DNA from: Amycolatopsis sp. EV170708-02-1
GTDB lineage: Bacteria > Actinomycetota > Actinomycetes > Mycobacteriales > Pseudonocardiaceae
NCBI RefSeq assembly: GCF_022479115.1
Contig: NZ_CP092497.1
Span: 3,038,001-3,102,000 of the forward strand
Length of the DNA stretch: 64,000 bases
Reading direction: 5' to 3'
In this document: positions 1 through 64,000 of the stretch, piece by piece
How the letters are laid out: each line of letters opens with the position of its first letter
Numbering within the stretch: position 1 is the first letter of the stretch
Notes under the pieces: generated by a model
Told to the model about the DNA's origin: nothing
The model's input: only the letters and a program-made list of their open reading frames with translations
Database searches by the model: none
Translations under genes and position numbers: made by a program

Positions 1-312
1 CGACCGCTCAAGGAGCTGGCACCCGGCGACTGGACGTCGGTGCACATCCTCACCGGCCCCGCTTCAGGCGCACGAATCGAACGCGAACTCGGCCGGCCAG
101 TCACCGTCGAGGGCGATGGCACGCACAGCGGGGACTATGTCCAGGACGGCAACCTGCTGGTGTTCGACCGGGACGGCTCCACCACGCGGATGGTCAGCCT
201 CGGCACTCTCGCTGCCCTTGGGGAGGGGAAGTACCGGGCCGATGTGGTCTTGCGGGCGCAGGGTGGGGCGATCACGATGACGAACCCGGACGGCCGCCCC
301 GCGGGTCGCTGA
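1..312 (+). CDS. 3' end of an unrecognised protein (partial)
   Basis: The reading frame is open from the left edge and stops at a TGA at 310-312, so about 103 C-terminal residues are visible. The GTG at 40 lies inside this open frame and need not be the start. The sequence is rich in short beta-type segments and glycines, with no signal peptide, membrane segment or motif that I recognise. Base composition is a little less GC-rich than the core genes to the right, like the restriction gene that follows. It probably belongs to the same foreign block. No function is proposed. Confidence 0.6.
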   Translation, partial: RPLKELAPGDWTSVHILTGPASGARIERELGRPVTVEGDGTHSGDYVQDGNLLVFDRDGSTTRMVSLGTLAALGEGKYRADVVLRAQGGAITMTNPDGRPAGR

Positions 313-770
313 TAGGGCCGATCTGGGTTTGGGAAACCAAATCGCGACCACCTCAGGGCATTCCCGCCAACGGACGAAGTGTTGTCTCGGCGAGTAAGTC
401 GGCCGAGCGGCGAGTTTCAGCTTGAGCTGGTCGTCCAGCCGCTCGCAGCTTGCTCGTGATGGCAGCACCGGCAACTGCGTATAACAGTCGTCCGGTGCTG
501 GATCGACTCGATCATGCGAGGACGATCTTGCGAGGAAGCCGTTGGTTCACGAGTCTCAGTTGCAACCCTGCTCCGCAGCCTCGTCTAGTCTGCGGACAGC
601 CCATGCTTGCGTCCTACGCGATGAGTCTGGACCTGCGACTGCGATCGACGTCACATGCGGGCGAAGGGACGCCTCCGAACCGGCAATGCCTCGATGTGGA
701 TGACCCGTTGGAAGGACGCATCTGTCGTGTCGGGCGCGGAACCGTCAGTGGCCGTCTCTAGAGTAGCGGG
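313..770. other. Intergenic stretch, no convincing gene
   Basis: This 458-bp stretch separates the partial gene from the restriction-modification gene. It contains an open frame at 450-761 of 103 codons, but its composition is Ser/Arg/Cys-rich and looks like a chance reading. No tRNA or clear inverted repeat was seen. The last bases before 771 lack a strong Shine-Dalgarno, so translation of the next gene may be leaderless or weakly initiated. Confidence 0.5.
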
Positions 771-3149
771 GTGACCTTGACTGCTCCCACGCCGGCAATC
801 AACTACGGCGAGTTTTTCACTCGCCGCTGGGTGGTCGACGTTCTGCTCGATATCACCGGCTACACCGCCGATCGCGACCTTGGCTCGCTGCATCTGCTTG
901 AACCGTCGTGCGGGTCCGGGGCGTTTCTTGGTCCGGCGGTCGAACGCTTGATCTCCTCCGCGCGGGCCTATGGGCATGATCTTGCGTTGCTCGGCGACGC
1001 TGTCCGCGCGTACGACTTGCAGTCGAAGCACGTCAAGACCGCCCGCCAGGTCTGCCGCGACTTGCTTGTTGCCGCAGGTGCGCCTGAGGATACCGCAACC
1101 GCACTCGCGAAAACCTGGGTGCGTCGTCAGGACTTTCTTCTTCCCGGTGTCGACGACCTGCCCGCCGATGTAGCCATCGGTAACCCTCCGTACATCCGTT
1201 ACGACGACCTCGACGCCGGCACGGCGATCGAGTACCGCCGTACATGGAGAACCATGAAGGGCCGCGGAGACATATACGTGGGTTTCTACGAGCGATGCCT
1301 CGCAATGCTGAAACCCGGCGGCCGGGTCGGTTTCATCTGCGCCGACCGCTGGATGCGGAACCAGTACGGCGAGGATTTGCGGGATCTGGTGTCGTCCCGA
1401 TATGCGGTCGAGCACGTTTGGACCATGCACGATGTCGACGCGTTCGAATCCGAAGTCTCCGCTTACCCGGCGATCACGGTGCTAGCCAATCAACCGCAGG
1501 GCACGGCGGTCGTGGCGGACGCTACTGCCGCGTTCGGCGAAACCTCGGCTCAGGCATTGGCCAAGTGGTCTCGGGATGAATCGATGACGCACTTCACCGA
1601 CACTGGCGTTAGGGCACACCGCCTCCCGCATTGGTTCCCAGCTGGCGAGATGTGGCCCACGGGTTCGCCGGCTCGCCTCGCCCTGATCGAGCGGCTCAAC
1701 GACGGCTTCGCATCATTGCACGACGAGGCTACAGGTACTCGCGTCGCAATCGGTATCGCTACTGGTGCTGATAAGGCTTATGTAACCAAGGACGCTGGCG
1801 TGGCGGAGTCGGGGAGACTGTTGCCACTCTCGATGCGGCGAGACCTGATGTCGGGTTCGTTCGAGTGGCAGGGCAACTACTTGGTGAACCCATGGGACGC
1901 TGCCGGTAACCTCGTCGATCTTGCGGACTACCCGCGCCTTGCCGCCTACCTGGGCGCGCACCCGGCGATCAAAGATCGATTCGTCGCAAAGAAGAACCCT
2001 GATCGTTGGCATCGCACCATCGACAAAGTGAACACCTCGATCATCGACAAGCCGAAGCTGTTGCTGCAGGATATGAAGGCACGTATTCACCCGGTTCTGG
2101 AGCCCGGCGGCCACTATCCTCATCACAATCTCTATTACGTCGTCTCGGACATGTGGGACTTGGAAGTCCTCGGCGGGATCCTGCTGTCCCGGATCGCGCA
2201 AGCCTTCATCGAGGCATACTGTGTACGAATGCGCGGCGGAACCCTGCGGTTCCAGGCTCAGTATCTGAAGAAGATCCGTGTGCCGTCGCCAACTGCGATC
2301 CCCAGCGAACTCGCCGATGAGCTGCGCAGCGCTTTCCGGGCGCGCGACATCGAAGCTGCGACCACTGCTGCGGCACGAGTTTACGGAATCGACCTCTTGG
2401 AGTACGAGCTGACCGATACAGTGCCGACCATGTCTCGTGAAGATGTCGAACCACTCCTGGTCAACTGGTGGAAAGCGAAAAACGAGGCCGCCGCGAGGCT
2501 TCTCGCAGACGGCAAGTCGGACACTGGAGCGCAGGCGCGCGACGCGCGGCACATGCAGAGCATCTCGATGTTCGTAAGGCAGATGTTCGTGGACGCAGGG
2601 CTCGCCGAGTCGGACGTTACCGTGGACGGCATCGTTCCGGGTTACTACCGCCGCTCGAAGAACTGGGATGTGGTGGCGATGCACAAGGGCCATCTGGTGG
2701 GCCTTGTGGAGTTGAAGTCGCAAGCGTCGAGCTCGGGTAACAATGCGAACAACCGCATCGAAGAAGCGATTGGTAGCGCTGTCGACGCGAAGGCAGTACA
2801 GGAACTGACAGGAGCGTTCGGCAACCTCGGGGTCTGGACCGCGTGGTGTATGACATTTAACCGAGATGCGGAGAGTGGTCAACCCATTCGGTCGCGGAAG
2901 TCGAAAATCCGCATCCCCCTCGAGGACCCCGCGTTCAAGAGCATGACGTACGCTAGTCAGTACGCCATCGCGCTTGAACGGCTCATCTCGCAGAAGGTCT
3001 ATGACGCAGGATGGATGGTGCTCACATGGCTCAACGATGACGGCACCGTTGATTACGTCGAGCCGATCCCGACTGCAACAGCCGAAACCTTGGCTACCCA
3101 GATCGAGGCGCGGGTCAAGTTCGCGATTCAAGCGCTGCGTAACGAGTAG
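771..3149 (+). CDS. Fused restriction-modification protein: N6-adenine methyltransferase plus PaeR7I/XhoI-type nuclease
   Basis: The GTG start gives 792 residues. The N-terminal half is a class-I adenine methyltransferase: SAM-binding motif EPSCGSGAF at residues 44-52 and catalytic NPPY at 138-141, followed by a target-recognition-like middle region of the Eco57I/M.PaeR7I kind. The C-terminal third, from about residue 590, matches the XhoI/PaeR7I endonuclease fold. It has NWD (Asp633), then VELKSQ (Glu647, Lys649) as a PD-(D/E)XK site, then a GNN-NNR-EEAIGSAVD segment and a late segment with a YASQYAIALERL core, both conserved in that family. Known PaeR7I-type systems have separate M and R genes, so this is a natural fusion. 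By family inference it would recognise CTCGAG, but this is not shown by the sequence. Third-position GC is lower than in neighbours, suggesting transfer. No separate control gene is visible. Confidence 0.85.
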   Translation: MTLTAPTPAINYGEFFTRRWVVDVLLDITGYTADRDLGSLHLLEPSCGSGAFLGPAVERLISSARAYGHDLALLGDAVRAYDLQSKHVKTARQVCRDLLVAAGAPEDTATALAKTWVRRQDFLLPGVDDLPADVAIGNPPYIRYDDLDAGTAIEYRRTWRTMKGRGDIYVGFYERCLAMLKPGGRVGFICADRWMRNQYGEDLRDLVSSRYAVEHVWTMHDVDAFESEVSAYPAITVLANQPQGTAVVADATAAFGETSAQALAKWSRDESMTHFTDTGVRAHRLPHWFPAGEMWPTGSPARLALIERLNDGFASLHDEATGTRVAIGIATGADKAYVTKDAGVAESGRLLPLSMRRDLMSGSFEWQGNYLVNPWDAAGNLVDLADYPRLAAYLGAHPAIKDRFVAKKNPDRWHRTIDKVNTSIIDKPKLLLQDMKARIHPVLEPGGHYPHHNLYYVVSDMWDLEVLGGILLSRIAQAFIEAYCVRMRGGTLRFQAQYLKKIRVPSPTAIPSELADELRSAFRARDIEAATTAAARVYGIDLLEYELTDTVPTMSREDVEPLLVNWWKAKNEAAARLLADGKSDTGAQARDARHMQSISMFVRQMFVDAGLAESDVTVDGIVPGYYRRSKNWDVVAMHKGHLVGLVELKSQASSSGNNANNRIEEAIGSAVDAKAVQELTGAFGNLGVWTAWCMTFNRDAESGQPIRSRKSKIRIPLEDPAFKSMTYASQYAIALERLISQKVYDAGWMVLTWLNDDGTVDYVEPIPTATAETLATQIEARVKFAIQALRNE

Positions 3150-3494
3150 CCGAGTCAGCCGAACCGATGTCCGACCCTGCAGGTCGGTGACGCTGCTTCG
3201 GGTCGAATTCCGTGTCAGACGAGTTCACTGGCGCTGTTCCCGCACTGGAGAATTCGATCTCCAATGCGGGCACAGCGCCATGACTCGCGTAGCCTGAACA
3301 AGTTGAATGTGATTCTTGTCGGACACTGGAAGGTCGAAACCCGCTGTGTCGTGCGGCCCCTATCCACTTGACTGGCATCCAGGCCGTGGAGAGCGGCTTC
3401 CGTACCCGCCACTTGGGCGACGGGGCATGCAACCCGAGGTTATACAGCCGAGCTGCCATTCCAGCAACGAAAGTTGGTAGCCGGAAGGATCATG
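3150..3494. repeat. Gap with strong imperfect hairpin (3230-3279)
   Basis: This 345-bp gap follows the restriction gene. A small hairpin at 3171-3187 has 6-bp arms (CCGACC/GGTCGG). A larger one at 3230-3279 has 22-base arms with 20 pairs and two mismatches around a 6-base loop, outer arm GGCGCTGT/ACAGCGCC. No T-run follows on either strand, so it is not a textbook intrinsic terminator. It could be a terminator acting without a U-tract, a mobile repeat, or a recombination site. The remainder up to the tRNA shows nothing coding. Confidence 0.55.
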
Positions 3495-3567
3495 TGCCCC
3501 CGGCAGGATTCGAACCTGCGACACCCGCTTTAGGAGAGCGGTGCTCTATCCCCTGAGCTACGAGGGC
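3495..3567 (-). tRNA. tRNA-Arg (anticodon CCT)
   Basis: The 73-nt minus-strand sequence folds as a complete cloverleaf: 7-bp acceptor stem with one G-U pair, D stem GCTC/GAGC, anticodon stem CCGCT/AGCGG with loop CTCCTAA (anticodon CCT, reading AGG), T stem GCAGG/CCTGC with TTCGAAT loop, discriminator A. CCA is not encoded. Its 3' end faces the lower-GC restriction block, the usual geometry for an integrative element that used the tRNA 3' end as attachment site. No second copy of the tRNA 3' end occurs in the window. Confidence 0.95.
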
Positions 3568-3923
3568 ATGTACTGCCAGGCACAGCCTACCGGGTGACCG
3601 CCCCGGCCGGGCAAGAGGGCTGAGCAATCGAGCGGCCGGCCCGGTGAAAGCCCCGAATGCCCCGAACGGCGGTTGCGCGACCGACGCCCCAAGATCTGCG
3701 GCCGGACAGCGCCACTGGCCGCCCAGTGACACTCGACCTGCGGATCCGCCCAGGAGCAGCGACACTCAGGCCCAGGAGAACAGGGTCTGAATCGAGCGCT
3801 AGATCGACACAGATGACCCGCGCGGGTCACTCGTACGTGTCTGGTTTCGAAACCCTGAACAACAGTAGGTAATCTTCGTTAACGGGACGCGAGACGCCGC
3901 TCCCCGGCTGCCGGAGGGCTTCG
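3568..3923. other. Intergenic region between tRNA-Arg and an orphan regulator
   Basis: This 356-bp stretch must carry the divergent promoters of the tRNA (minus) and of the regulator at 3924 (plus). No open frame has convincing coding character. An AT-richer patch at 3843-3890 lies just upstream of the regulator and is the likely promoter. No recognisable operator was found. Confidence 0.4.
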
Positions 3924-4577
3924 TTGATCAAGCTCATGTTCGCCGACGACGAGGAACTGGTCCGTTCGGGCCTGCGTGCCATGATGTCGGGCGCTGCCGA
4001 TATCGAGATCGTGGGCGAGGCGAGCGACGGGAGATCAGCGGTCGAGGTCGCCCGGAGGTACCACCCCGACGTCGCGTTGCTCGACATCAAGATGCGCGCG
4101 CCTGACGACGGCATTCGCGCGCTGAGGGCCATCCTCGCGCTGCCGGATCCGCCGACGGTGGCGATGTTGACCACGTTCGACATCGACGACTACGTCAGTC
4201 TCGCGCTCAGGCTCGGGGCCAACGGCTTCCTGCTGAAGGACATCGACCCGGCGGCGCTGCTCAGGGCGGTGCGCGACCTGGCCCGCGGTGGCGCGGTGCT
4301 CGACCCCGGGGTCGCGGCGCGCATGGTGCAGTCGCATCGGGACGAGCAGCGGGCCGCGCAGCCGGCGCGCAAGCTGCTCGCGTCGTTGTCCGAGCGGGAG
4401 CGCGAGGTCGTCGGGCTGATCGGGCAGGGGCTGTCCAACGCCGAGATCGGCGGGCGCCTGCACCTGTCCGAGGCCACGGTCAAGGGGTACGTCTCGGCCG
4501 TCCTGTCCAAGATCGGCGCGGCGAACCGGGTGCAGGCCGCGCTGCTGGCCTACCGCGGTGGCCTGCTCGACCAGTAA
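3924..4577 (+). CDS. NarL/FixJ-family response regulator (orphan)
   Basis: A cytoplasmic two-component regulator of 217 residues, a normal length for the family. The N-terminal receiver domain (residues 1-120) has the acidic pair Asp8/Asp9, phospho-acceptor Asp54 (ALLDIKM) and Lys in FLLKD. The C-terminal LuxR-type helix-turn-helix (about 150-212) contains LSEREREVVGLIGQGLSNAE. Translation starts at TTG 3924 with GGAGGG upstream. No histidine kinase is adjacent, so its partner is unknown. The next gene overlaps its TAA by one base (TAATG), suggesting co-translation with the TRIC-family membrane protein. Confidence 0.88.
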   Translation: MIKLMFADDEELVRSGLRAMMSGAADIEIVGEASDGRSAVEVARRYHPDVALLDIKMRAPDDGIRALRAILALPDPPTVAMLTTFDIDDYVSLALRLGANGFLLKDIDPAALLRAVRDLARGGAVLDPGVAARMVQSHRDEQRAAQPARKLLASLSEREREVVGLIGQGLSNAEIGGRLHLSEATVKGYVSAVLSKIGAANRVQAALLAYRGGLLDQ

Positions 4578-5191
4578 TGATCCTCACCGCGCTCGAGTTC
4601 CTCGGCTTGATCGCGTTCGCCGCTTCGGGGGCGCTCGCGGCGGTGCGGTCCAGGTTGGACGTCTTCGGGGTCGTGGTCGTCGGGCTGACGACCGCGCTCG
4701 GCGGCGGGGTCATCCGTGACGTCCTGCTCGGGATCACGCCGCCCACGACCCTGCGGACCTGGCCTTATCTCGCGGTCTGCGGCGGGACGGCGCTGGTCGT
4801 GTTCGTCTTCCATCCGCAGATCGCGAAGCTGCGGCGTGCCGTGCTCCTCGCTGACGCGCTCGGGCTCGGGGTGTTCGCGACGGCGGGGACCACCATCGCG
4901 TTGAACGCGGGCGCCACTCCCTACGCGGCGTGCTTGATCGGCATGACGACGGGTATCGGCGGCGGTGCGGTGCGTGATCTCCTACTGCGGGAAATCCCGC
5001 TCGTGCTGCGGAAGGAGATCTACGCGGTCGCGGCGCTCGCGGGGGCCGTGCTCGTCGTGATCGGTCACGCTCTGCGACTGCCGCCGGGGCCGGTGACGGT
5101 GGTAGCAGCCGCCGCGGTCGTGGGGGTCCGGATGCTCGCTTTGTGGCGGAGATGGAACGCACCCGTTGCAAAGGGGCCCGAGACCGGCTGA
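4577..5191 (+). CDS. TRIC/UPF0126-family channel-like membrane protein
   Basis: A 204-residue polytopic membrane protein made of two related UPF0126 (YadS/YicG) halves. Each half has the signature glycine segment followed by VRD/IRD (GGGVIRDVLLG near residue 35-45, GGGAVRDLLLRE near 130-141). About seven hydrophobic helices are visible. Bacterial members of the TRIC family are trimeric cation (K+-type) channels. The ATG overlaps the stop of the preceding regulator by one base, so the two genes are probably one transcript. The substrate here is not determined by sequence. Confidence 0.85.
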   Translation: MILTALEFLGLIAFAASGALAAVRSRLDVFGVVVVGLTTALGGGVIRDVLLGITPPTTLRTWPYLAVCGGTALVVFVFHPQIAKLRRAVLLADALGLGVFATAGTTIALNAGATPYAACLIGMTTGIGGGAVRDLLLREIPLVLRKEIYAVAALAGAVLVVIGHALRLPPGPVTVVAAAAVVGVRMLALWRRWNAPVAKGPETG

Positions 5192-5238
5192 AACGTCTTC
5201 CGGACCGCCGGATTTCCTTTGTTGGTTCTGTGTGTGTT

Positions 5239-5256
5239 CTTAGGCGAGTCTCAGCA
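5239..5256 (+). promoter_or_regulatory. Candidate MprA box in front of mprA
   Basis: The sequence CTTAGGC at 5239 and CTCAGCA at 5250 form a direct repeat with exactly 11 bp pitch, 20 bp before the mprA ATG. MprA of M. tuberculosis recognises loosely conserved direct repeats and autoregulates. A better copy lies before the HtrA protease gene at 10282. The assignment to MprA is inference from context and repeat geometry. Confidence 0.5.
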
Positions 5257-5276
5257 CTCTGCGTAAGACTGTCGCC

Positions 5277-5969
5277 ATGCGCATCCTCGTAGTGGACGAC
5301 GACAGGGCCGTCCGTGAATCACTCAGGCGATCCCTTGAGTTCAACGGCTACCAGGTGGAGCTGGCCGGGGACGGCGCGCAGGCCCTGGAAGCGATCATCG
5401 CCAACAGACCCGACGCGATGGTCCTCGACGTGATGATGCCGCGGCTCGACGGCCTGGAGGTCGCCCGGCGCCTGCGAAGCACCGGTGACGACCTGCCGAT
5501 TCTCGTGCTGACCGCGCGGGACACGGTGTCCGACCGGGTGTCCGGCCTCGACGCCGGCGCCGACGACTACCTGCCGAAGCCCTTCGCGCTCGAAGAGCTG
5601 CTCGCGCGCCTTCGCGCGCTTCTGCGCCGGGCGATCCCGGATCCGCAGGCCGGCCAGAACGCCGAGGTCCTCTCGTTCGCGGACCTCACCTTGGATCCGG
5701 GGACGCGCGAGGTGCGCCGGGGTGGGCGGGAGATCAGTCTCACCAGGACCGAATTCGCCCTCCTCGAACTGTTCCTCTCCTACCCGAAGCACGTTCTGAC
5801 CCGCAGCCGGATCCTGGAGGAAGTGTGGGGATACGACTTCCCGACGTCGGGCAACGCGCTGGAGGTCTACGTCGGCTATTTGCGCCGAAAGACCGAGGCT
5901 GGGAGCGAACCGAGGCTGATCCACACGGTGCGGGGAGTGGGCTACGTCCTGAGGGAAACCCCGCCGTGA
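5277..5969 (+). CDS. mprA: OmpR-family response regulator, MprA type
   Basis: A 230-residue two-component DNA-binding regulator. The receiver domain has the acidic pocket VDDDR at residues 6-10, phospho-acceptor Asp51 ([13 protein letters not shown]) and Lys in the DDYLPKPF segment near 101. The winged-helix output domain (about 130-228) ends with [11 protein letters not shown]. It is followed, with a GTGA overlap, by its sensor kinase, and downstream lies an HtrA-like protease. In mycobacteria MprAB controls envelope stress genes including the protease pepD, and the local gene content agrees with that role. Confidence 0.88.
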
Positions 5970-7390
5970 CCGAGCCGGTCCCGGTCGTCGACGTGTCCGA
6001 AAAGGATCCGCGCGGCGACCGCTGGGGCACGCGGCGCTTCTCGCTCCGCGGCCGGGTGACGCTGCTCGCGGCAGTTTCGGTGGCGGGTGCGGTGGCGCTG
6101 GTCTCCCTCGGCGCGTATCTCGTCGTGAAGGAGAACCTCTACCAGCAGGTGGACGACAACCTGCTCGCCCGCGCGCAGGCCGCGGTCGATTCGCCGCAGG
6201 TGCAGACCGAGCTGCAGCAGGTCCCCGGGGCCTTCCTGGCCAGCGCGGATCTGCAGATCGGCCAGCTGACGGTGGGGCAGAAGGTCCGGCTGACCTATCC
6301 GCAATCCGGCAGCCGCCCGCCGTACGGCGACGACGAGATCGCCGTCGCCTCCGGGGACAAGGCCTTCTCCCTGCGCACCGACCCGAAGACCGACAGCCGG
6401 GTCGTCGCGCTCCCGCAGGGCGCCGGTCAGGCGATGGTGCTCGCCCAGTCTCTCGGCCCGACCAAACGCACCCTGAACGAGCTTTCGGTGGTCCTGTTCC
6501 TGATCGGCGGCGCCGGGATCCTGGTCGCCGCGGCGGCGGGAACGGCGGTCGCGAGAGCGGGCCTGAGGCCGGTCGACCGGCTCACCTCGGCGGCGGAACG
6601 CGTCGCCACCACGGGTGACCTGCGGCCGATCCCGGTGAGCGGCGACGACGAACTCGCCCGCCTGACCCAGAGTTTCAACACCATGCTGGGCACGGTCGCC
6701 GAATCGCAGGAACGGCAACGGCAGCTCGTCGCGGACGCCGGACACGAACTCCGCACCCCGCTGACCTCGTTGCGCACGAACCTGGAACTCCTGCTGTCCG
6801 CGAGCAGACCGGGCGCGCGGACGTTGTCCGACGAGGACCGCAGCGACATCGAGGCCGACATCCGCGGCCAGCTCGACGAGCTGACCCAGCTGATCGGCGA
6901 CCTCGTCGAACTCGCGCGCCAGGACGAGCCGCGGATCGAGCACGAGCGGGTCGAGATGGTCGACGTCGTCGAGCGCGCGCTGGACCGGGCGCGCCGCCGC
7001 GCGGGCGAGATCGAATTCGACGTCTCGCTCCAGCCGTGGGTGCTGACCGGTGACACCAGCGCGCTGGAGCGCGCGGTGCTGAACCTGCTGGACAACGCGG
7101 TGAAGTTCTCGCCGGAAGGGTCGACGGTCGGGGTCCGGCTGTACCCGGTCGGCGACGGCACGGCGGTGCTCGAAGTCGAGGACTCCGGGCCGGGCATCGC
7201 CGACGAGGATCTGCCGAAGGTGTTCGACCGCTTCTATCGCTCGTCGGAGGCACGGACGCTGCCCGGTTCCGGGCTCGGCCTCGCCATCGTCCAGCACGCG
7301 GCGCAGCGGCACGGCGGCGACGTCTACGCGGGCCGCGCGTCCACCGGCGGCGCGCTGATGACCTTGCGGCTCCCGGGAGCCCCGGCCTGA
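5966..7390 (+). CDS. mprB: Sensor histidine kinase, MprB type
   Basis: Starts at GTG 5966, overlapping the mprA stop by four bases; a longer upstream frame is only read-through of mprA. The 474-residue protein has a first membrane helix near residues 30-53, an extracytoplasmic loop of about 110 residues, a second helix near 172-195, a HAMP segment, a HisKA domain with phospho-acceptor His260 in [11 protein letters not shown], and an HATPase_c domain with [10 protein letters not shown] and DSGPGIA motifs. It phosphorylates the preceding regulator in response to envelope stress in the mycobacterial model. Confidence 0.88.
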
Positions 7391-7405
7391 TTACTCTGAC
7401 GGGTG

Positions 7406-7924
7406 ATGAGCACCGAGAACGCGCCTGAGCCGCCGCCCCGCCGTCTGCTGTGGACACTGCTGGTGGCCGCGGTGCTGCTGGCCGCCGACCAGCTGACCAA
7501 ATGGTGGGCCGTCGACGCCCTCACCGATCACGCGCCGATACCGGTGATCGGCGATTTCATCCGGTTCCGGCTGCTCTACAACCCGGGCGCGGCGTTCTCG
7601 CTGGGCGCGAACTCCACCTGGATCTTCGCGATCCTGGCCGCGGCCGCGGTGGTCGCGCTGCTGTGGATCTCCCGCAAGGTCCGTTCGGCGGGCTGGGCGA
7701 TTTCGCTCGGGCTGCTGCTCGGTGGCGCGACGACCCATCTGGGCGACCGCCTGTTCCGCGAGCCCGGCTTCGCGCGCGGCCACGTCGTCGACTTCATCGA
7801 CTACAACGGCTGGTTCGTCGGGAACGTCGCGGACATCGCGCTGTTCTTCGGCGCCGTCTCGCTGTTCGTGCTGAGCTTCCGCGGCGTCCCGATCGACGGC
7901 GTCAAGGAGACGGCGGAGGACTGA
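7406..7924 (+). CDS. lspA: Lipoprotein signal peptidase (signal peptidase II)
   Basis: A 172-residue inner-membrane aspartyl protease that removes signal peptides from prolipoproteins after lipidation. Four hydrophobic helices are visible. The family motifs are present: YNPGAAFSLG after the second helix, and the two catalytic aspartates in HVVDFI (Asp129) and NVADIA (Asp143). The usual GNLIDR segment is changed to THLGDRL, a mild divergence. ATG 7406 is preferred over the GTG three bases upstream. The 3' end overlaps the convergent VOC gene by 23 bp. It is a probable clearing enzyme for the lipoproteins encoded near the right end of the window. Confidence 0.88.
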   Translation: MSTENAPEPPPRRLLWTLLVAAVLLAADQLTKWWAVDALTDHAPIPVIGDFIRFRLLYNPGAAFSLGANSTWIFAILAAAAVVALLWISRKVRSAGWAISLGLLLGGATTHLGDRLFREPGFARGHVVDFIDYNGWFVGNVADIALFFGAVSLFVLSFRGVPIDGVKETAED

Positions 7925-8285
7925 CGAGGCAGAACTCGTTCCCTTCAGGATCCGCGAGTACGACCAATCCCTCTTCATGGTGCGCGAGGACGCGCGCGCC
8001 CAGGGCGACGAGCCGTTCGACGCTGTCTCCGGTCAGGTCCAGATGCACGCGGTTCTTGACGACCTTCGATTCCGGCACCAGGTTGAAGAAGAGCCGGGGC
8101 CCCGTTTCCGCTTCGACCAGCACCGAAGGATCGTCTTCGGGACCGGAAAACCCCAGGGAACGAAGGCGATCAAGCTCCTCTTCGTCGTAGGGTGCGACTT
8201 CGTAGCCGTCGAGCGCGGCCGCCCAGAAGCGGGCGAGCGAAGCCGGATGACGGCAGTCGAAGACGACGTCGCGAAGCCTGGCCAT
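7902..8285 (-). CDS. VOC-superfamily glyoxalase-like protein
   Basis: A 127-residue protein of two paired beta-alpha-beta-beta-beta modules typical of the vicinal oxygen chelate fold. It has a first-module motif of the PASLARFWAAALDGYEV type and a final DPEGNEFCLVSP segment, where the Glu can serve as a metal ligand. The subgroup is the short actinobacterial glyoxalase-like proteins whose substrates are unknown. It is transcribed against lspA and diverges from the DeoR regulator, with a 3' overlap of 23 bp. No pathway can be assigned. Confidence 0.8.
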   Translation of the reverse strand: MARLRDVVFDCRHPASLARFWAAALDGYEVAPYDEEELDRLRSLGFSGPEDDPSVLVEAETGPRLFFNLVPESKVVKNRVHLDLTGDSVERLVALGARVLAHHEEGLVVLADPEGNEFCLVSPPPSP

Positions 8286-8331
8286 GGCGCCATGGTGGCA
8301 GGCGGCTCATCTCGTCGCGCCATGTTTGATC

Positions 8332-8348
8332 GTGTAGGATTTTGTGTA
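8332..8348 (+). promoter_or_regulatory. Candidate promoter/operator before the DeoR-galT operon
   Basis: A good -10 hexamer, TAGGAT, lies at 8335-8340, followed by an AT-rich stretch and a GGGAGG ribosome-binding site before the GTG at 8368. GTGTA occurs at 8332 and again at 8344, a 12-bp direct repeat overlapping the -10, so it could be where the DeoR protein represses its own operon. This is from inspection only. Confidence 0.35.
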
Positions 8349-8367
8349 ATTCATCCAGGGAGGCTCC

Positions 8368-9168
8368 GTGCTCGCGCGGCAACGACAGGCGGTGATCCTC
8401 GAGGAGGCGCGCCGGACCGGGGCGGTCCGGGTCAGCGATCTCGTCGCGAGGCTCGGCGTTTCCGATATGACGGTGCGCCGCGACCTCGACGTGCTCGCGA
8501 GCCGGGGCCTGGTCGAGAAGGTCTACGGCGGTGCCACCTCCGTCGTCGGCAAGAGCACCGACGAACCCGGTTTCGAGGCCAAATCCGTGCGCCAGCGCGC
8601 GCAGAAGGAGGCCATCGCCGCCGTCGCGGCCGGGCTGGTCCGGCCGGGCACCGCGATCGGCATCTCCGCGGGCACCACCACTTGGACGCTGGCCAGGGCG
8701 CTCGACGAGGTCCCCGGCCTGACGATCGTCACGAACTCCATCCAGGTCGCCGACGTGCTGCGCGGCGCGAACCAGCCGGATCGCACGGTCGTCCTCACCG
8801 GCGGTGTCCGCACCCCGTCGGACGCGCTGGTCGGGCCGGTCGCCGTGCAGAGCCTGCGGTCGCTGCACCTGGACGTCGTCTTCCTCGGCGTGCACGGGAT
8901 GGCCGACGGCCCGGGCTTCACCACGCCGAACCTCACCGAATCCGAGACCGACCGCGCGCTGGTCGAAGCGGGCCGCAGGCTGGTCGTGCTGGCCGACCAC
9001 ACCAAATGGGGCATCGTCGGGATCTCCACGATCGCCGGGCTCGAAGAGGCCGACGTCGTCGTCTCGGACGACGGTTTGTCCGACAACGCAAGGGAAACGC
9101 TCACCGAGCAGGCGGGTGAGCTGATGATCGCCGAAACGGCGGAGACGGCTGAGGCTGAAGAAGCGTGA
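8368..9168 (+). CDS. DeoR/GlpR-family transcriptional regulator
   Basis: A 266-residue sugar-pathway regulator, normal length. The N-terminal DeoR winged helix (residues 5-58) reads RQRQAVILEEARRTGAVRVS with DMTVRRDLDVL as recognition helix. The C-terminal sensor domain (about 75-235) has the ISAGTTT phosphosugar-binding loop and the GVHG and DHTKWG motifs of the family. Start is GTG 8368 after GGGAGG. The galT gene overlaps its stop by four bases (GTGA), so it likely controls galactose or UDP-sugar metabolism, sensing a phosphorylated sugar. Confidence 0.88.
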   Translation: MLARQRQAVILEEARRTGAVRVSDLVARLGVSDMTVRRDLDVLASRGLVEKVYGGATSVVGKSTDEPGFEAKSVRQRAQKEAIAAVAAGLVRPGTAIGISAGTTTWTLARALDEVPGLTIVTNSIQVADVLRGANQPDRTVVLTGGVRTPSDALVGPVAVQSLRSLHLDVVFLGVHGMADGPGFTTPNLTESETDRALVEAGRRLVVLADHTKWGIVGISTIAGLEEADVVVSDDGLSDNARETLTEQAGELMIAETAETAEAEEA

Positions 9169-10247
9169 AGCGCACGGTAAGGCACCTGGCCGATGGCCGG
9201 GAGATCATCTATTTCGACGCTCCGGGCGCGCCCGAACGCACCGCCGAGGACACCCGTGACCTGCCCCAGGTCGCGGCGGCGTCGGAGATCCGGCGCGACC
9301 CGCTGACCGGCGAATGGGTCGCGATGGCCGCGCACCGGCAGACGCGCACCTACAAACCGCCTGCCGATCTGTGTCCGTTGTGCCCCTCGAAACCCGGGAA
9401 GCCGAGCGAGATCCCGGAGGCGGACTACGACGTCGCCGTGTTCGAGAACCGGTTCCCTTCCTTCGCCCGCAACGTCCTCGGTGATTCGTCCACAGTGGAT
9501 GGAGCCGGGCTGGTGCCGGTCGCGCCGGGCGTCGGGCGCTGCGAGGTCGTCTGTTTCACCAGCGACCACGACGGTTCTTTCGCCGGGCTCACGGCGAAAC
9601 AGGTCCGCGCGGTCGTCGACGCCTGGGCCGACCGCACCGCCGAACTGTCCGCGATGGACGGAGTCGAGCAGGTCTTCCCGTTCGAGAACCGCGGCGAAGA
9701 GATCGGCGTGACCCTGCACCATCCGCACGGTCAGATCTACGGCTACCCGTTCGTCACGCCGAAGACCGAGCGCCTGCTGGAGGTCGCCCGCGCCTACGAG
9801 GCGGAGCACGGCCGTCCGGTGATGGGGGACGTCCTGGCCGCCGAGCGGGCGTCCGGGGAGCGGGTCGTGGTCGAGGGCGGGCACTGGACGGCGTTCGTGC
9901 CGCCCGCCGCGCGCTGGCCCGTGCAGGTCCAGATCGTGCCGCATCGCCAGGTGCCGGACATCCCCGCGCTCTCGGACGCCGAACGTGACGACTTCGCCGA
10001 CGTCTACCTCGAAGTCCTTCGCCGCTGCGACGGGCTGTACGACCGGCCGCTGCCCTACATCGCGGCCTGGAACCAGGCGCCCGCCAAACGCGACCGCGAA
10101 CTCGGCTGGCTGTACCTGGAGGTGTTCTCGGTACTGCGGTCCAAGGACAAGCTGAAGTACCTGGCGGGTTCGGAGTCCGGGATGGCCGTGTGGATCAACG
10201 ACGCCACCCCCGAGCAGATCGCGGACAGGCTGCGCGCCACCCGCTGA
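9165..10247 (+). CDS. galT: Galactose-1-phosphate uridylyltransferase
   Basis: A Leloir pathway enzyme that exchanges UMP between UDP-glucose and galactose-1-phosphate. The 360-residue protein has the zinc-binding-type CPLCPS segment near residue 70 and the HIT-like active site HHPHGQ, with nucleophilic His188 (H186-P-H188-G-Q190). The C-terminal half contains QVQIVPHRQ, also typical of GalT. It is translationally coupled to the DeoR regulator. No galK or galE follows, so the rest of the pathway must be elsewhere. The UDP-glucose pyrophosphorylase at 41792 would supply its co-substrate. Confidence 0.92.
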   Translation: MKRTVRHLADGREIIYFDAPGAPERTAEDTRDLPQVAAASEIRRDPLTGEWVAMAAHRQTRTYKPPADLCPLCPSKPGKPSEIPEADYDVAVFENRFPSFARNVLGDSSTVDGAGLVPVAPGVGRCEVVCFTSDHDGSFAGLTAKQVRAVVDAWADRTAELSAMDGVEQVFPFENRGEEIGVTLHHPHGQIYGYPFVTPKTERLLEVARAYEAEHGRPVMGDVLAAERASGERVVVEGGHWTAFVPPAARWPVQVQIVPHRQVPDIPALSDAERDDFADVYLEVLRRCDGLYDRPLPYIAAWNQAPAKRDRELGWLYLEVFSVLRSKDKLKYLAGSESGMAVWINDATPEQIADRLRATR

Positions 10248-10281
10248 CGGGGCCATACTCATGTGCGATGCACAGCTTTGG

Positions 10282-10299
10282 CTCAGGAACTTCTCAGGA
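10282..10299 (+). promoter_or_regulatory. Candidate MprA box before the HtrA protease gene
   Basis: CTCAGGA occurs at 10282-10288 and again at 10293-10299, a perfect heptamer direct repeat with 11-bp pitch, 20 bp before the protease ATG. A related pair precedes mprA. In M. tuberculosis, MprA binds upstream of pepD, the equivalent protease gene, so an MprA operator here is the simplest reading. Confidence 0.6.
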
Positions 10300-10319
10300 C
10301 CATCCCGCAAGGTGAAGAC

Positions 10320-11732
10320 ATGACCGAGAACGACGCCGAGAAGGCGCGGCCCGCCGGCGATCGGCCGGACGCGGAGCAGAGCGCGAGCTGGGCTGCTCAG
10401 CCCGCGCCGCAGCAGCCTGACGCGACCGGCCTCGGCGGCCATGCCACTCCGCACACCGGAGCGCAGCAGGCCTACCCCGCGGAACAGCAGCAGTACAACC
10501 CGTGGTCGCCGCAGGCCCAGCAGACCCAGACCCAGGAGCACCCGGCGCAGGGGCAGTACACCCAGGGCCACCAGATCCCCGGCCAGCAGACGCCGTACAC
10601 GCAGCCGGGCCCGTCGGTCTACGCGGTCCCGCAGCAGCGCCAGGCGCAGAAGTCCACCTCGGGCAAGCTGCTCGCCGGTGTCGCGGCGATCGCGCTCGTC
10701 GTCGGCGGGGTCGCGGGCGGCACGGTCGGCTACCTGACCGGCGACGGGTCCGGCGGCTCGGCGGTGAACGCGCTCGACGCGCCGAAGCCCGCCCAGCAGA
10801 CGGGCAACCTGCCCGCCGGTTCGGTCGAATCCGTGGCGCAGAAGCTGTCGCCGAGCGTGGTCGAGCTGCAGGTCTCCGGCCGGTCGGGGGCGGGCGAGGG
10901 CTCCGGCTTCGTGCTCAGTACCGACGGTTACGTGCTCACCAACAACCACGTCGTCGAGGTCGCCGCCGGAGGCGGGCAGATCCAGGCGGTGTTCCAGGAC
11001 GGCAAGAAGGGCACGGCGACCGTCGTCGGCCGCGACCCGACGACGGATATCGCCGTGGTGAAGGTCAGCGGCGTCAGCGGCCTGACCCCGGTGGAGCTCG
11101 GCCGGTCCGACGATCTGCGGGTCGGGCAGCCGGTGGTCGCGATCGGTTCGCCGTTCGAGCTGACCGGCACGGTCACTTCGGGCATTGTCAGCGCGCTGAA
11201 CCGGCCGGTGAGCGCCGGCGGCAACGGCGACCAGACCACCGTGATGTCGGCGGTGCAGACCGACGCGGCGATCAACCCCGGCAACTCCGGCGGCCCGCTC
11301 GCGAACATGGCCGGCCAGGTCATCGGCATCAACTCGGCGATCTACAGCCCGAAGTCCGCGCAGGGACAGGGCGGCGAGAGCGGCGGCAACGTCGGTATCG
11401 GCTTCGCGATCCCGATCGACCAGGCGCGCCGCACGGCCGACGACATCATCAACACCGGCCAGGCGACGCAGACCTTCATCGGCGCGCGAGTGCAGACGGC
11501 GCCGACGGGCGGGGCGCAGCTCGGTGAGATCTCGCCGGGCAGCCCCGCGGAGAAGGCGGGCCTCAAATCCGGCGACGTCGTGACGAAGCTGGACGACCGG
11601 TCGATCCCGAACGCGGACGCGCTCGTCGCCGAGATCCGCACCAGGGCGCCGAACGACAAGGTGAAGTTCACTCTCAGCGGTGACAAGGTCATCGAGGTGA
11701 CCCTCGGCGGCCAGCCCGTCACCCCGAACTAG
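10320..11732 (+). CDS. pepD: HtrA/DegP-family serine protease with PDZ domain (PepD-like)
   Basis: A 470-residue membrane-anchored protease/chaperone for misfolded envelope proteins. The first 115 residues are Gln/Pro/Ala-rich and cytoplasmic, followed by one membrane helix (LLAGVAAIALVVGGVAGG, about 118-140). The trypsin-like domain carries the complete triad His210 (TNNHVV), Asp243 (TTDIAVV) and Ser323 (GNSGGPL). A PDZ domain occupies about 380-465. Start is ATG 10320 with AAGGTGA upstream. The gene lies in the mprAB neighbourhood, as pepD does in mycobacteria, with a CTCAGGA repeat in its promoter and a strong terminator after it. Confidence 0.9.
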   Translation: MTENDAEKARPAGDRPDAEQSASWAAQPAPQQPDATGLGGHATPHTGAQQAYPAEQQQYNPWSPQAQQTQTQEHPAQGQYTQGHQIPGQQTPYTQPGPSVYAVPQQRQAQKSTSGKLLAGVAAIALVVGGVAGGTVGYLTGDGSGGSAVNALDAPKPAQQTGNLPAGSVESVAQKLSPSVVELQVSGRSGAGEGSGFVLSTDGYVLTNNHVVEVAAGGGQIQAVFQDGKKGTATVVGRDPTTDIAVVKVSGVSGLTPVELGRSDDLRVGQPVVAIGSPFELTGTVTSGIVSALNRPVSAGGNGDQTTVMSAVQTDAAINPGNSGGPLANMAGQVIGINSAIYSPKSAQGQGGESGGNVGIGFAIPIDQARRTADDIINTGQATQTFIGARVQTAPTGGAQLGEISPGSPAEKAGLKSGDVVTKLDDRSIPNADALVAEIRTRAPNDKVKFTLSGDKVIEVTLGGQPVTPN

Positions 11733-11737
11733 AGACG

Positions 11738-11760
11738 CTCGGCCGCGGTGCGCGGCCGAG
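11738..11760. terminator. Perfect hairpin directly after the protease gene
   Basis: Arms CTCGGCCGCG (11738-11747) and CGCGGCCGAG (11751-11760) pair perfectly around a 3-base loop, six bases after the stop codon. No T-run follows, so it probably acts with the second hairpin at 11801, as a tandem terminator or mRNA-stabilising structure. Confidence 0.6.
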
Positions 11761-11800
11761 ACCAGCTCCGGCTCGAACCCCCAGCGGGCCGGACCACGGA

Positions 11801-11849
11801 GGCCACGCGCGACCGGCTGCCAATCCCGGTCGCGTGTGGCCCCTTTTTT
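11801..11849 (+). terminator. Intrinsic terminator of the HtrA gene
   Basis: A 16-bp stem (11801-11816 with 11826-11841, one G-T pair) closes a 9-base loop and is followed by CC and six Ts at 11844-11849. This is a textbook Rho-independent terminator for the plus strand. It sits between convergent genes and its T-run touches the stop of the minus-strand operon. Confidence 0.85.
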
Positions 11850-12259
11850 CATCGCGTCTTTCGCCTGAAGAACACGGCCACGAGCACGCCGAGCCAGACG
11901 ACCGCCAGGGTGACGAGCAGTCCGGTGACGGTGTCGGCGTCGTGCAGGCCCGGGTTCCGCGCGCCGCCGAACGGGCGCCACAGCAACGGGAACGCGAGCA
12001 GCGTCAGGACACCGGTGAGCACCGCGCCGGTCTTGACCGGCGTCTTCCAGCGTTCCGGGAGGAGCCTGCTCAGCGCGAACCCCACGGCGCCGACCAGCGG
12101 CGCGACCAGCAGGTCGTGGACCAGCGGACCGCCGGCGAGCCAGCCGAGTGTCCCGAAGACGTCCGGGCGCAGCGGGAACGCGTACTCGGAGAACAGCACG
12201 GCGCCCCACGCGAGCGCGGCGAGGCCGGGCAGGAACAGCAGCAACCGCAACGTCTTCAC
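11849..12259 (-). CDS. Small polytopic membrane protein, end of the molybdo-oxidoreductase operon
   Basis: A 136-residue hydrophobic protein with about four membrane helices: one near residues 4-24, one near 45-65, one near 78-98 and one near 112-131, ending in a positively charged tail. GTG 12259 overlaps the stop of the oxidoreductase gene by four bases, so it is the last gene of the five-gene operon that starts at 15222. I do not recognise a family. Position and size suggest a membrane partner of the oxidoreductase, but this is inference. Confidence 0.7.
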   Translation of the reverse strand: MKTLRLLLFLPGLAALAWGAVLFSEYAFPLRPDVFGTLGWLAGGPLVHDLLVAPLVGAVGFALSRLLPERWKTPVKTGAVLTGVLTLLAFPLLWRPFGGARNPGLHDADTVTGLLVTLAVVWLGVLVAVFFRRKTR

Positions 12260-13314
12260 AGCGTCTCCAAGCGGGTGACCCATTTCGTCTGCAGGACACC
12301 GGGCCGGTTCGGGGCGATGATCCGGCACGGGAAACCGTGGTCGGCGTCGAGCACTTCACCGTTGAGTTCGAGCGCCAGCAGGGTGAGCTCGTCCGCGGTG
12401 TGCTCGCCCGGCAGCTCGCTGATCCCGTACGGCCCCGCCTTCTCCAGGGAGAACACGCGGACCGGGGTGCCGGGTGTGCTTCCGGCGTGCCGCAGCAAAT
12501 CCGGCAGGGAGACCCCGCTCCAGTGCGCGGACTCGCTCCAGCCTTCGACGCACGCGATCGGCAGCTCGGCCGAAGTCCGCGGAAGGGCGCGGAGTTCGTC
12601 CAGGGAATAGGTTTTCGTGCCGTTCGGGGTGACGACCGAGAGCCGCCAGTTCGGGTCTTTCGCCGTGTCCAGGACACCTGCGGCTTCGGCTGTCCGGTTC
12701 ACCGGAAGGCCCTTGCCGCTGCGCCACGACAGGGCGGATACGGGGCGCAGCAACGGAACGGTCGCTCCGGCCGTCGCCACGACGGCGACGCCCGCGGCCA
12801 GCCAGGTGGTGCGGAGGAAGGCGCGCCGCGAGGGTTCGGGCTTCGTCGTGAGCGAGCGGCGGACGATGGGGAGTTTCACCGCGATGTGCACCAGGATCGA
12901 GCCGATCGCCACCCACGCGACCGCGTAGTGCAGCTGGGGGAAGTAGAAGTTCCACGGATAGTTCTGCGCGACGTTGAACAGGCCGGTGACGAGTTCGAAG
13001 AAGGCGGCCGCGGAAAGCACGAGGATCGACAGGCGTTCGAGCGCGTGCGGCAGCGAACGGATCACCGGGCGCTCGAAGAGCTTCGGGTAGACACTCCAGA
13101 GTTTGGCCAGCAGCAAGGGAATCGACGCGATCCCGGAGAGCACGTGCGTGCCCTGCGTGACCCGGTACAGCCAGACCGGACGGCTCGGCCAGCCGAACCA
13201 CGACGGCGGATGCTGGATGAGATGGCTGATCAGCCCGGTGACGAAGCACAGGGTGAACGTGACGGCGAGGGCGAGCCCGATCCGGGAGGTCACGCGCTCC
13301 GAAGGTGTGTTCAT
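12256..13314 (-). CDS. Membrane-anchored molybdopterin-dependent oxidoreductase (sulfite oxidase-like)
   Basis: A 352-residue protein. The N-terminal half (about 1-190) is a cytochrome-b561-like bundle of four or five helices with histidines suited to haem or quinone contact. The C-terminal half (about 215-352) is a sulfite oxidase/YedY-type molybdopterin domain with the metal-ligand cysteine Cys255 in IACVEGWS. Fusion of a membrane electron carrier to the molybdo domain suggests electron exchange with the quinone pool. Start is ATG 13314, overlapping the methyltransferase stop. Its substrate is unknown; the operon context (glycosyltransferase, methyltransferase) is unusual for such an enzyme. 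Confidence 0.82.
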   Translation of the reverse strand: MNTPSERVTSRIGLALAVTFTLCFVTGLISHLIQHPPSWFGWPSRPVWLYRVTQGTHVLSGIASIPLLLAKLWSVYPKLFERPVIRSLPHALERLSILVLSAAAFFELVTGLFNVAQNYPWNFYFPQLHYAVAWVAIGSILVHIAVKLPIVRRSLTTKPEPSRRAFLRTTWLAAGVAVVATAGATVPLLRPVSALSWRSGKGLPVNRTAEAAGVLDTAKDPNWRLSVVTPNGTKTYSLDELRALPRTSAELPIACVEGWSESAHWSGVSLPDLLRHAGSTPGTPVRVFSLEKAGPYGISELPGEHTADELTLLALELNGEVLDADHGFPCRIIAPNRPGVLQTKWVTRLETL

Positions 13315-13919
13315 GCTTTCTCCAGGCAGGCGAACCAGCGGTGGCCGTGGCTGGTGGACCAGGCGACGCGGAACGCGGTGCGGGCGGCGAGGTCCGCGAT
13401 CGCTTCGACACCGACCCACGCCCAGGTGAACCAGGCGCCGTTGTCGGGGCGCAGCCGGACCCGGTCCTGGCGGAGGCCGCGGCCGGGCGGGTCGAGTTCG
13501 ACGAGCACGGTCCCGCCATCGCTGATCAGTTCCGCCATCCGCGTCAGGAGCCGATGCGGATCGCCGCCGATGCCGATGTTCCCGTCGGCGAGCAGGACAT
13601 GCCGCCACCGTCCTTCGCCGGGGAGCCGGTCGAAGACGTCGCGATGGAGCGCGGCGGCGCCCCGGTCGTGGGTGAGCCGCACGGCGGTGGCGGAGATGTC
13701 GACGCCGAGCGAGGCGACGCCGCGTTCGGACAGCGCGGCGGTGAGCCTGCCGGGGCCGCAGCCGACGTCGAGGGTCGGGCCGTCACAGGCGTCGAGGAGC
13801 ACCTCGTCGCCTTCGCAGGGGATGGCCGTCCAGCGGTCCACCGGCAGGTCGACGCGTTCGCCGGTCGCCAGTTCCAGCCAGCAGCGGTGGCCGAGCAGGC
13901 CGCGGTCGAAGGCGGTCAC
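13311..13919 (-). CDS. Class I SAM-dependent methyltransferase
   Basis: A 202-residue Rossmann-fold methyltransferase. The SAM loop LDVGCGPGRL lies near residue 48-57, and a later acidic segment (LVELDPPGRG) follows. It starts at GTG 13919, overlapping the DUF2064 gene by four bases, and ends inside the start of the oxidoreductase gene. The long upstream frame is read-through of the neighbour. The acceptor is unknown; context suggests a lipid-linked or envelope glycan intermediate. Confidence 0.82.
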   Translation of the reverse strand: MTAFDRGLLGHRCWLELATGERVDLPVDRWTAIPCEGDEVLLDACDGPTLDVGCGPGRLTAALSERGVASLGVDISATAVRLTHDRGAAALHRDVFDRLPGEGRWRHVLLADGNIGIGGDPHRLLTRMAELISDGGTVLVELDPPGRGLRQDRVRLRPDNGAWFTWAWVGVEAIADLAARTAFRVAWSTSHGHRWFACLEKA

Positions 13920-14560
13920 CGGACTTCGGCCACCGCTCGGGCGAACCGGCCGTGCGGTACCGCCGCGGCGACCCGGCGCGCGTCCGCGATGGTGTCCACA
14001 TCGGACAGTGTGGGCAGGATGCCGGGACGCGATCCGATCTCGGTCAGCGCGCGGAGGGTTTGTCGGCCGGTGTCGTCGCGCGACATCGGCACCCCGGCGA
14101 GAGCCTTGGCGTGCGACGGATCCTTGAGTCCCAGTGCCCACCATCCGCCGTCCTCGGCAGGTCCGAGGACCGAATCCTCGGGCCTGTTCGCCGCTTCGGC
14201 GAGGAGCGCCGGGGTGACCTGCGGGGTGTCCATCCCGATCTGCAGAACCGGTTCCCCAGGGCGAGGGGCGTCCGCGTGCGCGTTGACGAGCCGGATGTCG
14301 AAACCTTCGCCGCGCTGGGGGATCACCTCCGTTTTTCGGAGTACCGAGGCGATTTCCGCGCCACGGGCGGCCTTGCCGAGTTCGCCGGTCATGGCGACGA
14401 CCACGCGGGCGTCCGGGGTCAGGAGGGCGGCGTCGAGGGTGTCGAGCAGGGAAGCGGCCGCGATCTCGGCGGCCTGTTCCGGGGTCGCGGGCGGGCAGAG
14501 CCGCGTCTTCGCGAAACCGGGCACGGGCGCCTTGGCGACGATCAGCAGGCAGAAGGTCAT
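13916..14560 (-). CDS. DUF2064 / TIGR04282-family transferase
   Basis: A 214-residue protein of the GT-A-like family annotated as DUF2064 or rSAM/selenodomain-associated transferase 1. The N-terminal LLIVAKAPVPGFAKTRL signature (residues 5-21) matches the nucleotide-binding start of CofC/GT-A folds, and GMDTPQ (near 111-116) stands where the metal-binding DxD-like motif is expected. It sits between a GT2 enzyme and a methyltransferase, all with four-base overlaps. It may be a nucleotidyltransferase or glycosyltransferase acting on the same product; the exact reaction is unknown. Confidence 0.82.
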   Translation of the reverse strand: MTFCLLIVAKAPVPGFAKTRLCPPATPEQAAEIAAASLLDTLDAALLTPDARVVVAMTGELGKAARGAEIASVLRKTEVIPQRGEGFDIRLVNAHADAPRPGEPVLQIGMDTPQVTPALLAEAANRPEDSVLGPAEDGGWWALGLKDPSHAKALAGVPMSRDDTGRQTLRALTEIGSRPGILPTLSDVDTIADARRVAAAVPHGRFARAVAEVR

Positions 14561-15222
14561 CGGCTCAGCACCCGCCCGAAATCCCTGGCGGCACGGAGGG
14601 TTCCGCGCAGCGAACCCGAGACCTTCGACTTGGTGCCCTTGGCGCGTTCGCCGTAGGACACGTCGAACTCGGTGACCCGCCAGCCCGCGTGCCTCGCCTT
14701 GATCAGCAGTTCGAGCGGGTAGCCGAAGGCGCGGTCGGTGACGCCGAGATCGAGGAGCGCTTGTCGTCGAGCGGCCCGCAGCGGCGCGATGTCCCGGACC
14801 GGCAATCCCTTGTGCCGCAACAGCGACGAGATCAACGCGTTTCCGGCTCTCGCGTGCCAGGGCCAGACTCCGGGCCCGGCCGGCACCCTTCGCCCGACCG
14901 TCAGATCCGCGTCCGCGAGCCCGCGGACGAGCATCGGCAGCTCGGCGAGATCGAGGGAACCGTCGGCATCGGCGAAACAGACCACGTCCGCGGTCGCCGC
15001 TTCCAGGCCCGTGTGCACCGCGGCGCCGTAGCCACGCCGGGGCTCGTGGACGACCTTCGCCCCGAGCCCGGCCGCGATCTCGGCGGAACCGTCCGTGGAG
15101 CCGTTGTCGACCACGATCGCCCGATATCGTTCGGGCAGCGCCGCCAGCACGCCGGGCAGGGCACCGGCCTCGTCGAGACAGGGGAGCACGACGTCAACCT
15201 GGTCATCGTTCACGCAACGCAC
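14557..15222 (-). CDS. GT2-family glycosyltransferase
   Basis: A 221-residue cytoplasmic or membrane-associated glycosyltransferase with the GT-A fold. It has VVLPCLDEAGALPGVL at residues 10-25, VDNGSTDGS near 38-46, RRGYGAAVHTGL near 62-73 and the metal-binding FADADGS near 82-88. It resembles dolichol/polyprenyl-phosphate mannosyltransferases but lacks a C-terminal membrane domain. GTG 15222 is used (GTG 15213 is an alternative). It is the first gene of the operon, with two copies of a TTACCGA/TGAC repeat box upstream. Confidence 0.85.
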   Translation of the reverse strand: MRCVNDDQVDVVLPCLDEAGALPGVLAALPERYRAIVVDNGSTDGSAEIAAGLGAKVVHEPRRGYGAAVHTGLEAATADVVCFADADGSLDLAELPMLVRGLADADLTVGRRVPAGPGVWPWHARAGNALISSLLRHKGLPVRDIAPLRAARRQALLDLGVTDRAFGYPLELLIKARHAGWRVTEFDVSYGERAKGTKSKVSGSLRGTLRAARDFGRVLSR

Positions 15223-15260
15223 GTTAAGTCCGGGCAGGACGGACGAAAACCCTTGCCGTG

Positions 15261-15307
15261 CTTACCGAATCATGACGTCGGCGAAGTTCTTACCGAGTTC
15301 TGACGGA
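15261..15307 (-). promoter_or_regulatory. Two repeated regulator boxes before the GT2 operon
   Basis: Read on the plus strand, CTTACCGAATCATGACG starts at 15261 and CTTACCGAGTTCTGACGGA at 15289, 28 bp apart. Each has an internal direct repeat, TTACCGA then TGAC(G), with 11-bp pitch, the spacing used by OmpR-type regulators. The second copy plus its preceding T recurs as 20 identical bases at 19833-19852. It lies 39-85 bp before the GTG of the GT2 gene. Confidence 0.6.
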
Positions 15308-15358
15308 TCCCGCGCCCGCACCGCCGGGCGGCCGTGACGGGGCTAGGGTGCCCGGCCG

Positions 15359-15910
15359 TCACGGTTTCGCGATCCGCCTGGCCACGAACACCCCGGCGAG
15401 CGCGACCAGCGCGGACCCGGCGATCCACGGCCACACCGGCAGGGAATCGTCCGACGGCGGGAGGGCGGCCGCGGTGTCTGTCCGCACCTTCGGGGCGGCG
15501 GCCGTCCCCGGCCCCGCCGTGGTGAGGGTGAACGGGACGGAACCCGACACGGGGTGGCCGTCCGCCGACACCACGCGGTACCGCACCGTGTAGACGCCGG
15601 CGGCGCCCAGCGCTCGAAGAGGCGCGGACAGCTTCTCCCCGGTGATCACGGGCTTTCCGCCTTCCCAATGCGAGGTGCCGTCCGGGCCGAGAACGGTCAA
15701 TTCGGTGAAACCGCTGTCGAGCGGCTCGTTGAACACCAAGGTGACGGCGGCGGGAGCGGACGCGAGCGAGGAGTCCTTCGCCGGGTCGCTCGAGACGAGA
15801 ACGCTGTGCGCCATGGCGGGCTGGGCGCAGGCGAGTGCCAGGAAAAGCACCGTGGTGGCGAGCGCGGCTCCGCGCGGCACGTTTCGCACCAAAGGCGGGA
15901 AAAGCGGCAT
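15359..15910 (-). CDS. copC: CopC-domain copper-binding protein
   Basis: A 183-residue exported protein. The signal peptide ends at an AMAHS-type site, leaving the mature N-terminal His that is the Cu(II) ligand in CopC proteins. The beta-sandwich domain (about 36-130) contains SSDPAKDSSL, LVFNEPLDSGFTEL and VVSADGHPVSG, all typical of the family. A linker and a C-terminal membrane helix (about 155-176) anchor it. ATG 15910 is chosen for its GAGGAA site. It diverges from the CopD/cupredoxin operon, with which it likely shares copper handling outside the membrane. Confidence 0.87.
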   Translation of the reverse strand: MPLFPPLVRNVPRGAALATTVLFLALACAQPAMAHSVLVSSDPAKDSSLASAPAAVTLVFNEPLDSGFTELTVLGPDGTSHWEGGKPVITGEKLSAPLRALGAAGVYTVRYRVVSADGHPVSGSVPFTLTTAGPGTAAAPKVRTDTAAALPPSDDSLPVWPWIAGSALVALAGVFVARRIAKP

Positions 15911-16236
15911 GGTTGTTCCTCGCAATCGCGTCGGGGACGCCCATGGTGGGCGACGGAATGGTCGGACGCGTTGCGGTGGAGGGGGTTCGTGCGACGAGCG
16001 TGTTAACGAAAACTCACCGCTCCTGGCGGAAAAGCACTCCGAAACGGACAGGCTTCACTCGTTCGGTCGTACGGGCCGGGCATTCGGCGGAGGAATTCAC
16101 AGCCGGACGGAGTCACCGGGCCGGGTTCCTTTACCTGGGCTTCATGTGACGATCATGCCAGGTAACGCGGCAGCTGGTTTTCTTCTCGCCCATCGAGCCG
16201 TTCCCCCTTTTCTCCTTCGTAGGAGAGGACATATCC
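15911..16236. other. Divergent promoter region of the copper cluster
   Basis: This 326-bp gap lies between copC (minus) and the Pro-rich protein gene (plus) and must carry both promoters. An AT-richer patch (GTGTTAACGAAAAC) lies near 15998 and TTCCTTTACC near 16126. No clear copper operator such as a CsoR- or CueR-type palindrome was recognised. No credible gene is present. Confidence 0.4.
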
Positions 16237-16797
16237 GTGGCTTTGCGAGCTATCGTCCCGCGCCGGGATCAGCTGATCGCGGCGAGCCTCACCGGCGCGG
16301 TCGTGATCGTGGTCGGATACGCGTCGGGTCTCGGGCTGAAACCCGGGACGGCGGCGGAAAGCCCGTCGCCGGTGATCGCCCAGCCCGCGCCGTCCGGCCC
16401 GTCCCCGGTGCCGGACGGGAAACCGCCGCCACCCGCGCCCATCCCTTCCCTGCCGGCGGTTCCGGTCACCGACGTCCCCGCCCCGGTGGCGCCGCCCGGG
16501 CCCGGTGGCGGTGTCGAGGTCAGCCCTTCGGCGCCGCCGCCGGAACCCGTGCCGCCGACGCATCCGCATCCGGAGCCGCCGACCACTCCGCCACCGCCGC
16601 CGGAGGAGCTTCCGGCGTGTCAACCCGGTGCGGTGCACCAGGTTCTGGACACGGTCGCCGCGCTACCGCTGCTCGGTGGCGTCACCGAAGGGCTCGGCGT
16701 GACGGGGGCGGACGGGCTCGGCGCGACCCTGCTCGGGTACTGCCGGGCGGAGGACGGCACGGTCGTCCTCGAGACCGTCCCCGTTCCGGCGCGGTGA
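16237..16797 (+). CDS. Proline-rich membrane-anchored or secreted protein
   Basis: A 186-residue protein. A short basic N-terminus and one hydrophobic segment (about 15-35) act as anchor or uncleaved signal. Residues 40-130 are a Pro/Ala/Ser-rich linker with little other content. The last 55 residues form a small domain with two cysteines (ACQPGAV and YCRAE) that could form a disulfide. GTG 16237 follows AGGAGAGG. I do not recognise the family. It opens the CopD/cupredoxin operon, four bases before the next start, so a role in the same extracytoplasmic system is likely. Confidence 0.7.
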   Translation: MALRAIVPRRDQLIAASLTGAVVIVVGYASGLGLKPGTAAESPSPVIAQPAPSGPSPVPDGKPPPPAPIPSLPAVPVTDVPAPVAPPGPGGGVEVSPSAPPPEPVPPTHPHPEPPTTPPPPPEELPACQPGAVHQVLDTVAALPLLGGVTEGLGVTGADGLGATLLGYCRAEDGTVVLETVPVPAR

Positions 16798-16800
16798 GCC

Positions 16801-17702
16801 GTGGTCAAGACCTGGTACGTACTCGCCCGCTGCGTGGACTACTTCGGCATGACCCTGTTCACGGGCGGCCTGTTCTTCCTCGCGTTCCTGTGGCCGGACG
16901 GCGCCGGGCACGGCCGGGCCCGCAAGGTCGTCGGAACCGGATGGCTGCTCGGTTTCGCCGGTACCGTCGCGGGTCTCGGGCTGCAGGGCGCATGGGCGGC
17001 ACAACGTTCGGCCGCGGACCTGTTCGACTGGGACCTGCTCGGGCAAGCGCTCGATACCCAGTTCGGGCGCGTCTGGTTCGCCAAGGCCCTTCTGTGGCTG
17101 CTGGCGGGTGTCGTCCTCGCCGACCTGATGCAGCGCGGCCGGAACGCGGCGACGTCGATCGCTTGGCGGGTCGGTGCGGGCGTGTTGACTCTCGGGCTGC
17201 TGCGCACGACGGGGCTGACCGGTCACGCCGTCGAAAGCGGGAGACCTTTGCTCACCCAGCTCGCGGATCTCGTGCATCTGGCCGGGATCTGCGCCTGGAT
17301 CGGGGGCTGGCCGTCCTGTTGTTCGGCGTGCTGTCCCGGCGTGATCCCGGCGAGCTCGCCGCCGTCGTGCCGCGTTATTCCCGGCTGGCCATGGTTTCCG
17401 TCTTCGCCGTCATCGTGGCGGGTGCCGTGCTGGCGTGGCAGACGGTCGGCGGCTGGGATCGACTGTCCACAACGGACTACGGGCGCACGCTGGTGGTCAA
17501 GCTGCTCGTCCTCGCGGTCGTCCTCGTGATCGCGCAGGGCAGCAAGAGCTGGGTCGCCCGGCGCCTGGATTTCGCGGTGGTCCTGCGCGGGGACGCCGCC
17601 ACCGTCCGCCCCTTCGTCCATTCCGTCGCCGCCGAGACCGCGCTCGTCATCGTGGTCCTCGCTGCGGCGAGCCTTCTCGTCACGGCCAGTCCCGGCCGGT
17701 GA
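16801..17702 (+). pseudogene. copD: CopD-family copper transport protein, interrupted by a 1-nt frameshift
   Basis: The start at 16801 (GTG) gives a polytopic CopD-type membrane protein with VHLAGICAWIGG near residue 158-169, the family's His/Trp/Gly-Gly region. At that point the frame shifts: homology continues in another frame as LAVLLFGVLSRRDPG and runs to TGA 17702. One base appears missing in the G5 run at 17302-17306. Restored, the protein would be about 300 residues with eight or so helices. CopD works with CopC to bring copper across the membrane. The lesion may be real or a homopolymer base-calling error. Confidence 0.78.
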
Positions 17703-17728
17703 CCGTCCAACCGAAAGGAGTGTCCTCA

Positions 17729-18682
17729 ATGGACAACCAGGAGACCGGGAACCCCACGGCCGAAGCGCCGCCGCCGGTGCCCGCCCGGCGCATCTGGCCG
17801 GTGGCGGTGGCGATCCTCGCCCTGGGTGTCGCGCTGCTCAGCCTCGCCACCCTACGAGGCGGGCAGCAGGCGGACACCGCCCAGAGCGCCGACGTCGACC
17901 TCGCCGCGCTGTCGAAGCAGGGGCCGCTGGCGGTTCCGCTGTATCAGGAAATCGCCAAGGAAAAGGCGGCGTCACCGGCGGCGGCCAAAACCGTCGAGAT
18001 CATGGGGTACAAGTACAGCCCGGCGAGCCTTTCCGTCGCCGTCGGCGACACGGTGACGTGGACCAACCACGACACCGCGCCGCACAACGTCGTCATCACC
18101 GACGGCCCGGAGAAGTTCACTTCGCCCACGTTGCAACAGGGACAGACCTTCAGCCACACCTTCACCAAGGCCGGGACCTACTCCTACTACTGCTCGGTGC
18201 ACCCGGACATGAAGGCCGCGGTCAAGGTCGAGGGCTCGGGTACTCCGCCGACGAGCGTTCCGCCGAGTTCGCCGACCTCGACGCCGACGTCGAGCCCGCC
18301 GCACACGATGCCGCCCACCACCCCGGGCGGAGGGTCCTGTGTCCCGAAGGGGGTGCTGCAGCCGATCATCGACCACATCAAGGCGGCGCATCTGCAGACC
18401 TCGCCGGGGCAGCAGGTGCAGGACATCCTGAACCTCGACCAGTACATCAAGACCCATACGGTGTGGCTGGAGACCGTCCTCGCCCCGGTGCTGGACGGAT
18501 CGGCCGACAAGGTCGTCGCCGACACGCTCGCCCCGATCGTCGCGCATCTCAAATCCGCGCATCTGGAGACGTCGCCCGGTCAGCAGGTGGCCGATCTGCT
18601 GAACCTCGACCAGTACATCAAGACGCATACGGTGTGGCTCGAAACCGTGCTCACCCCGTTGCTGAACCAGGCGAGCTGCTAG
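17729..18682 (+). CDS. Membrane-anchored cupredoxin with C-terminal tandem repeat domain
   Basis: A 317-residue protein. An N-terminal helix (about 22-44) anchors it outside the membrane. The plastocyanin-like domain (about 85-170) has the type-1 copper ligands His119 (APHNV), Cys155, His158 and Met161 (CSVHPDM). A Pro/Ser/Thr linker follows, then two copies of a 47-residue helical unit (209-255 and 266-312) with 36 identical positions. ATG 17729 follows AAAGGAG. The duplicated unit is not one I recognise. A role in copper storage or electron transfer with the neighbouring CopC/CopD is inferred. Confidence 0.85.
   Translation: MDNQETGNPTAEAPPPVPARRIWPVAVAILALGVALLSLATLRGGQQADTAQSADVDLAALSKQGPLAVPLYQEIAKEKAASPAAAKTVEIMGYKYSPASLSVAVGDTVTWTNHDTAPHNVVITDGPEKFTSPTLQQGQTFSHTFTKAGTYSYYCSVHPDMKAAVKVEGSGTPPTSVPPSSPTSTPTSSPPHTMPPTTPGGGSCVPKGVLQPIIDHIKAAHLQTSPGQQVQDILNLDQYIKTHTVWLETVLAPVLDGSADKVVADTLAPIVAHLKSAHLETSPGQQVADLLNLDQYIKTHTVWLETVLTPLLNQASC
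18353..18664 (+). repeat. Tandem 141-bp coding repeat in the cupredoxin gene
   Basis: Two in-frame 141-bp units (18353-18493 and 18524-18664), separated by 30 bp, encode the 47-residue repeat described in the cupredoxin entry. The block coding for DQYIKTHTVWLETVL is nearly invariant. High DNA similarity suggests a fairly recent duplication or gene conversion. Confidence 0.85.
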
Positions 18683-18686
18683 CCGG

Positions 18687-18717
18687 GGGCCCGGCCGGTA
18701 AGCGGCCGGCCGGGCCC
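18687..18717 (+). terminator. GC-rich hairpin after the cupredoxin gene
   Basis: Arms GGGCCCGGCCG (18687-18697) and CGGCCGGGCCC (18707-18717) pair perfectly, with one more inner pair, and CTTC follows without a T-run. It starts five bases after the stop codon. It could terminate or only attenuate transcription into the YceI-like gene 38 bp further on. Confidence 0.55.
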
Positions 18718-18755
18718 TTCGCCAGTATCCACGTTCCCCAGTACGGAGACGAGCG

Positions 18756-19220
18756 ATGTCCGACACCGAGCTACTGCCCGCCCCGGCCCAGGCCGGCCAC
18801 ACCCTTCGTCCGGACCGTTGCGTCGTAGAGCCGTCACTCCGATTCCTGCGTTTCCCCTTGGCACGCGCCAGGTTCACCGCGACCGCGGGATACCTGGACG
18901 TCTCGGAGGATCCCTCGTTCTTCGTCGAGCTGGACGTGCCTTCGCTGCGGACCTATCCGTGGCCGTTGAAGTACTTGATCCTCAGGCGCCAGGAGACCCG
19001 CGTGCTGACGTTCACCTCCGGCGAGCTCGTCGTCGACGGGCGGCGAGTGCGGATCGACGGGTGGATCGGGAACCGCGGGCTCGTGCTGTCGGGCGAGCTG
19101 CGTCCGGTCGATGAGGAAAGGATCGTCTTGTGGGCCAAGGGAATCCTGCCCCGGCCACGGCGCGCGCCCTGGTACGTCCGCCGCGTCCACGTCGAGATCG
19201 CCATCGAGTTCGTCCGATGA
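18756..19220 (+). CDS. YceI-like protein
   Basis: A 154-residue protein without a signal peptide. Its layout resembles the YceI lipid-binding barrel: an opening VVEPSLRFLRFPLARARF strand pair, a VELDVPSLRT segment, an ETRVLTFTSGELVVDG strand and a late G-LxxRG-like region. The match is from pattern only, and the protein could be an unrelated small beta-barrel. It lies between two cupredoxin genes and its TGA overlaps the start of the second (ATGA), so it is co-expressed with it. Confidence 0.6.
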   Translation: MSDTELLPAPAQAGHTLRPDRCVVEPSLRFLRFPLARARFTATAGYLDVSEDPSFFVELDVPSLRTYPWPLKYLILRRQETRVLTFTSGELVVDGRRVRIDGWIGNRGLVLSGELRPVDEERIVLWAKGILPRPRRAPWYVRRVHVEIAIEFVR

Positions 19221-19825
19221 AGCGGCTCGCCGGCCTCGTCTCGACGGCGATCTTCCTCGTCCTGCAAGCCGTCTGCCTGGCACCACCGGCGAACGCGGCC
19301 ACCCATCAGGTGATGATGCAGGGCTACGCGTACAGCCCGGCGGCGCTGACCGTGCGGGCCGGGGACACCGTCACCTGGATGCAGCACGATCAGGCGCCCC
19401 ACGACGTCGTCACGACGAGTGCGCCGGCCGCTTTCCGCAGTCCGCAGCTCTCGGCGGGGCAGAGCTGGAGCCACACGTTCACCAAGCCGGGTACGTATTC
19501 CTACTACTGTTCGGTGCATCCGGACATGCGCGCGACGGTCACCGTGCTCGCCGCGGAAACACCCACGAAGCAGCCGTCCGCCGCGCCTTCGAAGCAGACC
19601 ACGGCCCGTCCGGCGACGTCTTCGGCGCCTTCGTCGAGCCCGCCTCCGACGAGCAGCGAGGCCCCTGCTCCGGTGGTCCCGGAGAGCTCGGCGCCCGCCC
19701 CGCCGGTCACCCAAGAAGCGGCGGCCACGGGACCGTCGCTCGACCCGATGTTGCTGGTCGCCGGGGTCGTCACCGCGGTGGCGGTGCTGTGCCTGCTCCT
19801 GGTCGGATCGCGACCGGCCGGGTGA
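19217..19825 (+). CDS. Exported cupredoxin with C-terminal membrane anchor
   Basis: A 202-residue protein. A signal peptide ends near residue 32 (PPANAAT). The plastocyanin-like domain (about 33-112) keeps all type-1 copper ligands: His62 (APHDV), Cys98, His101 and Met104 (CSVHPDM). A Pro/Ser/Thr-rich linker of about 65 residues leads to a C-terminal helix (LLVAGVVTAVAVLCLLLV) that anchors it. It is a paralogue of the cupredoxin at 17729 but lacks the helical repeats. Coupled to the YceI-like gene by ATGA overlap. Probably a surface copper or electron carrier. Confidence 0.87.
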   Translation: MKRLAGLVSTAIFLVLQAVCLAPPANAATHQVMMQGYAYSPAALTVRAGDTVTWMQHDQAPHDVVTTSAPAAFRSPQLSAGQSWSHTFTKPGTYSYYCSVHPDMRATVTVLAAETPTKQPSAAPSKQTTARPATSSAPSSSPPPTSSEAPAPVVPESSAPAPPVTQEAAATGPSLDPMLLVAGVVTAVAVLCLLLVGSRPAG

Positions 19826-19832
19826 GGGAAGG

Positions 19833-19852
19833 TCTTACCGAGTTCTGACGGA
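19833..19852 (+). promoter_or_regulatory. Third copy of the TTACCGA/TGACGGA regulator box
   Basis: The 20 bases TCTTACCGAGTTCTGACGGA are identical to 15288-15307 before the GT2 operon. The internal direct repeat TTACCGA/TGACGGA has 11-bp pitch. It lies 50 bp before the ATG of the GT-C-like gene that heads the RR/HK operon, and just after the second cupredoxin gene. Confidence 0.62.
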
Positions 19853-19901
19853 CGGCGCCGACGCGTCGTTTCGCGCCGGGAACGCGGTTACGGTGCCGGT
19901 G

Positions 19902-21241
19902 ATGTCCACTGTCACCGCCCCTTCCCGTACCGGTCGCCGGGCCGATCTGATCGCCGTGGGGCTGGCGATGCTCCTGGTCGCCGCCGCGATCGCCGTCGGT
20001 CTCCACTACAACCGGCCCGGCTCCGGCGTGGTGATCTACGCCTTCGCGCCACCGCTGTTCGGCTTGTGGCTGCCTCACGTGGGGCCGGGTTCGGTCGCCG
20101 CCGTGGTGCTCGCGCTCCTGGTCGTCAGCAAAGGTCCCTCGCTCGCCGCGCGGCTGCGGTGGCGCCCGCTGCTCGCGCTCGGCTACGTGACCGCGCTGGC
20201 GTGGACGTTCTCGCTGGCGATGATCGACGGCTGGGCGCGCGGTTTCACCGGCAGGCTCACCACGGAACACGAGTACCTGCACGAGGTCCCCGGCATCACC
20301 GACATCCCGGAGATGCTGGCCGGATTCTCCTCGCGCATCCTGGACTTCCAGCCGGACTCGTGGACGACGCACGTCTCCGGGCATCCGCCGGGCGCGACGC
20401 TCGTCTTCGTCTGGCTCGACAGGCTCGGCCTGCAGGGCGGCGCGTGGGCGTCGGCGGTCGTCGTGCTCGTCGGTTGCCTGGCCGTGGTCGCGGTGCCGGT
20501 GACGCTCGCCGCGCTGGGCAGGGAGGACGCCGCGAGGACGGTCCTGCCGTTCGCCGTCCTGACCCGGGCGCGATCTGGATCGGGGTGTCCGCGGACGGGC
20601 TCTTCGCGGGTGTCACGGCGACCGGGATCGCGCTGCTGGCGCTCGCCGTGCGGCGGCGGGCCCTCGCGCTCCCCGGCGGTCTGCTGCTCGGGTTCGGGCT
20701 CTTCCTTTCGTACGGTCTCGTGTTGCTGGCCGTGCTCGTGCTTGCCGTCGTCGTGCTGACCCGCGAGTGGCGGATCCTGCTCCTCGCCACGGCGGGCGTG
20801 GCCGTGGTCGTCGTGGCGTTCGCGCTGACGGGCTTCTGGTGGCTCGACGGCTATCACCTGGTGGTCGAGCGCTACTACCAGGGGATCGCGACGCTGCGCC
20901 CGTACTCCTACTGGGTGTGGGCGGATATCGCGGCGGTGCTCATCGCGATCGGGCCCGCCGTGATCGCCGGGACGCGACGGGCGGGCGCGGATTTCCTCGC
21001 CGAGCCGAAACGGTCGTTCCGCGAGCCGGTCACGCTGATCGTGCTGGCCGCGGCGCTGACGATCGCTTTCGCCGACCTGTCCGGCCTGTCGAAGGCGGAG
21101 GTCGAACGCATCTGGCTACCGTTCGAGGTGTGGCTGCTGCCCGCGGTGGTGTTGCTGCCGTCGAAGGGGCGGCGGTGGTGGCTCGCCGCGTCGGCGGCCA
21201 CGGCGCTGGTGGTGAACCACCTGGTGCTGACGAGTTGGTGA
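19902..21241 (+). pseudogene. Polytopic GT-C-like membrane protein, interrupted by a 1-nt frameshift
   Basis: From ATG 19902 a very hydrophobic protein is read with LTTEHEYLHEVPGITDI near residue 113-129 and a SGHPPGATLVFVWLD segment, resembling lipid-linked sugar transferases of the GT-C fold. Near 20561-20568 the frame is lost: one C seems missing in GACCCGGGCG, and homology continues in the next frame from PGAIWIGVSADG to TGA 21241. Restored length would be about 446 residues with roughly ten helices. It is followed by a two-component system and may be its main target or partner. The glycosyl role is tentative. Confidence 0.68.
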
Positions 21242-21251
21242 GGTGGATGGC

Positions 21252-21950
21252 ATGACAGAACAGGGCCGGGTGCTCGTCGTCGACGACGACGAGACCGTGC
21301 GGGACGTCGTCCGGCGGTACCTGGAGGTCGCGGGTTTCGAGGTCGACGTCGCCGGCGACGGCACCGAGGGGCTGCGGCTGTTCTCCACGACCGGGCCGGA
21401 CCTCGTGGTCCTCGACGTCATGATGCCCGGGCTCAACGGGCTCGAGGTGTGCCGCCGCCTGCGGCAGGTGAGCCAGGTGCCGGTCGTGATGCTGACCGCG
21501 CTCGGCGAGGAGGAGAACCGCATCGCCGGGCTCCAGCTCGGCGCCGACGACTACGTCACGAAACCGTTCAGCCCCAAGGAACTCGCGTTGAGGGTGGCAT
21601 CGGTGCTGCGGCGGGCGCGGATGCCGCGGCCCGAACCGGCGGCGCGCGTGATCACCGACGGCGACCTCGCGTTGCAGATGACGGCCCGGCAGGCGGCCCT
21701 CGGCGGCGTGGAGCTTTCACTGACGAGCCGGGAATTCGACCTGCTCGCGTTCTTCCTCACCCATCCCGGGGTGGCGTTCTCCCGCGCCGATCTGCTGGAG
21801 AAGGTCTGGGGCTGGGACTTCGGCGACCAGTCCACCGTGACCGTCCACGTCAGACGGTTGCGGGAGAAGATCGAGAAGAACCCGGCGAAACCCGTCCGCG
21901 TCGCCACCGTCTGGGGCGTCGGCTACCGGTACGACCCGGTGCGGCGATGA
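21252..21950 (+). CDS. OmpR-family response regulator
   Basis: A 232-residue regulator. The receiver domain has VDDDETV at residues 11-17, the phospho-acceptor Asp in [15 protein letters not shown] near 56 and Lys in [10 protein letters not shown] near 105. The winged helix (about 130-228) ends with [14 protein letters not shown] 21252 is preferred over GTG 21243 because GAGGTGG lies seven bases upstream. Its kinase follows with ATGA overlap. Direct repeats with 11-bp pitch nearby (19833, 22998, 26206, 15261) are candidate binding sites. Confidence 0.88.
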
Positions 21951-22996
21951 TCGGCTCCGGGGAGTCGCTCGGCGAGATGCTGGCGCACGCCTGGCATATC
22001 CTGCCGTTCGCGCTGATGTTCGCGTTGCCGGTGGTGCTGCTCGGCGGGCTGGCGTTGTACCTGCTCCGGCACGGTTCGCTGGCCAGCACGATGACGATCC
22101 TCGTGCTGATCCCCGTGTTCGCGACGCTGATCGCGGTGCTCGGGATCAGCGGGTTCATGTTCACCCCGGCGCTGACCACGATGACACTGGTCTGCGTTCT
22201 GGTCGCGCTCGTGACCGTGCCGGCGGCGCTCGTGCTCGGCCGCGCGATCGCGCGCCGCAGCGTGTGGGAACGGGAGGCGCGGGAACGGGAGCGCGCGGCC
22301 GAGGCGTCGCGGCGCGAACTGGTCGCGTGGATCAGTCACGACCTGCGGAGCCCGCTGGCCGGGATCCAGGCGATGGCCGAGGCCGTCGCGGACGGCGTCG
22401 TCGCCGACCCGATCGAGGTCACCGGCTACGCGCGGCGGATCAGCGGGGAGACGACGCGGTTGTCCGGCATGGTCGGCGATCTGTTCGAGCTTTCGCGGAT
22501 CACCGCGGGAGCGTTGCAGCTGACCATGGCCGCGGTGCCGCTGCGCGACGTCGTCAGCGACGCGGTCGCCGCGCAGGCGCCGCTCGCCGAGCAGAAACGC
22601 GTACGGATGATCGAATACGCCACCGTGTGGCCGGTCGTTTCCGGCAGCGACCCGGAACTGGCGCGGATCGTGCGCAACCTGGTGTCCAACGCCGTGCGGC
22701 ACACGCCGCCGGACGGGACGGTCGCCGTCCAGATCGGTATCGAAGGCGGAGAGGCGCTGCTCGCGGTTTCCGACGGCTGCGGCGGGATCCCGGACGACGA
22801 AATCGGACGGGTCTTCGACGTAGCGTTCCGCGGGACGCGGGCGCGGACACCCGAACGCGGCGGGCTGGCGAGCGGCGGCGGGCTCGGCCTCGCGATCGCG
22901 AAAGGCCTCGTCGAAGCCCATCGCGGCCGCATCGGAGTCCAGAACCACGGGCCCGGCTGCCGGTTCGAGGTCCGGCTTCCGCTCGCCATGCCCTGA
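21947..22996 (+). CDS. Sensor histidine kinase
   Basis: A 349-residue membrane kinase. Helices lie near residues 15-38, 44-62 and 66-90, with almost no extracytoplasmic loop, so it may sense within the membrane or through a partner such as the GT-C-like protein. The HisKA motif [14 protein letters not shown], the N-box [25 protein letters not shown] and a G-box [15 protein letters not shown] are all present. It starts at ATG 21947, overlapping the regulator's stop. Confidence 0.88.
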
Positions 22997-22997
22997 C

Positions 22998-23025
22998 GTG
23001 TCAGCGGCGTGTCACCGCGGTGTCA
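22998..23025 (+). promoter_or_regulatory. Three GTGTCA direct repeats with 11-bp pitch
   Basis: GTGTCA begins at 22998, 23009 and 23020, exactly one helical turn apart, in the 53-bp gap between the kinase stop and the serine hydrolase ATG. Such evenly spaced repeats are typical of OmpR/PhoB-type operators. The adjacent response regulator is the obvious candidate to bind them. They may act as activator sites or repress by covering the promoter. Confidence 0.65.
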
Positions 23026-23049
23026 GCGCGGACGGCGATCGTTGCCGCC

Positions 23050-24216
23050 ATGACGACTTCAGCGAAACGATTCTTCCGGCGGGCCGGGATCACCGCGGTG
23101 GCCGCCGCACTGCTGGCCGGGGTGGCATCCGGCGTGGCCGCCGCGGACAACGGGCGGGACCGGCCGGACCTGCGGGCGATGGCCGAGGAGATCGCCGCCT
23201 CCGGTTTCGCCGGCGCGCAGCTGCGGGTGCACGACCCGCGAGGCGACTGGACCGGCAGCGCCGGGGTGCGCGAGCTGGGCTCGGCCGCCAAGCCGCCGAC
23301 CAACGGACGGTTCCGGATCGGCAGCAACACCAAGACCTTCGTGGCCACCGCCGTGCTGCAGCTGGTCGGGGAGGGCAAGGTCGGCCTGGACGCGCCGGTG
23401 GCCGGGTACCTGCCCGAGTTCGGCCTCGACCGGCGGATCACGGTGCGGATGTTGCTGCAGCACACCAGCGGCCTGTTCGACTACACCGGCGCGATGCTGC
23501 CCGACGGCACGATCGTCCCGGGAATCCCCTTGTCGGGCAAGGAGTTCCTGGACAACCGGTACCACACCTACCGGCCGGAGGAGCTGGTGCGCTTCGGCCT
23601 GTCCAAGCCGCCGCTGTTCGCGCCGGGAACGGACTGGACGTACACGAACATCAACTACGTCCTGGCCGGGCTGGTGATCGAGAAGGTCACCGGCCGCCCC
23701 TACGGCGACGAGCTCCAGCGGCGGATCTTCCGGCCGCTCGGACTCCGCGACACCGTGGTGCCCGGCACCTGGTCGGGCATCCCCGGGCCGCACGCCCACG
23801 GCTACTACCGCTACGAGGAGAAGCCCGGGCAGTGGAAGACGGTCGACATCACGAACCAGAACCCGTCGTGGGCGTCCAGCGCCGGTGAGCTGATCTCGAC
23901 CACGAAGGACCTCCACACGTTCTTCTCCGCGCTGCTGGGCGGAAAGCTGCTGCCCGCGCCGCTGCTGGCCGAGATGCGCAAGCCGCATCCGAAGGGCGGC
24001 TACGGCCTCGGGCTGTACGTCCAGGAGGCGAGCTGCGGCACCGTCCTCAAGGGAATGGGCGGCTTCCACGGCTACGGGACGCTGATGGCCAGCACACCCG
24101 ACGGCAGCCGGACCTACGAGCTGTCCATGACCTACGGCGACTCGGAGGCCGATCTGGGACAGGCCTACAACAAGGCGGACCAGCTGCTCACCGACAAGGT
24201 GCTCTGCGGCAAGTAG
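23050..24216 (+). CDS. Exported serine hydrolase, R61-type D-Ala-D-Ala carboxypeptidase / class C beta-lactamase family
   Basis: A 388-residue protein with a signal peptide (cleavage near VAAAD, residue 36). The three active-site motifs of the family are present: Ser92-N-T-Lys95, Tyr198-T-Asn200, and His340-G-Y-Gly in the third-motif position, as in Streptomyces R61 peptidase (HTG) rather than KTG of beta-lactamases. It likely trims peptidoglycan stem peptides or a related amide. No Shine-Dalgarno is seen and it may be leaderless. The preceding two-component system and GTGTCA repeats suggest regulated expression. Confidence 0.87.
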   Translation: MTTSAKRFFRRAGITAVAAALLAGVASGVAAADNGRDRPDLRAMAEEIAASGFAGAQLRVHDPRGDWTGSAGVRELGSAAKPPTNGRFRIGSNTKTFVATAVLQLVGEGKVGLDAPVAGYLPEFGLDRRITVRMLLQHTSGLFDYTGAMLPDGTIVPGIPLSGKEFLDNRYHTYRPEELVRFGLSKPPLFAPGTDWTYTNINYVLAGLVIEKVTGRPYGDELQRRIFRPLGLRDTVVPGTWSGIPGPHAHGYYRYEEKPGQWKTVDITNQNPSWASSAGELISTTKDLHTFFSALLGGKLLPAPLLAEMRKPHPKGGYGLGLYVQEASCGTVLKGMGGFHGYGTLMASTPDGSRTYELSMTYGDSEADLGQAYNKADQLLTDKVLCGK

Positions 24217-24217
24217 G

Positions 24218-25021
24218 TCAGAGCCGCAGGAAACCCATCTCCGGGAAGTGGGCCGGCGCGATGATCGCGCCGGTCTCTTCCGCTTCCGCGAGGAACCGTT
24301 GCCGGGTGCGAAGCGCGAGATCGGGATCGACGTCGCCGAGGAAACCGACCCGCGAGTCCGTCAGTTGCGCGGGAGTGTGCAGGACGTCGCCGAGCAGCAG
24401 CAGACGCTCGTCGTCCACGGTGATGTCGAGGACGTAGTGGCCGGGCGTGTGCCCGGGGGCGTGCCGCGCCACGATCCCGGGCGCGATCTCGACGTCGTCG
24501 CCGCTGATCGCCTCGGTCAGCCCCGCGCCGCGGGCGGTCTCCATCCCGACGCGGCTCCATTCGCCGGTCCCGGCGGGCGCGATCAGCGCGTCCCAGTCGA
24601 GCTGGCCGAAGACGACCTGGGCTCCGGGGAAGGTCAGGTCGCCTTCGGGGGCGATCCAGCCGATGTGGTCGTTGTGCAGGTGAGTGAGGAAGACGGTGTC
24701 GATCTCGTCCACCGGGCACCCGGCCTTGTCGAGCGCGGCCGCGAGGTCGCCGCCCGTGCCCATCGGCGGCGTGGGGTCGCCCTTGGCGGGCGTCATCCCC
24801 GGCGGGAAGGCGAATTCGCGCGGACCGAGGCCGGTGTCGACGAGGATCGTGCGGCCGTTGCCGCGGATCAGGTACGCGCCGGTCGGGACGTGCACGGTGC
24901 CGTCCTCGTCGAAGACGTCCGGGTGGGCTTCGGGGTCGAGACCGGGGAAGAACGCGAGCGGAAGCCGGATCAGGCCGTCCCCGATCGCTTCGATCTCGAT
25001 GTCTCCGACGGTGATGCCCAC
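24218..25021 (-). CDS. Metallo-beta-lactamase-fold hydrolase
   Basis: A 267-residue enzyme with the zinc motif THLHNDHIGW (HxHxDH), then further ligand regions in ARHAPGHTPGHYV and a late APAHFPEMGF. The subgroup resembles lactonase and quorum-quenching-type MBL hydrolases. GTG 25021 (start VGITVGDIEIE) is preferred, with a G-rich stretch upstream; a longer frame begins at 25063. It ends one base from the convergent serine hydrolase gene. Substrate unknown. Confidence 0.82.
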   Translation of the reverse strand: MGITVGDIEIEAIGDGLIRLPLAFFPGLDPEAHPDVFDEDGTVHVPTGAYLIRGNGRTILVDTGLGPREFAFPPGMTPAKGDPTPPMGTGGDLAAALDKAGCPVDEIDTVFLTHLHNDHIGWIAPEGDLTFPGAQVVFGQLDWDALIAPAGTGEWSRVGMETARGAGLTEAISGDDVEIAPGIVARHAPGHTPGHYVLDITVDDERLLLLGDVLHTPAQLTDSRVGFLGDVDPDLALRTRQRFLAEAEETGAIIAPAHFPEMGFLRL

Positions 25022-25092
25022 CAAAACCCCCAAAAAAGTCGATTCCGTTGCCGGGAACGACAACCGGCCGGGGGCCCGGTCTGTTCCCGGTT

Positions 25093-26157
25093 TCAGGAAC
25101 CGACCGGTTCCCGCAGCTCAGCGGTGGCGAAACCGGCGATGCCTTCGGCGAAACCCGTTCGCGCGGTGAAACCGAGCAGCCGCCGGGCGCGGGCGGGATC
25201 CGCGACGACGTGCCGGACGTCGGCTGGCCGGGCACCTCCGGCGATCTCCGGAGCCGGTCCGCCGCAGGCCTTCGCGAGTTCCTCGGCGAGTTCGCCGACG
25301 GAATGGGGTTGCCCGGAACAGATGTTCAGCGGCGTCAGATCGCCTTCGGGGCCGTCGGTGCCCAGCGCCAGGACGTTCGCCCTTGCCACGTCGTGGACAT
25401 GCACGAAGTCGCGCTGCTGTTTCCCGTCCTCCAGCACGATCGGCGCCTCGCCGCGCGAAAGCGAGGAGCGGAACAGCGACGCGACACCGGCGTACGGGGT
25501 GTTCTGCGGCATCCGCGGCCCGTAGACGTTGTGATAGCGCAGGGCCCAGACCGTTCCGCCGGTCTGCCGGGCCCACGCCGCCGCCAGATGTTCCTGCGCG
25601 AGCTTGGTGGCCGCGTAGGTGCTCCGCGGCCGCAACGGCGCGTCTTCGGGGACCAGCCGCCAGCCGAGCTCGGCACCGCAAGCCACGCACGTGGGCTCGA
25701 AACGGCCGGCATCCACATCGGACTGTTTCCGCGGTGACGGCGGAACGATCCCGTGGACGGGACATTCGTAGCGGCCTTCGCCGTAGACGACCATCGACGA
25801 GGCGAGCACCAGCTTCCGGACCTTCGCCCGGTGCATCGCCGCGAGCAGGACAGCGGTCCCGTAGTCGTTGTTCAGCGCGTACGACGGCGCGTCGGACGGG
25901 TCGACCCCGTGCCCCACGACGGCCGCCTGATGGCAGACCGCGTCGACACCGTCCAACAGCTCCGCGACCAGTTCGGTGTCGGTGACGTCGCCACGCAGGA
26001 ACCGGTGGCGGCCGGTGTACCCGGGCGGGCGCGGCGAACCGTGCGCGGTGCCGAGGAGGTTGTCGAGGACGACGACCTCGTGGCCTTGATCGGACAGCAG
26101 ATCGGCGACGTGGGAGCCGATGAACCCGGCTCCGCCGGTTATCAGTGTTCGCACCAT
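25093..26157 (-). CDS. NAD-dependent epimerase/dehydratase (dTDP-rhamnose 4-epimerase-like)
   Basis: A 354-residue extended short-chain dehydrogenase. The N-terminal NAD loop is TGGAGFIGSH (residues 7-16) and the catalytic YAATK lies near 185. An insertion carries a CxxH (Cys132, His135) and CxxC (Cys157, Cys160) set that could bind zinc; such an insertion occurs in WbiB-type dTDP-L-rhamnose 4-epimerases. It supplies or modifies a nucleotide sugar, which would fit the GT2 and GT-C-like genes nearby. Start ATG 26157. A GTCA pair with 11-bp pitch lies upstream. Confidence 0.83.
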   Translation of the reverse strand: MVRTLITGGAGFIGSHVADLLSDQGHEVVVLDNLLGTAHGSPRPPGYTGRHRFLRGDVTDTELVAELLDGVDAVCHQAAVVGHGVDPSDAPSYALNNDYGTAVLLAAMHRAKVRKLVLASSMVVYGEGRYECPVHGIVPPSPRKQSDVDAGRFEPTCVACGAELGWRLVPEDAPLRPRSTYAATKLAQEHLAAAWARQTGGTVWALRYHNVYGPRMPQNTPYAGVASLFRSSLSRGEAPIVLEDGKQQRDFVHVHDVARANVLALGTDGPEGDLTPLNICSGQPHSVGELAEELAKACGGPAPEIAGGARPADVRHVVADPARARRLLGFTARTGFAEGIAGFATAELREPVGS

Positions 26158-26205
26158 CCCGACGCTAGGGGCGATTTCCGGCGGCGGCCCCGGATCACCG
26201 GCTCA

Positions 26206-26221
26206 CGTCAGGGAATCGTCA
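26206..26221 (-). promoter_or_regulatory. CGTCA pair with 11-bp pitch before the epimerase gene
   Basis: CGTCA occurs at 26206-26210 and 26217-26221 on the plus strand, one helical turn apart, about 50 bp before the epimerase start and also close to the divergent moaB gene. The half-site resembles those at 15261-15307, 19833 and 22998. It is short, so chance is possible. Confidence 0.4.
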
Positions 26222-26276
26222 CAACTACGCGGCACCGCCGGAGCGAAGATCAGCCGAAACCGGATACGGTGTGCCT

Positions 26277-26777
26277 ATGGAACGGAGCGCACAACGGCTG
26301 GGCCGCGCACTGGTGGTCATCGTGGACGATCGCGTCGCCCACGGCGAACACGAGGACAACACGGGACCGTTGGTCACGGAGCTGCTCGAAGAGGCCGGAT
26401 TCATCGTCGACGGCGTCGTCGTGGTCGAGGCCGAGACGGCCGCGATCCGCAACGCGCTCAACACCGCGGTGATCGGCGGCGCCGACCTGGTGATCACCGT
26501 CGGCGGCACCGGGGTCTCCCCGCGCGACCGCACACCCGACGCGACGGCCGGTGTGCTCGACCGCCCGATCCCGGGCATCGGTGAGGCACTGCGCGCGTCC
26601 GGCCTCGCCGCCGGCGCGGTGGACGCGGGCATCTCCCGCGGGCTCGTCGGCGTCTCCGGCAGCACGCTGGTGGTCAACCTCGCGGGTTCACGCGCGGCCG
26701 TCCGCGACGGCATGGCGACGCTCTCGTCGCTGGTGCCGTACGTGATCGACGAGCTGTCCGGGCTCGAAGAGGCCTAG
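26277..26777 (+). CDS. moaB: MogA/MoaB-family molybdenum cofactor protein
   Basis: A 166-residue cytoplasmic protein of the MoCF-binding fold that adenylates molybdopterin before metal insertion. Key segments are EDNTGPLVTELLEEAGF near residue 24-40, the phosphate-binding TVGGTGVSPRD near 76-86 and SGSTLVVNLAGS near 128-139. ATG 26277 is used; GTG 26271 is possible. The equivalent gene (moaB2) also sits next to mscL in mycobacteria. It would support the molybdo-oxidoreductase at 12256. Confidence 0.88.
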   Translation: MERSAQRLGRALVVIVDDRVAHGEHEDNTGPLVTELLEEAGFIVDGVVVVEAETAAIRNALNTAVIGGADLVITVGGTGVSPRDRTPDATAGVLDRPIPGIGEALRASGLAAGAVDAGISRGLVGVSGSTLVVNLAGSRAAVRDGMATLSSLVPYVIDELSGLEEA

Positions 26778-26790
26778 TCCTTCGAGTGGC

Positions 26791-27069
26791 CTAGTTCTTC
26801 GGGGCGGGTCCGGGCTCTGTCCCGGGCTCGCCCTTTTTGTCGTGGTGCAACACCCCTTCCACCTTTTCGGTGACGTGGCCGATCTTCTCCTCGAACCGGC
26901 CGCCGGTGACCTTGTTCGCCCCGGCCGACGCCGCCGAGACACCCTTGGCCGCGACGTCGCCCGCCTTCTCGGCCAGCGGCCCGGCCTTCTCGCGGACTTC
27001 GCCCGCGACCTCTTCCGCTTTGTGGATGGCCTGGGCGGCCAGCCCCTTCGCTTTGTCGACAATGCTCAT
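26791..27069 (-). CDS. Small Rv0909/MT0933-type antitoxin-like protein
   Basis: A 92-residue highly charged, Ala/Lys/Glu-rich protein predicted to be amphipathic helix: MSIVDKAKGLAAQAIHKAEE at the start and VTGGRFEEKIGHVTEKVEG near residues 54-72. The GG-x-x-x-x-KI-x-x-V pattern resembles the actinobacterial MT0933/Rv0909 antitoxin-like family. No toxin gene is adjacent, so the label reflects family resemblance only. Start ATG 27069. Confidence 0.6.
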   Translation of the reverse strand: MSIVDKAKGLAAQAIHKAEEVAGEVREKAGPLAEKAGDVAAKGVSAASAGANKVTGGRFEEKIGHVTEKVEGVLHHDKKGEPGTEPGPAPKN

Positions 27070-27124
27070 GCGCTGATGGTCCCACCGGTCGGCGGACCTC
27101 GCGACCGGTGCGAAAATGGACGTC

Positions 27125-27298
27125 ATGCCAGGTGAAGACGAGGACAAGCGCTCCGCCGCGGCGGCGAAACGACGGGCCGACGAGATCTTCGGAGACGTCC
27201 TGCCGGACACGACCTCCGACGAGCGAGAGCCGGGGCAGCGCACCCCGGACTCCGACTCGTGGTTCCTGGAGAACCGGCCGCCTCATCACGACCGGTGA
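27125..27298 (+). CDS. Small acidic protein of unknown function
   Basis: A 57-residue hydrophilic protein from ATG 27125 (an in-frame ATG at 27116 is the alternative). It has a basic/Ala patch (KRSAAAAKRRADEIFG) and a C-terminal SWFLENRPPHH segment. No known domain. Coding character is supported by GC bias and by its compact position, diverging from the preceding small gene and ending six bases from convergent mscL. Confidence 0.6.
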   Translation: MPGEDEDKRSAAAAKRRADEIFGDVLPDTTSDEREPGQRTPDSDSWFLENRPPHHDR

Positions 27299-27304
27299 AC
27301 CGGC

Positions 27305-27709
27305 TCAGCCCTGGCGGTTCTGCTGCGCGCGCAGCAGGTCGCGGATCTCGGTGAGCAGTTCGACGTCGGTCGGCTCCGCCGGGCCGGCCTCCTCACCGCG
27401 CTTGCGCCGCTCCTGGACGTGCTTGACCGGCAGCACGATCACGAAGTAGACGACGGCGGCCACGATCACGAAGTTGATCGCCGCGTTGATCACGCCACCG
27501 AAGTCCATGAACGTCGAGTCGTTCGCGCTGAGGATGTTGAACCCCAGCCCCTTGGCGGCGTCCGACCCGCCGATGGCGTTGATCAACGGTTTGATGAGGC
27601 CGTTCGTGAAGGCCGTGACGATCGCGGTGAACGCGGCGCCGATGACCACCGCGACCGCCAGGTCGACGACGTTCCCGCGCATCAGGAAGTCCTTGAAGCC
27701 CTTGATCAA
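27305..27709 (-). CDS. mscL: Large-conductance mechanosensitive channel
   Basis: A 134-residue channel that opens under extreme membrane tension. The hallmark N-terminus is IKGFKDFLMRGNVVDLAVAVVIGAAF, shown here in part as GFKDFLMRGNVVDLA (residues 4-18), with two membrane helices (about 15-45 and 68-93) and a C-terminal cytoplasmic helix ending LLTEIRDLLRAQ. The start is taken as TTG 27709, with AGAGGAG six bases upstream, which gives the usual MscL N-terminus; GTG 27727 would add six residues. Confidence 0.92.
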   Translation of the reverse strand: MIKGFKDFLMRGNVVDLAVAVVIGAAFTAIVTAFTNGLIKPLINAIGGSDAAKGLGFNILSANDSTFMDFGGVINAAINFVIVAAVVYFVIVLPVKHVQERRKRGEEAGPAEPTDVELLTEIRDLLRAQQNRQG

Positions 27710-27802
27710 GACGCTCTCCTCTTTCACCTGGGACGGTTCGCCGACCGTCCCTTCTCCATACCGGGGGGACGCAGGCGCCCGCCGCCACAGGGCAGGCGCG
27801 AG

Positions 27803-28444
27803 CTAGCGGAGGGTAACCGTTATGGACCGTTCCAGCGAGGTGGCCGCGACTCGTGTCGCGAGCGCGGAAGGCAGGGAAAGCAGCACCAAAGGTCCCTTGC
27901 TCCCGGCACCGGGAGCCGTCGGATCACGGGTACCCTGTTCGCCGACGGCGGCCACCACGGCCATGCTGGCCAGCACAGATGCTTCACGCCCGGCCTCGGC
28001 GGACGCGACGACGTCGACCCGCTGGCCCGGCCTGAGCAGTTCCGTGACCCCGGCGTCGGCGAGCCTCACGGGGACAGTTGAACTTTCGGGATCACCCGAT
28101 CTGGGGATGGCCGCGTCCAGCAGCCGGACGTCGGTCAGCGGCTCACCGGCCCGCGCCGCGCCGACGAGCAGCCGTCCCTCCACCGAGGCGGGCAGGCCGG
28201 TGGCGCCCTGTGGACGGACGTCGTCCGGGAGGTCGACGAGTTTGAGGTCGCCGGCGCGCAGCACCGACCCGGCCGGGAGATCACGGGCGGAGACCACGGT
28301 CGCGGTGCCGGGCGCACCGCGTGCGGACGCGGGCAGGAAGAGCACGACCAGGCCGCTGAGCAGCAGGGACAGGGCAAGCCAGCGGCGCAGCAGCCGCGCG
28401 GGCCTGCCGTGGAGTCTTCGCAGGACGGGCAGATCGTGGAGCAC
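27803..28444 (-). CDS. SAF-domain (CpaB/RcpC-like) membrane-anchored protein
   Basis: A 213-residue protein with one N-terminal membrane helix (about 24-42) and an SAF domain: VVSARDLPAGSVLRAGDLKLVDLP at residues 50-73 and GRLLVGAARAGEPL near 89-102. A CpaB-type second region (LLRPGQRVDVVAS) follows. CpaB proteins belong to Flp/Tad pilus assembly, but no other pilus gene is here, so it is an orphan. GTG 28444 follows GAGGGGGA. In-frame sequence at 27888-27902 matches a bidirectional-terminator arm elsewhere in the window. Confidence 0.82.
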   Translation of the reverse strand: MLHDLPVLRRLHGRPARLLRRWLALSLLLSGLVVLFLPASARGAPGTATVVSARDLPAGSVLRAGDLKLVDLPDDVRPQGATGLPASVEGRLLVGAARAGEPLTDVRLLDAAIPRSGDPESSTVPVRLADAGVTELLRPGQRVDVVASAEAGREASVLASMAVVAAVGEQGTRDPTAPGAGSKGPLVLLSLPSALATRVAATSLERSITVTLR

Positions 28445-28559
28445 GGGATTCCCCCTCGTCGATCGGTGTCGATCTCGACGTTAGGGGCGGCACCTGGGCC
28501 TGGAAAGAACGAAAACCCCCGGCTGTGGATAACCGGGGGCTTGTGGACAACTCGGGACG

Positions 28560-28871
28560 TCAGGAAGCGGCGGCGGCCGTTTTCGTCGTACCCGTGGAGG
28601 AGGATGCCGCGCTCTTGGTCTCCGGCTTGGACTCGGTCTTCGACTCCGACTTCGTCTCGGTCTTGGCCGGGGCCGCGGTCGTGTTGGCCTTCGAGTCGCG
28701 CGAATCGTTGCGGTAGAACCCGCTGCCCTTGAAGACCACGCCGACCGAGCTGAAGACCTTGCGAAGCGGGCCCGAGCACTGCGGGCACACGGTCAAGCTC
28801 GCGTCGGAGAACGACTGCACGGCCTCGAAAGCGTGGTCGCATTCCTTGCAGGCGTATTGGTAGGTGGGCAC
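28560..28871 (-). CDS. ruc: FmdB-type zinc-ribbon protein with disordered tail (Ruc-like)
   Basis: A 103-residue protein. Residues 1-50 are an FmdB zinc ribbon with Cys8-x2-Cys11 and Cys29-x2-Cys32. Residues 60-103 are a low-complexity Lys/Glu/Ser/Thr/Ala tail, expected to be disordered. The M. tuberculosis homologue in the same neighbourhood, Rv0991c (Ruc), is a redox-regulated chaperone with this same layout. GTG 28871 follows AAGGAG. An oxidation-triggered chaperone role is inferred from family and location. Confidence 0.8.
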   Translation of the reverse strand: MPTYQYACKECDHAFEAVQSFSDASLTVCPQCSGPLRKVFSSVGVVFKGSGFYRNDSRDSKANTTAAPAKTETKSESKTESKPETKSAASSSTGTTKTAAAAS

Positions 28872-29028
28872 TGCTGCTCCTTCGTGCATTGGCACTCAGC
28901 CGACAAGAGTGCTAACGCCCTACGGTACCGGGGCATTCCGACGCAGGTCAAACAAGGTTTCCCAAGGTCACATGACGACCTGGTCACGCCCGGTGTCCCG
29001 CCTGGCGACGGTGTCTACGATCGTGGCC

Positions 29029-30261
29029 GTGACGTGGACCGACCGCGTGGACCGGTGGACGCGGGCACACCCGGCCGGTTCGGACCTCCTGCTCGCCCTG
29101 GCCGTCGCGGCACTGCTGGGGCCGGGTTCGCTCGACATCCTCCTGGTCGCCCACTCCCCGGCCTGGGCGTTGTGGGTGGCGGGTGCCTGCGGGATCGTCG
29201 TGCACTCCACCGTCGCGTTGCGGCGGGTCGCCACCGAAGCCGCGTTCATCACCGCCGCGTTCGCGATGGCGGTGCTCGTCGCACTCCCGAACACGGTGGT
29301 CCGGCCCGTGCCGCTGGGGCTGGCGAGCGCGAGCGACAGCATGGAGATCCCGCTGTTCTTTCTGCCGACGTCGGCGGTCTACCTGGTGCTCCTGTACGCC
29401 GTCGCCGCGCATCGGCCGCTGCGCGAGAGCCTGCTCGCCCTGGGAATCAGCGTGCTCGGCGCGGTGCTGTGCACGGCCAGGACGGCGACGGCCTACGGAG
29501 CGCTGCCCGCGGGGTGGCTCACGCTGCTGCTGGCCGTGCTCGCCCTGGTCGCGGCGGTGGCGGGCACCTGGGCCGTCGGCCGCTTCCGGTTCGACCGGCG
29601 GCGGCGCCTCGCCGACGAGGCCGCGGAAGCCGCCGAGCGTGCCGCGGCAGGCGAACGCCAGCGCATCGCCCGCGACATGCACGACATCGTCGCCCATTCG
29701 CTGGCGGTCATCGTGCGTCAGGCCGAAGGCGGTTCCGCCATCGCTTCCAAGGCGCCGGACCGCGCGGCACAGGCGCTTTCCGTCATCGCCGGGACCGCTC
29801 GTGAGGCGCTGGCCGACATGCGGGGCACGCTGCGGGTGCTGCGGGACAGCGAAACGCGGCCCTCGCTCGCCGGGATACCGGACTTGGTGGAGCGGGTCCG
29901 CGCGACAGGCGTCGACGTCCGGCTGTCCGAGCAGGGGCGGCCCGACGCGCTGACGGCGAGCGCGGCCATGGCGGCGTACCGGCTCGTCCAGGAGGGCTTG
30001 ACCAACAGCGTCAAGCACGCGGGCCCTCGCACGAGTGTCACCGTCACGATCACGCACACCCCACTCGCGTCGGTGTTCGTCGTCGCCGACGACGGAGCCG
30101 GTGCCGGCGAGCGGCCGTCGCTCCCCGGGACGGGCGCCGGACTGAGTGGCGTCCGGGAACGCGTGCGCGCCGCGGGCGGTACGTTCGAGGCCGGTCCGGC
30201 CGACGGCGGTTTCAGGGTGTGCGCGGAGTTCCGCGTCGGCGAACAAGGAGCTTCGGGATGA
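29029..30261 (+). CDS. Sensor histidine kinase, NarL/DesK type
   Basis: A membrane kinase with five or six N-terminal helices (about residues 15-170), then HisKA_3 with ERQRIARDMHDIVAHSLAVI (phospho-acceptor His in DMHDIVAHS) and an HATPase domain with NSVKHAG and LSGVRERVRAAGG. GTG 29029 (about 410 residues) is preferred: a TACGAT -10-like hexamer lies just upstream and would give a leaderless transcript. ATG 28972 would add 19 residues. Its regulator follows with ATGA overlap. Confidence 0.85.
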   Translation: MTWTDRVDRWTRAHPAGSDLLLALAVAALLGPGSLDILLVAHSPAWALWVAGACGIVVHSTVALRRVATEAAFITAAFAMAVLVALPNTVVRPVPLGLASASDSMEIPLFFLPTSAVYLVLLYAVAAHRPLRESLLALGISVLGAVLCTARTATAYGALPAGWLTLLLAVLALVAAVAGTWAVGRFRFDRRRRLADEAAEAAERAAAGERQRIARDMHDIVAHSLAVIVRQAEGGSAIASKAPDRAAQALSVIAGTAREALADMRGTLRVLRDSETRPSLAGIPDLVERVRATGVDVRLSEQGRPDALTASAAMAAYRLVQEGLTNSVKHAGPRTSVTVTITHTPLASVFVVADDGAGAGERPSLPGTGAGLSGVRERVRAAGGTFEAGPADGGFRVCAEFRVGEQGASG

Positions 30262-30902
30262 CGATCGACGTCGCGCTGGTCGACGACCAGGAACTGGTCC
30301 GGACCGGGCTGGCCATGGTCGTCGACGCGACCGACGACATCCGGATCGTCGTCCAGGCGGCCGACGGTGTCGAGGCCGTCGCGAAGCTCGCCGAGACAAC
30401 GGTCGATGTCGTGCTGATGGACGTCCAGATGCCGCGGATGGACGGCGTCGAGGCCACCGGGCTGATCGCCGCCCGCGAGAACGCGCCCAAGGTGATCCTG
30501 CTGACGACGTTCGATCTGGACGAGTACGCCATCGCCGGACTGCGCGCCGGGGCGAGCGGGTTCCTGCTCAAGGACGCGTCGGCCGACGAAGTGCTGCACG
30601 CCATCCGGGCCGTCCACGCCGGCGACGCCGTGATCGCGCGCTCCACGACCCGCCGCATGCTGGACCAGCTCGCGGTCGCACGCGAGACTTCCCCGCTCCT
30701 CAACCGGCTCACCGCGCGCGAACGCGACGTGTTGCTGGAGATCGCGCAGGGCTACTCCAACGCCGAGACCGCGCAGCGGCTCTTCCTCTCCGAAACCACG
30801 GTGAAAACGCACGTCGGTCATCTCCTCGCCAAACTCGGGGTCCGTGACCGGGTGCAGGCGGTGATCTTCGCGTACGAGAACGGGCTCGTGCGTCCGAGCT
30901 GA
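30258..30902 (+). CDS. NarL/FixJ-family response regulator
   Basis: A 214-residue regulator paired with the preceding kinase. The receiver has VDDQELV at residues 8-14, phospho-acceptor Asp in VVLMDVQMPRMDGVEA near 54 and Lys in FLLKD near 104. The LuxR-type helix-turn-helix (about 145-207) reads LTARERDVLLEIAQGYSNAE. No target gene is obvious; the membrane-protein/decarboxylase operon 75 bp downstream is a possibility. Confidence 0.88.
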   Translation: MTIDVALVDDQELVRTGLAMVVDATDDIRIVVQAADGVEAVAKLAETTVDVVLMDVQMPRMDGVEATGLIAARENAPKVILLTTFDLDEYAIAGLRAGASGFLLKDASADEVLHAIRAVHAGDAVIARSTTRRMLDQLAVARETSPLLNRLTARERDVLLEIAQGYSNAETAQRLFLSETTVKTHVGHLLAKLGVRDRVQAVIFAYENGLVRPS

Positions 30903-30976
30903 GGCGATCTCATCATTTCGGAGGAGGGGCTGAGCACCTCAGGCCGAGGATTCCCGTCGCGTCGGCGAGCAGCCTG

Positions 30977-31456
30977 ATGCGCATGCGGACAATCGATAAA
31001 CCCTACGAAGCGACCACCACCCGCGTCCGGTGGCGCGACCCGGCCACCTGGGGCGGGATCCTCGCGCTGGGCGGCGGCCTCTTCCACACCGTCGTCGCCG
31101 GCTTCATGCGCCAGGAAGTCTGGGCGCGGATCTTCGACGAAGGATTCTTCAACACGGTCACGCTGGACCCCACGCCCGACCGGCTCCCCATGGCCGAGGC
31201 GTTCTGGCTCAGCCCTGGCAGTTTCGGGGTGCCGCTGCTTCTGCTCGGCGGGCTGGTGCTCCGGCACACCCGGCGCGGCGAACGCGTGCCCGCCTGGCTG
31301 GGCTCGGGCGTCGTCGCATGGGCGGTCCTGCTCGGACTGCTGGGCGGTTTCGACGCCGGGACGATCGCCCTGCTGCTGGTCGGCGGGCTGTTCCTGGCGG
31401 GCGCCAGGTTCGGGAAGAACCGGCGCGGACGTGGTCGTGGAATCATGAGTGAATGA
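30977..31456 (+). CDS. DUF6463-like small membrane protein
   Basis: A 159-residue protein with about four hydrophobic helices (near residues 27-45, 80-95, 107-125 and 128-145). The WGGILALGGGLFHTVVAGFM stretch and a WLSPGSFGVPLLLLGGL segment resemble DUF6463 proteins. Two ATGs (30977, 30983) are possible starts; neither has a strong ribosome site. It overlaps the PLP decarboxylase start by four bases, so the two are co-translated. Function unknown. Confidence 0.68.
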   Translation: MRMRTIDKPYEATTTRVRWRDPATWGGILALGGGLFHTVVAGFMRQEVWARIFDEGFFNTVTLDPTPDRLPMAEAFWLSPGSFGVPLLLLGGLVLRHTRRGERVPAWLGSGVVAWAVLLGLLGGFDAGTIALLLVGGLFLAGARFGKNRRGRGRGIMSE

Positions 31457-32850
31457 CCGAGTTGCGGGATCTGCTGGCCGACGTCGCCGCCCGCGTCACC
31501 CGCTACCGCGAAAGCGTCGCCGACGCCCCGGTCTTCCCGGACGACACGACGGGTGTCCGGGAGAAGCTCGGTGAACTGCCCGAGAAACCCGTCCCGCCCG
31601 TCGACGTGATCCGGCGGCTGGCCGACGCCGTCGAGCCGGCGCTGGTGGCGAACACCGGGCCGAGGTACTTCGGTTTCGTCACCGGTGGCGCGCTCGACGC
31701 CGCGACCGCGGCCGACATGCTGGCGACCGGTTGGGACCAGCCCGCGTTCAACCAGATCACCTCGCCGGCCGCCGCGATCGTCGAAGAAGTGGCGGGCGAG
31801 TGGCTCAAGGAGGTCCTCGGCCTGCCGGCCGGTGCCTCCTTCGGCTTCGTGACGGGCGGGCAGGGCGCGAACACGGTCGGCCTGGCCGCCGCCCGGCATC
31901 ACCTGCTGGCGCGGGCCGGATGGGACGTCGAGCGCCGGGGACTGCACGGAGCGCCACCGCTGCGGGTCGTCGCCGGGGAAGAGCGGCACGCGTCGATCGA
32001 CCGGTCCCTCCGCCTGCTCGGCCTGGGCACCGACGCCGTGCGGCCGGTGCGCGCGAACGGTCAAGGCGCCATCGACGTCGCCGAACTCGAGCGGACGCTC
32101 GACGGGCCCGCAATCGTTTGCCTCCAGGCCGGGAACGTGAACACCGGCGCGTTCGACGACTTCGCCGCCGCGACGGAGATCGCCCACCGGCACGACGCGT
32201 GGGTCCACATCGACGGCGCGTTCGGGCTCTGGGCGGCCGCCGCCCCGTCACTCCGGCGGCTGACCACGGGGCTGGGAAGGGCCGATTCCTGGGCGGTCGA
32301 CGGGCACAAGTGGCTCAACGTCCCGTACGACAGCGGCTACGCGTTCTGCGCGCACCCCGAATCGCACCGGGCAGCCATGGCGGTCACCGCCGCATACCTG
32401 ACCGGCCAGGGCGCCGGCGGCGTGCGAGCGCCGGGCGACTTCGTGCCCGAGTCGTCCCGGCGCGCGCGAGGATTCGCGACGTGGGCCGCGCTCAGCGAAC
32501 TCGGCCGCGAGGGGATCGCCGAGATGGTCGAACGATGCTGCGCGCTGGCCAGGAGGTTCGCCGAGAAACTCGAAGCGTGCGACGGCGTCACCGTCGTGAA
32601 CGACGTGGTGCTGAACCAGGTGCTCGTCGCTTTCGACGGCGAAACGGACGGCGTCGTCGAAGCCCTCCAGCGGTCCGGCGAGTGCTGGATGGGCGCGACC
32701 ACTTGGCACGGACGGCGGCTGATGCGCATCTCCGTGTCGAACTGGAGCACGACCGAAGCCGACGTCGACCGCAGTGTCGACGCGATCCGGGCGGCGTGGA
32801 AGAGCGATCAGGAATCGAGAAGCGTCCAGAACCGGTCTCACCTAGCGTGA
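31453..32850 (+). CDS. PLP-dependent group II amino acid decarboxylase family protein
   Basis: A 465-residue fold-type I PLP enzyme of the aromatic-L-amino-acid/glutamate decarboxylase family. The FGFVTGGQGANTVGL segment (about 132-146) binds the cofactor phosphate, WVHIDGAFGLWA (near 252-263) carries the ring-contact Asp, and Lys286 in VDGHKWLN forms the Schiff base. Substrate cannot be read from sequence; related actinobacterial proteins are annotated loosely as aspartate or aromatic decarboxylases. It is coupled to the membrane protein upstream and to a VOC gene downstream. Confidence 0.87.
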   Translation: MTELRDLLADVAARVTRYRESVADAPVFPDDTTGVREKLGELPEKPVPPVDVIRRLADAVEPALVANTGPRYFGFVTGGALDAATAADMLATGWDQPAFNQITSPAAAIVEEVAGEWLKEVLGLPAGASFGFVTGGQGANTVGLAAARHHLLARAGWDVERRGLHGAPPLRVVAGEERHASIDRSLRLLGLGTDAVRPVRANGQGAIDVAELERTLDGPAIVCLQAGNVNTGAFDDFAAATEIAHRHDAWVHIDGAFGLWAAAAPSLRRLTTGLGRADSWAVDGHKWLNVPYDSGYAFCAHPESHRAAMAVTAAYLTGQGAGGVRAPGDFVPESSRRARGFATWAALSELGREGIAEMVERCCALARRFAEKLEACDGVTVVNDVVLNQVLVAFDGETDGVVEALQRSGECWMGATTWHGRRLMRISVSNWSTTEADVDRSVDAIRAAWKSDQESRSVQNRSHLA

Positions 32851-32855
32851 CCGTC

Positions 32856-33263
32856 ATGGACATCGCCATTCACGGGAGCTTCCTCCCACAGACCGACCCC
32901 GAAGCCGCACTGGCCTTCTACCGCGACCTCCTCGGCTTCGAGGTGCGCAACGACGTCGGCTACGACGGCATGCGCTGGCTCACCGTCGGCCCGCCGGGGC
33001 AGCCCGTGTCGATCGTGCTGCACCCGCCCGCCGTCGACCCGGGGATCACCGAGGACGAACGCCGGGTGATCAACGAGATGATGGCCAAGGGCACGTACGC
33101 GGGGATCCTGTTCTCCTCCGACGACCTCGACGGGCTCTTCAAGCACCTGCAGGAGGCGGGCGCCGAGATCATCCAGGAGCCCACCGACCAGCCGTACGGC
33201 CTGCGTGACGGCGCGGTCCGCGACCCGTCCGGGAACCTGATCCGTATCCAGCAGCGCGTCTGA
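32856..33263 (+). CDS. VOC-superfamily glyoxalase/bleomycin-resistance-like protein
   Basis: A 135-residue two-module VOC protein. It opens with IAIHGSFLPQTDPEAALAFY and a DLLGFEVRNDVGY segment and ends with RDPSGNLIRIQQ, where the metal ligand Glu is replaced by Asn. ATG 32856 is used, but GTG 32847 overlaps the decarboxylase stop (GTGA) and may be the coupled start. It is probably the third gene of the decarboxylase operon. Substrate unknown. Confidence 0.82.
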   Translation: MDIAIHGSFLPQTDPEAALAFYRDLLGFEVRNDVGYDGMRWLTVGPPGQPVSIVLHPPAVDPGITEDERRVINEMMAKGTYAGILFSSDDLDGLFKHLQEAGAEIIQEPTDQPYGLRDGAVRDPSGNLIRIQQRV

Positions 33264-33265
33264 GC

Positions 33266-33823
33266 TCACCGGGTGCGGGCGCGGACGTGGATCCGCTCGC
33301 CCTGTTCGCCGAAGAGGCTGAGCACCTCGACCCGCCCGCGGCCGGTGGCGCCGAACCAATGCGGCGTCCGGCAGTCGAATTCGGCGGCCTCGCCGGGACC
33401 GAGCACGACATCCTGGTCGCCGAGCACGAGCCGCAGCCTGCCACGCAGTACATAGAGCCATTCACGGCCGGTGTGCGTCCGGGTGCGGGGCTCGTCGTCG
33501 CTCGCCGGGATCGTCATCTTGTAGGCGCGGGGCCCGTCCTCGTGCCGGGTGAGCGGGATGAGCACCCGGCCGTCCGAGGGTACGTCGAGCACTCTCGGTG
33601 AGGCGACGATCTCGTCGACGCGCAGGCCCAGCGCGGCGATCACCGGCAGCAGTAACTCCAGGCTCGGCTTGCGCTGCCCGGATTCGAGGCGGGACAGGGT
33701 GCTGGTGGAGATGCCGGTGGCGCGGCTGAGCTCCACCAGCGTCGTGCCTTTCTTTTCCCTGGCACGGCGCAGGCGGGGCGCGATCAGTTCGATCGCCGCG
33801 GTGACGGCGGGCTGGCTCTCCAT
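33266..33823 (-). CDS. XRE-family regulator with cupin sensor domain
   Basis: A 185-residue regulator. The N-terminal HTH_3 domain (about 13-70) has RLRRAREKKGTTLVELSRAT and STSTLSRLESGQRKPS. The C-terminal cupin (about 105-180) has HTGREWLYVLRGRLRLVLGD and PGEAAEFDCRTPHWFGA. Such proteins sense small ligands and often repress neighbouring transport genes. It diverges from the MFS exporter gene, with an 18-bp palindrome between them at 33853. Confidence 0.87.
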   Translation of the reverse strand: MESQPAVTAAIELIAPRLRRAREKKGTTLVELSRATGISTSTLSRLESGQRKPSLELLLPVIAALGLRVDEIVASPRVLDVPSDGRVLIPLTRHEDGPRAYKMTIPASDDEPRTRTHTGREWLYVLRGRLRLVLGDQDVVLGPGEAAEFDCRTPHWFGATGRGRVEVLSLFGEQGERIHVRARTR

Positions 33824-33852
33824 GTCGCCAGCACAGCAGCTCGTCCCGGTTC

Positions 33853-33870
33853 CGGCAAAGTTCTTTGCCG
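33853..33870. promoter_or_regulatory. Palindrome between XRE-cupin and MFS genes
   Basis: CGGCAAA (33853-33859), spacer GTTC, TTTGCCG (33864-33870): a perfect 7-bp inverted repeat in the 77-bp divergent gap. It is the likely operator of the XRE-cupin protein, placed to control both itself and the exporter. Confidence 0.55.
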
Positions 33871-33900
33871 AAACAGCCAGAAGCTCCCGATGCTGGCGCC

Positions 33901-35036
33901 ATGATCGAGACGAAACGCCTCCCCGCCGGGGTCTACCTCCTCGCCTTCAGCCTGTTCGCGATGGGGAGCGCCGAGTTCCTGATGGCCGGGGTCCTGCCCG
34001 CGGCCGCCGCCGATCTCGGCGTCTCCCTGTCCTCCGCGGGCGCGCTCATCACCGCGTTCGCCCTCGGTGTCGTCCTGGGCGGTCCGCCGTTCGCCGTGCT
34101 GAGCTTGAAGTGGCCACGGCGTACGGCGTTGATGACCACGCAGGCCGTCTTCGCCGCCGCCATCGCCGCCGGCCTGCTCGCCGACGACTACTGGATCCTC
34201 CTGGTCACCAGATTCGTCGCCGGTCTCGCCTACGCCGGGTTCTTCGCGGTCGCCACCGTGACCGCGATCAGCCTGGTGACCCCCGATCGCAACGCCCGCG
34301 CCTCCGGCGTCGTCGTCGCCGGGCTCAGCGTCGCCATGGTGGCCGGGGACCGGTGGGCACCCTGCTGAGCAACCTCACGGACTGGACCGGCGGCTTTTGG
34401 GGTGTCGTGACGCTGACCGTCGTGGGCGTGGTCGCGTGCGCCGTCGGACTGCCCGCCACCGCGCCTTCCTCGGAGCCCAGCCTTTCGGGGGAGCTGCGCG
34501 CGATGCGGGCACCGCGCCTTTGGGGCGTCTACGCGATCACCATCCTGAGCACCGCCGCGTACATGGTGTCCTTCAATTACCTGGCGGCGATGCTCGCGGA
34601 CGTCGTTCCCGCGGTCTGGATCCCCGCGGTGCTCGCGCTGTTCGGGATCGGCGCCTTCGTCGGGTTGTCGATCGGCGGCCGGATCTCCGACCGTCGCCCG
34701 CGCCACGCCCTGCTCGGCGGCGGCGCCGGTATCGCGGTCTTCTCGGCGACGCTCGCCCTCTTCGCCACGTCCGTCTGGGTCGTCGTGCCGACGGTGTTCT
34801 TGCTGGGCGTCGCGGCCTTCGTGCTCAATCCGGCGCTCTACGGGCGGGTCTTCACGATCGCCGCCTCCGCCCCGACCCTCGCCGGCGCGACCACGGTGTC
34901 CGCCTTTCAGCTGGGCATCAGTCTCACCCCGGCCTTCGCCGCCGGGGCGCTGAATCTGGGTGCTTCGCTGGCCGCCATCCCGTGGATCGGCGCGGGCCTG
35001 GCGCTGGTCACGGTAGGCCTTGTGCTCGTTTGCTAG
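33901..35036 (+). pseudogene. MFS exporter (AraJ/chloramphenicol-efflux type), interrupted by a 1-nt frameshift
   Basis: From ATG 33901 the protein reads as a drug-efflux MFS member: LLAFSLFAMGSAEFLMAG at residues 13-30 is typical. Near 34345-34350 (GGGGAC) the frame is lost and a stop follows at 34368. The family sequence resumes in another frame as PVGTLLSNLTDWTGGFW and runs to TAG 35036. One base is missing just after the MVAG segment of helix 5. Restored length is about 378 residues with 12 helices. Whether the lesion is real needs read-level evidence. It is likely regulated by the divergent XRE-cupin gene. Confidence 0.75.
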
Positions 35037-35045
35037 CATGCGAGC

Positions 35046-35207
35046 ATGGCTCTGGTCGAGAAACGGCAATTCAACGTCTATCTGCCGCCCGACCTCATCA
35101 AGCGGGTGAAGCACGCGTCGGTCGACGCCGACGAGTCGCTTTCGTCGTTCGTCGAACGGGTGCTGGAGGAGTACCTGCTGCGGACCAGTGAGGAGCGCGA
35201 GCGATGA
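35046..35207 (+). CDS. Small ribbon-helix-helix (CopG/Arc-type) protein
   Basis: A 53-residue protein from ATG 35046. The N-terminal strand KRQFNVYLPPDLIKRVKH is typical of ribbon-helix-helix DNA-binding proteins, followed by two helices (ASVDADESLSSFVERVLEEYLL). Its TGA overlaps the ATG of the VOC gene (ATGA). It could be an autoregulator of the RHH-VOC-MFS operon or an antitoxin-like protein, but no toxin is adjacent. Confidence 0.72.
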   Translation: MALVEKRQFNVYLPPDLIKRVKHASVDADESLSSFVERVLEEYLLRTSEERER

Positions 35208-35551
35208 AGATCATGCCGATCCGCTACAGCGCGGACGTCGAGGCCATGACGCGGTTCTACGAGGTGCTCGGCCTGCGGACCGGGCCGGTTTCGCGCCCCG
35301 GCGGCTGGGTCGAGATGCCCGCCGAGGCCGGGATGCTGGCCATCCACCGGTCGTCCGGCGACGACGTGGGCCGCTGCGAGCTGGCCTTCGAAGTCGGCGA
35401 GCCCCTGGAGGACGTCGCGGAACGTCTGCGGGCGGCCGGATTCGAACCGGGCCCGCCGATGGACGAGGGCTTCGGCCATTCGCTGCGCGTCCAGGATCCC
35501 GACGGGGTCTGGGTGCAGCTCAACCGGTACGACCGCGACCTCTACACGTGA
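35204..35551 (+). CDS. VOC-superfamily protein coupled to the RHH gene
   Basis: A 115-residue VOC protein: IRYSADVEAMTRFYEVLGL at residues 6-24, AGMLAIHRSSGDDVG in the middle and QDPDGVWVQLNRYDRDLY at the end. It overlaps the RHH gene by four bases and the next MFS gene by four (GTGA). Operon partnership with an exporter suggests a role in binding, modifying or resisting a small molecule, as in bleomycin- or fosfomycin-type VOC proteins. Ligand unknown. Confidence 0.83.
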   Translation: MKIMPIRYSADVEAMTRFYEVLGLRTGPVSRPGGWVEMPAEAGMLAIHRSSGDDVGRCELAFEVGEPLEDVAERLRAAGFEPGPPMDEGFGHSLRVQDPDGVWVQLNRYDRDLYT

Positions 35552-36801
35552 CGGGAGTCCGGCTGGCGGTCGGCATCGTCGCGCTCGAATTCGCGGCCGC
35601 CGTCACCGGTTTCGTCGCCTCCACTCTGCTGCCTGTCGTCGCCGGCGATCTCGACGCGAGGAACGACCTCGGCCTCCTGATCGCCGGCTCGACGCTGGGC
35701 CTGTTCGTCGCGCTTCCCTTGGCGAGCAGGGTTCTCGGCAGGCTTGGGCCGCGCGGGACGCTCGCCGTCGGGATGATCGCCTACCTCGGCGGGCTCGGCT
35801 TGGCCGCGTCAGCGCGGACCGCATGGATGTTCGCCCTCGGCCAGTTCTCCGCTGGGCTCGCCAGCGGGCTCCTGGCGATCTTCGGTGTCAGCTCGGCGAT
35901 CCGGCATCTCGACGACCGGCTGCGGATCCGCGTGATCGCGGCGTCTTCGGCGATGTGGATCGTGCCCGCCCTGGTGGGCCCGGCCGCGACCCTCGGCCTG
36001 GAACATCTCGTCGGCTGGCGGTGGACCCTGCTGCTTCCGGTGCCGTTCGTCCTTTTCGGACGGTTGCTGGTCGTGCGCGCCGCCCGCGGTGACGCACCGG
36101 ACGCCGCTTCACGGCCACTGCTGCGGACGCTGTCGGTGCCACTGGGAGCGGCGATCGTCGTGTTCGGCGCGGGTTTCTGGCCACTCGCGCTCGCGGGGGC
36201 GGCGATCACCGCCGCCGGGATGATCGCGATCCTGCCACCTGGCACCGCGCGGCTCCGGCCGGGAACGCCCGCGGCGCTCGGCGCGATGGTGCTGTTCGCG
36301 ATCGGCTATTTCGGCGCGGACAGCCTGATCACCGTGCTCCTGACGAGCGGATTCCAGGTGAGCCTCGGGCAGGCGGCGATCGTGCTGAGTGCCGCCCCGC
36401 TGGGCTGGGCGGTGACCAGCCTCGTGGCGGCCAAGTTCACTTCGGCGCGCTTTCCCGTCGTGGGCCTGGGCCTGACCGCCCTCGGCACCGCGGCCGTGGC
36501 CTTCGGTGGTTCGTTCGCCACGGCCCTCGTCGCCTGGGCGGTCGCCGGAATCGGTGTCGGGCTCGCTTACCCCGGCCTGTATCTCAGAGCCACGACAGCG
36601 GACGCGAGCGGTTTCACCGCCGCGGAACTCGCGACCGCCGTCATCACCGCGGAATGCGTCGGGCAATTGCTGGGACGGGCCGTCGGCGGCGCCTTGAGCT
36701 CGTCCACCAGCGGATTGTTGGCCTCGTACGGGCTTTTCGCGGCCGCCCTGGCGGCGGCCGCGTTCGCCGCGACGCGTCAGTCGATGAGGACGTTCTTGTA
36801 G
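35548..36801 (+). CDS. MFS transporter
   Basis: A 417-residue polytopic protein with about 12 helices. It begins VTGVRLAVGIVALEFAAAVT, and an ALPLASRVLGRLGPRGTLAV loop corresponds to the MFS motif A region between helices 2 and 3. GTG 35548 overlaps the VOC gene's stop. It is the last gene of the RHH-VOC-MFS operon and probably an exporter. The 3' end overlaps the convergent TagC-like gene by 25 bp. Confidence 0.85.
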   Translation: MTGVRLAVGIVALEFAAAVTGFVASTLLPVVAGDLDARNDLGLLIAGSTLGLFVALPLASRVLGRLGPRGTLAVGMIAYLGGLGLAASARTAWMFALGQFSAGLASGLLAIFGVSSAIRHLDDRLRIRVIAASSAMWIVPALVGPAATLGLEHLVGWRWTLLLPVPFVLFGRLLVVRAARGDAPDAASRPLLRTLSVPLGAAIVVFGAGFWPLALAGAAITAAGMIAILPPGTARLRPGTPAALGAMVLFAIGYFGADSLITVLLTSGFQVSLGQAAIVLSAAPLGWAVTSLVAAKFTSARFPVVGLGLTALGTAAVAFGGSFATALVAWAVAGIGVGLAYPGLYLRATTADASGFTAAELATAVITAECVGQLLGRAVGGALSSSTSGLLASYGLFAAALAAAAFAATRQSMRTFL

Positions 36802-37772
36802 AACAGGTTCGCGTAGCGGTTGATGTTGTCCATGCTGCTACGCGACCCGAAACCCATGTACAGCCGGGTTTCCCCGGCCAGGCTCCGGTAGATCCCGAGG
36901 CCCTCCGGCTCGCGGAACACCAGCGACTGCCCCGCCTTGGTCAGCGCGCGGCTCTTCACCGTGCCCGTGTTCATGTCGATACAGGTGACGTAGGAGTTGA
37001 TGTCGGCGGGGTCCGCGTGCCCCGTACCGTCCAATGTGTACAGATACTGGCCGTAGATGGTGTAGCCCTGGAAGGTCACCGGCACGGTGGACAGCGCGGG
37101 CTGCGCGAAATGCGCCAGCGGCGAGCTGAAGTTGCCGGCGGCCGCGGAGGCGAGCGGGTAGACGCTGTAGAACATCTTGCCGCCTTCCTTGCGGCGTACC
37201 GCGATCCGCTTGTTGATCGGATCGGTGGCGCAGGTGATCGTGTCGCTGCCGGTGAGGAACTTCTTCACCGACGGCGTGCCACCGTTGACGAACTTGAACC
37301 GGGCCAGCGCCGTCCCGCGACCGGTGCCCGTGGGACCGTCCGAGTCGCATTCCATCCAGATGTAGGAGTCTGTGCCCACCGGTTCGACACCGATCGACAC
37401 CCCGTGCCCGGCGTTGTTCAGATGCATCGAGCCCTGGATCTCGCCGGAGAAGTTGACCTGGGTGACACACAGGTCGTCCCCGGTGCCGCCGTTGCGGGCG
37501 TTCACGATGAAGATGCGCACGTTCTGGTTGTCGAAGGCGAAGCCCTGCATCACATGATGCGATTCGTGCAGGATCTTGCTGCGGAACTCGTCGTAGGACG
37601 GCTTGGTGAGGTCGAACCGCTTGGACGCCGGCACCGCGGCCGAAGCCGGTCCGGCGAACACCGCGCCGGTGCCGAGCAGCGCCGTCGTCGCGGCGAGACC
37701 ACCGCCGGCGCGGAGCAGGGAACGCCGGGAGAACGGGGATCGGACGGGATCCGGGGGCACCTGCTCGGACAT
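36777..37772 (-). CDS. Tat-exported TagC/phage-RBP-like beta-propeller protein
   Basis: A 331-residue secreted protein. The N-terminus has a twin-arginine signal (SRRSLLRAGGGLAATTALL, cleavage near ASAAV). The mature part carries KILHESHHVMQGFAFDNQNV near residue 66-85, then repeated short beta-blades, as in the TagC / phage P68 receptor-binding-type propeller also annotated teichoic acid biosynthesis protein C. Actinobacterial members are secreted and poorly understood. Possibly a glycopolymer-binding or hydrolytic protein. Start ATG 37772. Confidence 0.78.
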   Translation of the reverse strand: MSEQVPPDPVRSPFSRRSLLRAGGGLAATTALLGTGAVFAGPASAAVPASKRFDLTKPSYDEFRSKILHESHHVMQGFAFDNQNVRIFIVNARNGGTGDDLCVTQVNFSGEIQGSMHLNNAGHGVSIGVEPVGTDSYIWMECDSDGPTGTGRGTALARFKFVNGGTPSVKKFLTGSDTITCATDPINKRIAVRRKEGGKMFYSVYPLASAAAGNFSSPLAHFAQPALSTVPVTFQGYTIYGQYLYTLDGTGHADPADINSYVTCIDMNTGTVKSRALTKAGQSLVFREPEGLGIYRSLAGETRLYMGFGSRSSMDNINRYANLFYKNVLID

Positions 37773-37859
37773 GGGCGCTCGCCTTCGTCGAGTTTCGCGG
37801 TCCGATCGAAGGTTCTTCACGCTCGTACAAGATTCGTACAAGCCGGCAGTGCGGACAGC

Positions 37860-37896
37860 AAAAAGGGTCCTTCCCGATTCTCTGGGAAAGACCCTT
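37860..37896 (-). terminator. Intrinsic terminator of tRNA-Ala
   Basis: On the minus strand a stem of 7 plus 5 bp with one mismatch (AAGGGTC/GACCCTT and TTCCC/GGGAA) closes an 8-base loop and is followed by five Ts (37864-37860). It lies 10 bp beyond the tRNA 3' end. Its AAGGGTC-type arm resembles the hairpins at 56889 and 62468. Confidence 0.82.
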
Positions 37897-37905
37897 GTTT
37901 CACTG

Positions 37906-37978
37906 TGGAGCTGAGGGGAATCGAACCCCTGACCTTCTCGATGCGAACGAGACGCGCTACCAACTGCGCTACAGCCCC
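37906..37978 (-). tRNA. tRNA-Ala (anticodon CGC)
   Basis: A 73-nt cloverleaf on the minus strand: acceptor GGGGCTG/CAGCTCC, D stem GCGC/GCGC, anticodon stem TCTCG/CGAGA with loop TTCGCAT (anticodon CGC, reading GCG), T stem AGGGG/CCCCT with loop TTCGATT, discriminator A. CCA is not encoded. It is followed by an intrinsic terminator, and there is no sign of an element inserted at its 3' end. Confidence 0.95.
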
Positions 37979-38049
37979 TGGTGAAGCTTGCCCCTCGTTT
38001 GGAGCTCCATGAGCCTATCAGTGGCCCATGGAGCCCCGAAACGCGGGGG

Positions 38050-38865
38050 TCATTCTCCGGCGGCCCGGCGGAAAGGCCTGGTCCCGGGCTCGTCGAGCTC
38101 GTGGAAGGCCGGGTCCTCGTCGTCGAGGTCGACGACGACGGCTTGGCGCCGGAGGCGGGACATCGGGGACGGTTTGCGTTCCACGACGGCCGGGCGTTCG
38201 GTGGCGACGACCTCGATGTCCTCACGGGACTCGTGCGCATCGTGGTCTTCGTCGTCGACGAGGGAGCGTCGCGGGGCGCGGGTGTTGTTGAAGCGGGCGA
38301 GGCGGCGCTGCCGGATGTCGTTCTCGATGCGGACCTGGCGGCGCAAGTACGCCAGGTAGCCGATGAGGACAGCGTCGACGACACCGTTGGCCCACCAGAC
38401 CGTCGGGGTCAAGAATCCGGCGACGGCCGCGGTGGTGACCACCAGTACCAGGAGTGCGATGACGACCCGCTGCCGGAACGCGTACTTGGCGCGCGCGGCG
38501 ATGTCCGCCGCTTCCGGGTCGAATCCGCCGCGGCCGGGCCGGTAGCCGGCGCCTTGGCGTTCTCTTTCCGGGCGGGCCGTGTGCGAGGGCTGGGGAAGCG
38601 GTTCGGCTTCCGGTGCCTCGTCCTCGAGGTCGGCGTCGAGCTCCGCCTCGAGTTCGGCCAGGTCGTCTTCTACCGATGGTTCCGTGTTTTCCGCCATCGC
38701 GAACTCCTCCGGTCCCTCGTGGCGTGTGCTCCCGCTCCGCACGACTCGCGCCGCCAAGGCCGAGTCCGTCGTCCGTGCGACCTGCTGGCGCTTGCGGGCG
38801 ACCATGGGCACGAGAACGACGAGCCATGCCGCTGCGAGCGCGACGATGATCACCGAACTGGGCAT
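38050..38865 (-). CDS. glpR: Divisome membrane protein GlpR/SepX
   Basis: A 271-residue protein with an N-terminal membrane helix (SVIIVALAAAWLVVLVPMVAR, shown in part, residues 4-22), a long acidic/disordered stretch (about 58-110), two further helices (near 133-150 and 157-172) and a charged C-terminal tail. This layout and the neighbourhood (rimJ, moeA/glp, 5-FCL, UDP-glucose pyrophosphorylase) match GlpR of corynebacteria and SepX of Streptomyces, which tether the MoeA-like Glp protein at the FtsZ division site. Start ATG 38865. Confidence 0.8.
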   Translation of the reverse strand: MPSSVIIVALAAAWLVVLVPMVARKRQQVARTTDSALAARVVRSGSTRHEGPEEFAMAENTEPSVEDDLAELEAELDADLEDEAPEAEPLPQPSHTARPERERQGAGYRPGRGGFDPEAADIAARAKYAFRQRVVIALLVLVVTTAAVAGFLTPTVWWANGVVDAVLIGYLAYLRRQVRIENDIRQRRLARFNNTRAPRRSLVDDEDHDAHESREDIEVVATERPAVVERKPSPMSRLRRQAVVVDLDDEDPAFHELDEPGTRPFRRAAGE

Positions 38866-38961
38866 CTCCCGTCACCTCCCCCGATCCACTGCTGTAGTCA
38901 CGCTAGCCACAACAGTCACACACGCCGCGCAGACTCGCCGGTTTCGATCACGGAAAATGCA

Positions 38962-38977
38962 TCACCAAATTAGGTGA
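38962..38977. promoter_or_regulatory. Small palindrome in the glpR promoter
   Basis: TCACC, six AT-rich bases, GGTGA: a 5-bp inverted repeat inside an unusually AT-rich patch, about 97 bp before the glpR ATG. It could be an operator. A nearby GGTAACGCGGTCAC (38992-39005) resembles half-sites of MtrA-type regulators. Both are weak signals. Confidence 0.3.
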
Positions 38978-39026
38978 ATCTCACAGCTTGTGGTAACGCG
39001 GTCACGGGAACGGCCCGGTGACGGGG

Positions 39027-39698
39027 TCAAACGCGCTCCGCGAGGCCCTTCGAGACGAGCCGGGAGACCAGTCCGTCACCGGTCTCCTCCTTGGTGACGG
39101 CGTAGCAGAAATGGTCCCGCCAGCCACCCGCGACATCGAGATAGCGCTCGAAAAGACCCTCCTGCCGGTAGCCCGCTTTGGCGAGAACCCGCAGGCTGGG
39201 GGTGTTTTCGGGGCGGACGGTCGCCTCGAGGCGGTGCAGTCCGCCGAAGTCGAAGACATGGTCGGTGACGAGGGCGACGGCGCCGGTCGCGACGCCGCCG
39301 CGGACGATCTCCGATGACACCCAGTAGCCGATCCAGGCGGATCGGAGCGACGCCCGGATGACGTTACCCACAGTGATCTGTCCGGCGAAGCGTCCGTCCA
39401 CCGTGATGGTGAACGGGAGACATTGACCGCGCCTGGCCAGGCCGCGCAATGCCAGCCACTGGGACGGCCATGACCAGTACGCGTTGCGATCCGGCCATGG
39501 CCCGATACCGGTCGGTTCCCACATTTCCAGGTGCTCGCGATCGCGCAGCCGGACGCGGCTCCACTCGCCGGCGTCGCGGAGGCGGACCGGCCGGACGGCG
39601 AGGATCCCGGCGGGCACCCGGAGCGGGCCCAGCTTCGCGGGCCAGCCCGGATGCCTGCTCTCGATCGGATACGCGACGCCGGAAATCGGTGCGCCCAT
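39027..39698 (-). CDS. rimJ: GNAT acetyltransferase, RimJ type
   Basis: A 223-residue acetyltransferase of the RimJ/RimL group that acetylates protein N-termini or amino groups from acetyl-CoA. The acetyl-CoA loop region reads SSEIVRGGVATGAVALV near residue 129-145, followed by RLEATVRPENTPSLRVLAKAG in part (NTPSLRVLAKAGY), the conserved ending of RimJ-like proteins. The ATG overlaps the stop of the moeA/glp gene by one base (TAATG). This order is the same as Rv0994-Rv0995 in M. tuberculosis. Confidence 0.87.
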   Translation of the reverse strand: MGAPISGVAYPIESRHPGWPAKLGPLRVPAGILAVRPVRLRDAGEWSRVRLRDREHLEMWEPTGIGPWPDRNAYWSWPSQWLALRGLARRGQCLPFTITVDGRFAGQITVGNVIRASLRSAWIGYWVSSEIVRGGVATGAVALVTDHVFDFGGLHRLEATVRPENTPSLRVLAKAGYRQEGLFERYLDVAGGWRDHFCYAVTKEETGDGLVSRLVSKGLAERV

Positions 39699-40969
39699 TA
39701 CGCCCGCTGGGCCAGGAAGGTCACCTTGACCTGCTCGCCCGCGGCGACCTCGGTGAGGTCTTCGTCGATGTTGATCAGGCAGTTCGCCTCGGCCAGCGAC
39801 GCGAGCAGATGCGCGCCGGAGGTGCCGAGCGGCTGCACCAGGTATTCGCCGTTGCCCTCGTCGCGCAGCAGTTGCCCGCGCAGGAAACCTTTGCGGCCCT
39901 TGGTCGAGGTGATCGGGGAGAGCAGCCGCGCGCCGACGATCCGGCGATGCGGGTTGCGGGTGCCGCGCGCTGCACGGATCAGCGGGCGGACCAGCACCTC
40001 GAACACGACCAGCGCGCTCATCGGGTTGCCGGGGATCAGGAACGTCGGCACCGAGTCGGGGCCGAGCCTGCCGAAACCCTGCACGGAGCCGGGGTGCATG
40101 GCGACGCGGGTCATGTCGATATGGCCGAGATCGGACAGCGCCGCGTGCACTTCGTCGCCCGCGCTCCCGCCGGCGCCGCCCGCGACGACGACGATCTCCG
40201 ACATCAGCAGGCGGCCTTCGACGATCTCTCGCAGGCGTTTCGGATCGCCCGGGACGATGCCGACGCGGCTCACCTCGGCGCCCGCGTCCCGCGCGGCCGC
40301 GGACAGCGCGTAGGAGTTGACGTCGTAGACCTGCCCGACCGACGGCGTGCGGTCGATGTCGACCAGTTCGTCGCCGACGGAAACGATCGAGACCCGGGGT
40401 CGCGGGTAGACCAGGACCTTCGCGCGACCGACCGCGGCGAGCAGGCCGACCTGGGCCGAGCCGATGGTGTCGCCCTTGCGCACGGCGACGTCGCCGATCT
40501 GCACGTCTTCACCGGTCCGGCGCACGTAACCCGCCGACGGCACCGACCTGTGCACGGTGACCTTGGCCTGGTGACCGTCGGTGTAGGCGGTCGGGACGAC
40601 GGCGTCGGCGAGCGTGGGCAGCGGCGCGCCGGTGTCGACTCGCACGGCCTGTCCCGGCTGCAACCGCCGCGGCTGGCGGGAACCGGCGGCGATCTCGCCG
40701 ACCACCGGCAACTGCACCGGCTCTTGGCCCGCGGAGCGGACGTCGACGCTTCGCACCGCGTAGCCGTCGACGGCGGCCTGGTCGAAACCGGGCAGCGCGT
40801 GTTCGGCGACGACCTCTTCGGCGCACAGGAGGCCTTGGGCCTCGGAGATGGCGACGCGAACCGGACGCGGGCGTACCGCGGCGTCCAGAGTCAGGGAGAT
40901 CTGATCCTCGACGGAACGGAACTGTCCCGCGTCTTCGGTCTCGGCCGCTTCGGCGATGGGTTCCGTCAT
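39698..40969 (-). CDS. glp: MoeA-family gephyrin-like protein, probably divisome component Glp
   Basis: A 423-residue protein with the MoeA domain order: N-terminal domain with VAEHALPGFDQAAVDGYAVR (in part, residues 50-65), MoCF domain with SVGDELVDI and VVVAGGAGGSAGDE, and C-terminal beta domain. Canonical MoeA inserts molybdate into molybdopterin. In this conserved location (next to rimJ and glpR/sepX) the actinobacterial protein acts as Glp, which binds FtsZ and the membrane protein GlpR. A cofactor role cannot be excluded, since a molybdoenzyme is encoded at 12256. Confidence 0.85.
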   Translation of the reverse strand: MTEPIAEAAETEDAGQFRSVEDQISLTLDAAVRPRPVRVAISEAQGLLCAEEVVAEHALPGFDQAAVDGYAVRSVDVRSAGQEPVQLPVVGEIAAGSRQPRRLQPGQAVRVDTGAPLPTLADAVVPTAYTDGHQAKVTVHRSVPSAGYVRRTGEDVQIGDVAVRKGDTIGSAQVGLLAAVGRAKVLVYPRPRVSIVSVGDELVDIDRTPSVGQVYDVNSYALSAAARDAGAEVSRVGIVPGDPKRLREIVEGRLLMSEIVVVAGGAGGSAGDEVHAALSDLGHIDMTRVAMHPGSVQGFGRLGPDSVPTFLIPGNPMSALVVFEVLVRPLIRAARGTRNPHRRIVGARLLSPITSTKGRKGFLRGQLLRDEGNGEYLVQPLGTSGAHLLASLAEANCLINIDEDLTEVAAGEQVKVTFLAQRA

Positions 40970-41022
40970 GACTGGGAGATCTCGATCCGTTCGTTCGACC
41001 AGGCACGCGATGAGGGCCCGTC

Positions 41023-41040
41023 GGTGAACTGAAGTTCACC
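41023..41040. promoter_or_regulatory. Perfect 18-bp palindrome between glp and 5-FCL genes
   Basis: GGTGAACT-GA-AGTTCACC: 8-bp arms around two bases, in the 194-bp divergent gap. It is placed to control the glp-rimJ operon (54 bp from its ATG) and perhaps the 5-FCL gene. The arm GTTCACC equals the half-site of actinobacterial PHO boxes, but those are direct repeats, so another regulator is more likely. Confidence 0.45.
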
Positions 41041-41163
41041 ACCGTTACCAGGAGTGATGCGGTCCGAAGCCGCGGAAATCGCCCGATCGGGCAAGCTCCT
41101 CGTGGTCCGTGCCGCCGGGGTGGTCGCTGCGCCTGTCATAGGCGTGAAGCCTAACCTGACCAC

Positions 41164-41760
41164 GTGGTCGAGCCCGGCAATGAACACCTGAGCAAAACGG
41201 AGTGGCGTTCCCGGATAACCGCCGAACGGCGTTCGCAGGTGTCGGAAGAGCATGCGCGGGAGGCCGTGGCGCTCGCCGCCGCCGCCGCTCGGCTGCCCGG
41301 TGAGGTCGTGTGCGCCTATGTCCCGTTCGGTACCGAACCGGGTTCGACGTCGCTGCTTGATCAACTTATCGACCAGGGCAAACGGGTGCTGCTGCCGATC
41401 GTCCCCGACGCGCCGGGCCCGCTGGAGTGGGCCGCCTACGAGGACCCGTCGAGCCTCGCGCCGGGTCGGCTGCGGGGGTTGCTCGAGCCGACCGGACGCC
41501 GCCTCGGTCCCGACACGCTGGGGACGGCCGATCTGATGCTGATCCCCGCGCTCGCCGTCGACGACGCGGGCGTCCGGCTCGGCCGCGGCGCCGGGTACTA
41601 CGACCGGTCGCTCTCCTTCGCCGCGCCCGGCGCCGCGCTGATCGCGGTCGTCCGGGACGCCGAACTCGTGCGCGAGTTGCCCGCGGAACCGCATGACGTC
41701 CGCATGACCGGGGTACTGACCCCGGAGCACGGCCTGGCGCCGCGCCCGGTAATACACTGA
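41164..41760 (+). CDS. 5-formyltetrahydrofolate cyclo-ligase
   Basis: A 198-residue folate enzyme converting 5-formyl-THF to 5,10-methenyl-THF with ATP. It has the N-terminal KTEWRSRITAERR stretch (residues 11-23), the CAYVPFGTEPGS segment and the late ATP/folate motif VRLGRGAGYYDRSL near 140-153. GTG 41164 is used, with a TAACCT hexamer 8 bp upstream that would give a leaderless start. It keeps the mycobacterial neighbourhood of galU and glp. Confidence 0.9.
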   Translation: MVEPGNEHLSKTEWRSRITAERRSQVSEEHAREAVALAAAAARLPGEVVCAYVPFGTEPGSTSLLDQLIDQGKRVLLPIVPDAPGPLEWAAYEDPSSLAPGRLRGLLEPTGRRLGPDTLGTADLMLIPALAVDDAGVRLGRGAGYYDRSLSFAAPGAALIAVVRDAELVRELPAEPHDVRMTGVLTPEHGLAPRPVIH

Positions 41761-41791
41761 CGCCCCGACGCAGTGGTTCAGAAAGGGCACA

Positions 41792-43165
41792 ATGAGCTCT
41801 GACGCGCACCTGTCCGATCATTTCGCCGAAACGCTGTCGAAAATGCGTTCCGCGGGCGCCCACGCCATGGAGCTGGCAGCCCTGCGGCGGCGCCTCGAGC
41901 AGCTGACCGAACCCGGCGCCGGTGAATTGCCGGGAAACGAACTCGAACCGCTCGATGACATCAGCAGGCTCGTGGATCTGCCGGAGCCGGACGCCGGCGA
42001 AGCGCGCCGGGTGCTGGATCGCACCGCCGTTCTGAAGCTCAATGGCGGGCTCGGCACCAGCATGGGGCTCACCGGGCCGAAATCACTGCTGGAGATCAAG
42101 CCGGGGAAGACGTTCCTCGACGTCATCGCCATGCAGGTGCTTTCGACCCGCGAGAAGTACAACGCGCGTCTTCCGCTGATCCTGATGAATTCGGCCGGCA
42201 CCCGCGAACCTTCGCTGGAGTTGCTGAAGAAGTATCCCGATCTCGCCGACGAAGTCATCCCGGCCGACTTCCTGCAGGGACGCGAGCCGAAGATCACCGC
42301 CGACGGGCGGCCCGCCGAATGGCCCGCGAACCCGGAGCTCGAATGGTGCCCGCCGGGGCACGGCGACATCTACGTCGCGCTCGCGGTGAGCGGGATGCTC
42401 GAAACCCTGCTGGCGGAGGGCATCCGCTGGTGTTTCGTATCCAACTCCGACAACCTCGGCGCGCTCCCGGACGCCCGGATCGCGGCGTGGCTCGCGAAAG
42501 AGGACATCCCGTTCGCGATGGAGACGGTGCTCGGCACCGCGGCCGACCGCAAGGGCGGGCACCTCGCGCGGCGCGCGGGCCGGATCGTCCTGCGTGAATC
42601 CGCGCAGGTCCCGGACGGGGACGACTCGTTCGGCGACGTCGCCAAGTGGCGTTTCTTCAACACCAACAACATCTGGTTCGATCTCGAACGGCTGAAGGCG
42701 CTGCAGGAGGCCGACCCCGCCGCGCCGCTGTTGCCGCTGATCGTGAACCGGAAGACCGTCGATCCCGCCGATTCCGCCAGTACACCGGTGATCCAGCTGG
42801 AAACGGCGATGGGCGCGGCGATCGGTTCGGTCGAGGGCGCACGGGCCATCGAGATCCCGCGGACCAGGTTCGCGCCGGTCAAGACCACCGACGATCTGCT
42901 GGTCGTCCGGTCCGACGCCTACGTGCTCGACGACGGCGGGGAGATGGTCCCGGAGTTCACCACCACCCCGCCGGTCGTGTCGCTGAGCAAGGAGTTCTAC
43001 AAGCTCCTTCCGGACTTCGACGCGCGTATCCCCGTGGCGCCCTCGCTCAAGGAGTGCACGAGCCTCGCGGTGGACGGCGACGTCACCTTCGGGAAGAACG
43101 TCGTCGTCCGGGGCGATGTGAAGATCACCGGGCCGAAGGCCATCGCGGACGGCGAAGTCCTCTAG
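41792..43165 (+). CDS. UTP-glucose-1-phosphate uridylyltransferase, eukaryotic (UGP) type
   Basis: A 457-residue enzyme making UDP-glucose from UTP and glucose-1-phosphate. It has the UDPGP-type signature LNGGLGTSMGLTGPKS (residues 82-97), ILMNSAGTREPS, VSNSDNLGA and FNTNNIWFD, and a C-terminal beta-helix start (GDVTFGKNVVVRGDVKITGP). It is not a homologue of the short bacterial GalU expected at this locus. ATG 41792 follows AAAGGGC. It supplies UDP-glucose for envelope glycans, trehalose and the GalT cycle. Confidence 0.9.
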   Translation: MSSDAHLSDHFAETLSKMRSAGAHAMELAALRRRLEQLTEPGAGELPGNELEPLDDISRLVDLPEPDAGEARRVLDRTAVLKLNGGLGTSMGLTGPKSLLEIKPGKTFLDVIAMQVLSTREKYNARLPLILMNSAGTREPSLELLKKYPDLADEVIPADFLQGREPKITADGRPAEWPANPELEWCPPGHGDIYVALAVSGMLETLLAEGIRWCFVSNSDNLGALPDARIAAWLAKEDIPFAMETVLGTAADRKGGHLARRAGRIVLRESAQVPDGDDSFGDVAKWRFFNTNNIWFDLERLKALQEADPAAPLLPLIVNRKTVDPADSASTPVIQLETAMGAAIGSVEGARAIEIPRTRFAPVKTTDDLLVVRSDAYVLDDGGEMVPEFTTTPPVVSLSKEFYKLLPDFDARIPVAPSLKECTSLAVDGDVTFGKNVVVRGDVKITGPKAIADGEVL

Positions 43166-43884
43166 CCGCGCTGGGCGATGAACACGTACTCGCGTCCTGG
43201 ACGGTCGGGGGCGTCCCGGACGTCCAGGACGCGAAAGCCGTGCTTCGCCAGCAAAGCCTCCAAGTCTTCGCGCTCACGGAACCACAACGTCGAGTCCGAG
43301 GTGACGACCTCGCCGTCGGAGAACCGGTAGCTGTACCGGAACGACACGAACGGGAGGTCCACCTCGGTGACCTCGCGCCATTGCTCGACCTCGCCGACGC
43401 CGGGGACGTCGATGATTTCGTGGGCCGTGTCGGCCGCCCAGTCCTCCCACGCCCGGCGCCCGGGGCGCCGGATCTCGAAGACCAGATGACCACCCGGCAC
43501 CAGCGCGGTGTGGACGCCTTCGAGAGTCCGGCTCCATTCGTCGTCGGCCAGGAAGACCTGGGCCACGTTCCCGGTCATCACCGCGAGATCGGCTCCCGCT
43601 TCACCCGCCGCTTTCGCGTCACCATGGATCCAGGTGATCTTCCCTTCCGGGTCTTTGGTCTTCGCGACTTCCAGCGACGCCTTCGCGGGATCGACACCGA
43701 CGACCTCGATCCCGCGCGCGGCCAGGAGAACGGCCAGGCAACCGGTGCCGCAGCCGATGTCGAGCACTCTCTCGGCCCTGAGTTCGCCGATGATGGCGAG
43801 GTAGTGGTCCAAGTCGTCGCGAGCGCCGTCGAAGGCGTCGTAAATCGGTGCGAGCCGGGCGTGAGCGAAGAGCGCGTCAGGCAT
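43162..43884 (-). CDS. Class I SAM-dependent methyltransferase
   Basis: A 240-residue methyltransferase. The SAM loop is RVLDIGCGTGCLAVLL near residue 38-53, with VVGVDPAK near 61-68 and MTGNVAQVFL near 103-112. ATG 43884 (MPDALFAHARLAPIYDAF) is chosen. It overlaps the upstream MMPL gene by eight bases and the convergent pyrophosphorylase gene by four. Acceptor unknown. Association with a lipid exporter could be incidental. Confidence 0.85.
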   Translation of the reverse strand: MPDALFAHARLAPIYDAFDGARDDLDHYLAIIGELRAERVLDIGCGTGCLAVLLAARGIEVVGVDPAKASLEVAKTKDPEGKITWIHGDAKAAGEAGADLAVMTGNVAQVFLADDEWSRTLEGVHTALVPGGHLVFEIRRPGRRAWEDWAADTAHEIIDVPGVGEVEQWREVTEVDLPFVSFRYSYRFSDGEVVTSDSTLWFREREDLEALLAKHGFRVLDVRDAPDRPGREYVFIAQRG

Positions 43885-46057
43885 TCGGCGACGATAGTTC
43901 CGGTGCGCGTTCGGGAGCCACGGATTTACGGTCACGCCGCCAAACCTGTTCTCCCAGCGCCGCGAGGAAAGCGGGCAGCAGCACCCCGCGGACCAGCGTG
44001 GCGTCGATCAGGACGGCGACCGCCATCCCGACTCCCATCATCTTGTACTCGATCGCGCTCAACGTGATGAAGACGCTGAACACGCCGACCATGATCACCG
44101 CCGCGCCGCTGACCACGCCGGCGCTCGTGCCGGTGCCGCGGACGATCGCGGCGATGGCGCCTTCCGCCCGGCGTTCGCGGATCCGGCTGAGGATGAAGAT
44201 GTGGTAGTCCATGCTCAGCCCGAGCAGCAGGACGAACATGAACATCGGCAGCCACCCGACCACCCCGCCGTACGGGGTGAATCCCAGCAGGGAAGCGAAA
44301 TGGCCGTCCTGGAAGATCCAGGTGAGCACGCCGTAGGCCGCGCCGATCGACAGCAGGTTCAGCACGATCGACACGAGCGCCACCGCCACCGACCGGAAAG
44401 CCAGCAGCAGCAACACGAACGCCGCCAGCAGGACGAACCCGAAGACCAGCGGCATCCGCTCGGTCACCCGGTCGGCGAAGTCGCGGGCGTTCGCCGTCCG
44501 GCCGGACACCGCGTACTCGACGCCGTCCAGCTTCCCGATCGTCTCGGGGAGTAGCTCGGTGCGCAGCTTCGCGAGCGCCGTGTCGGATTCCGCGTCGCGG
44601 CCGGCGCCGGACAGCGGGACCCGGACGACCACGGCCTCGTCGACGTTTCCGACGGCGACGGGTTTGTTCAGCACACCGGAGGTATCCCCGATCCGCCGTT
44701 CGAGATCCGTGATCGCCGACCGCAGGGCCGGGCTGTCGACCGGGCCGCCGTTCTCGGCGGTGAGCACCACCGTGGCGGGGTAGACCACGCCCGGGAAGGC
44801 CTCCTGGGTGCGGACGGCGGCGTCGATCGCGGGCATCGATCGCGGCAGGCTCTCCGCCGGTGTCGGATCCTGCAGGCGCATGCCGAGCGCGGGCAGCGTG
44901 AGCAGGATCAGCAACGCGGCCCCCAGCCCGCCCCACAACGCCGGGCGCCGGGTGACCACGCGGGCGGTCGCGGACCAGAACCGCGACTTCTCCGCCGTGG
45001 TACGCCGCTTGCCCAGCCACGGAATCCGCCCGCGATCGACCTTGTCGCCCAATAACGAGAGCAGCGCGGGCAGCACGGTGACCGAGCCGAGCACGGCGAG
45101 GCCGACCACGAACGCCGTGCTGATCGCGAGACCGGTGAAGTTGTCGAGTCCGGTGAGCACCAGCCCGCTCACGCACAGGACGACCGTGACCCCGGAGACG
45201 ACCACGACGTGCCCGGACGTCCGCGCCGCGATGCGGGTCGCGGCGTCTACCGAGTGCTCGCGTGCGCGTTCTTCCCGTTGCCGCCTGAGGAAGAACAGCG
45301 AGTAGTCGACGCCCACCGCCATCCCGATGAGCAGCGTGATCACCGTCGTCGCGCTGTTGATCGGGGTGAAGTCGTCGACGACGGACAGGAAGCCGAACGT
45401 CGCCGCGACACTCGTCCCCGCCAGCAGCAACGGGACCGACGCTGCGACCAGCGCCCCGAACACGATCAGCAGGATCACCAGTGTCAGCGGCAGGGAAAGA
45501 AGCTCCGACCGTTTGACGTCTTCACGGATACCCTTGTCGACCACGGTCGACAGGCTCAGATCTCCGGACTGGCTCAACCGGGCCGATGGATGCCGTGCGG
45601 CGACCTCGGCCACTCGCGCCGTCGCGGTCTCGAAGTTCGGGCGGATGTCCTTCTCGTCGCCCGCGATCGAAAACCCGACGAGTCCGGACGTGCCGTCGGC
45701 CGAGATCCGCTCGGCGCCTCCGTCGGCCAGCGGCGAGCGGACGTCGGTGACCGAGCCGCTCGTGGTGAGCGTGGTGATCAGATCTTCGGTCGCCCGCCGG
45801 AGTTCTTCGTTCGCGGCGAACGGCGGCGAACCGGGCTCCTTCGCCGCGACGAGGACGTTCTCGCGTAACGGGTCGAAGGTGTTTTGGGCGTTCAAGGCGG
45901 TCTGGGCGCGGCCGGACTCGCCGGGATCGGTGCTTCGGCGGCTTTCACCGTCCAGCAGCATTCCCGCCAGCAGTGCGACGACCACGAGGCCGGCCCAGCC
46001 GGCGAGGGTGACCGCGCGATGCCGCATGGACCAGGCGGCGATCTTTTCGGGCAGCAT
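43877..46057 (-). CDS. MMPL/RND-family transporter
   Basis: A 726-residue membrane protein, normal length for the family. Helix 1 lies at residues 13-33, followed by a large extracytoplasmic domain, then two blocks of five to six helices. The first carries GMAVGVDYSLFFLRRQREE and the second GLSMDYHIFILSRIRE, with the Asp-Tyr pairs that relay protons in MmpL proteins. It exports lipids or hydrophobic compounds. An AAGGAC site precedes the ATG. ArsR-type and coiled-coil genes lie upstream on the same strand. Confidence 0.9.
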   Translation of the reverse strand: MLPEKIAAWSMRHRAVTLAGWAGLVVVALLAGMLLDGESRRSTDPGESGRAQTALNAQNTFDPLRENVLVAAKEPGSPPFAANEELRRATEDLITTLTTSGSVTDVRSPLADGGAERISADGTSGLVGFSIAGDEKDIRPNFETATARVAEVAARHPSARLSQSGDLSLSTVVDKGIREDVKRSELLSLPLTLVILLIVFGALVAASVPLLLAGTSVAATFGFLSVVDDFTPINSATTVITLLIGMAVGVDYSLFFLRRQREERAREHSVDAATRIAARTSGHVVVVSGVTVVLCVSGLVLTGLDNFTGLAISTAFVVGLAVLGSVTVLPALLSLLGDKVDRGRIPWLGKRRTTAEKSRFWSATARVVTRRPALWGGLGAALLILLTLPALGMRLQDPTPAESLPRSMPAIDAAVRTQEAFPGVVYPATVVLTAENGGPVDSPALRSAITDLERRIGDTSGVLNKPVAVGNVDEAVVVRVPLSGAGRDAESDTALAKLRTELLPETIGKLDGVEYAVSGRTANARDFADRVTERMPLVFGFVLLAAFVLLLLAFRSVAVALVSIVLNLLSIGAAYGVLTWIFQDGHFASLLGFTPYGGVVGWLPMFMFVLLLGLSMDYHIFILSRIRERRAEGAIAAIVRGTGTSAGVVSGAAVIMVGVFSVFITLSAIEYKMMGVGMAVAVLIDATLVRGVLLPAFLAALGEQVWRRDRKSVAPERAPELSSPNA

Positions 46058-46118
46058 GAACTACAGTCCTTTACGTGAAGGAGTGAGATGCCTCGGGCGA
46101 GGTTTTTGCTTCTTCTTT

Positions 46119-46152
46119 CCTGGGCCGTCGAGTTGCCGCTCGGCGGCCCAGG
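46119..46152 (-). terminator. Hairpin between the coiled-coil gene and the MMPL gene
   Basis: CCTGGGCCG (46119-46127) and CGGCCCAGG (46144-46152) form a 9-bp stem with a 16-base loop, 16 bp after the stop at 46168. No T-run follows on the minus strand. It may separate transcription of the MMPL gene from the upstream pair. Confidence 0.4.
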
Positions 46153-46167
46153 GTCTTTCACCGGTGG

Positions 46168-46437
46168 TCAGTCGACCTCCTTGAGGATCCGCTCGACCGT
46201 GCCCACGCTCTTCTGGAGATCCGCGAGGCGTCCGTCGAGTTCGGTCAGTTTGCGTTCGGTCTCTTCCTGCGCCTGGACGGCCTTTTCGGCCAACCTGCGG
46301 TATTCCTGCTCGCGCGCGAGCGCGCCCCTGGCCCGGATGGTCGCGCCGAACTGCCACACGACCACCGTGATCACCACGGTGAGGAACACGAAGATGCCGA
46401 TCAGCCCGGCGACCTCCTGCCATTGATGCCACTTCAC
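46168..46437 (-). CDS. Small membrane protein with coiled coil
   Basis: An 89-residue protein. One membrane helix lies at residues 10-30 (LIGIFVFLTVVITVVVWQFG), followed by a long charged helix (about 35-88) with heptad-like spacing, predicted coiled coil. GTG 46437 overlaps the ArsR gene's stop (GTGA). No known family. It may be a membrane partner or target of the ArsR-type regulator. Confidence 0.72.
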   Translation of the reverse strand: MKWHQWQEVAGLIGIFVFLTVVITVVVWQFGATIRARGALAREQEYRRLAEKAVQAQEETERKLTELDGRLADLQKSVGTVERILKEVD

Positions 46438-46772
46438 GATCGTTCCCCCTCGTCACCGGGTGCCGTGCTCAGCGTCGGCGCCGCGGCGGCGATGGTGTCC
46501 GGGCTCAGCTCGACCAGGAACGGTTTCACCTCGTAGAACTTCATCGCCTTCCCGTCCTCCGACAGCTCCAGTTCGGCCGACACGAGCCCGGCCGCCTCCA
46601 GTTTGCGCAGGTGGAGCTGCAGCAACGCCCGGCTGATGCCGAGCTCTCGCGCCAGCTGGCTGACATACGCGCGCTCCGCACGCAACGCCGCGACGATCCG
46701 CAGCCGGTGCGGATTCGCCAGCGCCCCCAGCAGCCGCAGCAGCTCGTCGCCGGACGGTCCGGTGGCGGTCAT
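46434..46772 (-). CDS. ArsR-like winged-helix regulator
   Basis: A 112-residue regulator with a winged helix (about 10-75): LLGALANPHRLRIVAALRAE, YVSQLARELGISRALLQLHLR (in part) and KLEAAGLVSAELE. The metal-binding cysteines of classical ArsR are absent, so it is not a simple metal sensor. ATG 46772 is favoured because AGGAG lies six bases upstream; a longer start at 46787 is possible. It is coupled to the small coiled-coil membrane protein. Confidence 0.85.
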   Translation of the reverse strand: MTATGPSGDELLRLLGALANPHRLRIVAALRAERAYVSQLARELGISRALLQLHLRKLEAAGLVSAELELSEDGKAMKFYEVKPFLVELSPDTIAAAAPTLSTAPGDEGERS

Positions 46773-46800
46773 GCCGAGCTCCTGCACATGCCAAAGAAAT

Positions 46801-47556
46801 CTAGCAGGTGCTGGCTTCGTCTACCAGGTGCTCGAGCCAGGCGTTCGGCTCCGTGTAGACGCCGACGTCCAGCGCCGAGGACGCGAGCACCGGCGCTATC
46901 CCGCCCGGCACGGTCGTGAGACCGTCGTGGAGTTCGGCTCCGGTCCACGCCTTCCACTGGGCGAAGGTGCCGGTGACCGTCATCGCGAACGGAGCCACTT
47001 TCACGAACCGGGCGCCGAGCCGTTCGTGCGTGCGCAGCCACGGATCCTCCGGCAGCCCGTCCGCGCGACGGCGGGCGACATAGTCTTCAAAGGACAGTTC
47101 TGGTTCGTTCTCCTTCCCGGCCGGGCGGACCGGCACGACGAGTTTGCGCATACCTGTTTCCGAGGCGCGCTTCTTCAACGCTTCCAACGCTTTTGTGGCC
47201 AGGCCGCCGCCACGGCGGCCTGGCGCGACCATCACTTCGAGTGCTATCAACGTATTCGTCTCACGAGTGCTCAGCACGTCTTCCGCGGCCCAGATCAGGG
47301 CGGCGTCCCAGCCGTGGTCCGGCAGTTCCGGGCGTTCGGCGGTCGGGAAGCCGACCGGGACTGCCGCGGTTCTCGCCACGGGAACACCGTCTTCCAGCAG
47401 CACGAGGAAGTATTCGGGCCAGCGGGCGGCGAGGTGGGACGACTTCGCCAGCAGGCCCGCCAGGCCGTGCTGGAGGAATTCGCCGCCGACACCGCCGATG
47501 GCGAGCGCGGGCTCGCGCAATTCGGGCCGGGTGGCCAGGTCTTCGATCACGATCAT
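46801..47556 (-). CDS. GNAT-fold acetyltransferase-like protein
   Basis: A 251-residue protein. The acetyl-CoA motif region is EVMVAPGRRGGGLATKALEAL near residue 109-129 (shown in part as VAPGRRGGGLATKALEAL). The C-terminal half is longer than in simple GNATs and contains a DPWLRTHERLGARFVKVAP segment. Substrate unknown. Start ATG 47556. It stands alone between the ArsR gene and the divergent CPCC gene. Confidence 0.8.
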   Translation of the reverse strand: MIVIEDLATRPELREPALAIGGVGGEFLQHGLAGLLAKSSHLAARWPEYFLVLLEDGVPVARTAAVPVGFPTAERPELPDHGWDAALIWAAEDVLSTRETNTLIALEVMVAPGRRGGGLATKALEALKKRASETGMRKLVVPVRPAGKENEPELSFEDYVARRRADGLPEDPWLRTHERLGARFVKVAPFAMTVTGTFAQWKAWTGAELHDGLTTVPGGIAPVLASSALDVGVYTEPNAWLEHLVDEASTC

Positions 47557-47606
47557 GTCCTCAGTAGACCCGAGGACACGCGATTCTCACGAGGTGGATT
47601 TCGGCC

Positions 47607-47882
47607 GTGACGAAAGGGAAGGAAGGGTACGCCTGTCCTTGCTGTGGCTATCTCACGGTGGGCGAGCGGGGCGCGTACGAGGTCTGCCCCGTCTGCTTCT
47701 GGGAGGACGACGGGCAGGACGATCATGACGCGAACGTCGTCCGAGGTGGGCCCAACGGGCGCCTGTCTCTCACGGTGGCTCGGCTGAACTTCGATCTTCA
47801 CGGTGCCTGCGAAGAGGCGCATATTCACGATGTCCGGCCGCCGGAACCGGACGAGATCCCTCCCGGCGGGAGCGACGGCTAG
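47607..47882 (+). CDS. CPCC-family cysteine-rich protein
   Basis: A 91-residue protein with Cys10, Cys12, Cys13 (CPCCGY) and Cys27-x2-Cys30 (CPVCFWEDD), a probable zinc-binding CPCC domain found in many small bacterial proteins of unknown function. A histidine pair (HIHD) lies near the C-terminus. GTG 47607 is the start. It overlaps the convergent DUF2786 gene by four bases. Members of this family sometimes accompany toxin or immunity genes, but none is present here. Confidence 0.82.
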   Translation: MTKGKEGYACPCCGYLTVGERGAYEVCPVCFWEDDGQDDHDANVVRGGPNGRLSLTVARLNFDLHGACEEAHIHDVRPPEPDEIPPGGSDG

Positions 47883-48613
47883 CGCACGGGCAGTGCGCGG
47901 CGCCTTCCGGTGATACCGGTGGTGTTGAGGTTGGCGCGCTCGCCGGCGGAGTGACCGTCGAGATAGCCGCTGCCGGACAGCCGCCTCGGCGGTGCCGAGC
48001 GTAGATCGCCGTATTGCTCATCGTACGCCTGTTTGACCATCGCCGTCCGATCCTGGATCACCAGTTCGGCCGAGCGATGACCGGCGGCGGTCGTATGGGT
48101 CCTGGCCGCGGTGTCCTCACTGTTGCGGAGCCGTTCGTAGACCGCGCCGGAGAAGCCGTGCAGCCACGTCCGCCGGTACGCGGCCAGCGATTCGCCCGCG
48201 AACACCCGGTTCTCCGGGCGGACCCTGGTCAGCTGGGTGGTCGCCTGCAACAGCAGGCTCGTGTACAGCAGTTCCGTCCGCTCCAGATCGCTGCGGAAAC
48301 CGAACACGGTCACCGCGGTGACCGATTGGCCGAGCCGGTGCAGCAGGGCCCGGCAGCGCAGCGGATGCGCGATGTTCGTCAGCAGCCCCGCCTTGTCCCG
48401 GCTGTACGGGTTGTCGAGCGGGATCTTGATCTGCGTGATCTCGTCCGCTGTCGCCCCGGAGGCGGCCAGCAACGCCTGATCGATGCCGTACCGGGCGATC
48501 AGTTCGGCGGCCTTGGTGTTGTACGACTCGGCTTCGGCCTCGGTGACCGCCGGGTCCTCCGCCTTCGCGAGGAGCTTCCGGACGCGCGCGAGCAGCGTGT
48601 CATGGTCGGGCAT
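47879..48613 (-). CDS. DUF2786-domain protein
   Basis: A 244-residue cytoplasmic protein. Residues 5-45 form the DUF2786 motif: LLARVRKLLAKAEDPAVTEAE and AESYNTKAAELIARYGIDQ. The remainder (about 75-230) is the accessory C-terminal region seen in related phage and actinobacterial proteins. No catalytic motif is recognised. ATG 48613 follows AAGGAGG. Function unknown. Confidence 0.82.
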   Translation of the reverse strand: MPDHDTLLARVRKLLAKAEDPAVTEAEAESYNTKAAELIARYGIDQALLAASGATADEITQIKIPLDNPYSRDKAGLLTNIAHPLRCRALLHRLGQSVTAVTVFGFRSDLERTELLYTSLLLQATTQLTRVRPENRVFAGESLAAYRRTWLHGFSGAVYERLRNSEDTAARTHTTAAGHRSAELVIQDRTAMVKQAYDEQYGDLRSAPPRRLSGSGYLDGHSAGERANLNTTGITGRRRALPVR

Positions 48614-48707
48614 GGTCCTCCTTCCTGATTGGGTTGGAGCGGATCAATCTAGGAGAGAGGTCCGACAATATTCGGGCGAGATGTTCGGATCCCGGTGAGG
48701 GGGCGGT

Positions 48708-50177
48708 ATGTCGGTCGACGTGTCGGTGGTCGGTTCCGGCCCGAACGGGCTCGCCGCGGCGGTCCTGCTGGTCAGGGCCGGGCTGACGGTCGAAGTGCAC
48801 GAGGCGGCGGAAGAGATCGGCGGCGGGACGCGCACGGCCTCGCTGTTCGACGACGAAGTCCGGCACGACATCTGCGCCACCGGGCATCCGCTGGCCGCGG
48901 CGTCTCCGTTCTTCCGCTGGTTCGGCCTCGCCCGGCACGGTGTCGACCTTCTGCGCCCGGAGGTCGCGTACGCGCATCCTCTTGGCGGTGACCGGGCCGG
49001 TCTCGCGTACGAAGACCTAGACCGGACCTGTGACGCCCTCGGTGCGGACGGGCCCCGGTGGCGCCGCCTGATGGGCCCGCTGGCCGAACGCAGCCGCGAA
49101 TTGGCCGATCTCCTGCTCGGAGATCTTCGCCATCCGCCCCGCGACCCTCGTGCCGCCGCCCTCCTCCCGGCGAGGATCGCGCTGCTCGCGTCCGGTTCGG
49201 AACGCCGTTTGTTCACCGGTCCGGAAGCGCTCGCGCTGCTCTCCGGGGTTTCCGCGCATGTGATGAGCCGTCAGCCGTCCCTCGCCGCGGCAGGCGCGAC
49301 ACTGCTGCTCGGCCACCTCGCGCATTCGACGGGCTGGCCGATCGTCCGCGGCGGAAGCCAGGCCATCACCGAAGCCCTCGCCGCCGACCTCCGCGCCCGC
49401 GGCGGACGGATCCACACCGGCAGCCGGATCACCGATCTGCGGACACTGGCGAAGTCGCGCACGGTGATCCTCGACATCGCCCCGCGCGGTTTCCTCGAAA
49501 TCGCCAGCGACCTGCTGCCGCCGCGCTACCGTAAGGCGCTGGAGTCCTACCGCTACGGACCCGGCGTGGCGAAGGTCGACTTCCTGGTGTCCGAACCGGT
49601 TCCGTGGGCGGCGCCGGACGTCGGCAAGGCGGGCACCGTCCATCTCGGAGGCACGCGAGACGAGGTGTACGCCGCCGAAAACGCCATCGTGCGAGGGGAA
49701 GATCCGGACGACCGGTTCGTGCTCGTGTCCGATCCGACGACGCTCGACCCGTCCCGCGGGGTGCCGGGCAAACGGCCGGTGTGGGCGTATTGCCATGTGC
49801 CGCATGGGGATCCGCGGGACGTCACCGAGCTCGTCCGGCGGCGGATCGAACGGTTCGCGCCCGGCTTCTCCGACACGATCCTGGCTAGCCGTTGCGTCAC
49901 CGCGCCGGAACTGGAGGCCTACAACGCGAACTACCCCGGCGGCGACGTCGCGGCGGGTGCGGTGGATCTGCGGCAGGTGCTCGGGCGGCCGGTCGCCCGC
50001 TGGAATCCGCACCGGACCCCGCTCGGCGGTGTCTTCCTGTGTTCGGCCGCGACGGCACCCGGCCCCGGCGTGCACGGGATGGGCGGCTGGCACGCCGCGA
50101 AATCCGTGCTGGGGAAGGACTTCGAGCCGTTAGTCCAGATAGGCGTCCAACGTGACGGCCAGCGCCCGCTCCGGTGA
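48708..50177 (+). CDS. FAD-dependent oxidoreductase, phytoene-desaturase-like
   Basis: A 489-residue flavoprotein. The dinucleotide-binding VVGSGPNGLAAAVLLVRAG lies at residues 6-24, with HEAAEEIGGGTRTA (the R of the FAD-binding GG-x-x-R) near 32-45, and a C-terminal HGMGGWHAAKSVL that closes the FAD site. It belongs to the broad CrtI/NAD(P)-FAD family. No carotenoid genes are nearby, so the substrate is open. The 3' end overlaps the convergent TetR gene by 48 bp. Confidence 0.85.
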   Translation: MSVDVSVVGSGPNGLAAAVLLVRAGLTVEVHEAAEEIGGGTRTASLFDDEVRHDICATGHPLAAASPFFRWFGLARHGVDLLRPEVAYAHPLGGDRAGLAYEDLDRTCDALGADGPRWRRLMGPLAERSRELADLLLGDLRHPPRDPRAAALLPARIALLASGSERRLFTGPEALALLSGVSAHVMSRQPSLAAAGATLLLGHLAHSTGWPIVRGGSQAITEALAADLRARGGRIHTGSRITDLRTLAKSRTVILDIAPRGFLEIASDLLPPRYRKALESYRYGPGVAKVDFLVSEPVPWAAPDVGKAGTVHLGGTRDEVYAAENAIVRGEDPDDRFVLVSDPTTLDPSRGVPGKRPVWAYCHVPHGDPRDVTELVRRRIERFAPGFSDTILASRCVTAPELEAYNANYPGGDVAAGAVDLRQVLGRPVARWNPHRTPLGGVFLCSAATAPGPGVHGMGGWHAAKSVLGKDFEPLVQIGVQRDGQRPLR

Positions 50178-50687
50178 CGGCGCGAAGCTCGCGCCCGCCA
50201 GCCCGCCCCAGAGCCACAACTGGGCGAGGCCGTGCAGCGACGCCCATAGCGACGACGCGAGCAGCCGTGGATCGGTCGCGGGATGCCAGCCGCCTTCCTG
50301 CACGTCCTCGACCAACGCGGCGAAGAAGTCGAAGACCGCGCTGCTCACCCGGATGAGTTCGGGATCGTCCGCGTCGATGAGATCGCGGCGGAACATCAGC
50401 TCGAACATCGCCGGATTGGCCAGCGCGAAGTCGAGATAGCCGTGGCAGGCGGCGATGAGCCGCTCGCGGGGTGTCCCGGCCGGAAGGTCGGCGCCGCGTT
50501 CGAGCAGTTCGACGTAGCCGCGGGTGGCGACCGCCGAGAGCAGCGCCGCGCGGCCGGAGAAATGCCGCAGCGGCGCGCCGTGTGAGACGCCGGCGGCCTT
50601 CGCGATGCCGCGCAGCGTCACGGCGCCGACGCCTTCTTCGGCCAGCAGGTTCGCGGCGGTTTCGATCAGGCGGGTTCGGGCGCCCAC
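50130..50687 (-). CDS. TetR/AcrR-family regulator
   Basis: A 185-residue repressor. The N-terminal HTH (about 5-50) reads IETAANLLAEEGVGAVTLRG and AKAAGVSHGAPLRHFSGRAA, followed by an all-helical ligand domain with a C-terminal WHG-type pattern (ASSLWASLHGLAQLWLWG). It follows the SGNH hydrolase gene with a 22-bp overlap, so both are one transcript, headed by two GTAGAC palindromes at 51496-51534 that are its probable operators. Confidence 0.88.
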   Translation of the reverse strand: MGARTRLIETAANLLAEEGVGAVTLRGIAKAAGVSHGAPLRHFSGRAALLSAVATRGYVELLERGADLPAGTPRERLIAACHGYLDFALANPAMFELMFRRDLIDADDPELIRVSSAVFDFFAALVEDVQEGGWHPATDPRLLASSLWASLHGLAQLWLWGGLAGASFAPSPERALAVTLDAYLD

Positions 50688-51466
50688 GACCGGGTCTCCT
50701 CGTGAACGGGCAGGAGGTCGGGACGTTTCGGCAGGAAACCGTCGCCCGGCTGGCGGCCGATGAGCCGGTTGCGGAACCGGCTGACCGCGACCGGGAAGAC
50801 CTCCCTGGTCAGCCAGCGCAGATCCGCGCGCAGGCCGGGACGTCCGGCCGAGCCGGGCAGCGGGGCGAGCCAGGACGGGTCGTGGGGGACGTCGAGCTTG
50901 CCGAGCACGTGCCCGGCCAGGCGCCGGTGGCCCTGCTCGGACAGGTGCAGCCGATCCGGGCCGAAGTAGCGGGAATCGTGCGTGGCGTCGTCCGGCCAGA
51001 GGTCGACCAGCGTCGCGCCGTAGCTGACGGACGCCTCGCGGACGGCGTCGTTCAACGCGACGATGCGCGGGCGCATGCGGTGCCCCATCGGCATGCGGTG
51101 GGAGATGTCGCTGAGGGTGAAGGTGACGACCCGCGGCGCGATCTCGGTGCAGGCGCGGATGGCCGTGTCGACGCGGCGGGCGACCGTGCGCGCGTCCCAG
51201 CCGCGGCTCATCACGTCGTTGCCGCCGCCGAACAGGGCGATCAGATCCGGCTGGAGCCTGGTCGCCGCGGGGGTCTGCTCGGTGTGGATCTGATCGAGCC
51301 TGCGCCCGCGGACCGCGAGATTGGCATAGCGGAACCCGGGCTCTTCCTCGGCGAGACGGTCCGCGACGAAGTCGGCCCAGCCTCGGTAGAAACCGCCCGA
51401 CGGATGCGGATCGGCCAGCCCTTCGGCGCAGCTGTCGCCGAGCGCGACGAAACGTTGGTAGCCCAT
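50666..51466 (-). CDS. SGNH/GDSL-family hydrolase
   Basis: A 266-residue esterase/lipase-fold protein without a signal peptide. Block I is FVALGDSCAEG (Ser of GDS near residue 11), block III GGGNDVMS near 85-92 and block V DRLHLSEQGH with the catalytic Asp-x-x-His near 181-190. ATG 51466 is used with GGAG seven bases upstream. It is the first gene of the SGNH-TetR operon. Substrate unknown; it likely hydrolyses an acyl ester linked to the TetR ligand. Confidence 0.87.
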   Translation of the reverse strand: MGYQRFVALGDSCAEGLADPHPSGGFYRGWADFVADRLAEEEPGFRYANLAVRGRRLDQIHTEQTPAATRLQPDLIALFGGGNDVMSRGWDARTVARRVDTAIRACTEIAPRVVTFTLSDISHRMPMGHRMRPRIVALNDAVREASVSYGATLVDLWPDDATHDSRYFGPDRLHLSEQGHRRLAGHVLGKLDVPHDPSWLAPLPGSAGRPGLRADLRWLTREVFPVAVSRFRNRLIGRQPGDGFLPKRPDLLPVHEETRSWAPEPA

Positions 51467-51495
51467 CCAGATCTCCGTAACCGCGAGTTCACCTT

Positions 51496-51534
51496 GTAGA
51501 CACTGTCTATCAAACTCATGTAGACGCTGTCTAC
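51496..51534 (-). promoter_or_regulatory. Twin TetR-type operators
   Basis: GTAGACACTGTCTAT (51496-51510) and GTAGACGCTGTCTAC (51520-51534) are palindromes of six-base arms around three bases, 24 bp apart, upstream of the SGNH-TetR operon. The second is perfect and abuts the stop codon of the neighbouring regulator gene. Autoregulation by the TetR protein is the likely purpose. Confidence 0.72.
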
Positions 51535-53016
51535 TCAGCGGTCGAGACGGTTCCGATGGGTGAAGGCGACGGCACGTCGCGGATCGCCGTCCGGGAGCAC
51601 CCGGCACAGCGCGTCGACGATCTCCAGGTCGTCGGCCCCGCACGGGGTCTCCCAGTACGACCACAGCGCCGTGGCGTCCCCGCTGCCGAGCACGACCCGC
51701 CGGACCGACGCGGTGACGGCCTCGCGTTCCTCGCGCACGGCGGGTGCCTCCGATTCGGCCAGCAGCGGACCGCGGAACGCGTCCGCCGCGGCCGTGACGT
51801 CGCCTCGTTTGAGCGCCGCGCGGACGCGCAGGAAGTCGGCGTCCACGTCGGCGGAGAGCCGGTACGGCCGCGTCTGCACGATGTCCGATCCGAGCTGCGT
51901 CCGGAGCCGGTGGATCTCCGCGCGCACGGTCACCGGGTTGCCGCTCTCGCCGTAGAGCAGCAAGGCCAGCCGCTCCGCCGAAAGGCCGCCCGGGTTCAGC
52001 GCGAGCAGCGTCAGTATCTCCGCGTGTCGCAAGGTGAACGGCACTTCGCGACCGTCCACTGTGGTCGATGGTGGCCCGTCGGTGAGGAACTCCAGCGCGA
52101 GCCGCGGACGTCGCGAAGCACCCCGGCTCCCCAGGCGCAGCAGATAGCCCTCGCTCAACGGCTCCACGGTGCCCAGCCGCCCGTCGGGCAGGGCGACCGC
52201 GCCGCCGCCGGGCCGGATGTCCACAGTGGCGGGAAGATCGCCGCAGGATTCGGCCGCCAGCACGCGGCCCTTCGCCGAGAGCAGGGCACCCGGCGCGCCG
52301 CGCAACGCTTCCAGATGAGTCATGTTCGCGGCCCGCAACCGTTCGTCGCGCATCGCGAGCCGGGCCCGCAGCTGGCCTTCCGCGAGCTGGGCGGCCGCCG
52401 TGACCAGCGCGAGCATCGCGGGATGGACCGTCCGCAGCGGACCGCTGACGTCGATCGAGCCGAGCAGCGCGCCGGTCTCCGGATCGCGTACGGGCGCCGC
52501 CGCGCAGGTCCAGCCGTGATAGGTCCGCACCAGATGCTCGGCCGAGTAGATCTGCACCGGCTCCCCGGTGGCGAGCGTGGTGCCCATCGCGTTCGTCCCG
52601 ATGACGTCCTCGCTCCAGCGCGTGCCTTCGGCGAGCATCACGCTGTCCGCTCGCCGCAACACGCCCGCGGCGCCCTCACGCCACAGGATGTGCCCGGCCG
52701 CGTCGGTCACGATCATCATGTGCTCGGCGTCGTCGGCGATGCTCACCAGCGTCTGCCGCAGGATCGGCAGCACCGGGGCCAGCGGATGCTCGTCGCGCAG
52801 CCCGTTCACCTCGCCGGGGTCGTAGACCAGCGGGGCGACGCCCGTGTCCGGATCGACGTGCGCGGCGAGCGAGCGATTCCACGAAGCCGACACGATCGAC
52901 CTGGGGGAACGCGGCGCGGGAACACCGGAGAGGACGGCGTCGTGGACGTCCTTCAGCAGCCGCGCGTACGCCTGAGGGTCACGCGGCGACGACTCTCCAC
53001 CGGGCCGCTCTGCCAC
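51535..53016 (-). CDS. GAF-domain transcriptional activator of the aldehyde dehydrogenase
   Basis: A 493-residue regulator. An N-terminal region (about 1-75) and a GAF domain (about 85-220, with SEDVIGTNAMGTTLATGEPV) resemble acetoin/glycerol metabolism activators (AcoR-like). The C-terminal part has a winged-helix and BTAD-like organisation (TLRHAEILTLLALNPGG and AERLALLLYGESGNPVTVRA) instead of an AAA+ sigma-54 domain. It diverges from the aldehyde dehydrogenase gene, its presumed target. Start ATG 53016. Confidence 0.8.
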   Translation of the reverse strand: MAERPGGESSPRDPQAYARLLKDVHDAVLSGVPAPRSPRSIVSASWNRSLAAHVDPDTGVAPLVYDPGEVNGLRDEHPLAPVLPILRQTLVSIADDAEHMMIVTDAAGHILWREGAAGVLRRADSVMLAEGTRWSEDVIGTNAMGTTLATGEPVQIYSAEHLVRTYHGWTCAAAPVRDPETGALLGSIDVSGPLRTVHPAMLALVTAAAQLAEGQLRARLAMRDERLRAANMTHLEALRGAPGALLSAKGRVLAAESCGDLPATVDIRPGGGAVALPDGRLGTVEPLSEGYLLRLGSRGASRRPRLALEFLTDGPPSTTVDGREVPFTLRHAEILTLLALNPGGLSAERLALLLYGESGNPVTVRAEIHRLRTQLGSDIVQTRPYRLSADVDADFLRVRAALKRGDVTAAADAFRGPLLAESEAPAVREEREAVTASVRRVVLGSGDATALWSYWETPCGADDLEIVDALCRVLPDGDPRRAVAFTHRNRLDR

Positions 53017-53047
53017 ATTTCCGAGAATAGGTGACCGCGCTCACTTC

Positions 53048-53066
53048 GTTGCAACGTGCGTGCAAC
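53048..53066. promoter_or_regulatory. Inverted repeat in the GAF regulator/ALDH divergent promoter
   Basis: GTTGCA (53048-53053), seven bases, TGCAAC (53061-53066): perfect 6-bp arms in the 105-bp gap between the divergent genes. It is the best candidate for the binding site of the GAF-domain activator. Confidence 0.5.
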
Positions 53067-53121
53067 CTCACCCGCCCTAGCTTCGCCGTCATCCGTCACC
53101 CCTAGCGATGAGGCAGGAAAG

Positions 53122-54645
53122 ATGGCCAAGTACGCGGCACCGAACACCGAAGGCAGCGTCGTCAGCTACGAGTCGCGCTACGACCACTACATCGGAGGCG
53201 AGTACGTACCGCCCGCGAGCGGTCAGTACTTCGAGAACCCGACCCCGGTGACCGGACAGGTGTTCACCGAGGTCGCCCGCGGCACCGCCGCCGACATCGA
53301 CCGCGCGCTCGACGCGGCCGAAGGCGCGGCCGCGGCCTGGGGCCGGACGTCGGTGGACGAGCGCGCGAACGTGCTGCTCCGGATCGCCGACCGGATGGAA
53401 CAGAACCTCGAAGCGATCGCCGTCGCCGAATCGTGGGAGAACGGCAAACCGGTCCGCGAGACCCTCGCCGCCGACATCCCGCTGGCCATCGACCATTTCC
53501 GCTACTTCGCCGGCGCCCTGCGCGCCCAGGAGGGCGGCATCTCGCAGATCGACGACAACACCGTCGCGTACCACTTCCACGAGCCGCTCGGCGTCGTCGG
53601 CCAGATCATCCCGTGGAACTTCCCGCTGCTGATGGCGGTCTGGAAGCTCGCGCCCGCGCTGGCCGCGGGCAACGCGATCGTGCTCAAACCCGCCGAGCAG
53701 ACCCCGGCGTCGATCCATCTGCTGATGTCCCTCATCGGCGATCTGATCCCGCCGGGCGTGCTGAACATCGTCAACGGTTTCGGCGTCGAGGCGGGCAAGC
53801 CGCTCGCGTCGAGCAACCGGGTGCGGAAGGTCGCGTTCACCGGCGAGACCACCACCGGGCGGCTGATCCTGCAGTACGCCAGCGAGAACATCATCCCGGT
53901 CACCGTCGAGCTCGGCGGGAAGAGCCCGAACATCTTCTTCGACGACGTCGCCGCGGCCAACGACGCCTTCTACGACAAGGCGCAGGAAGGTTTCGCGCTC
54001 TTCGCGCTGAACCAGGGCGAGGTCTGCACCTGCCCGTCGCGCGCGCTGATCCAGTCCGGCATCTACGACCGGTTCCTCGGCGACGCCGTCGAGCGGGTCA
54101 AGAAGATCAAGCAGGGGCACCCGCTCGACACCGAGACGCAGATCGGCGCACAGGCGTCCAACGACCAGCTGGAGAAGATCCTTTCCTACATCGACATCGG
54201 TCAGAAGGAAGGCGCGAAGATCCTCACCGGTGGCGAGCGCAGCGACCTCGGCGGCGAACTGTCCGGCGGGTACTACGTGCAGCCGACGGTCTTCGAGGGC
54301 GACAACAAGATGCGGATCTTCCAGGAGGAGATCTTCGGCCCGGTGGTCTCGGTGGCCAGGTTCGACGACTACGCCGACGCGCTGAAGATCGCCAACGACA
54401 CGCTGTACGGCCTCGGCGCCGGTGTCTGGTCGCGCGACGGCAACACCGCTTACCGCGCCGGCCGCGACATCCAGGCGGGCCGGGTGTGGGTCAACAACTA
54501 TCACGCGTACCCGGCGCACGCGGCCTTCGGCGGCTACAAGGCGTCCGGGATCGGGCGCGAGAACCACAAGATGATGCTGGACCACTACCAGCAGACCAAG
54601 AACATGCTGGTGTCCTATTCGGACAGTGCGCTCGGGTTCTTCTGA
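53122..54645 (+). CDS. Aldehyde dehydrogenase (ExaC/AldB-like)
   Basis: A 507-residue NAD(P)-dependent enzyme of the ALDH superfamily that oxidises short aldehydes to acids. It has the substrate/NAD core [20 protein letters not shown] (in part), the Glu of VELGGKSPN and the nucleophile Cys302 in [10 protein letters not shown], with a second Cys at 304. The C-terminal [20 protein letters not shown] is typical of acetaldehyde dehydrogenases next to DUF779 genes. ATG 53122 follows AGGAAAG. It is probably induced by alcohols or aldehydes through the divergent GAF regulator. Confidence 0.92.
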
Positions 54646-55028
54646 TGGCCGAGCGGGTCGGCTTGACACCGGCCGCCGCGGATCTGCTGCGGCGGCTGGT
54701 GTCGCTCCACGGTCCGGTGATGTTCCACCAGTCCGGCGGATGCTGCGACGGGAGCGCCCCGATGTGTTACCCGGCGGGCGAATTCCGCACCGGGGCGTCC
54801 GATGTCCACCTTGGTGACCTGAGCGTCGAAGGCGTCGAGGACGTTCCGGTGTGGATGTCGGGCCCTCAGTTCGAGTACTGGAAGCACACGCATCTGACCA
54901 TCGACGTCGTCCCCGGACGGGGGAGCGGATTCTCCTTGGAGGCGCCCGAAGGGGTCCGGTTCCTGGTCCGGTCCCGGTTGTTCAGCGACGAGGAATCGGC
55001 TGAGCTGAACGGCCCAGCAACGCGATGA
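54645..55028 (+). CDS. DUF779-domain protein
   Basis: A 127-residue protein of the DUF779 family, nearly always next to acetaldehyde dehydrogenase genes. The conserved HQSGGCCDGSAPMC (residues 25-38) has a cysteine pair plus a third Cys that suggests metal or thiol chemistry. The ATG overlaps the ALDH stop (TGATG), so both are co-translated. The molecular role is not known. The 3' end overlaps the convergent TIGR03086 gene by 47 bp. Confidence 0.87.
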   Translation: MAERVGLTPAAADLLRRLVSLHGPVMFHQSGGCCDGSAPMCYPAGEFRTGASDVHLGDLSVEGVEDVPVWMSGPQFEYWKHTHLTIDVVPGRGSGFSLEAPEGVRFLVRSRLFSDEESAELNGPATR

Positions 55029-55554
55029 GCCGTGCGCCAGGTCCGGCGCCCGGCGGTGCCTCGACAGCGTGGTCGAAGGCGCCGCCGGGCCCGCGTACCG
55101 GCGTGACGTCGGGATAGCGGCTCGCCACCTTCAACGCGGCCTCGGCGAGCTTGTCGTCCCATCGGTGTTCGCGGCCCAGGGCGGTGTCGAGGTCCCAGTG
55201 GTGGGTGAGCGTGTCGACGAACAGCACGGCCAGCGCGTTCTTCCCGGGGAGCGGGCCGAAGATCCCGAAATCGAAGGACTTCTCCAGGGCTTCGGCGTCG
55301 AAGGCCGCGAGGAACTCGGCGGAACTCTCCGCGTAGGACCCGGCGAGGGCGTCGTCGGCCGACGGCCGGCTCTTCATCGGGTGACCGCTCGCCTCCGCGG
55401 TGCGGGAATCATGCCCTTCGATCAGGTGTTTCACGATGTCGCGGACGGTCCACTCGGCGCAGGGGGTCGAGCGGTCCCAGTCGTTCGCGCCTATTCCGGC
55501 GATCGTTTCCCCGGTGGCTTGATGGGCCCGGGTGGTGAGTGCGATGAGATCCAT
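54982..55554 (-). CDS. TIGR03086-family DinB-like metal-binding protein
   Basis: A 190-residue four-helix-bundle protein. The N-terminal WDRSTPCAEWTVRDIVKHLIEGHD segment (about 26-49; shown in part as CAEWTVRDIVKHLIEGHD) contains the His of the metal site, with THHWDLDTALG near 116-126 supplying more. TIGR03086 proteins belong to the maleylpyruvate isomerase/DinB superfamily of thiol-dependent enzymes, often mycothiol-linked. Substrate unknown. ATG 55554. Confidence 0.85.
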   Translation of the reverse strand: MDLIALTTRAHQATGETIAGIGANDWDRSTPCAEWTVRDIVKHLIEGHDSRTAEASGHPMKSRPSADDALAGSYAESSAEFLAAFDAEALEKSFDFGIFGPLPGKNALAVLFVDTLTHHWDLDTALGREHRWDDKLAEAALKVASRYPDVTPVRGPGGAFDHAVEAPPGAGPGARLIALLGRSAQPIPRR

Positions 55555-55567
55555 GGCGGCAATGTAT

Positions 55568-55579
55568 ACGAACGGTCGT
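55568..55579. promoter_or_regulatory. TetR-like operator before the MOSC-TetR operon
   Basis: ACGA-ACGG-TCGT is a short palindrome in the 40-bp gap between the divergent TIGR03086 and MOSC genes, next to a TATCTT -10-like hexamer. Operators of this type are common for TetR regulators, and one lies in this operon at 56280. Confidence 0.45.
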
Positions 55580-55594
55580 GCTATCTTCTAGGGT

Positions 55595-56290
55595 GTGAGC
55601 ACTCTCGAAGTGAAAGAGGTCTTCGTCGGGCGGCCGTCGGTGCTGGGCATGAAGCGTGACGTACCGGTGTACAGCGCCATCGCGAAGTCACGGGTGGAAT
55701 CGCCGTCCTTGACATTGGACGAGATCAATCTGGCCGGTGACGACCAGGCGGATCGCACCGTCCACGGCGGCGTCGACAAGGCGGTCTACGTCTATCCGGC
55801 CACGCACTACGCGGCCTGGGCGGAGCAGGGTTTCCCGGTGTCGGCGGGTGATTTCGGGGAGAACGCCTCGGTGACGGGCGCCGACGAGTACGACGTCCGG
55901 GTCGGCGATGTCTGGGCCTGGGGAGACGCGCTGGTCCAGGTCTCGCAGCCGCGGACGCCGTGCTTCAAGCTCGCGATGAAGACCGGGCGCAAGGACGTCA
56001 TCCCGGCGATGATCGATTCCGGTCGCAGCGGCTGGTACCTGCGGGTGCTCCGGACGGGCGAGGTCCCCACGTCGGGACGCATGACGCTCGAAGAACGCGA
56101 TCCGGTGAACCCGACGATCGCCGAGGTGTACGTCGCGTCGTTCACCAACGTCGCCCAGCTCGACGACGAGCGCCGGGACGCGTACTGGGCGCTGCTGGAC
56201 CGGGTGCTCGCGACGCCGTCGCTTTCCCGGCAGTACCGTGACGGCCTGGAATCGGCGAAGAGGCGGCGAGAGGAACGGAATGCCGGTTGA
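55595..56290 (+). CDS. MOSC-domain protein
   Basis: A 231-residue YiiM-like MOSC protein. Motifs are ADRTVHGGVDKAVYVYP near residue 51-67, FGENASVTGADEYDVRVGD near 87-105 and SQPRTPCFKLAMKTGRKD near 117-134, with Cys of TPCFKL as the presumed cofactor or sulfur-handling residue. MOSC domains reduce N-hydroxylated or related compounds with molybdenum cofactor. GTG 55595 is used. The TetR gene begins 11 bp before its stop, so the two are an operon. Confidence 0.87.
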   Translation: MSTLEVKEVFVGRPSVLGMKRDVPVYSAIAKSRVESPSLTLDEINLAGDDQADRTVHGGVDKAVYVYPATHYAAWAEQGFPVSAGDFGENASVTGADEYDVRVGDVWAWGDALVQVSQPRTPCFKLAMKTGRKDVIPAMIDSGRSGWYLRVLRTGEVPTSGRMTLEERDPVNPTIAEVYVASFTNVAQLDDERRDAYWALLDRVLATPSLSRQYRDGLESAKRRREERNAG

Positions 56291-56891
56291 CGGCCGGGTG
56301 GCCCGCGGGGACGCGACGAGGCGGATCGTACTTCGGCGCGCCGTGGACATCGCTTCCGTCGAAGGGCTCGACGGGTTGTCCCTCGGCAGGCTCGCCACCG
56401 AACTGGAATTGAGCAAATCCGGGGTGTTCGCCCTCTTCGGCTCCAAGGAGGAACTGCAGCTCGCGGCCGTCGAGACGGCGAGCGCGATCTTCGCGGAGAA
56501 CGTCGTCGAGCCGACGTTGGAGGTCGAGCAGGGGATCGCGCGGCTGCGCGCCCTGTGCGCGAACTGGCTCGACTACTCGGAACGCCGCGTGTTCCCGGGT
56601 GGTTGCTTCTTCTTCAACACCGGCGCCGAATTCGACGCGCGGACCGGCCGGGTGCACGACGCGGTCGCGAACGCGAGCCGGGCCTTCGCGCAGTTCATCC
56701 GGTCCACCGCGGTCGAGGCGCGGAAGGCCGGGCATCTGCGCGAGTCGGTCGATGTGAATCAGCTGGCCTTCGAGCTGAACGCGCTGGGGCGGGCCGCGAA
56801 CGCCGACTCGGTGATGTTCGGCGGTACGGAGCCTTACGCGCTGGCTCGGGCCGCCATCACCGCCCGCCTCGACGCCGCCGCCGTGCGATGA
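56280..56891 (+). CDS. TetR-family regulator
   Basis: A 203-residue repressor. The HTH (about 11-58) has RRIVLRRAVDIASVEGLDGL and LATELELSKSGVFALFGSKE. The ligand domain contains RRVFPGGCFFFNTGAEFDAR, typical of TetR_C_6 proteins. ATG 56280 lies inside the 3' end of the MOSC gene with GAGAGGAA upstream. Its likely operator is at 55568. A strong bidirectional hairpin begins at its stop codon. Confidence 0.86.
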   Translation: MPVDGRVARGDATRRIVLRRAVDIASVEGLDGLSLGRLATELELSKSGVFALFGSKEELQLAAVETASAIFAENVVEPTLEVEQGIARLRALCANWLDYSERRVFPGGCFFFNTGAEFDARTGRVHDAVANASRAFAQFIRSTAVEARKAGHLRESVDVNQLAFELNALGRAANADSVMFGGTEPYALARAAITARLDAAAVR

Positions 56892-56933
56892 AAGGTCCCT
56901 TTCTCGCGAAATTCGCAAGAAAGGGACCTTTCA
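56889..56933. terminator. Bidirectional hairpin with AAAGGGACC arms
   Basis: Perfect 16-bp arms (56889-56904 and 56918-56933) surround a 13-base loop that itself contains GCGAA/TTCGC. It starts at the TetR stop and ends eight bases before the convergent hexosaminidase stop. Core GGTCCCTTTCT/AGAAAGGGACC is shared with the element at 62468. Confidence 0.82.
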
Positions 56934-56940
56934 CTGCCCG

Positions 56941-58521
56941 CTACTTCCAGTCGACCTGCGTGGACCGATAGAAGTCGATGCCCTGCTGAACCCACCGCGG
57001 GCTCTGCTTCGCCAGCCGGAGCCGGTACGCGTCCCAGCTCCGGGAAGCCTTGGGCGACCAGCCGATCTCCGCGTGACCCGGCAGCCTCGGGAACGCCATG
57101 AACTCGATGTTGTCACTGGTGATCAGCGTTTCCGACCACAGCGGCGCCTCGACACCGATGACGTTCTTCTCCGTCACACCCTGCAGGTACGTGGCCGGAT
57201 CCCAGTCGTAGCCGTCCTTCACCTCGATCAGCGCGGCCCAGTCCAGGCCGAGCGGCGTCCCGGGGTGGTACTTCATGTCCAGGTACGCCTTGTTCGCGGG
57301 CGACATCAGGATCTTGTTGCCGCGTGCCGCCGCGGCGGCGACGGCCGCGTCCGTCCCGGTCGTGCCCCAGAACTGCGGGACGGCCGAAACCGGCGGATTC
57401 GTCTTGGCGATGTCGTGCCAGCCCGTGATCGTCTTGCCGTACTTCGCGACGATCGGGTGCACCTTCGTGGCGAAGGTCTGGTAGTCCTCCGGAGTGGTCG
57501 AGTGCGCCTCGTCGCCACCGATGTTGATGTACTTCCCAGGAGTGATCGCCGACAGTTCGCGGATGACGTCGTCGACGAACTTGTAGGTGATGTCCTTGCC
57601 GATGCACAGCGAGCTGTAGCCGACCTCGATGTCCGTGCGCGGCGGTATCGGCTTGCCGTCGCAGTTCAGTTCGGCGTAGGAGTACTGCGCCGCGTTGGTG
57701 TGTCCCGGCATGTCGATCTCGGGAACGATCGTGATGTGCCGCGAAGCCGCGTAGCGCACCAGGTCCTTGTACTGCTCCTGCGTGTAGTAGCCGCCGGGAG
57801 CGCCGCCGACGGCCGTCTGGCCGCCCACGGTCGCCAGCTTCGGCCAGCTCTTGATCTCGATCCGCCAGCCCTGGTCGTCGCTCAGGTGGAGGTGGAGATT
57901 GTTGATCTTGTACTGCGCGATCTGGTCGATGTAGAGCTTGACCTGGTCCGGAGTGAAGAAGTGGCGGGCGACGTCGAGCATCGCGCTGCGGTAGCCGAAG
58001 CGCGGATAGTCGAGCACCGTGCCGCCCGAGACCACCCACGAACGCTTCTGGACGGACTTCGCCTCGATCGCCGACGGAAGCAACTGGCGCAGCGTCTGCA
58101 CGCCGAGGAACAGGCCATCATCGGTGTTCGCCTTCAAGGTCACACCGGAAGGCGACACCTTGAGCTGGTAGCCCTCGTCGCCGACGCGGCCGCTCGCGTG
58201 GCCGGTTTCGAGCGAGATGGCGGGGCCGCCGCCGCGGTGGCCGCTGACGACGGGCAGCCGGTAGCCGGTGGCCGGCCGGAGGAGGCCCGCCAGGTACTCG
58301 GCGACCTGCTTGCCTTCGCGGTCGGTGCGGATGATGGTCGCGGGGCCGAGACGGAAGTTCGCGCGAGGGTCGGATTTCGCGTCGACCGGCGCGGGGACGA
58401 CGTCGGTGACGGTCCGTTCGGCCTTCGCGTGCTGTCCCGCGCTCGCCGTGGCGGGCAGTCCGAACGTCACGAGGCTCAGGACGGCCACGCCGAGCACGGT
58501 TCTGGACAGGCGTTTACTCAT
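56941..58521 (-). CDS. Secreted beta-N-acetylhexosaminidase (GH20)
   Basis: A 526-residue exported enzyme releasing GlcNAc/GalNAc from chitin oligomers or glycans. The signal peptide ends near ATASAG (residue 28). A GH20b-type N-terminal domain (about 40-165) precedes the catalytic barrel with HLHLSDDQGWRIEI and the acid pair Asp337-Glu338 in NIGGDEAHST. A DasR-type operator lies 42 bp upstream, fitting control by the GlcNAc regulon. Start ATG 58521 with GGAGG upstream. Confidence 0.93.
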   Translation of the reverse strand: MSKRLSRTVLGVAVLSLVTFGLPATASAGQHAKAERTVTDVVPAPVDAKSDPRANFRLGPATIIRTDREGKQVAEYLAGLLRPATGYRLPVVSGHRGGGPAISLETGHASGRVGDEGYQLKVSPSGVTLKANTDDGLFLGVQTLRQLLPSAIEAKSVQKRSWVVSGGTVLDYPRFGYRSAMLDVARHFFTPDQVKLYIDQIAQYKINNLHLHLSDDQGWRIEIKSWPKLATVGGQTAVGGAPGGYYTQEQYKDLVRYAASRHITIVPEIDMPGHTNAAQYSYAELNCDGKPIPPRTDIEVGYSSLCIGKDITYKFVDDVIRELSAITPGKYINIGGDEAHSTTPEDYQTFATKVHPIVAKYGKTITGWHDIAKTNPPVSAVPQFWGTTGTDAAVAAAAARGNKILMSPANKAYLDMKYHPGTPLGLDWAALIEVKDGYDWDPATYLQGVTEKNVIGVEAPLWSETLITSDNIEFMAFPRLPGHAEIGWSPKASRSWDAYRLRLAKQSPRWVQQGIDFYRSTQVDWK

Positions 58522-58562
58522 GGAGCACCTCCGGTCGGATAACTGGAGACTCTCTTCCCTGA

Positions 58563-58578
58563 GAAGGTATAGACCAAT
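58563..58578 (-). promoter_or_regulatory. DasR-responsive element (dre) before the hexosaminidase
   Basis: The 16-mer GAAGGTATAGACCAAT matches 11 of 16 positions of the dre consensus ACTGGTCTAGACCAGT, including 10 of the central 12. It lies 42 bp before the hexosaminidase ATG, the usual place for repression by the GntR-type GlcNAc regulator DasR known from Streptomyces. Confidence 0.68.
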
Positions 58579-58630
58579 AGGGCAAAGGCGACAACACCCG
58601 ATCGGACCAGTACGCCGTACCGATCACCGG

Positions 58631-60502
58631 TCACTCGCCGCGGAGAACCGCTTTCAGGGCATCGAGAACGCTCGCGTCCTCGATGGTCGACGGCACCTGT
58701 TCGTCGCGTCCGTCGGCGATGCCGCGCATGGTCTTGCGCAGGATCTTCCCGGACCGCGTCTTCGGCAACGCGTCCACAATGGACACGTCGCGGAACGCGG
58801 CGACCGGGCCGATGTCGCGCCGCACCAGCGCGACCAATTCGGCCTTGAGCGTTTCGGCGTCGATGTCGGCGCCCGACTTCAGCACCACGAAACCGCGCGG
58901 AAGCTGCCCCTTGAGCTGATCCCGTACTCCGATCACGGCGCATTCGGCGACGGCGGGGTGCGACGCCAGCACGGCCTCCATGGAACCGGTCGAAAGCCGG
59001 TGACCCGCGACGTTGATGACGTCGTCGGTGCGGCCCATGACGAACAGGTAGCCGTCTTCGTCGACGTACCCGGAGTCACCCGTCAGGTAGTGGCCTTCGT
59101 ACCGCGAAAGGTACGCCTCGCGATACCGCTCGTCGTCCTCCCACAACGTCGGCAGCGAACCCGGCGGGAGCGGCAGTTTGATGGCGATGGCGCCCTCGCG
59201 TCCGGCGGGCGCCGGGTCGCCCGCCTGGTCCAGGATCCGCACGTCCCAGCCCGGCACCGGTTTCGTCGCGGAGCCGGGTTTGACCGGCATCGGCTCCAGC
59301 CCGCGCGGATTCGCCGCGATCGGCCAGCCGGTCTCCGTCTGCCACCAGTGGTCGATCACCGGCACGCCGAGCTTGTCGTGCGCCCAGTGATAGGTCTCCG
59401 GATCGAGTCGTTCACCGGCCATGAACAACGTCTTGAATCCGCTGAGCTGGTATTTCCCGATTTCGACGCCGTCCGGATCGACCTTCTTGATCGCCCGCAA
59501 CGCGGTCGGCGCGGTGAACAACGCCTTCACTCCGTGATCGGAAACGACCCGCCAGAACGCGCCCGCGTCCGGTGTTCCGACCGGTTTGCCCTCGTACATG
59601 ACCGTCGTCGCCCCGATCAGGAGCGGTGCGTAGACGATGTAGGAATGGCCGACGACCCAGCCGACGTCGGACGCCGTCCACCACACGTCGCCGGGCTGGA
59701 TGTCGTAGATCGCGCCCATCGACCAGGCCAGCGCGACCGCGTGCCCGCCGGTGTCGCGCACGACGCCCTTCGGCTTCCCCGTGGTGCCGGAGGTGTACAG
59801 GATGTACAGCGGGTCGGTGGCCGCGACCGGCGCCGGATCGGCGGGGGAGGCCTTCGTGACCAGTTCCGCCCAGTCGGCGTCGCGCTCACCCAGATCGGCG
59901 CGGGCGCGTTCCCGCTGCAGCACCACGACCTTGTCCGGCTGGTGGACGGTTCCCGCGAGCGCCTCGTCGATGATCGGTTTGTATTCGACGATCCGCGTCG
60001 GCTCGATCCCGCACGACGCCGCGACGATGACCTTGGGTTTCGCGTCTTCGATCCGCGCCGCGAGCTCCTTGGGCGCGAAGCCGCCGAAAACGACCGAATG
60101 CACCGCGCCGAGCCGGGCGCACGCCAGCATCGCGACCGCGGCTTCGGGGACCATCGGCATGTACACGATGACGCGGTCGCCCTTCCCGACGCCGAGGGAG
60201 GCGAGCGCGCCGGCGAAGCGCGCGACTTCGTCCAGCAGCTCCGCGTAGGTGAACCGGCGTACCGAATCGGTGACGGGCGAATCCCAGATCAGCGCGGTCT
60301 GCCCGCCGCGGCCGTCCCGCACGTGCCGGTCGAGCGCGTTGAACGCCGTGTTCAGCTCCCCGTCCGGGAACCAGCGGTAGAAGGGCGCCTTCGACGCGTC
60401 GAGTGCCCGCGTCGGCGTGCGGGTCCAGTCGATCGCCTGCGCGGCTTCGAGCCAGAAACCCTCCGGGTCTTCGAGGCTCCGCTGGTACGACTCGGCGTGC
60501 AT
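58631..60502 (-). CDS. prpE: Acyl-CoA synthetase, propionyl/acetyl-CoA synthetase type
   Basis: A 623-residue ANL-superfamily enzyme activating a short carboxylic acid with ATP and CoA. It has the phosphate loop YTSGTTGKPKGV near 252-263, WWQTETGWP near 391-399, YLTGDSGYVDEDGYLFVMGR (in part) and the C-terminal PKTRSGKILRKTMR with the Lys that is acylated in regulation. Its length and N-terminal YQRSLEDPEGFWLEAA suit PrpE/AcsA. ATG 60502 follows AAGGAG. Propionyl- rather than acetyl-CoA is suggested by overall resemblance, not by a proven motif. Confidence 0.85.
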   Translation of the reverse strand: MHAESYQRSLEDPEGFWLEAAQAIDWTRTPTRALDASKAPFYRWFPDGELNTAFNALDRHVRDGRGGQTALIWDSPVTDSVRRFTYAELLDEVARFAGALASLGVGKGDRVIVYMPMVPEAAVAMLACARLGAVHSVVFGGFAPKELAARIEDAKPKVIVAASCGIEPTRIVEYKPIIDEALAGTVHQPDKVVVLQRERARADLGERDADWAELVTKASPADPAPVAATDPLYILYTSGTTGKPKGVVRDTGGHAVALAWSMGAIYDIQPGDVWWTASDVGWVVGHSYIVYAPLLIGATTVMYEGKPVGTPDAGAFWRVVSDHGVKALFTAPTALRAIKKVDPDGVEIGKYQLSGFKTLFMAGERLDPETYHWAHDKLGVPVIDHWWQTETGWPIAANPRGLEPMPVKPGSATKPVPGWDVRILDQAGDPAPAGREGAIAIKLPLPPGSLPTLWEDDERYREAYLSRYEGHYLTGDSGYVDEDGYLFVMGRTDDVINVAGHRLSTGSMEAVLASHPAVAECAVIGVRDQLKGQLPRGFVVLKSGADIDAETLKAELVALVRRDIGPVAAFRDVSIVDALPKTRSGKILRKTMRGIADGRDEQVPSTIEDASVLDALKAVLRGE

Positions 60503-60685
60503 CGAATGCTCCTTCACGTTCGGGTACCGGACCATCATGGACTTCCGGACCGGCCGATGCCTGGTGGTAACGGCGGAGAGACACCCGCGACAACCCGGCA
60601 ACCCTGCGAGGGCATGGAGCGTCCTAAGCTGGACTAGGGGGAAAACCGCCGGAAACGGCCTCGACGAGCGAGGGGAGCAGGGTCC

Positions 60686-62455
60686 ATGGGACTAGCGAGC
60701 GCGCTGCTTTCGTTCGCGCACAGCCTGTTCGGGCCAGGGATCTGGCCAGGGGACTGGGTGTGGGCGACGAGCACCGCGGGAGCGCTGGTCGCGCTGCTGC
60801 CCGCACTGGGAGCGATGATCGTCGCGATCATCCGCAAAGGCACCGGCAACCGCTACGACGTGGTGACCCTGTCCGTCTTCGGCGGGATCGGCGTCGTCGC
60901 CGTCTTCCTGCTGCCATGGCTGCTGGCCACCGGCGTGTCGCAGACGTATCAGGAGGCCGCGTCGAAGTCGGGTGGCCAATCCGGCTTCTCCAGCAGTGAC
61001 TTGGCGACCTTCAACGCCGACTACAGCCCGCTCATCGGCAAGCAGAGCGAATACCTGGGCCGCGGTCAGAACGTGTACGAGGTCCTGTTCTACCCGAACG
61101 GGATGCAGCTGGGTTACGTGTTCTACCTGATCCTGCTGGTCGGGTTGCCCGCGCTCTCACTGCTGTTCGTGATGCTGCAGGCACGCACCGCGTTCCGCCG
61201 GGGACCGAAGTGGCCTTCGCGGTTCTTCTGGATCCCGTTCGTGCTGATGGTGCTGGCGAGCATCGGCATGGGCGCGAACACCGCCGTGCACTTCTGGCTC
61301 GGGTTCCTGCCGTTCAGCGTGCTGGGGCTGATCCCGGTCGCGCTGGTCGGCCCGCCGCCGTGGTCGGTGATCAACCGGCCCGACCCGCAGCCCCGGCAGA
61401 AGGTCGAGCCGTACCGCCCGGAGCCGCCCGCCCCGAAGCCGCAGCCTCAGCTGCCGCCCCCGCCCGCCAAGCAGTACCCGGCGACCGCGCTGGCGCAGGC
61501 ACCCGAACCTCCCGCGCTGGCCGCGGTCCCGGGCCCGATCCCGCCTCCGCCGGGTTCCCGCAACTCCGGCGGCAGCCGATACAAGCGTGTCCGGCGGCTC
61601 GGCCACGGCGGCTTCGGCACCGTCTGGGAAGCGGTCGACACACAGCTCAACCGCACGGTCGCGCTGAAGATCGCGCACGCGCCGGACCGGGACACCGAGG
61701 AACGGATGCAGCGCGAGGCCCGTGCGCTGGCCGTGGTGAACCACCCCAACTGCGTCAAGGTGTACGACCTCGTCGAGGAACCCGACGGGCTCGCGCTCGT
61801 GATGGAGTACCTCGAAGGGCGCTCACTGGCCGAAATCGTCGATTCGCAGGGCCCGCTCGACGACATCGCCGCCGGGCGGCTCTGGTCGACCATGGCCGGC
61901 GCGCTCGCGGCCGCGCACGAGAAGGGTGTGCTGCACCGGGACCTGAAGCCGTCGAACATCATCCTCGACCGCAACGGGCTCGCCCACCTGATCGACTTCG
62001 GCATCGCCCGCAGCCAGGGCGACTCGAAGATGACCGCGACCGGGATGATGATCGGCACGCCGGACTTCGTCGCTCCCGAGCAGGCGATGGGCTCGCCCGC
62101 CAGCCCGGCGTCGGACGCCTGGCAGCTCGCCGCGACGGTCAGCTACGCGCTCTCGGGCCAGCCGCCGCGCGGCACCCGGGAGACCCCGATGGCGGCGCTG
62201 ATGGCCGCCGCCCGTGCCGAACCGGTGTCGAAGCTGCCGAACCGCAGCGCCCACGCCCGGATCCTCATCGCGTCACTCGACCAGGAGCCCCGCCGCCGCC
62301 CGACGCTCACCGCCGTGCGACGCGACGTCGAAGGCTGGCTGGCTCGTGCCGGCAAGTCGCCGGACGGCCCGGTGACGCAAATCGTGCCGCGCCGCCCTCC
62401 GCAGCAGCAGCCGCAGCCCCATCAGCAGCCGCAGCCTCAACGCCACCCGCGCTGA
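60686..62455 (+). CDS. Membrane Ser/Thr protein kinase with N-terminal polytopic domain
   Basis: A 589-residue Hanks-type kinase with an unusual order. Residues 1-225 hold about five membrane helices, 230-295 are a Pro-rich linker, and the kinase domain occupies about 297-555. It has the GxGxxG loop LGHGGFGTVWEA, Lys328 (VALKIAH), HRDLKPSN with catalytic Asp419, and DFG Asp437. The C-terminus is Pro/Gln-rich. Typical actinobacterial PknB kinases have the kinase at the N-terminus. Start ATG 60686 with a GAGGGGAG site. The sensory role of the membrane part is unknown. Confidence 0.87.
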   Translation: MGLASALLSFAHSLFGPGIWPGDWVWATSTAGALVALLPALGAMIVAIIRKGTGNRYDVVTLSVFGGIGVVAVFLLPWLLATGVSQTYQEAASKSGGQSGFSSSDLATFNADYSPLIGKQSEYLGRGQNVYEVLFYPNGMQLGYVFYLILLVGLPALSLLFVMLQARTAFRRGPKWPSRFFWIPFVLMVLASIGMGANTAVHFWLGFLPFSVLGLIPVALVGPPPWSVINRPDPQPRQKVEPYRPEPPAPKPQPQLPPPPAKQYPATALAQAPEPPALAAVPGPIPPPPGSRNSGGSRYKRVRRLGHGGFGTVWEAVDTQLNRTVALKIAHAPDRDTEERMQREARALAVVNHPNCVKVYDLVEEPDGLALVMEYLEGRSLAEIVDSQGPLDDIAAGRLWSTMAGALAAAHEKGVLHRDLKPSNIILDRNGLAHLIDFGIARSQGDSKMTATGMMIGTPDFVAPEQAMGSPASPASDAWQLAATVSYALSGQPPRGTRETPMAALMAAARAEPVSKLPNRSAHARILIASLDQEPRRRPTLTAVRRDVEGWLARAGKSPDGPVTQIVPRRPPQQQPQPHQQPQPQRHPR

Positions 62456-62467
62456 CCTGCGGAAGGA

Positions 62468-62533
62468 GAGCAAGGGACCTTTGCTACCACTTATCTCGAC
62501 GTCGAGACAAGTGGTAGCAAAGGTCCCTTGCTC
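62468..62533. terminator. 66-bp near-perfect palindrome, bidirectional terminator
   Basis: Arms of 25 bp (62468-62492 and 62509-62533) are perfect; the 16-base loop contains the further palindrome TCTCGAC/GTCGAGA (62494-62507). It lies between the convergent kinase and lipoprotein genes, 13 bp after the kinase stop. The outer GAGCAAGGGACCTTTGC part belongs to the same family as the hairpin at 56889. Confidence 0.85.
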
Positions 62534-62537
62534 TTCC

Positions 62538-63089
62538 TCAGTCGACGATGACCCAGGTCCCGCCCTGCCAGGCCATGGTGAACGTCTTGGGCTGAGCCGC
62601 CATCATCGCGATCTGCGGCGCGATCGCGCCCGGCGGGACGACGACCTTGTCCGGCCCCTTGCTCTGCAGTTTCGCCCGGTCCACGCGGGTGGCCTTCAGC
62701 TTCTTCACGTCGTCGGCCGAAAGCATCCCGAACTGCATCGGGGTGAGTTGACGGCATTCCTTAATCCCGCCGTCGAACGCGGGCCCGGTGATCCGGCAGA
62801 CGGTTTCGAGGTCCTTGTCGCCCAGCGCGTGGTGGTATTCCTCCATCACGCTCGCGGCCCCTTCCGGCGTGTGCGCCACCGCGCCGCCCGTGGCGGATTT
62901 CGTGGCCTCGGAGACGGTCGCCGAAGGCCTCGAAGTACTGGCTTGTGTCGTGCTGGTGGCCGGCGCTTCGGAGGTGCTCGGAACGGCCGAGGACTGCGGC
63001 GACGCGGTTCCCGGAGTCTGCTCTTCGCACCCCGCGATCAAGAACAGTGCCGCGGCCGCGCAGGCCGCTCCGAGCGGTCGGATCGTCAT
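62538..63089 (-). CDS. Lipoprotein of unknown function
   Basis: A 183-residue exported lipoprotein. The lipobox LIAGC places the lipidated Cys at residue 21. A Ser/Thr/Ala-rich linker runs to about residue 72, followed by a domain of about 110 residues containing SVMEEYHHALGDKDLETVCRITGP (in part, near 81-98), AFDGGIKECRQLTPMQ and a final MAWQGGTWVIVD strand. This looks like an NTF2-like or DUF4878-type small-molecule-binding domain. It is a likely LspA substrate. Confidence 0.75.
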   Translation of the reverse strand: MTIRPLGAACAAAALFLIAGCEEQTPGTASPQSSAVPSTSEAPATSTTQASTSRPSATVSEATKSATGGAVAHTPEGAASVMEEYHHALGDKDLETVCRITGPAFDGGIKECRQLTPMQFGMLSADDVKKLKATRVDRAKLQSKGPDKVVVPPGAIAPQIAMMAAQPKTFTMAWQGGTWVIVD

Positions 63090-63166
63090 GATGCCCCCTG
63101 TAGAGCTGCTGTTGACCAGCGAAGAGTAACAACTCGGGGCGAAGTGTCACACTTGAATCGGGAAAA

Positions 63167-64000
63167 TCACGAGTCCCCGGTGATCAGCCCCAGCATCGAC
63201 ACCGACAAGACGAGCTGGGCGGAGACGCAGGTCCGCGGCATCGCTTCCTTCTTCTTGCCGACGAAGTCGACCTGAACGACTTGGCCGTTGCTCAGCTGGA
63301 CGCTCAGGGCACAGGCGTCCGCGGTCTGCTCGAACCTGGCCTTCAGCGTGCCGAACTGCCCGTTCCGCACGTCCGCGCCCGGGTTCGGCGGCACGGCTTC
63401 GAGACCGCCCGTGCCCGTCGTGTACATCCCGACGACCTTCGCGTACGGGACCTCGTGAGTACAGGTCGGCCCGAGTGGCCCCTCGCCCTTCTGTGCGCCT
63501 TCGCGGCCCGCGTTGACCCCGGCGTAGTTCGTATGAGTGAACTTGACGACCTCGCAGATGTCCGCGTTCGTCAGCACACCGGCCGCGGGTTCCTGGACGG
63601 TGCTCGGCGCCGGTTTGCCACCGGCGAGCGGAACGAATTTCTTCAGCACCACTTCGGCGACCTTCTTCGCCAGTTCGCAGTGCTCGGCGCGCGTGCCTGC
63701 TTCGTCGCTGTTGACGTCATAGGCGTCGACAGCGATCGAGGCGTAGGCGCGGACGTCCATGTTGACCGAGCAGAACGTCACCGGCTCCGGATCGAAGGCA
63801 TAGGTCCGGCCCTTGATCCCGGCGATCTCCACCGGCTCCATCACCGCCGAATCCTGCGTGATCCAGCCGAACGGGCTGTAGGCGTGCACCTGCGCGCCCT
63901 TGTTGTTCGGGAACTCGAACTGACAGCCGCTCAGCACACCCTTGGCACTCGTGAGACCGAGCGGCTGCAGATCCGGCTTGATCGACTCGAGCCAGTCGCA
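63167..64000 (-). CDS. DUF3558-family exported protein (partial)
   Basis: The frame is open to the right edge, so the N-terminus with its presumed lipoprotein signal is outside the window; 277 residues are visible. Two similar halves are seen, each with paired cysteines: CDWLES...LSGCQFEF near the start and CEVVKF...GPTCTHEV in the second half, the usual DUF3558 pattern of a Cys pair holding the fold. DUF3558 lipoproteins are abundant in actinomycetes and have no proven role. The downstream neighbour is another lipoprotein. Confidence 0.8.
   Translation of the reverse strand, partial: CDWLESIKPDLQPLGLTSAKGVLSGCQFEFPNNKGAQVHAYSPFGWITQDSAVMEPVEIAGIKGRTYAFDPEPVTFCSVNMDVRAYASIAVDAYDVNSDEAGTRAEHCELAKKVAEVVLKKFVPLAGGKPAPSTVQEPAAGVLTNADICEVVKFTHTNYAGVNAGREGAQKGEGPLGPTCTHEVPYAKVVGMYTTGTGGLEAVPPNPGADVRNGQFGTLKARFEQTADACALSVQLSNGQVVQVDFVGKKKEAMPRTCVSAQLVLSVSMLGLITGDS

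Follow-up and report, generated by a model that had tools for sequence, protein, structure and literature searches.

The stretch of DNA analyzed here (64,000 nt; the window) contained, at positions 771 to 3149 on the plus strand, a putative Type II restriction-modification locus of the PaeR7I/XhoI type, in the genome of a Pseudonocardiaceae actinomycete. It is very probably a small cassette at the 3′ end of a tRNA-Arg gene, of a kind whose modification (M) and restriction (R) genes are split in relatives and are joined in this assembly by a single missing base, with either one protein chain or two as the product. As judged by homology, the system itself is an ordinary XhoI/PaeR7I-type restriction-modification system.

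From a GTG start, positions 771 to 3149 formed one ORF of 792 amino acids with no internal stop, and the single frame carrying both domains that the earlier note had described was thus present in the assembly. The following parts were assigned within this frame:

771..2429, plus strand: N6-adenine DNA methyltransferase part of the Eco57I/BseCI/M.PaeR7I type with a C-terminal target-recognition region, residues 1 to 553 (Pfam, PADLOC, PDB, and fold matches).
900..926, plus strand: EPSCGSGAF, residues 44 to 52 (found in the translation).
1182..1193, plus strand: NPPY, residues 138 to 141 (found in the translation).
2010..2276, plus strand: TaqI_C-like specificity region, residues 414 to 502 (weak match to PF12950, 19.8 bits, below the cutoff of 26.5).
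2426..2440, plus strand: junction of the M and R parts, with one base fewer at about 2426 than in three split relatives.
2430..3149, plus strand: XhoI/PaeR7I-type restriction endonuclease part, residues 554 to 792.
2667..2717, plus strand: PD-(D/E)xK-like catalytic residues D633, E647, and K649 (alignment of R domains).
2736..2780, plus strand: GNNANNRIEEAIGSA block, residues 656 to 670 (several residues invariant across 18 aligned R domains).

The earlier note had read the two halves as an adenine methylase and a PaeR7I/XhoI-type nuclease, and homology in Pfam and PADLOC far above chance bore this out. Profile searches matched the C-terminal part (residues 580 to 752) to the XhoI family PF04555 (85.5 bits versus a cutoff of 25, E = 5.7e-24) and residues 133 to 225 to the Eco57I family PF07669 (E = 6.7e-19); PF02384 was also matched in the methyltransferase part. 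PADLOC models for MTase_II (residues 10 to 546, E = 8.7e-191) and REase_II (residues 565 to 779, E = 2.1e-25) covered most of the chain. Residues 124 to 234 matched the PDB sequence of M.BseCI (E = 4.8e-18), and the predicted fold of the methyltransferase half matched those of CamA and M.BseCI. All of the motifs named in the earlier note, EPSCGSGAF, NPPY, D633, E647, K649, and the residue 656 to 670 block, lay where it had placed them. In this frame we take EPSCGSGAF to be the AdoMet-binding motif and NPPY to be the catalytic motif of an amino-methyltransferase. The three putative nuclease residues were intact, and all 18 aligned R domains, that of the plasmid-borne paeR7IR among them, had the same residues. 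Both halves were under purifying selection (window versus the closest split relative, genome G534; dN/dS of 0.098 for the M half and 0.060 for the R half).

The bases at the junction accounted for the single frame. In G534 and at a second split locus (L057), the start codon of R lies 8 nt before the stop codon of M, producing an 11-nt overlap read in different frames; in a third genome (G525), this position holds one of several possible R starts. Both signals were retained in the window, with the R start ATG at 2430 to 2432 and the former M stop, a TGA now out of frame, at 2438 to 2440, at a spacing that gives the same 11-nt overlap. The absence of one base at 2426, shortly before the R start, put R in the frame of M and so produced the 792-residue one-chain reading. 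Judged from these retained signals, the window junction either changed very recently or is erroneous.

Three draws of genomes, each including the window genome, were searched for genes with an XhoI domain. At phylum level 24 of 396 genomes had such a gene, at order level 16 of 397, and at class level 8 of 394; across the three draws, only the window genome had the domain in a frame longer than 400 amino acids. Within the family, 24 of 390 genomes matched the full protein. Classification of 91 loci gave 6 that were fused, 71 with both domains in different frames, 7 with R only, 5 with M only, and 2 with neither. The 77 two-domain loci represented 61 distinct places, 58 of them split and 3 fused, the latter being the window, locus L030 of genome G639, and locus L031 of Lentzea pudingi (the same locus as L058). 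Among plasmids, 254 records matched, including 32 in which the match spanned 80% or more of the query, and the best 20 of the 254 matches each carried annotations for a methylase gene and for a restriction endonuclease gene. The earlier note's statement that R and M are normally separate genes in PaeR7I/XhoI systems was therefore upheld, by the 58 split places and by the plasmid paeR7IM/paeR7IR record, which has two genes.

The split pair of G534 (L028/L116) was the closest relative (M 88% and R 86% identical) and lies beside the same tRNA-Arg, but it consists of two genes overlapping by 11 nt and followed by a tandem second XhoI-type R gene, whereas the window genome had one XhoI-domain match only and one base fewer than the G534 pair at the junction. 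Further XhoI-type R genes, sharing about 30% identity with the first and arranged in tandem with it or a short distance away, were observed in G534 (L116, 11241 to 12272) and at L008/L025, L044, and L077/L083; some PaeR7I-type loci are thus predicted to carry two nucleases. The R parts of the clade formed by the window, G534, G525, and L057 were about 30% identical to those of loci whose M parts were 66 to 72% identical (alignment A2); R appears either to diverge far faster than M or to have been swapped.

The fused Lentzea loci resembled the window in having M and R in that order in a single frame, with M about 66% identical, but their R parts were only 29 to 33% identical to that of the window, their linkers were longer, and they fell in another part of the tree. 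The frames were 804 (L030) and 815 (L031/L058) amino acids long, and these two loci were 66% identical to each other in M and 56% in R. A clade of all three fused rows was rejected (AU test, P = 9e-7, quick tree); L030 and L031 represent one or two events. Both keep a TGA in a shifted frame at the presumed old R start, where the codon is TTG in L031 and CTG in L030. Over 113,377 bases, the L. pudingi genome had 11 private 1-nt deletions and 18 private 1-nt insertions, and both of its two coding shifts were insertions; because this genome lacks a one-sided deletion signature, its fusion is probably real. The corresponding comparison for G639 (L030) found one coding 1-nt deletion in 15,911 bases, a sample too small to judge. 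Taken together, natural PaeR7I-type fusions probably exist and are probably real in at least one genome other than that of the window. A second PaeR7I-type M gene was observed on the other strand after both fused Lentzea loci (L030/L051; L058, 10276 to 12203), and that of L. pudingi reads in two frames.

The reliability of single bases in the window genome (G000) was examined over 255,405 bases compared with two genus mates, G499 and G505 (93 to 96% identical near the window). G000 had 26 private non-triplet indels; all were deletions, 24 of 1 nt and two of 10 nt, and 1-nt insertions were absent. Seven of these indels shifted a strongly coding frame. Among the 19 such indels of G499 were 10 deletions and 8 insertions of a single nucleotide, and among the 44 of G505 there were 24 and 16, respectively; no coding shift was present in either genome. 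The 1-nt deletions of G000 were thus not more numerous than those of G505 (24 each), but they were one-sided and frame breaking. With a looser threshold, there were 12 coding shifts in G000, 9 of them 1-nt deletions, versus 0 in both G499 and G505. One-sided, gene-breaking deletions mark sequencing error, and the G000 assembly likely carries 1-nt deletion errors. Single-base deletions were also observed at window positions 20563, 34348, and 17306 (the last seen versus G499 only), in stretches that are read through in relatives; these are probable assembly errors.

Two accounts of the junction were weighed, and they appear about equally probable. The organism may have the usual two overlapping genes, with a sequencing deletion at the junction having merged their frames in the assembly. 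The one-sided private indels of G000, with their seven coding shifts versus none in G499 or G505, are consistent with such an artifact, as is the retention of both the R start and the M stop at the exact overlap of the split relatives. The target for a fusing deletion is small, however, at about 29 nt in G534 and L057 (143 in G525), and the chance of an error falling within 29 nt is correspondingly low (29 × 24/255,405 = 0.003 with all 24 deletions counted as errors, or 0.0008 with only the 7 coding shifts so counted). G505 also had 24 private 1-nt deletions, so that some of those in G000 may be real. The crude chance of a real fusion on the end branch of the window (0.074) was about 0.004 to 0.009, calculated from an M tree of 28 rows with a total length of 16.7 and one or two events in the two fused Lentzea rows; this value is an overestimate, many split loci being absent from that tree.

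Equally, a real 1-nt deletion may have given rise to a working one-chain modification-restriction enzyme, a genuine but young fusion. The frame is free of stops with all motifs intact, PaeR7I-type fused frames also occur in two Lentzea genomes (L030 and L031/L058), the fused frame of L. pudingi is no expected error given the lack of a deletion signature in that genome, a single clade of the three fused rows was rejected, and L030 has CTG at the presumed old R start. The deletion-error signature in the window's own genome, the split state of 58 of 61 places, and the position of the three fused rows singly on the tree, with no older fused clade found in the 28-row M tree, argue against it. The balance was put at about even from the two crude chances, the split loci missing from the tree, and the intact former start and stop signals, which indicate either a very recent event or a mistake in the sequence. 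The one-chain enzyme of the earlier note accordingly stood in part; its frame is continuous in the assembly, but the claim depends on one base, the nearest relatives are split, and private 1-nt deletions shift frames elsewhere in the genome.

A third account, a Type IIG/IIC-like enzyme whose methylation and cleavage both depend on a single target-recognition region, is very improbable. In its favor, R and M would share one chain, and Type IIG models of PADLOC had matches in the methyltransferase part, the best with E = 1.3e-18. In the 25 PADLOC rows listed out of 49, however, the Type IIG matches fell in the methyltransferase half, and the C-terminal XhoI nuclease is a stand-alone protein in relatives and presumably recognizes its own site. 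In BpuSI and DrdV, the nuclease sits at the N terminus, before the methyltransferase; for BpuSI, the chain range of this domain in the match was 6 to 170, whereas the nuclease domain of the window lies at residues 580 to 752.

The surroundings of the locus were consistent with an acquired cassette. The GC content was 60.9% for the gene versus 69.1% for the window, and two features delimited the site:

721..3150, plus strand: restriction-modification cassette, 84% identical at the DNA level to the locus at the same site in G534; in the sequences fetched for this side of the tRNA, the two share nothing else.
3494..3567, minus strand: tRNA-Arg(CCT); alignments with genus mates start at its 3′ end (3494) or no more than a few bases away.

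The foreign stretch is on the far side of the 3′ end of the tRNA-Arg, where G499 and G503 (8.7 and 9.1 kb fetched) shared nothing with the 19.5 kb of locus L115 apart from the tRNA bases. The cassette, as placed by these alignments, is in a variable stretch that also holds putative Wadjet genes. JetA2, JetB2, and JetC2 of Wadjet type II were observed at 4285 to 11008 of L115, about 5.0 to 11.7 kb upstream of the window start; JetD was not found among the seven ORFs scanned there.

The specificity CTCGAG, assigned from family membership, is plausible, although the enzyme may differ from PaeR7I in this respect, M and R being 41% and 31% identical to paeR7IM and paeR7IR. The sequence occurs in the window, as the earlier note had said; 14 sites were counted, including 4592 and 8398 and one inside the gene at 2919. 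The genome contained 2,327 copies, so protection of the host would be needed. The ratio to the reversed hexamer (3,808 copies) was 0.61, the lowest of 10 genomes, with values of 0.66 in a genus mate without the system and 0.78, 0.87, and 1.35 in three genomes with it; clear avoidance of CTCGAG was not seen in the site counts of these 10 genomes.

We infer that the cassette was acquired into the variable stretch at the tRNA-Arg 3′ end. M would methylate adenine in a palindrome, probably CTCGAG, and R would cleave unmethylated copies of that palindrome. If the product is one chain, R would lose its separate synthesis from its own overlapping start and would be tied 1:1 to M, and the retained internal ATG might still yield some free R. 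Type IIP restriction enzymes act as homodimers, and in a one-chain product this requirement, if shared by R, could supply a delay before cutting. A broader idea, which we regard as rather unlikely, is that frameshifts where the two genes overlap repeatedly turn PaeR7I-type systems into true one-chain M-R enzymes, both in the window and in Lentzea, and that such enzymes could time themselves: monomeric M would be active from the start, and tethered R, needing two paired chains, would cut only after protein and methylation had built up. If the fusions are real, they would show that a Type IIP system known from textbooks as two genes also occurs naturally as one chain, in which the nuclease presumably keeps its own site recognition, and the restraint of restriction on entry into a naive cell could be tested by comparing fused enzymes with split relatives. 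If the window fusion is an artifact, it would be a warning that an error-prone assembly can make overlapping restriction-modification genes look like a fused enzyme.

Among known systems, a BREX PglX methyltransferase was considered and rejected (best BREX model, 29.6 bits versus the NCBIfam PglX cutoff of 400). The solved adenine methyltransferases M.BseCI and CamA resemble the methyltransferase half only, in sequence or predicted fold, and do not cover the nuclease half. The window shares with the PaeR7I/XhoI Type IIP system an XhoI domain, a catalytic D...E-x-K, and an M.PaeR7I-related adenine-N6 methyltransferase partner. In the paeR7IM/paeR7IR pair of plasmid pRSB105 (DQ839391), M precedes R on one strand, as in the window; the two are homologous over most of their length (M compared over residues 13 to 540), and the nucleases have the same catalytic residues. 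The plasmid pair consists of two genes with R starting right after the M stop, whereas the window, if its junction is real, has one frame.
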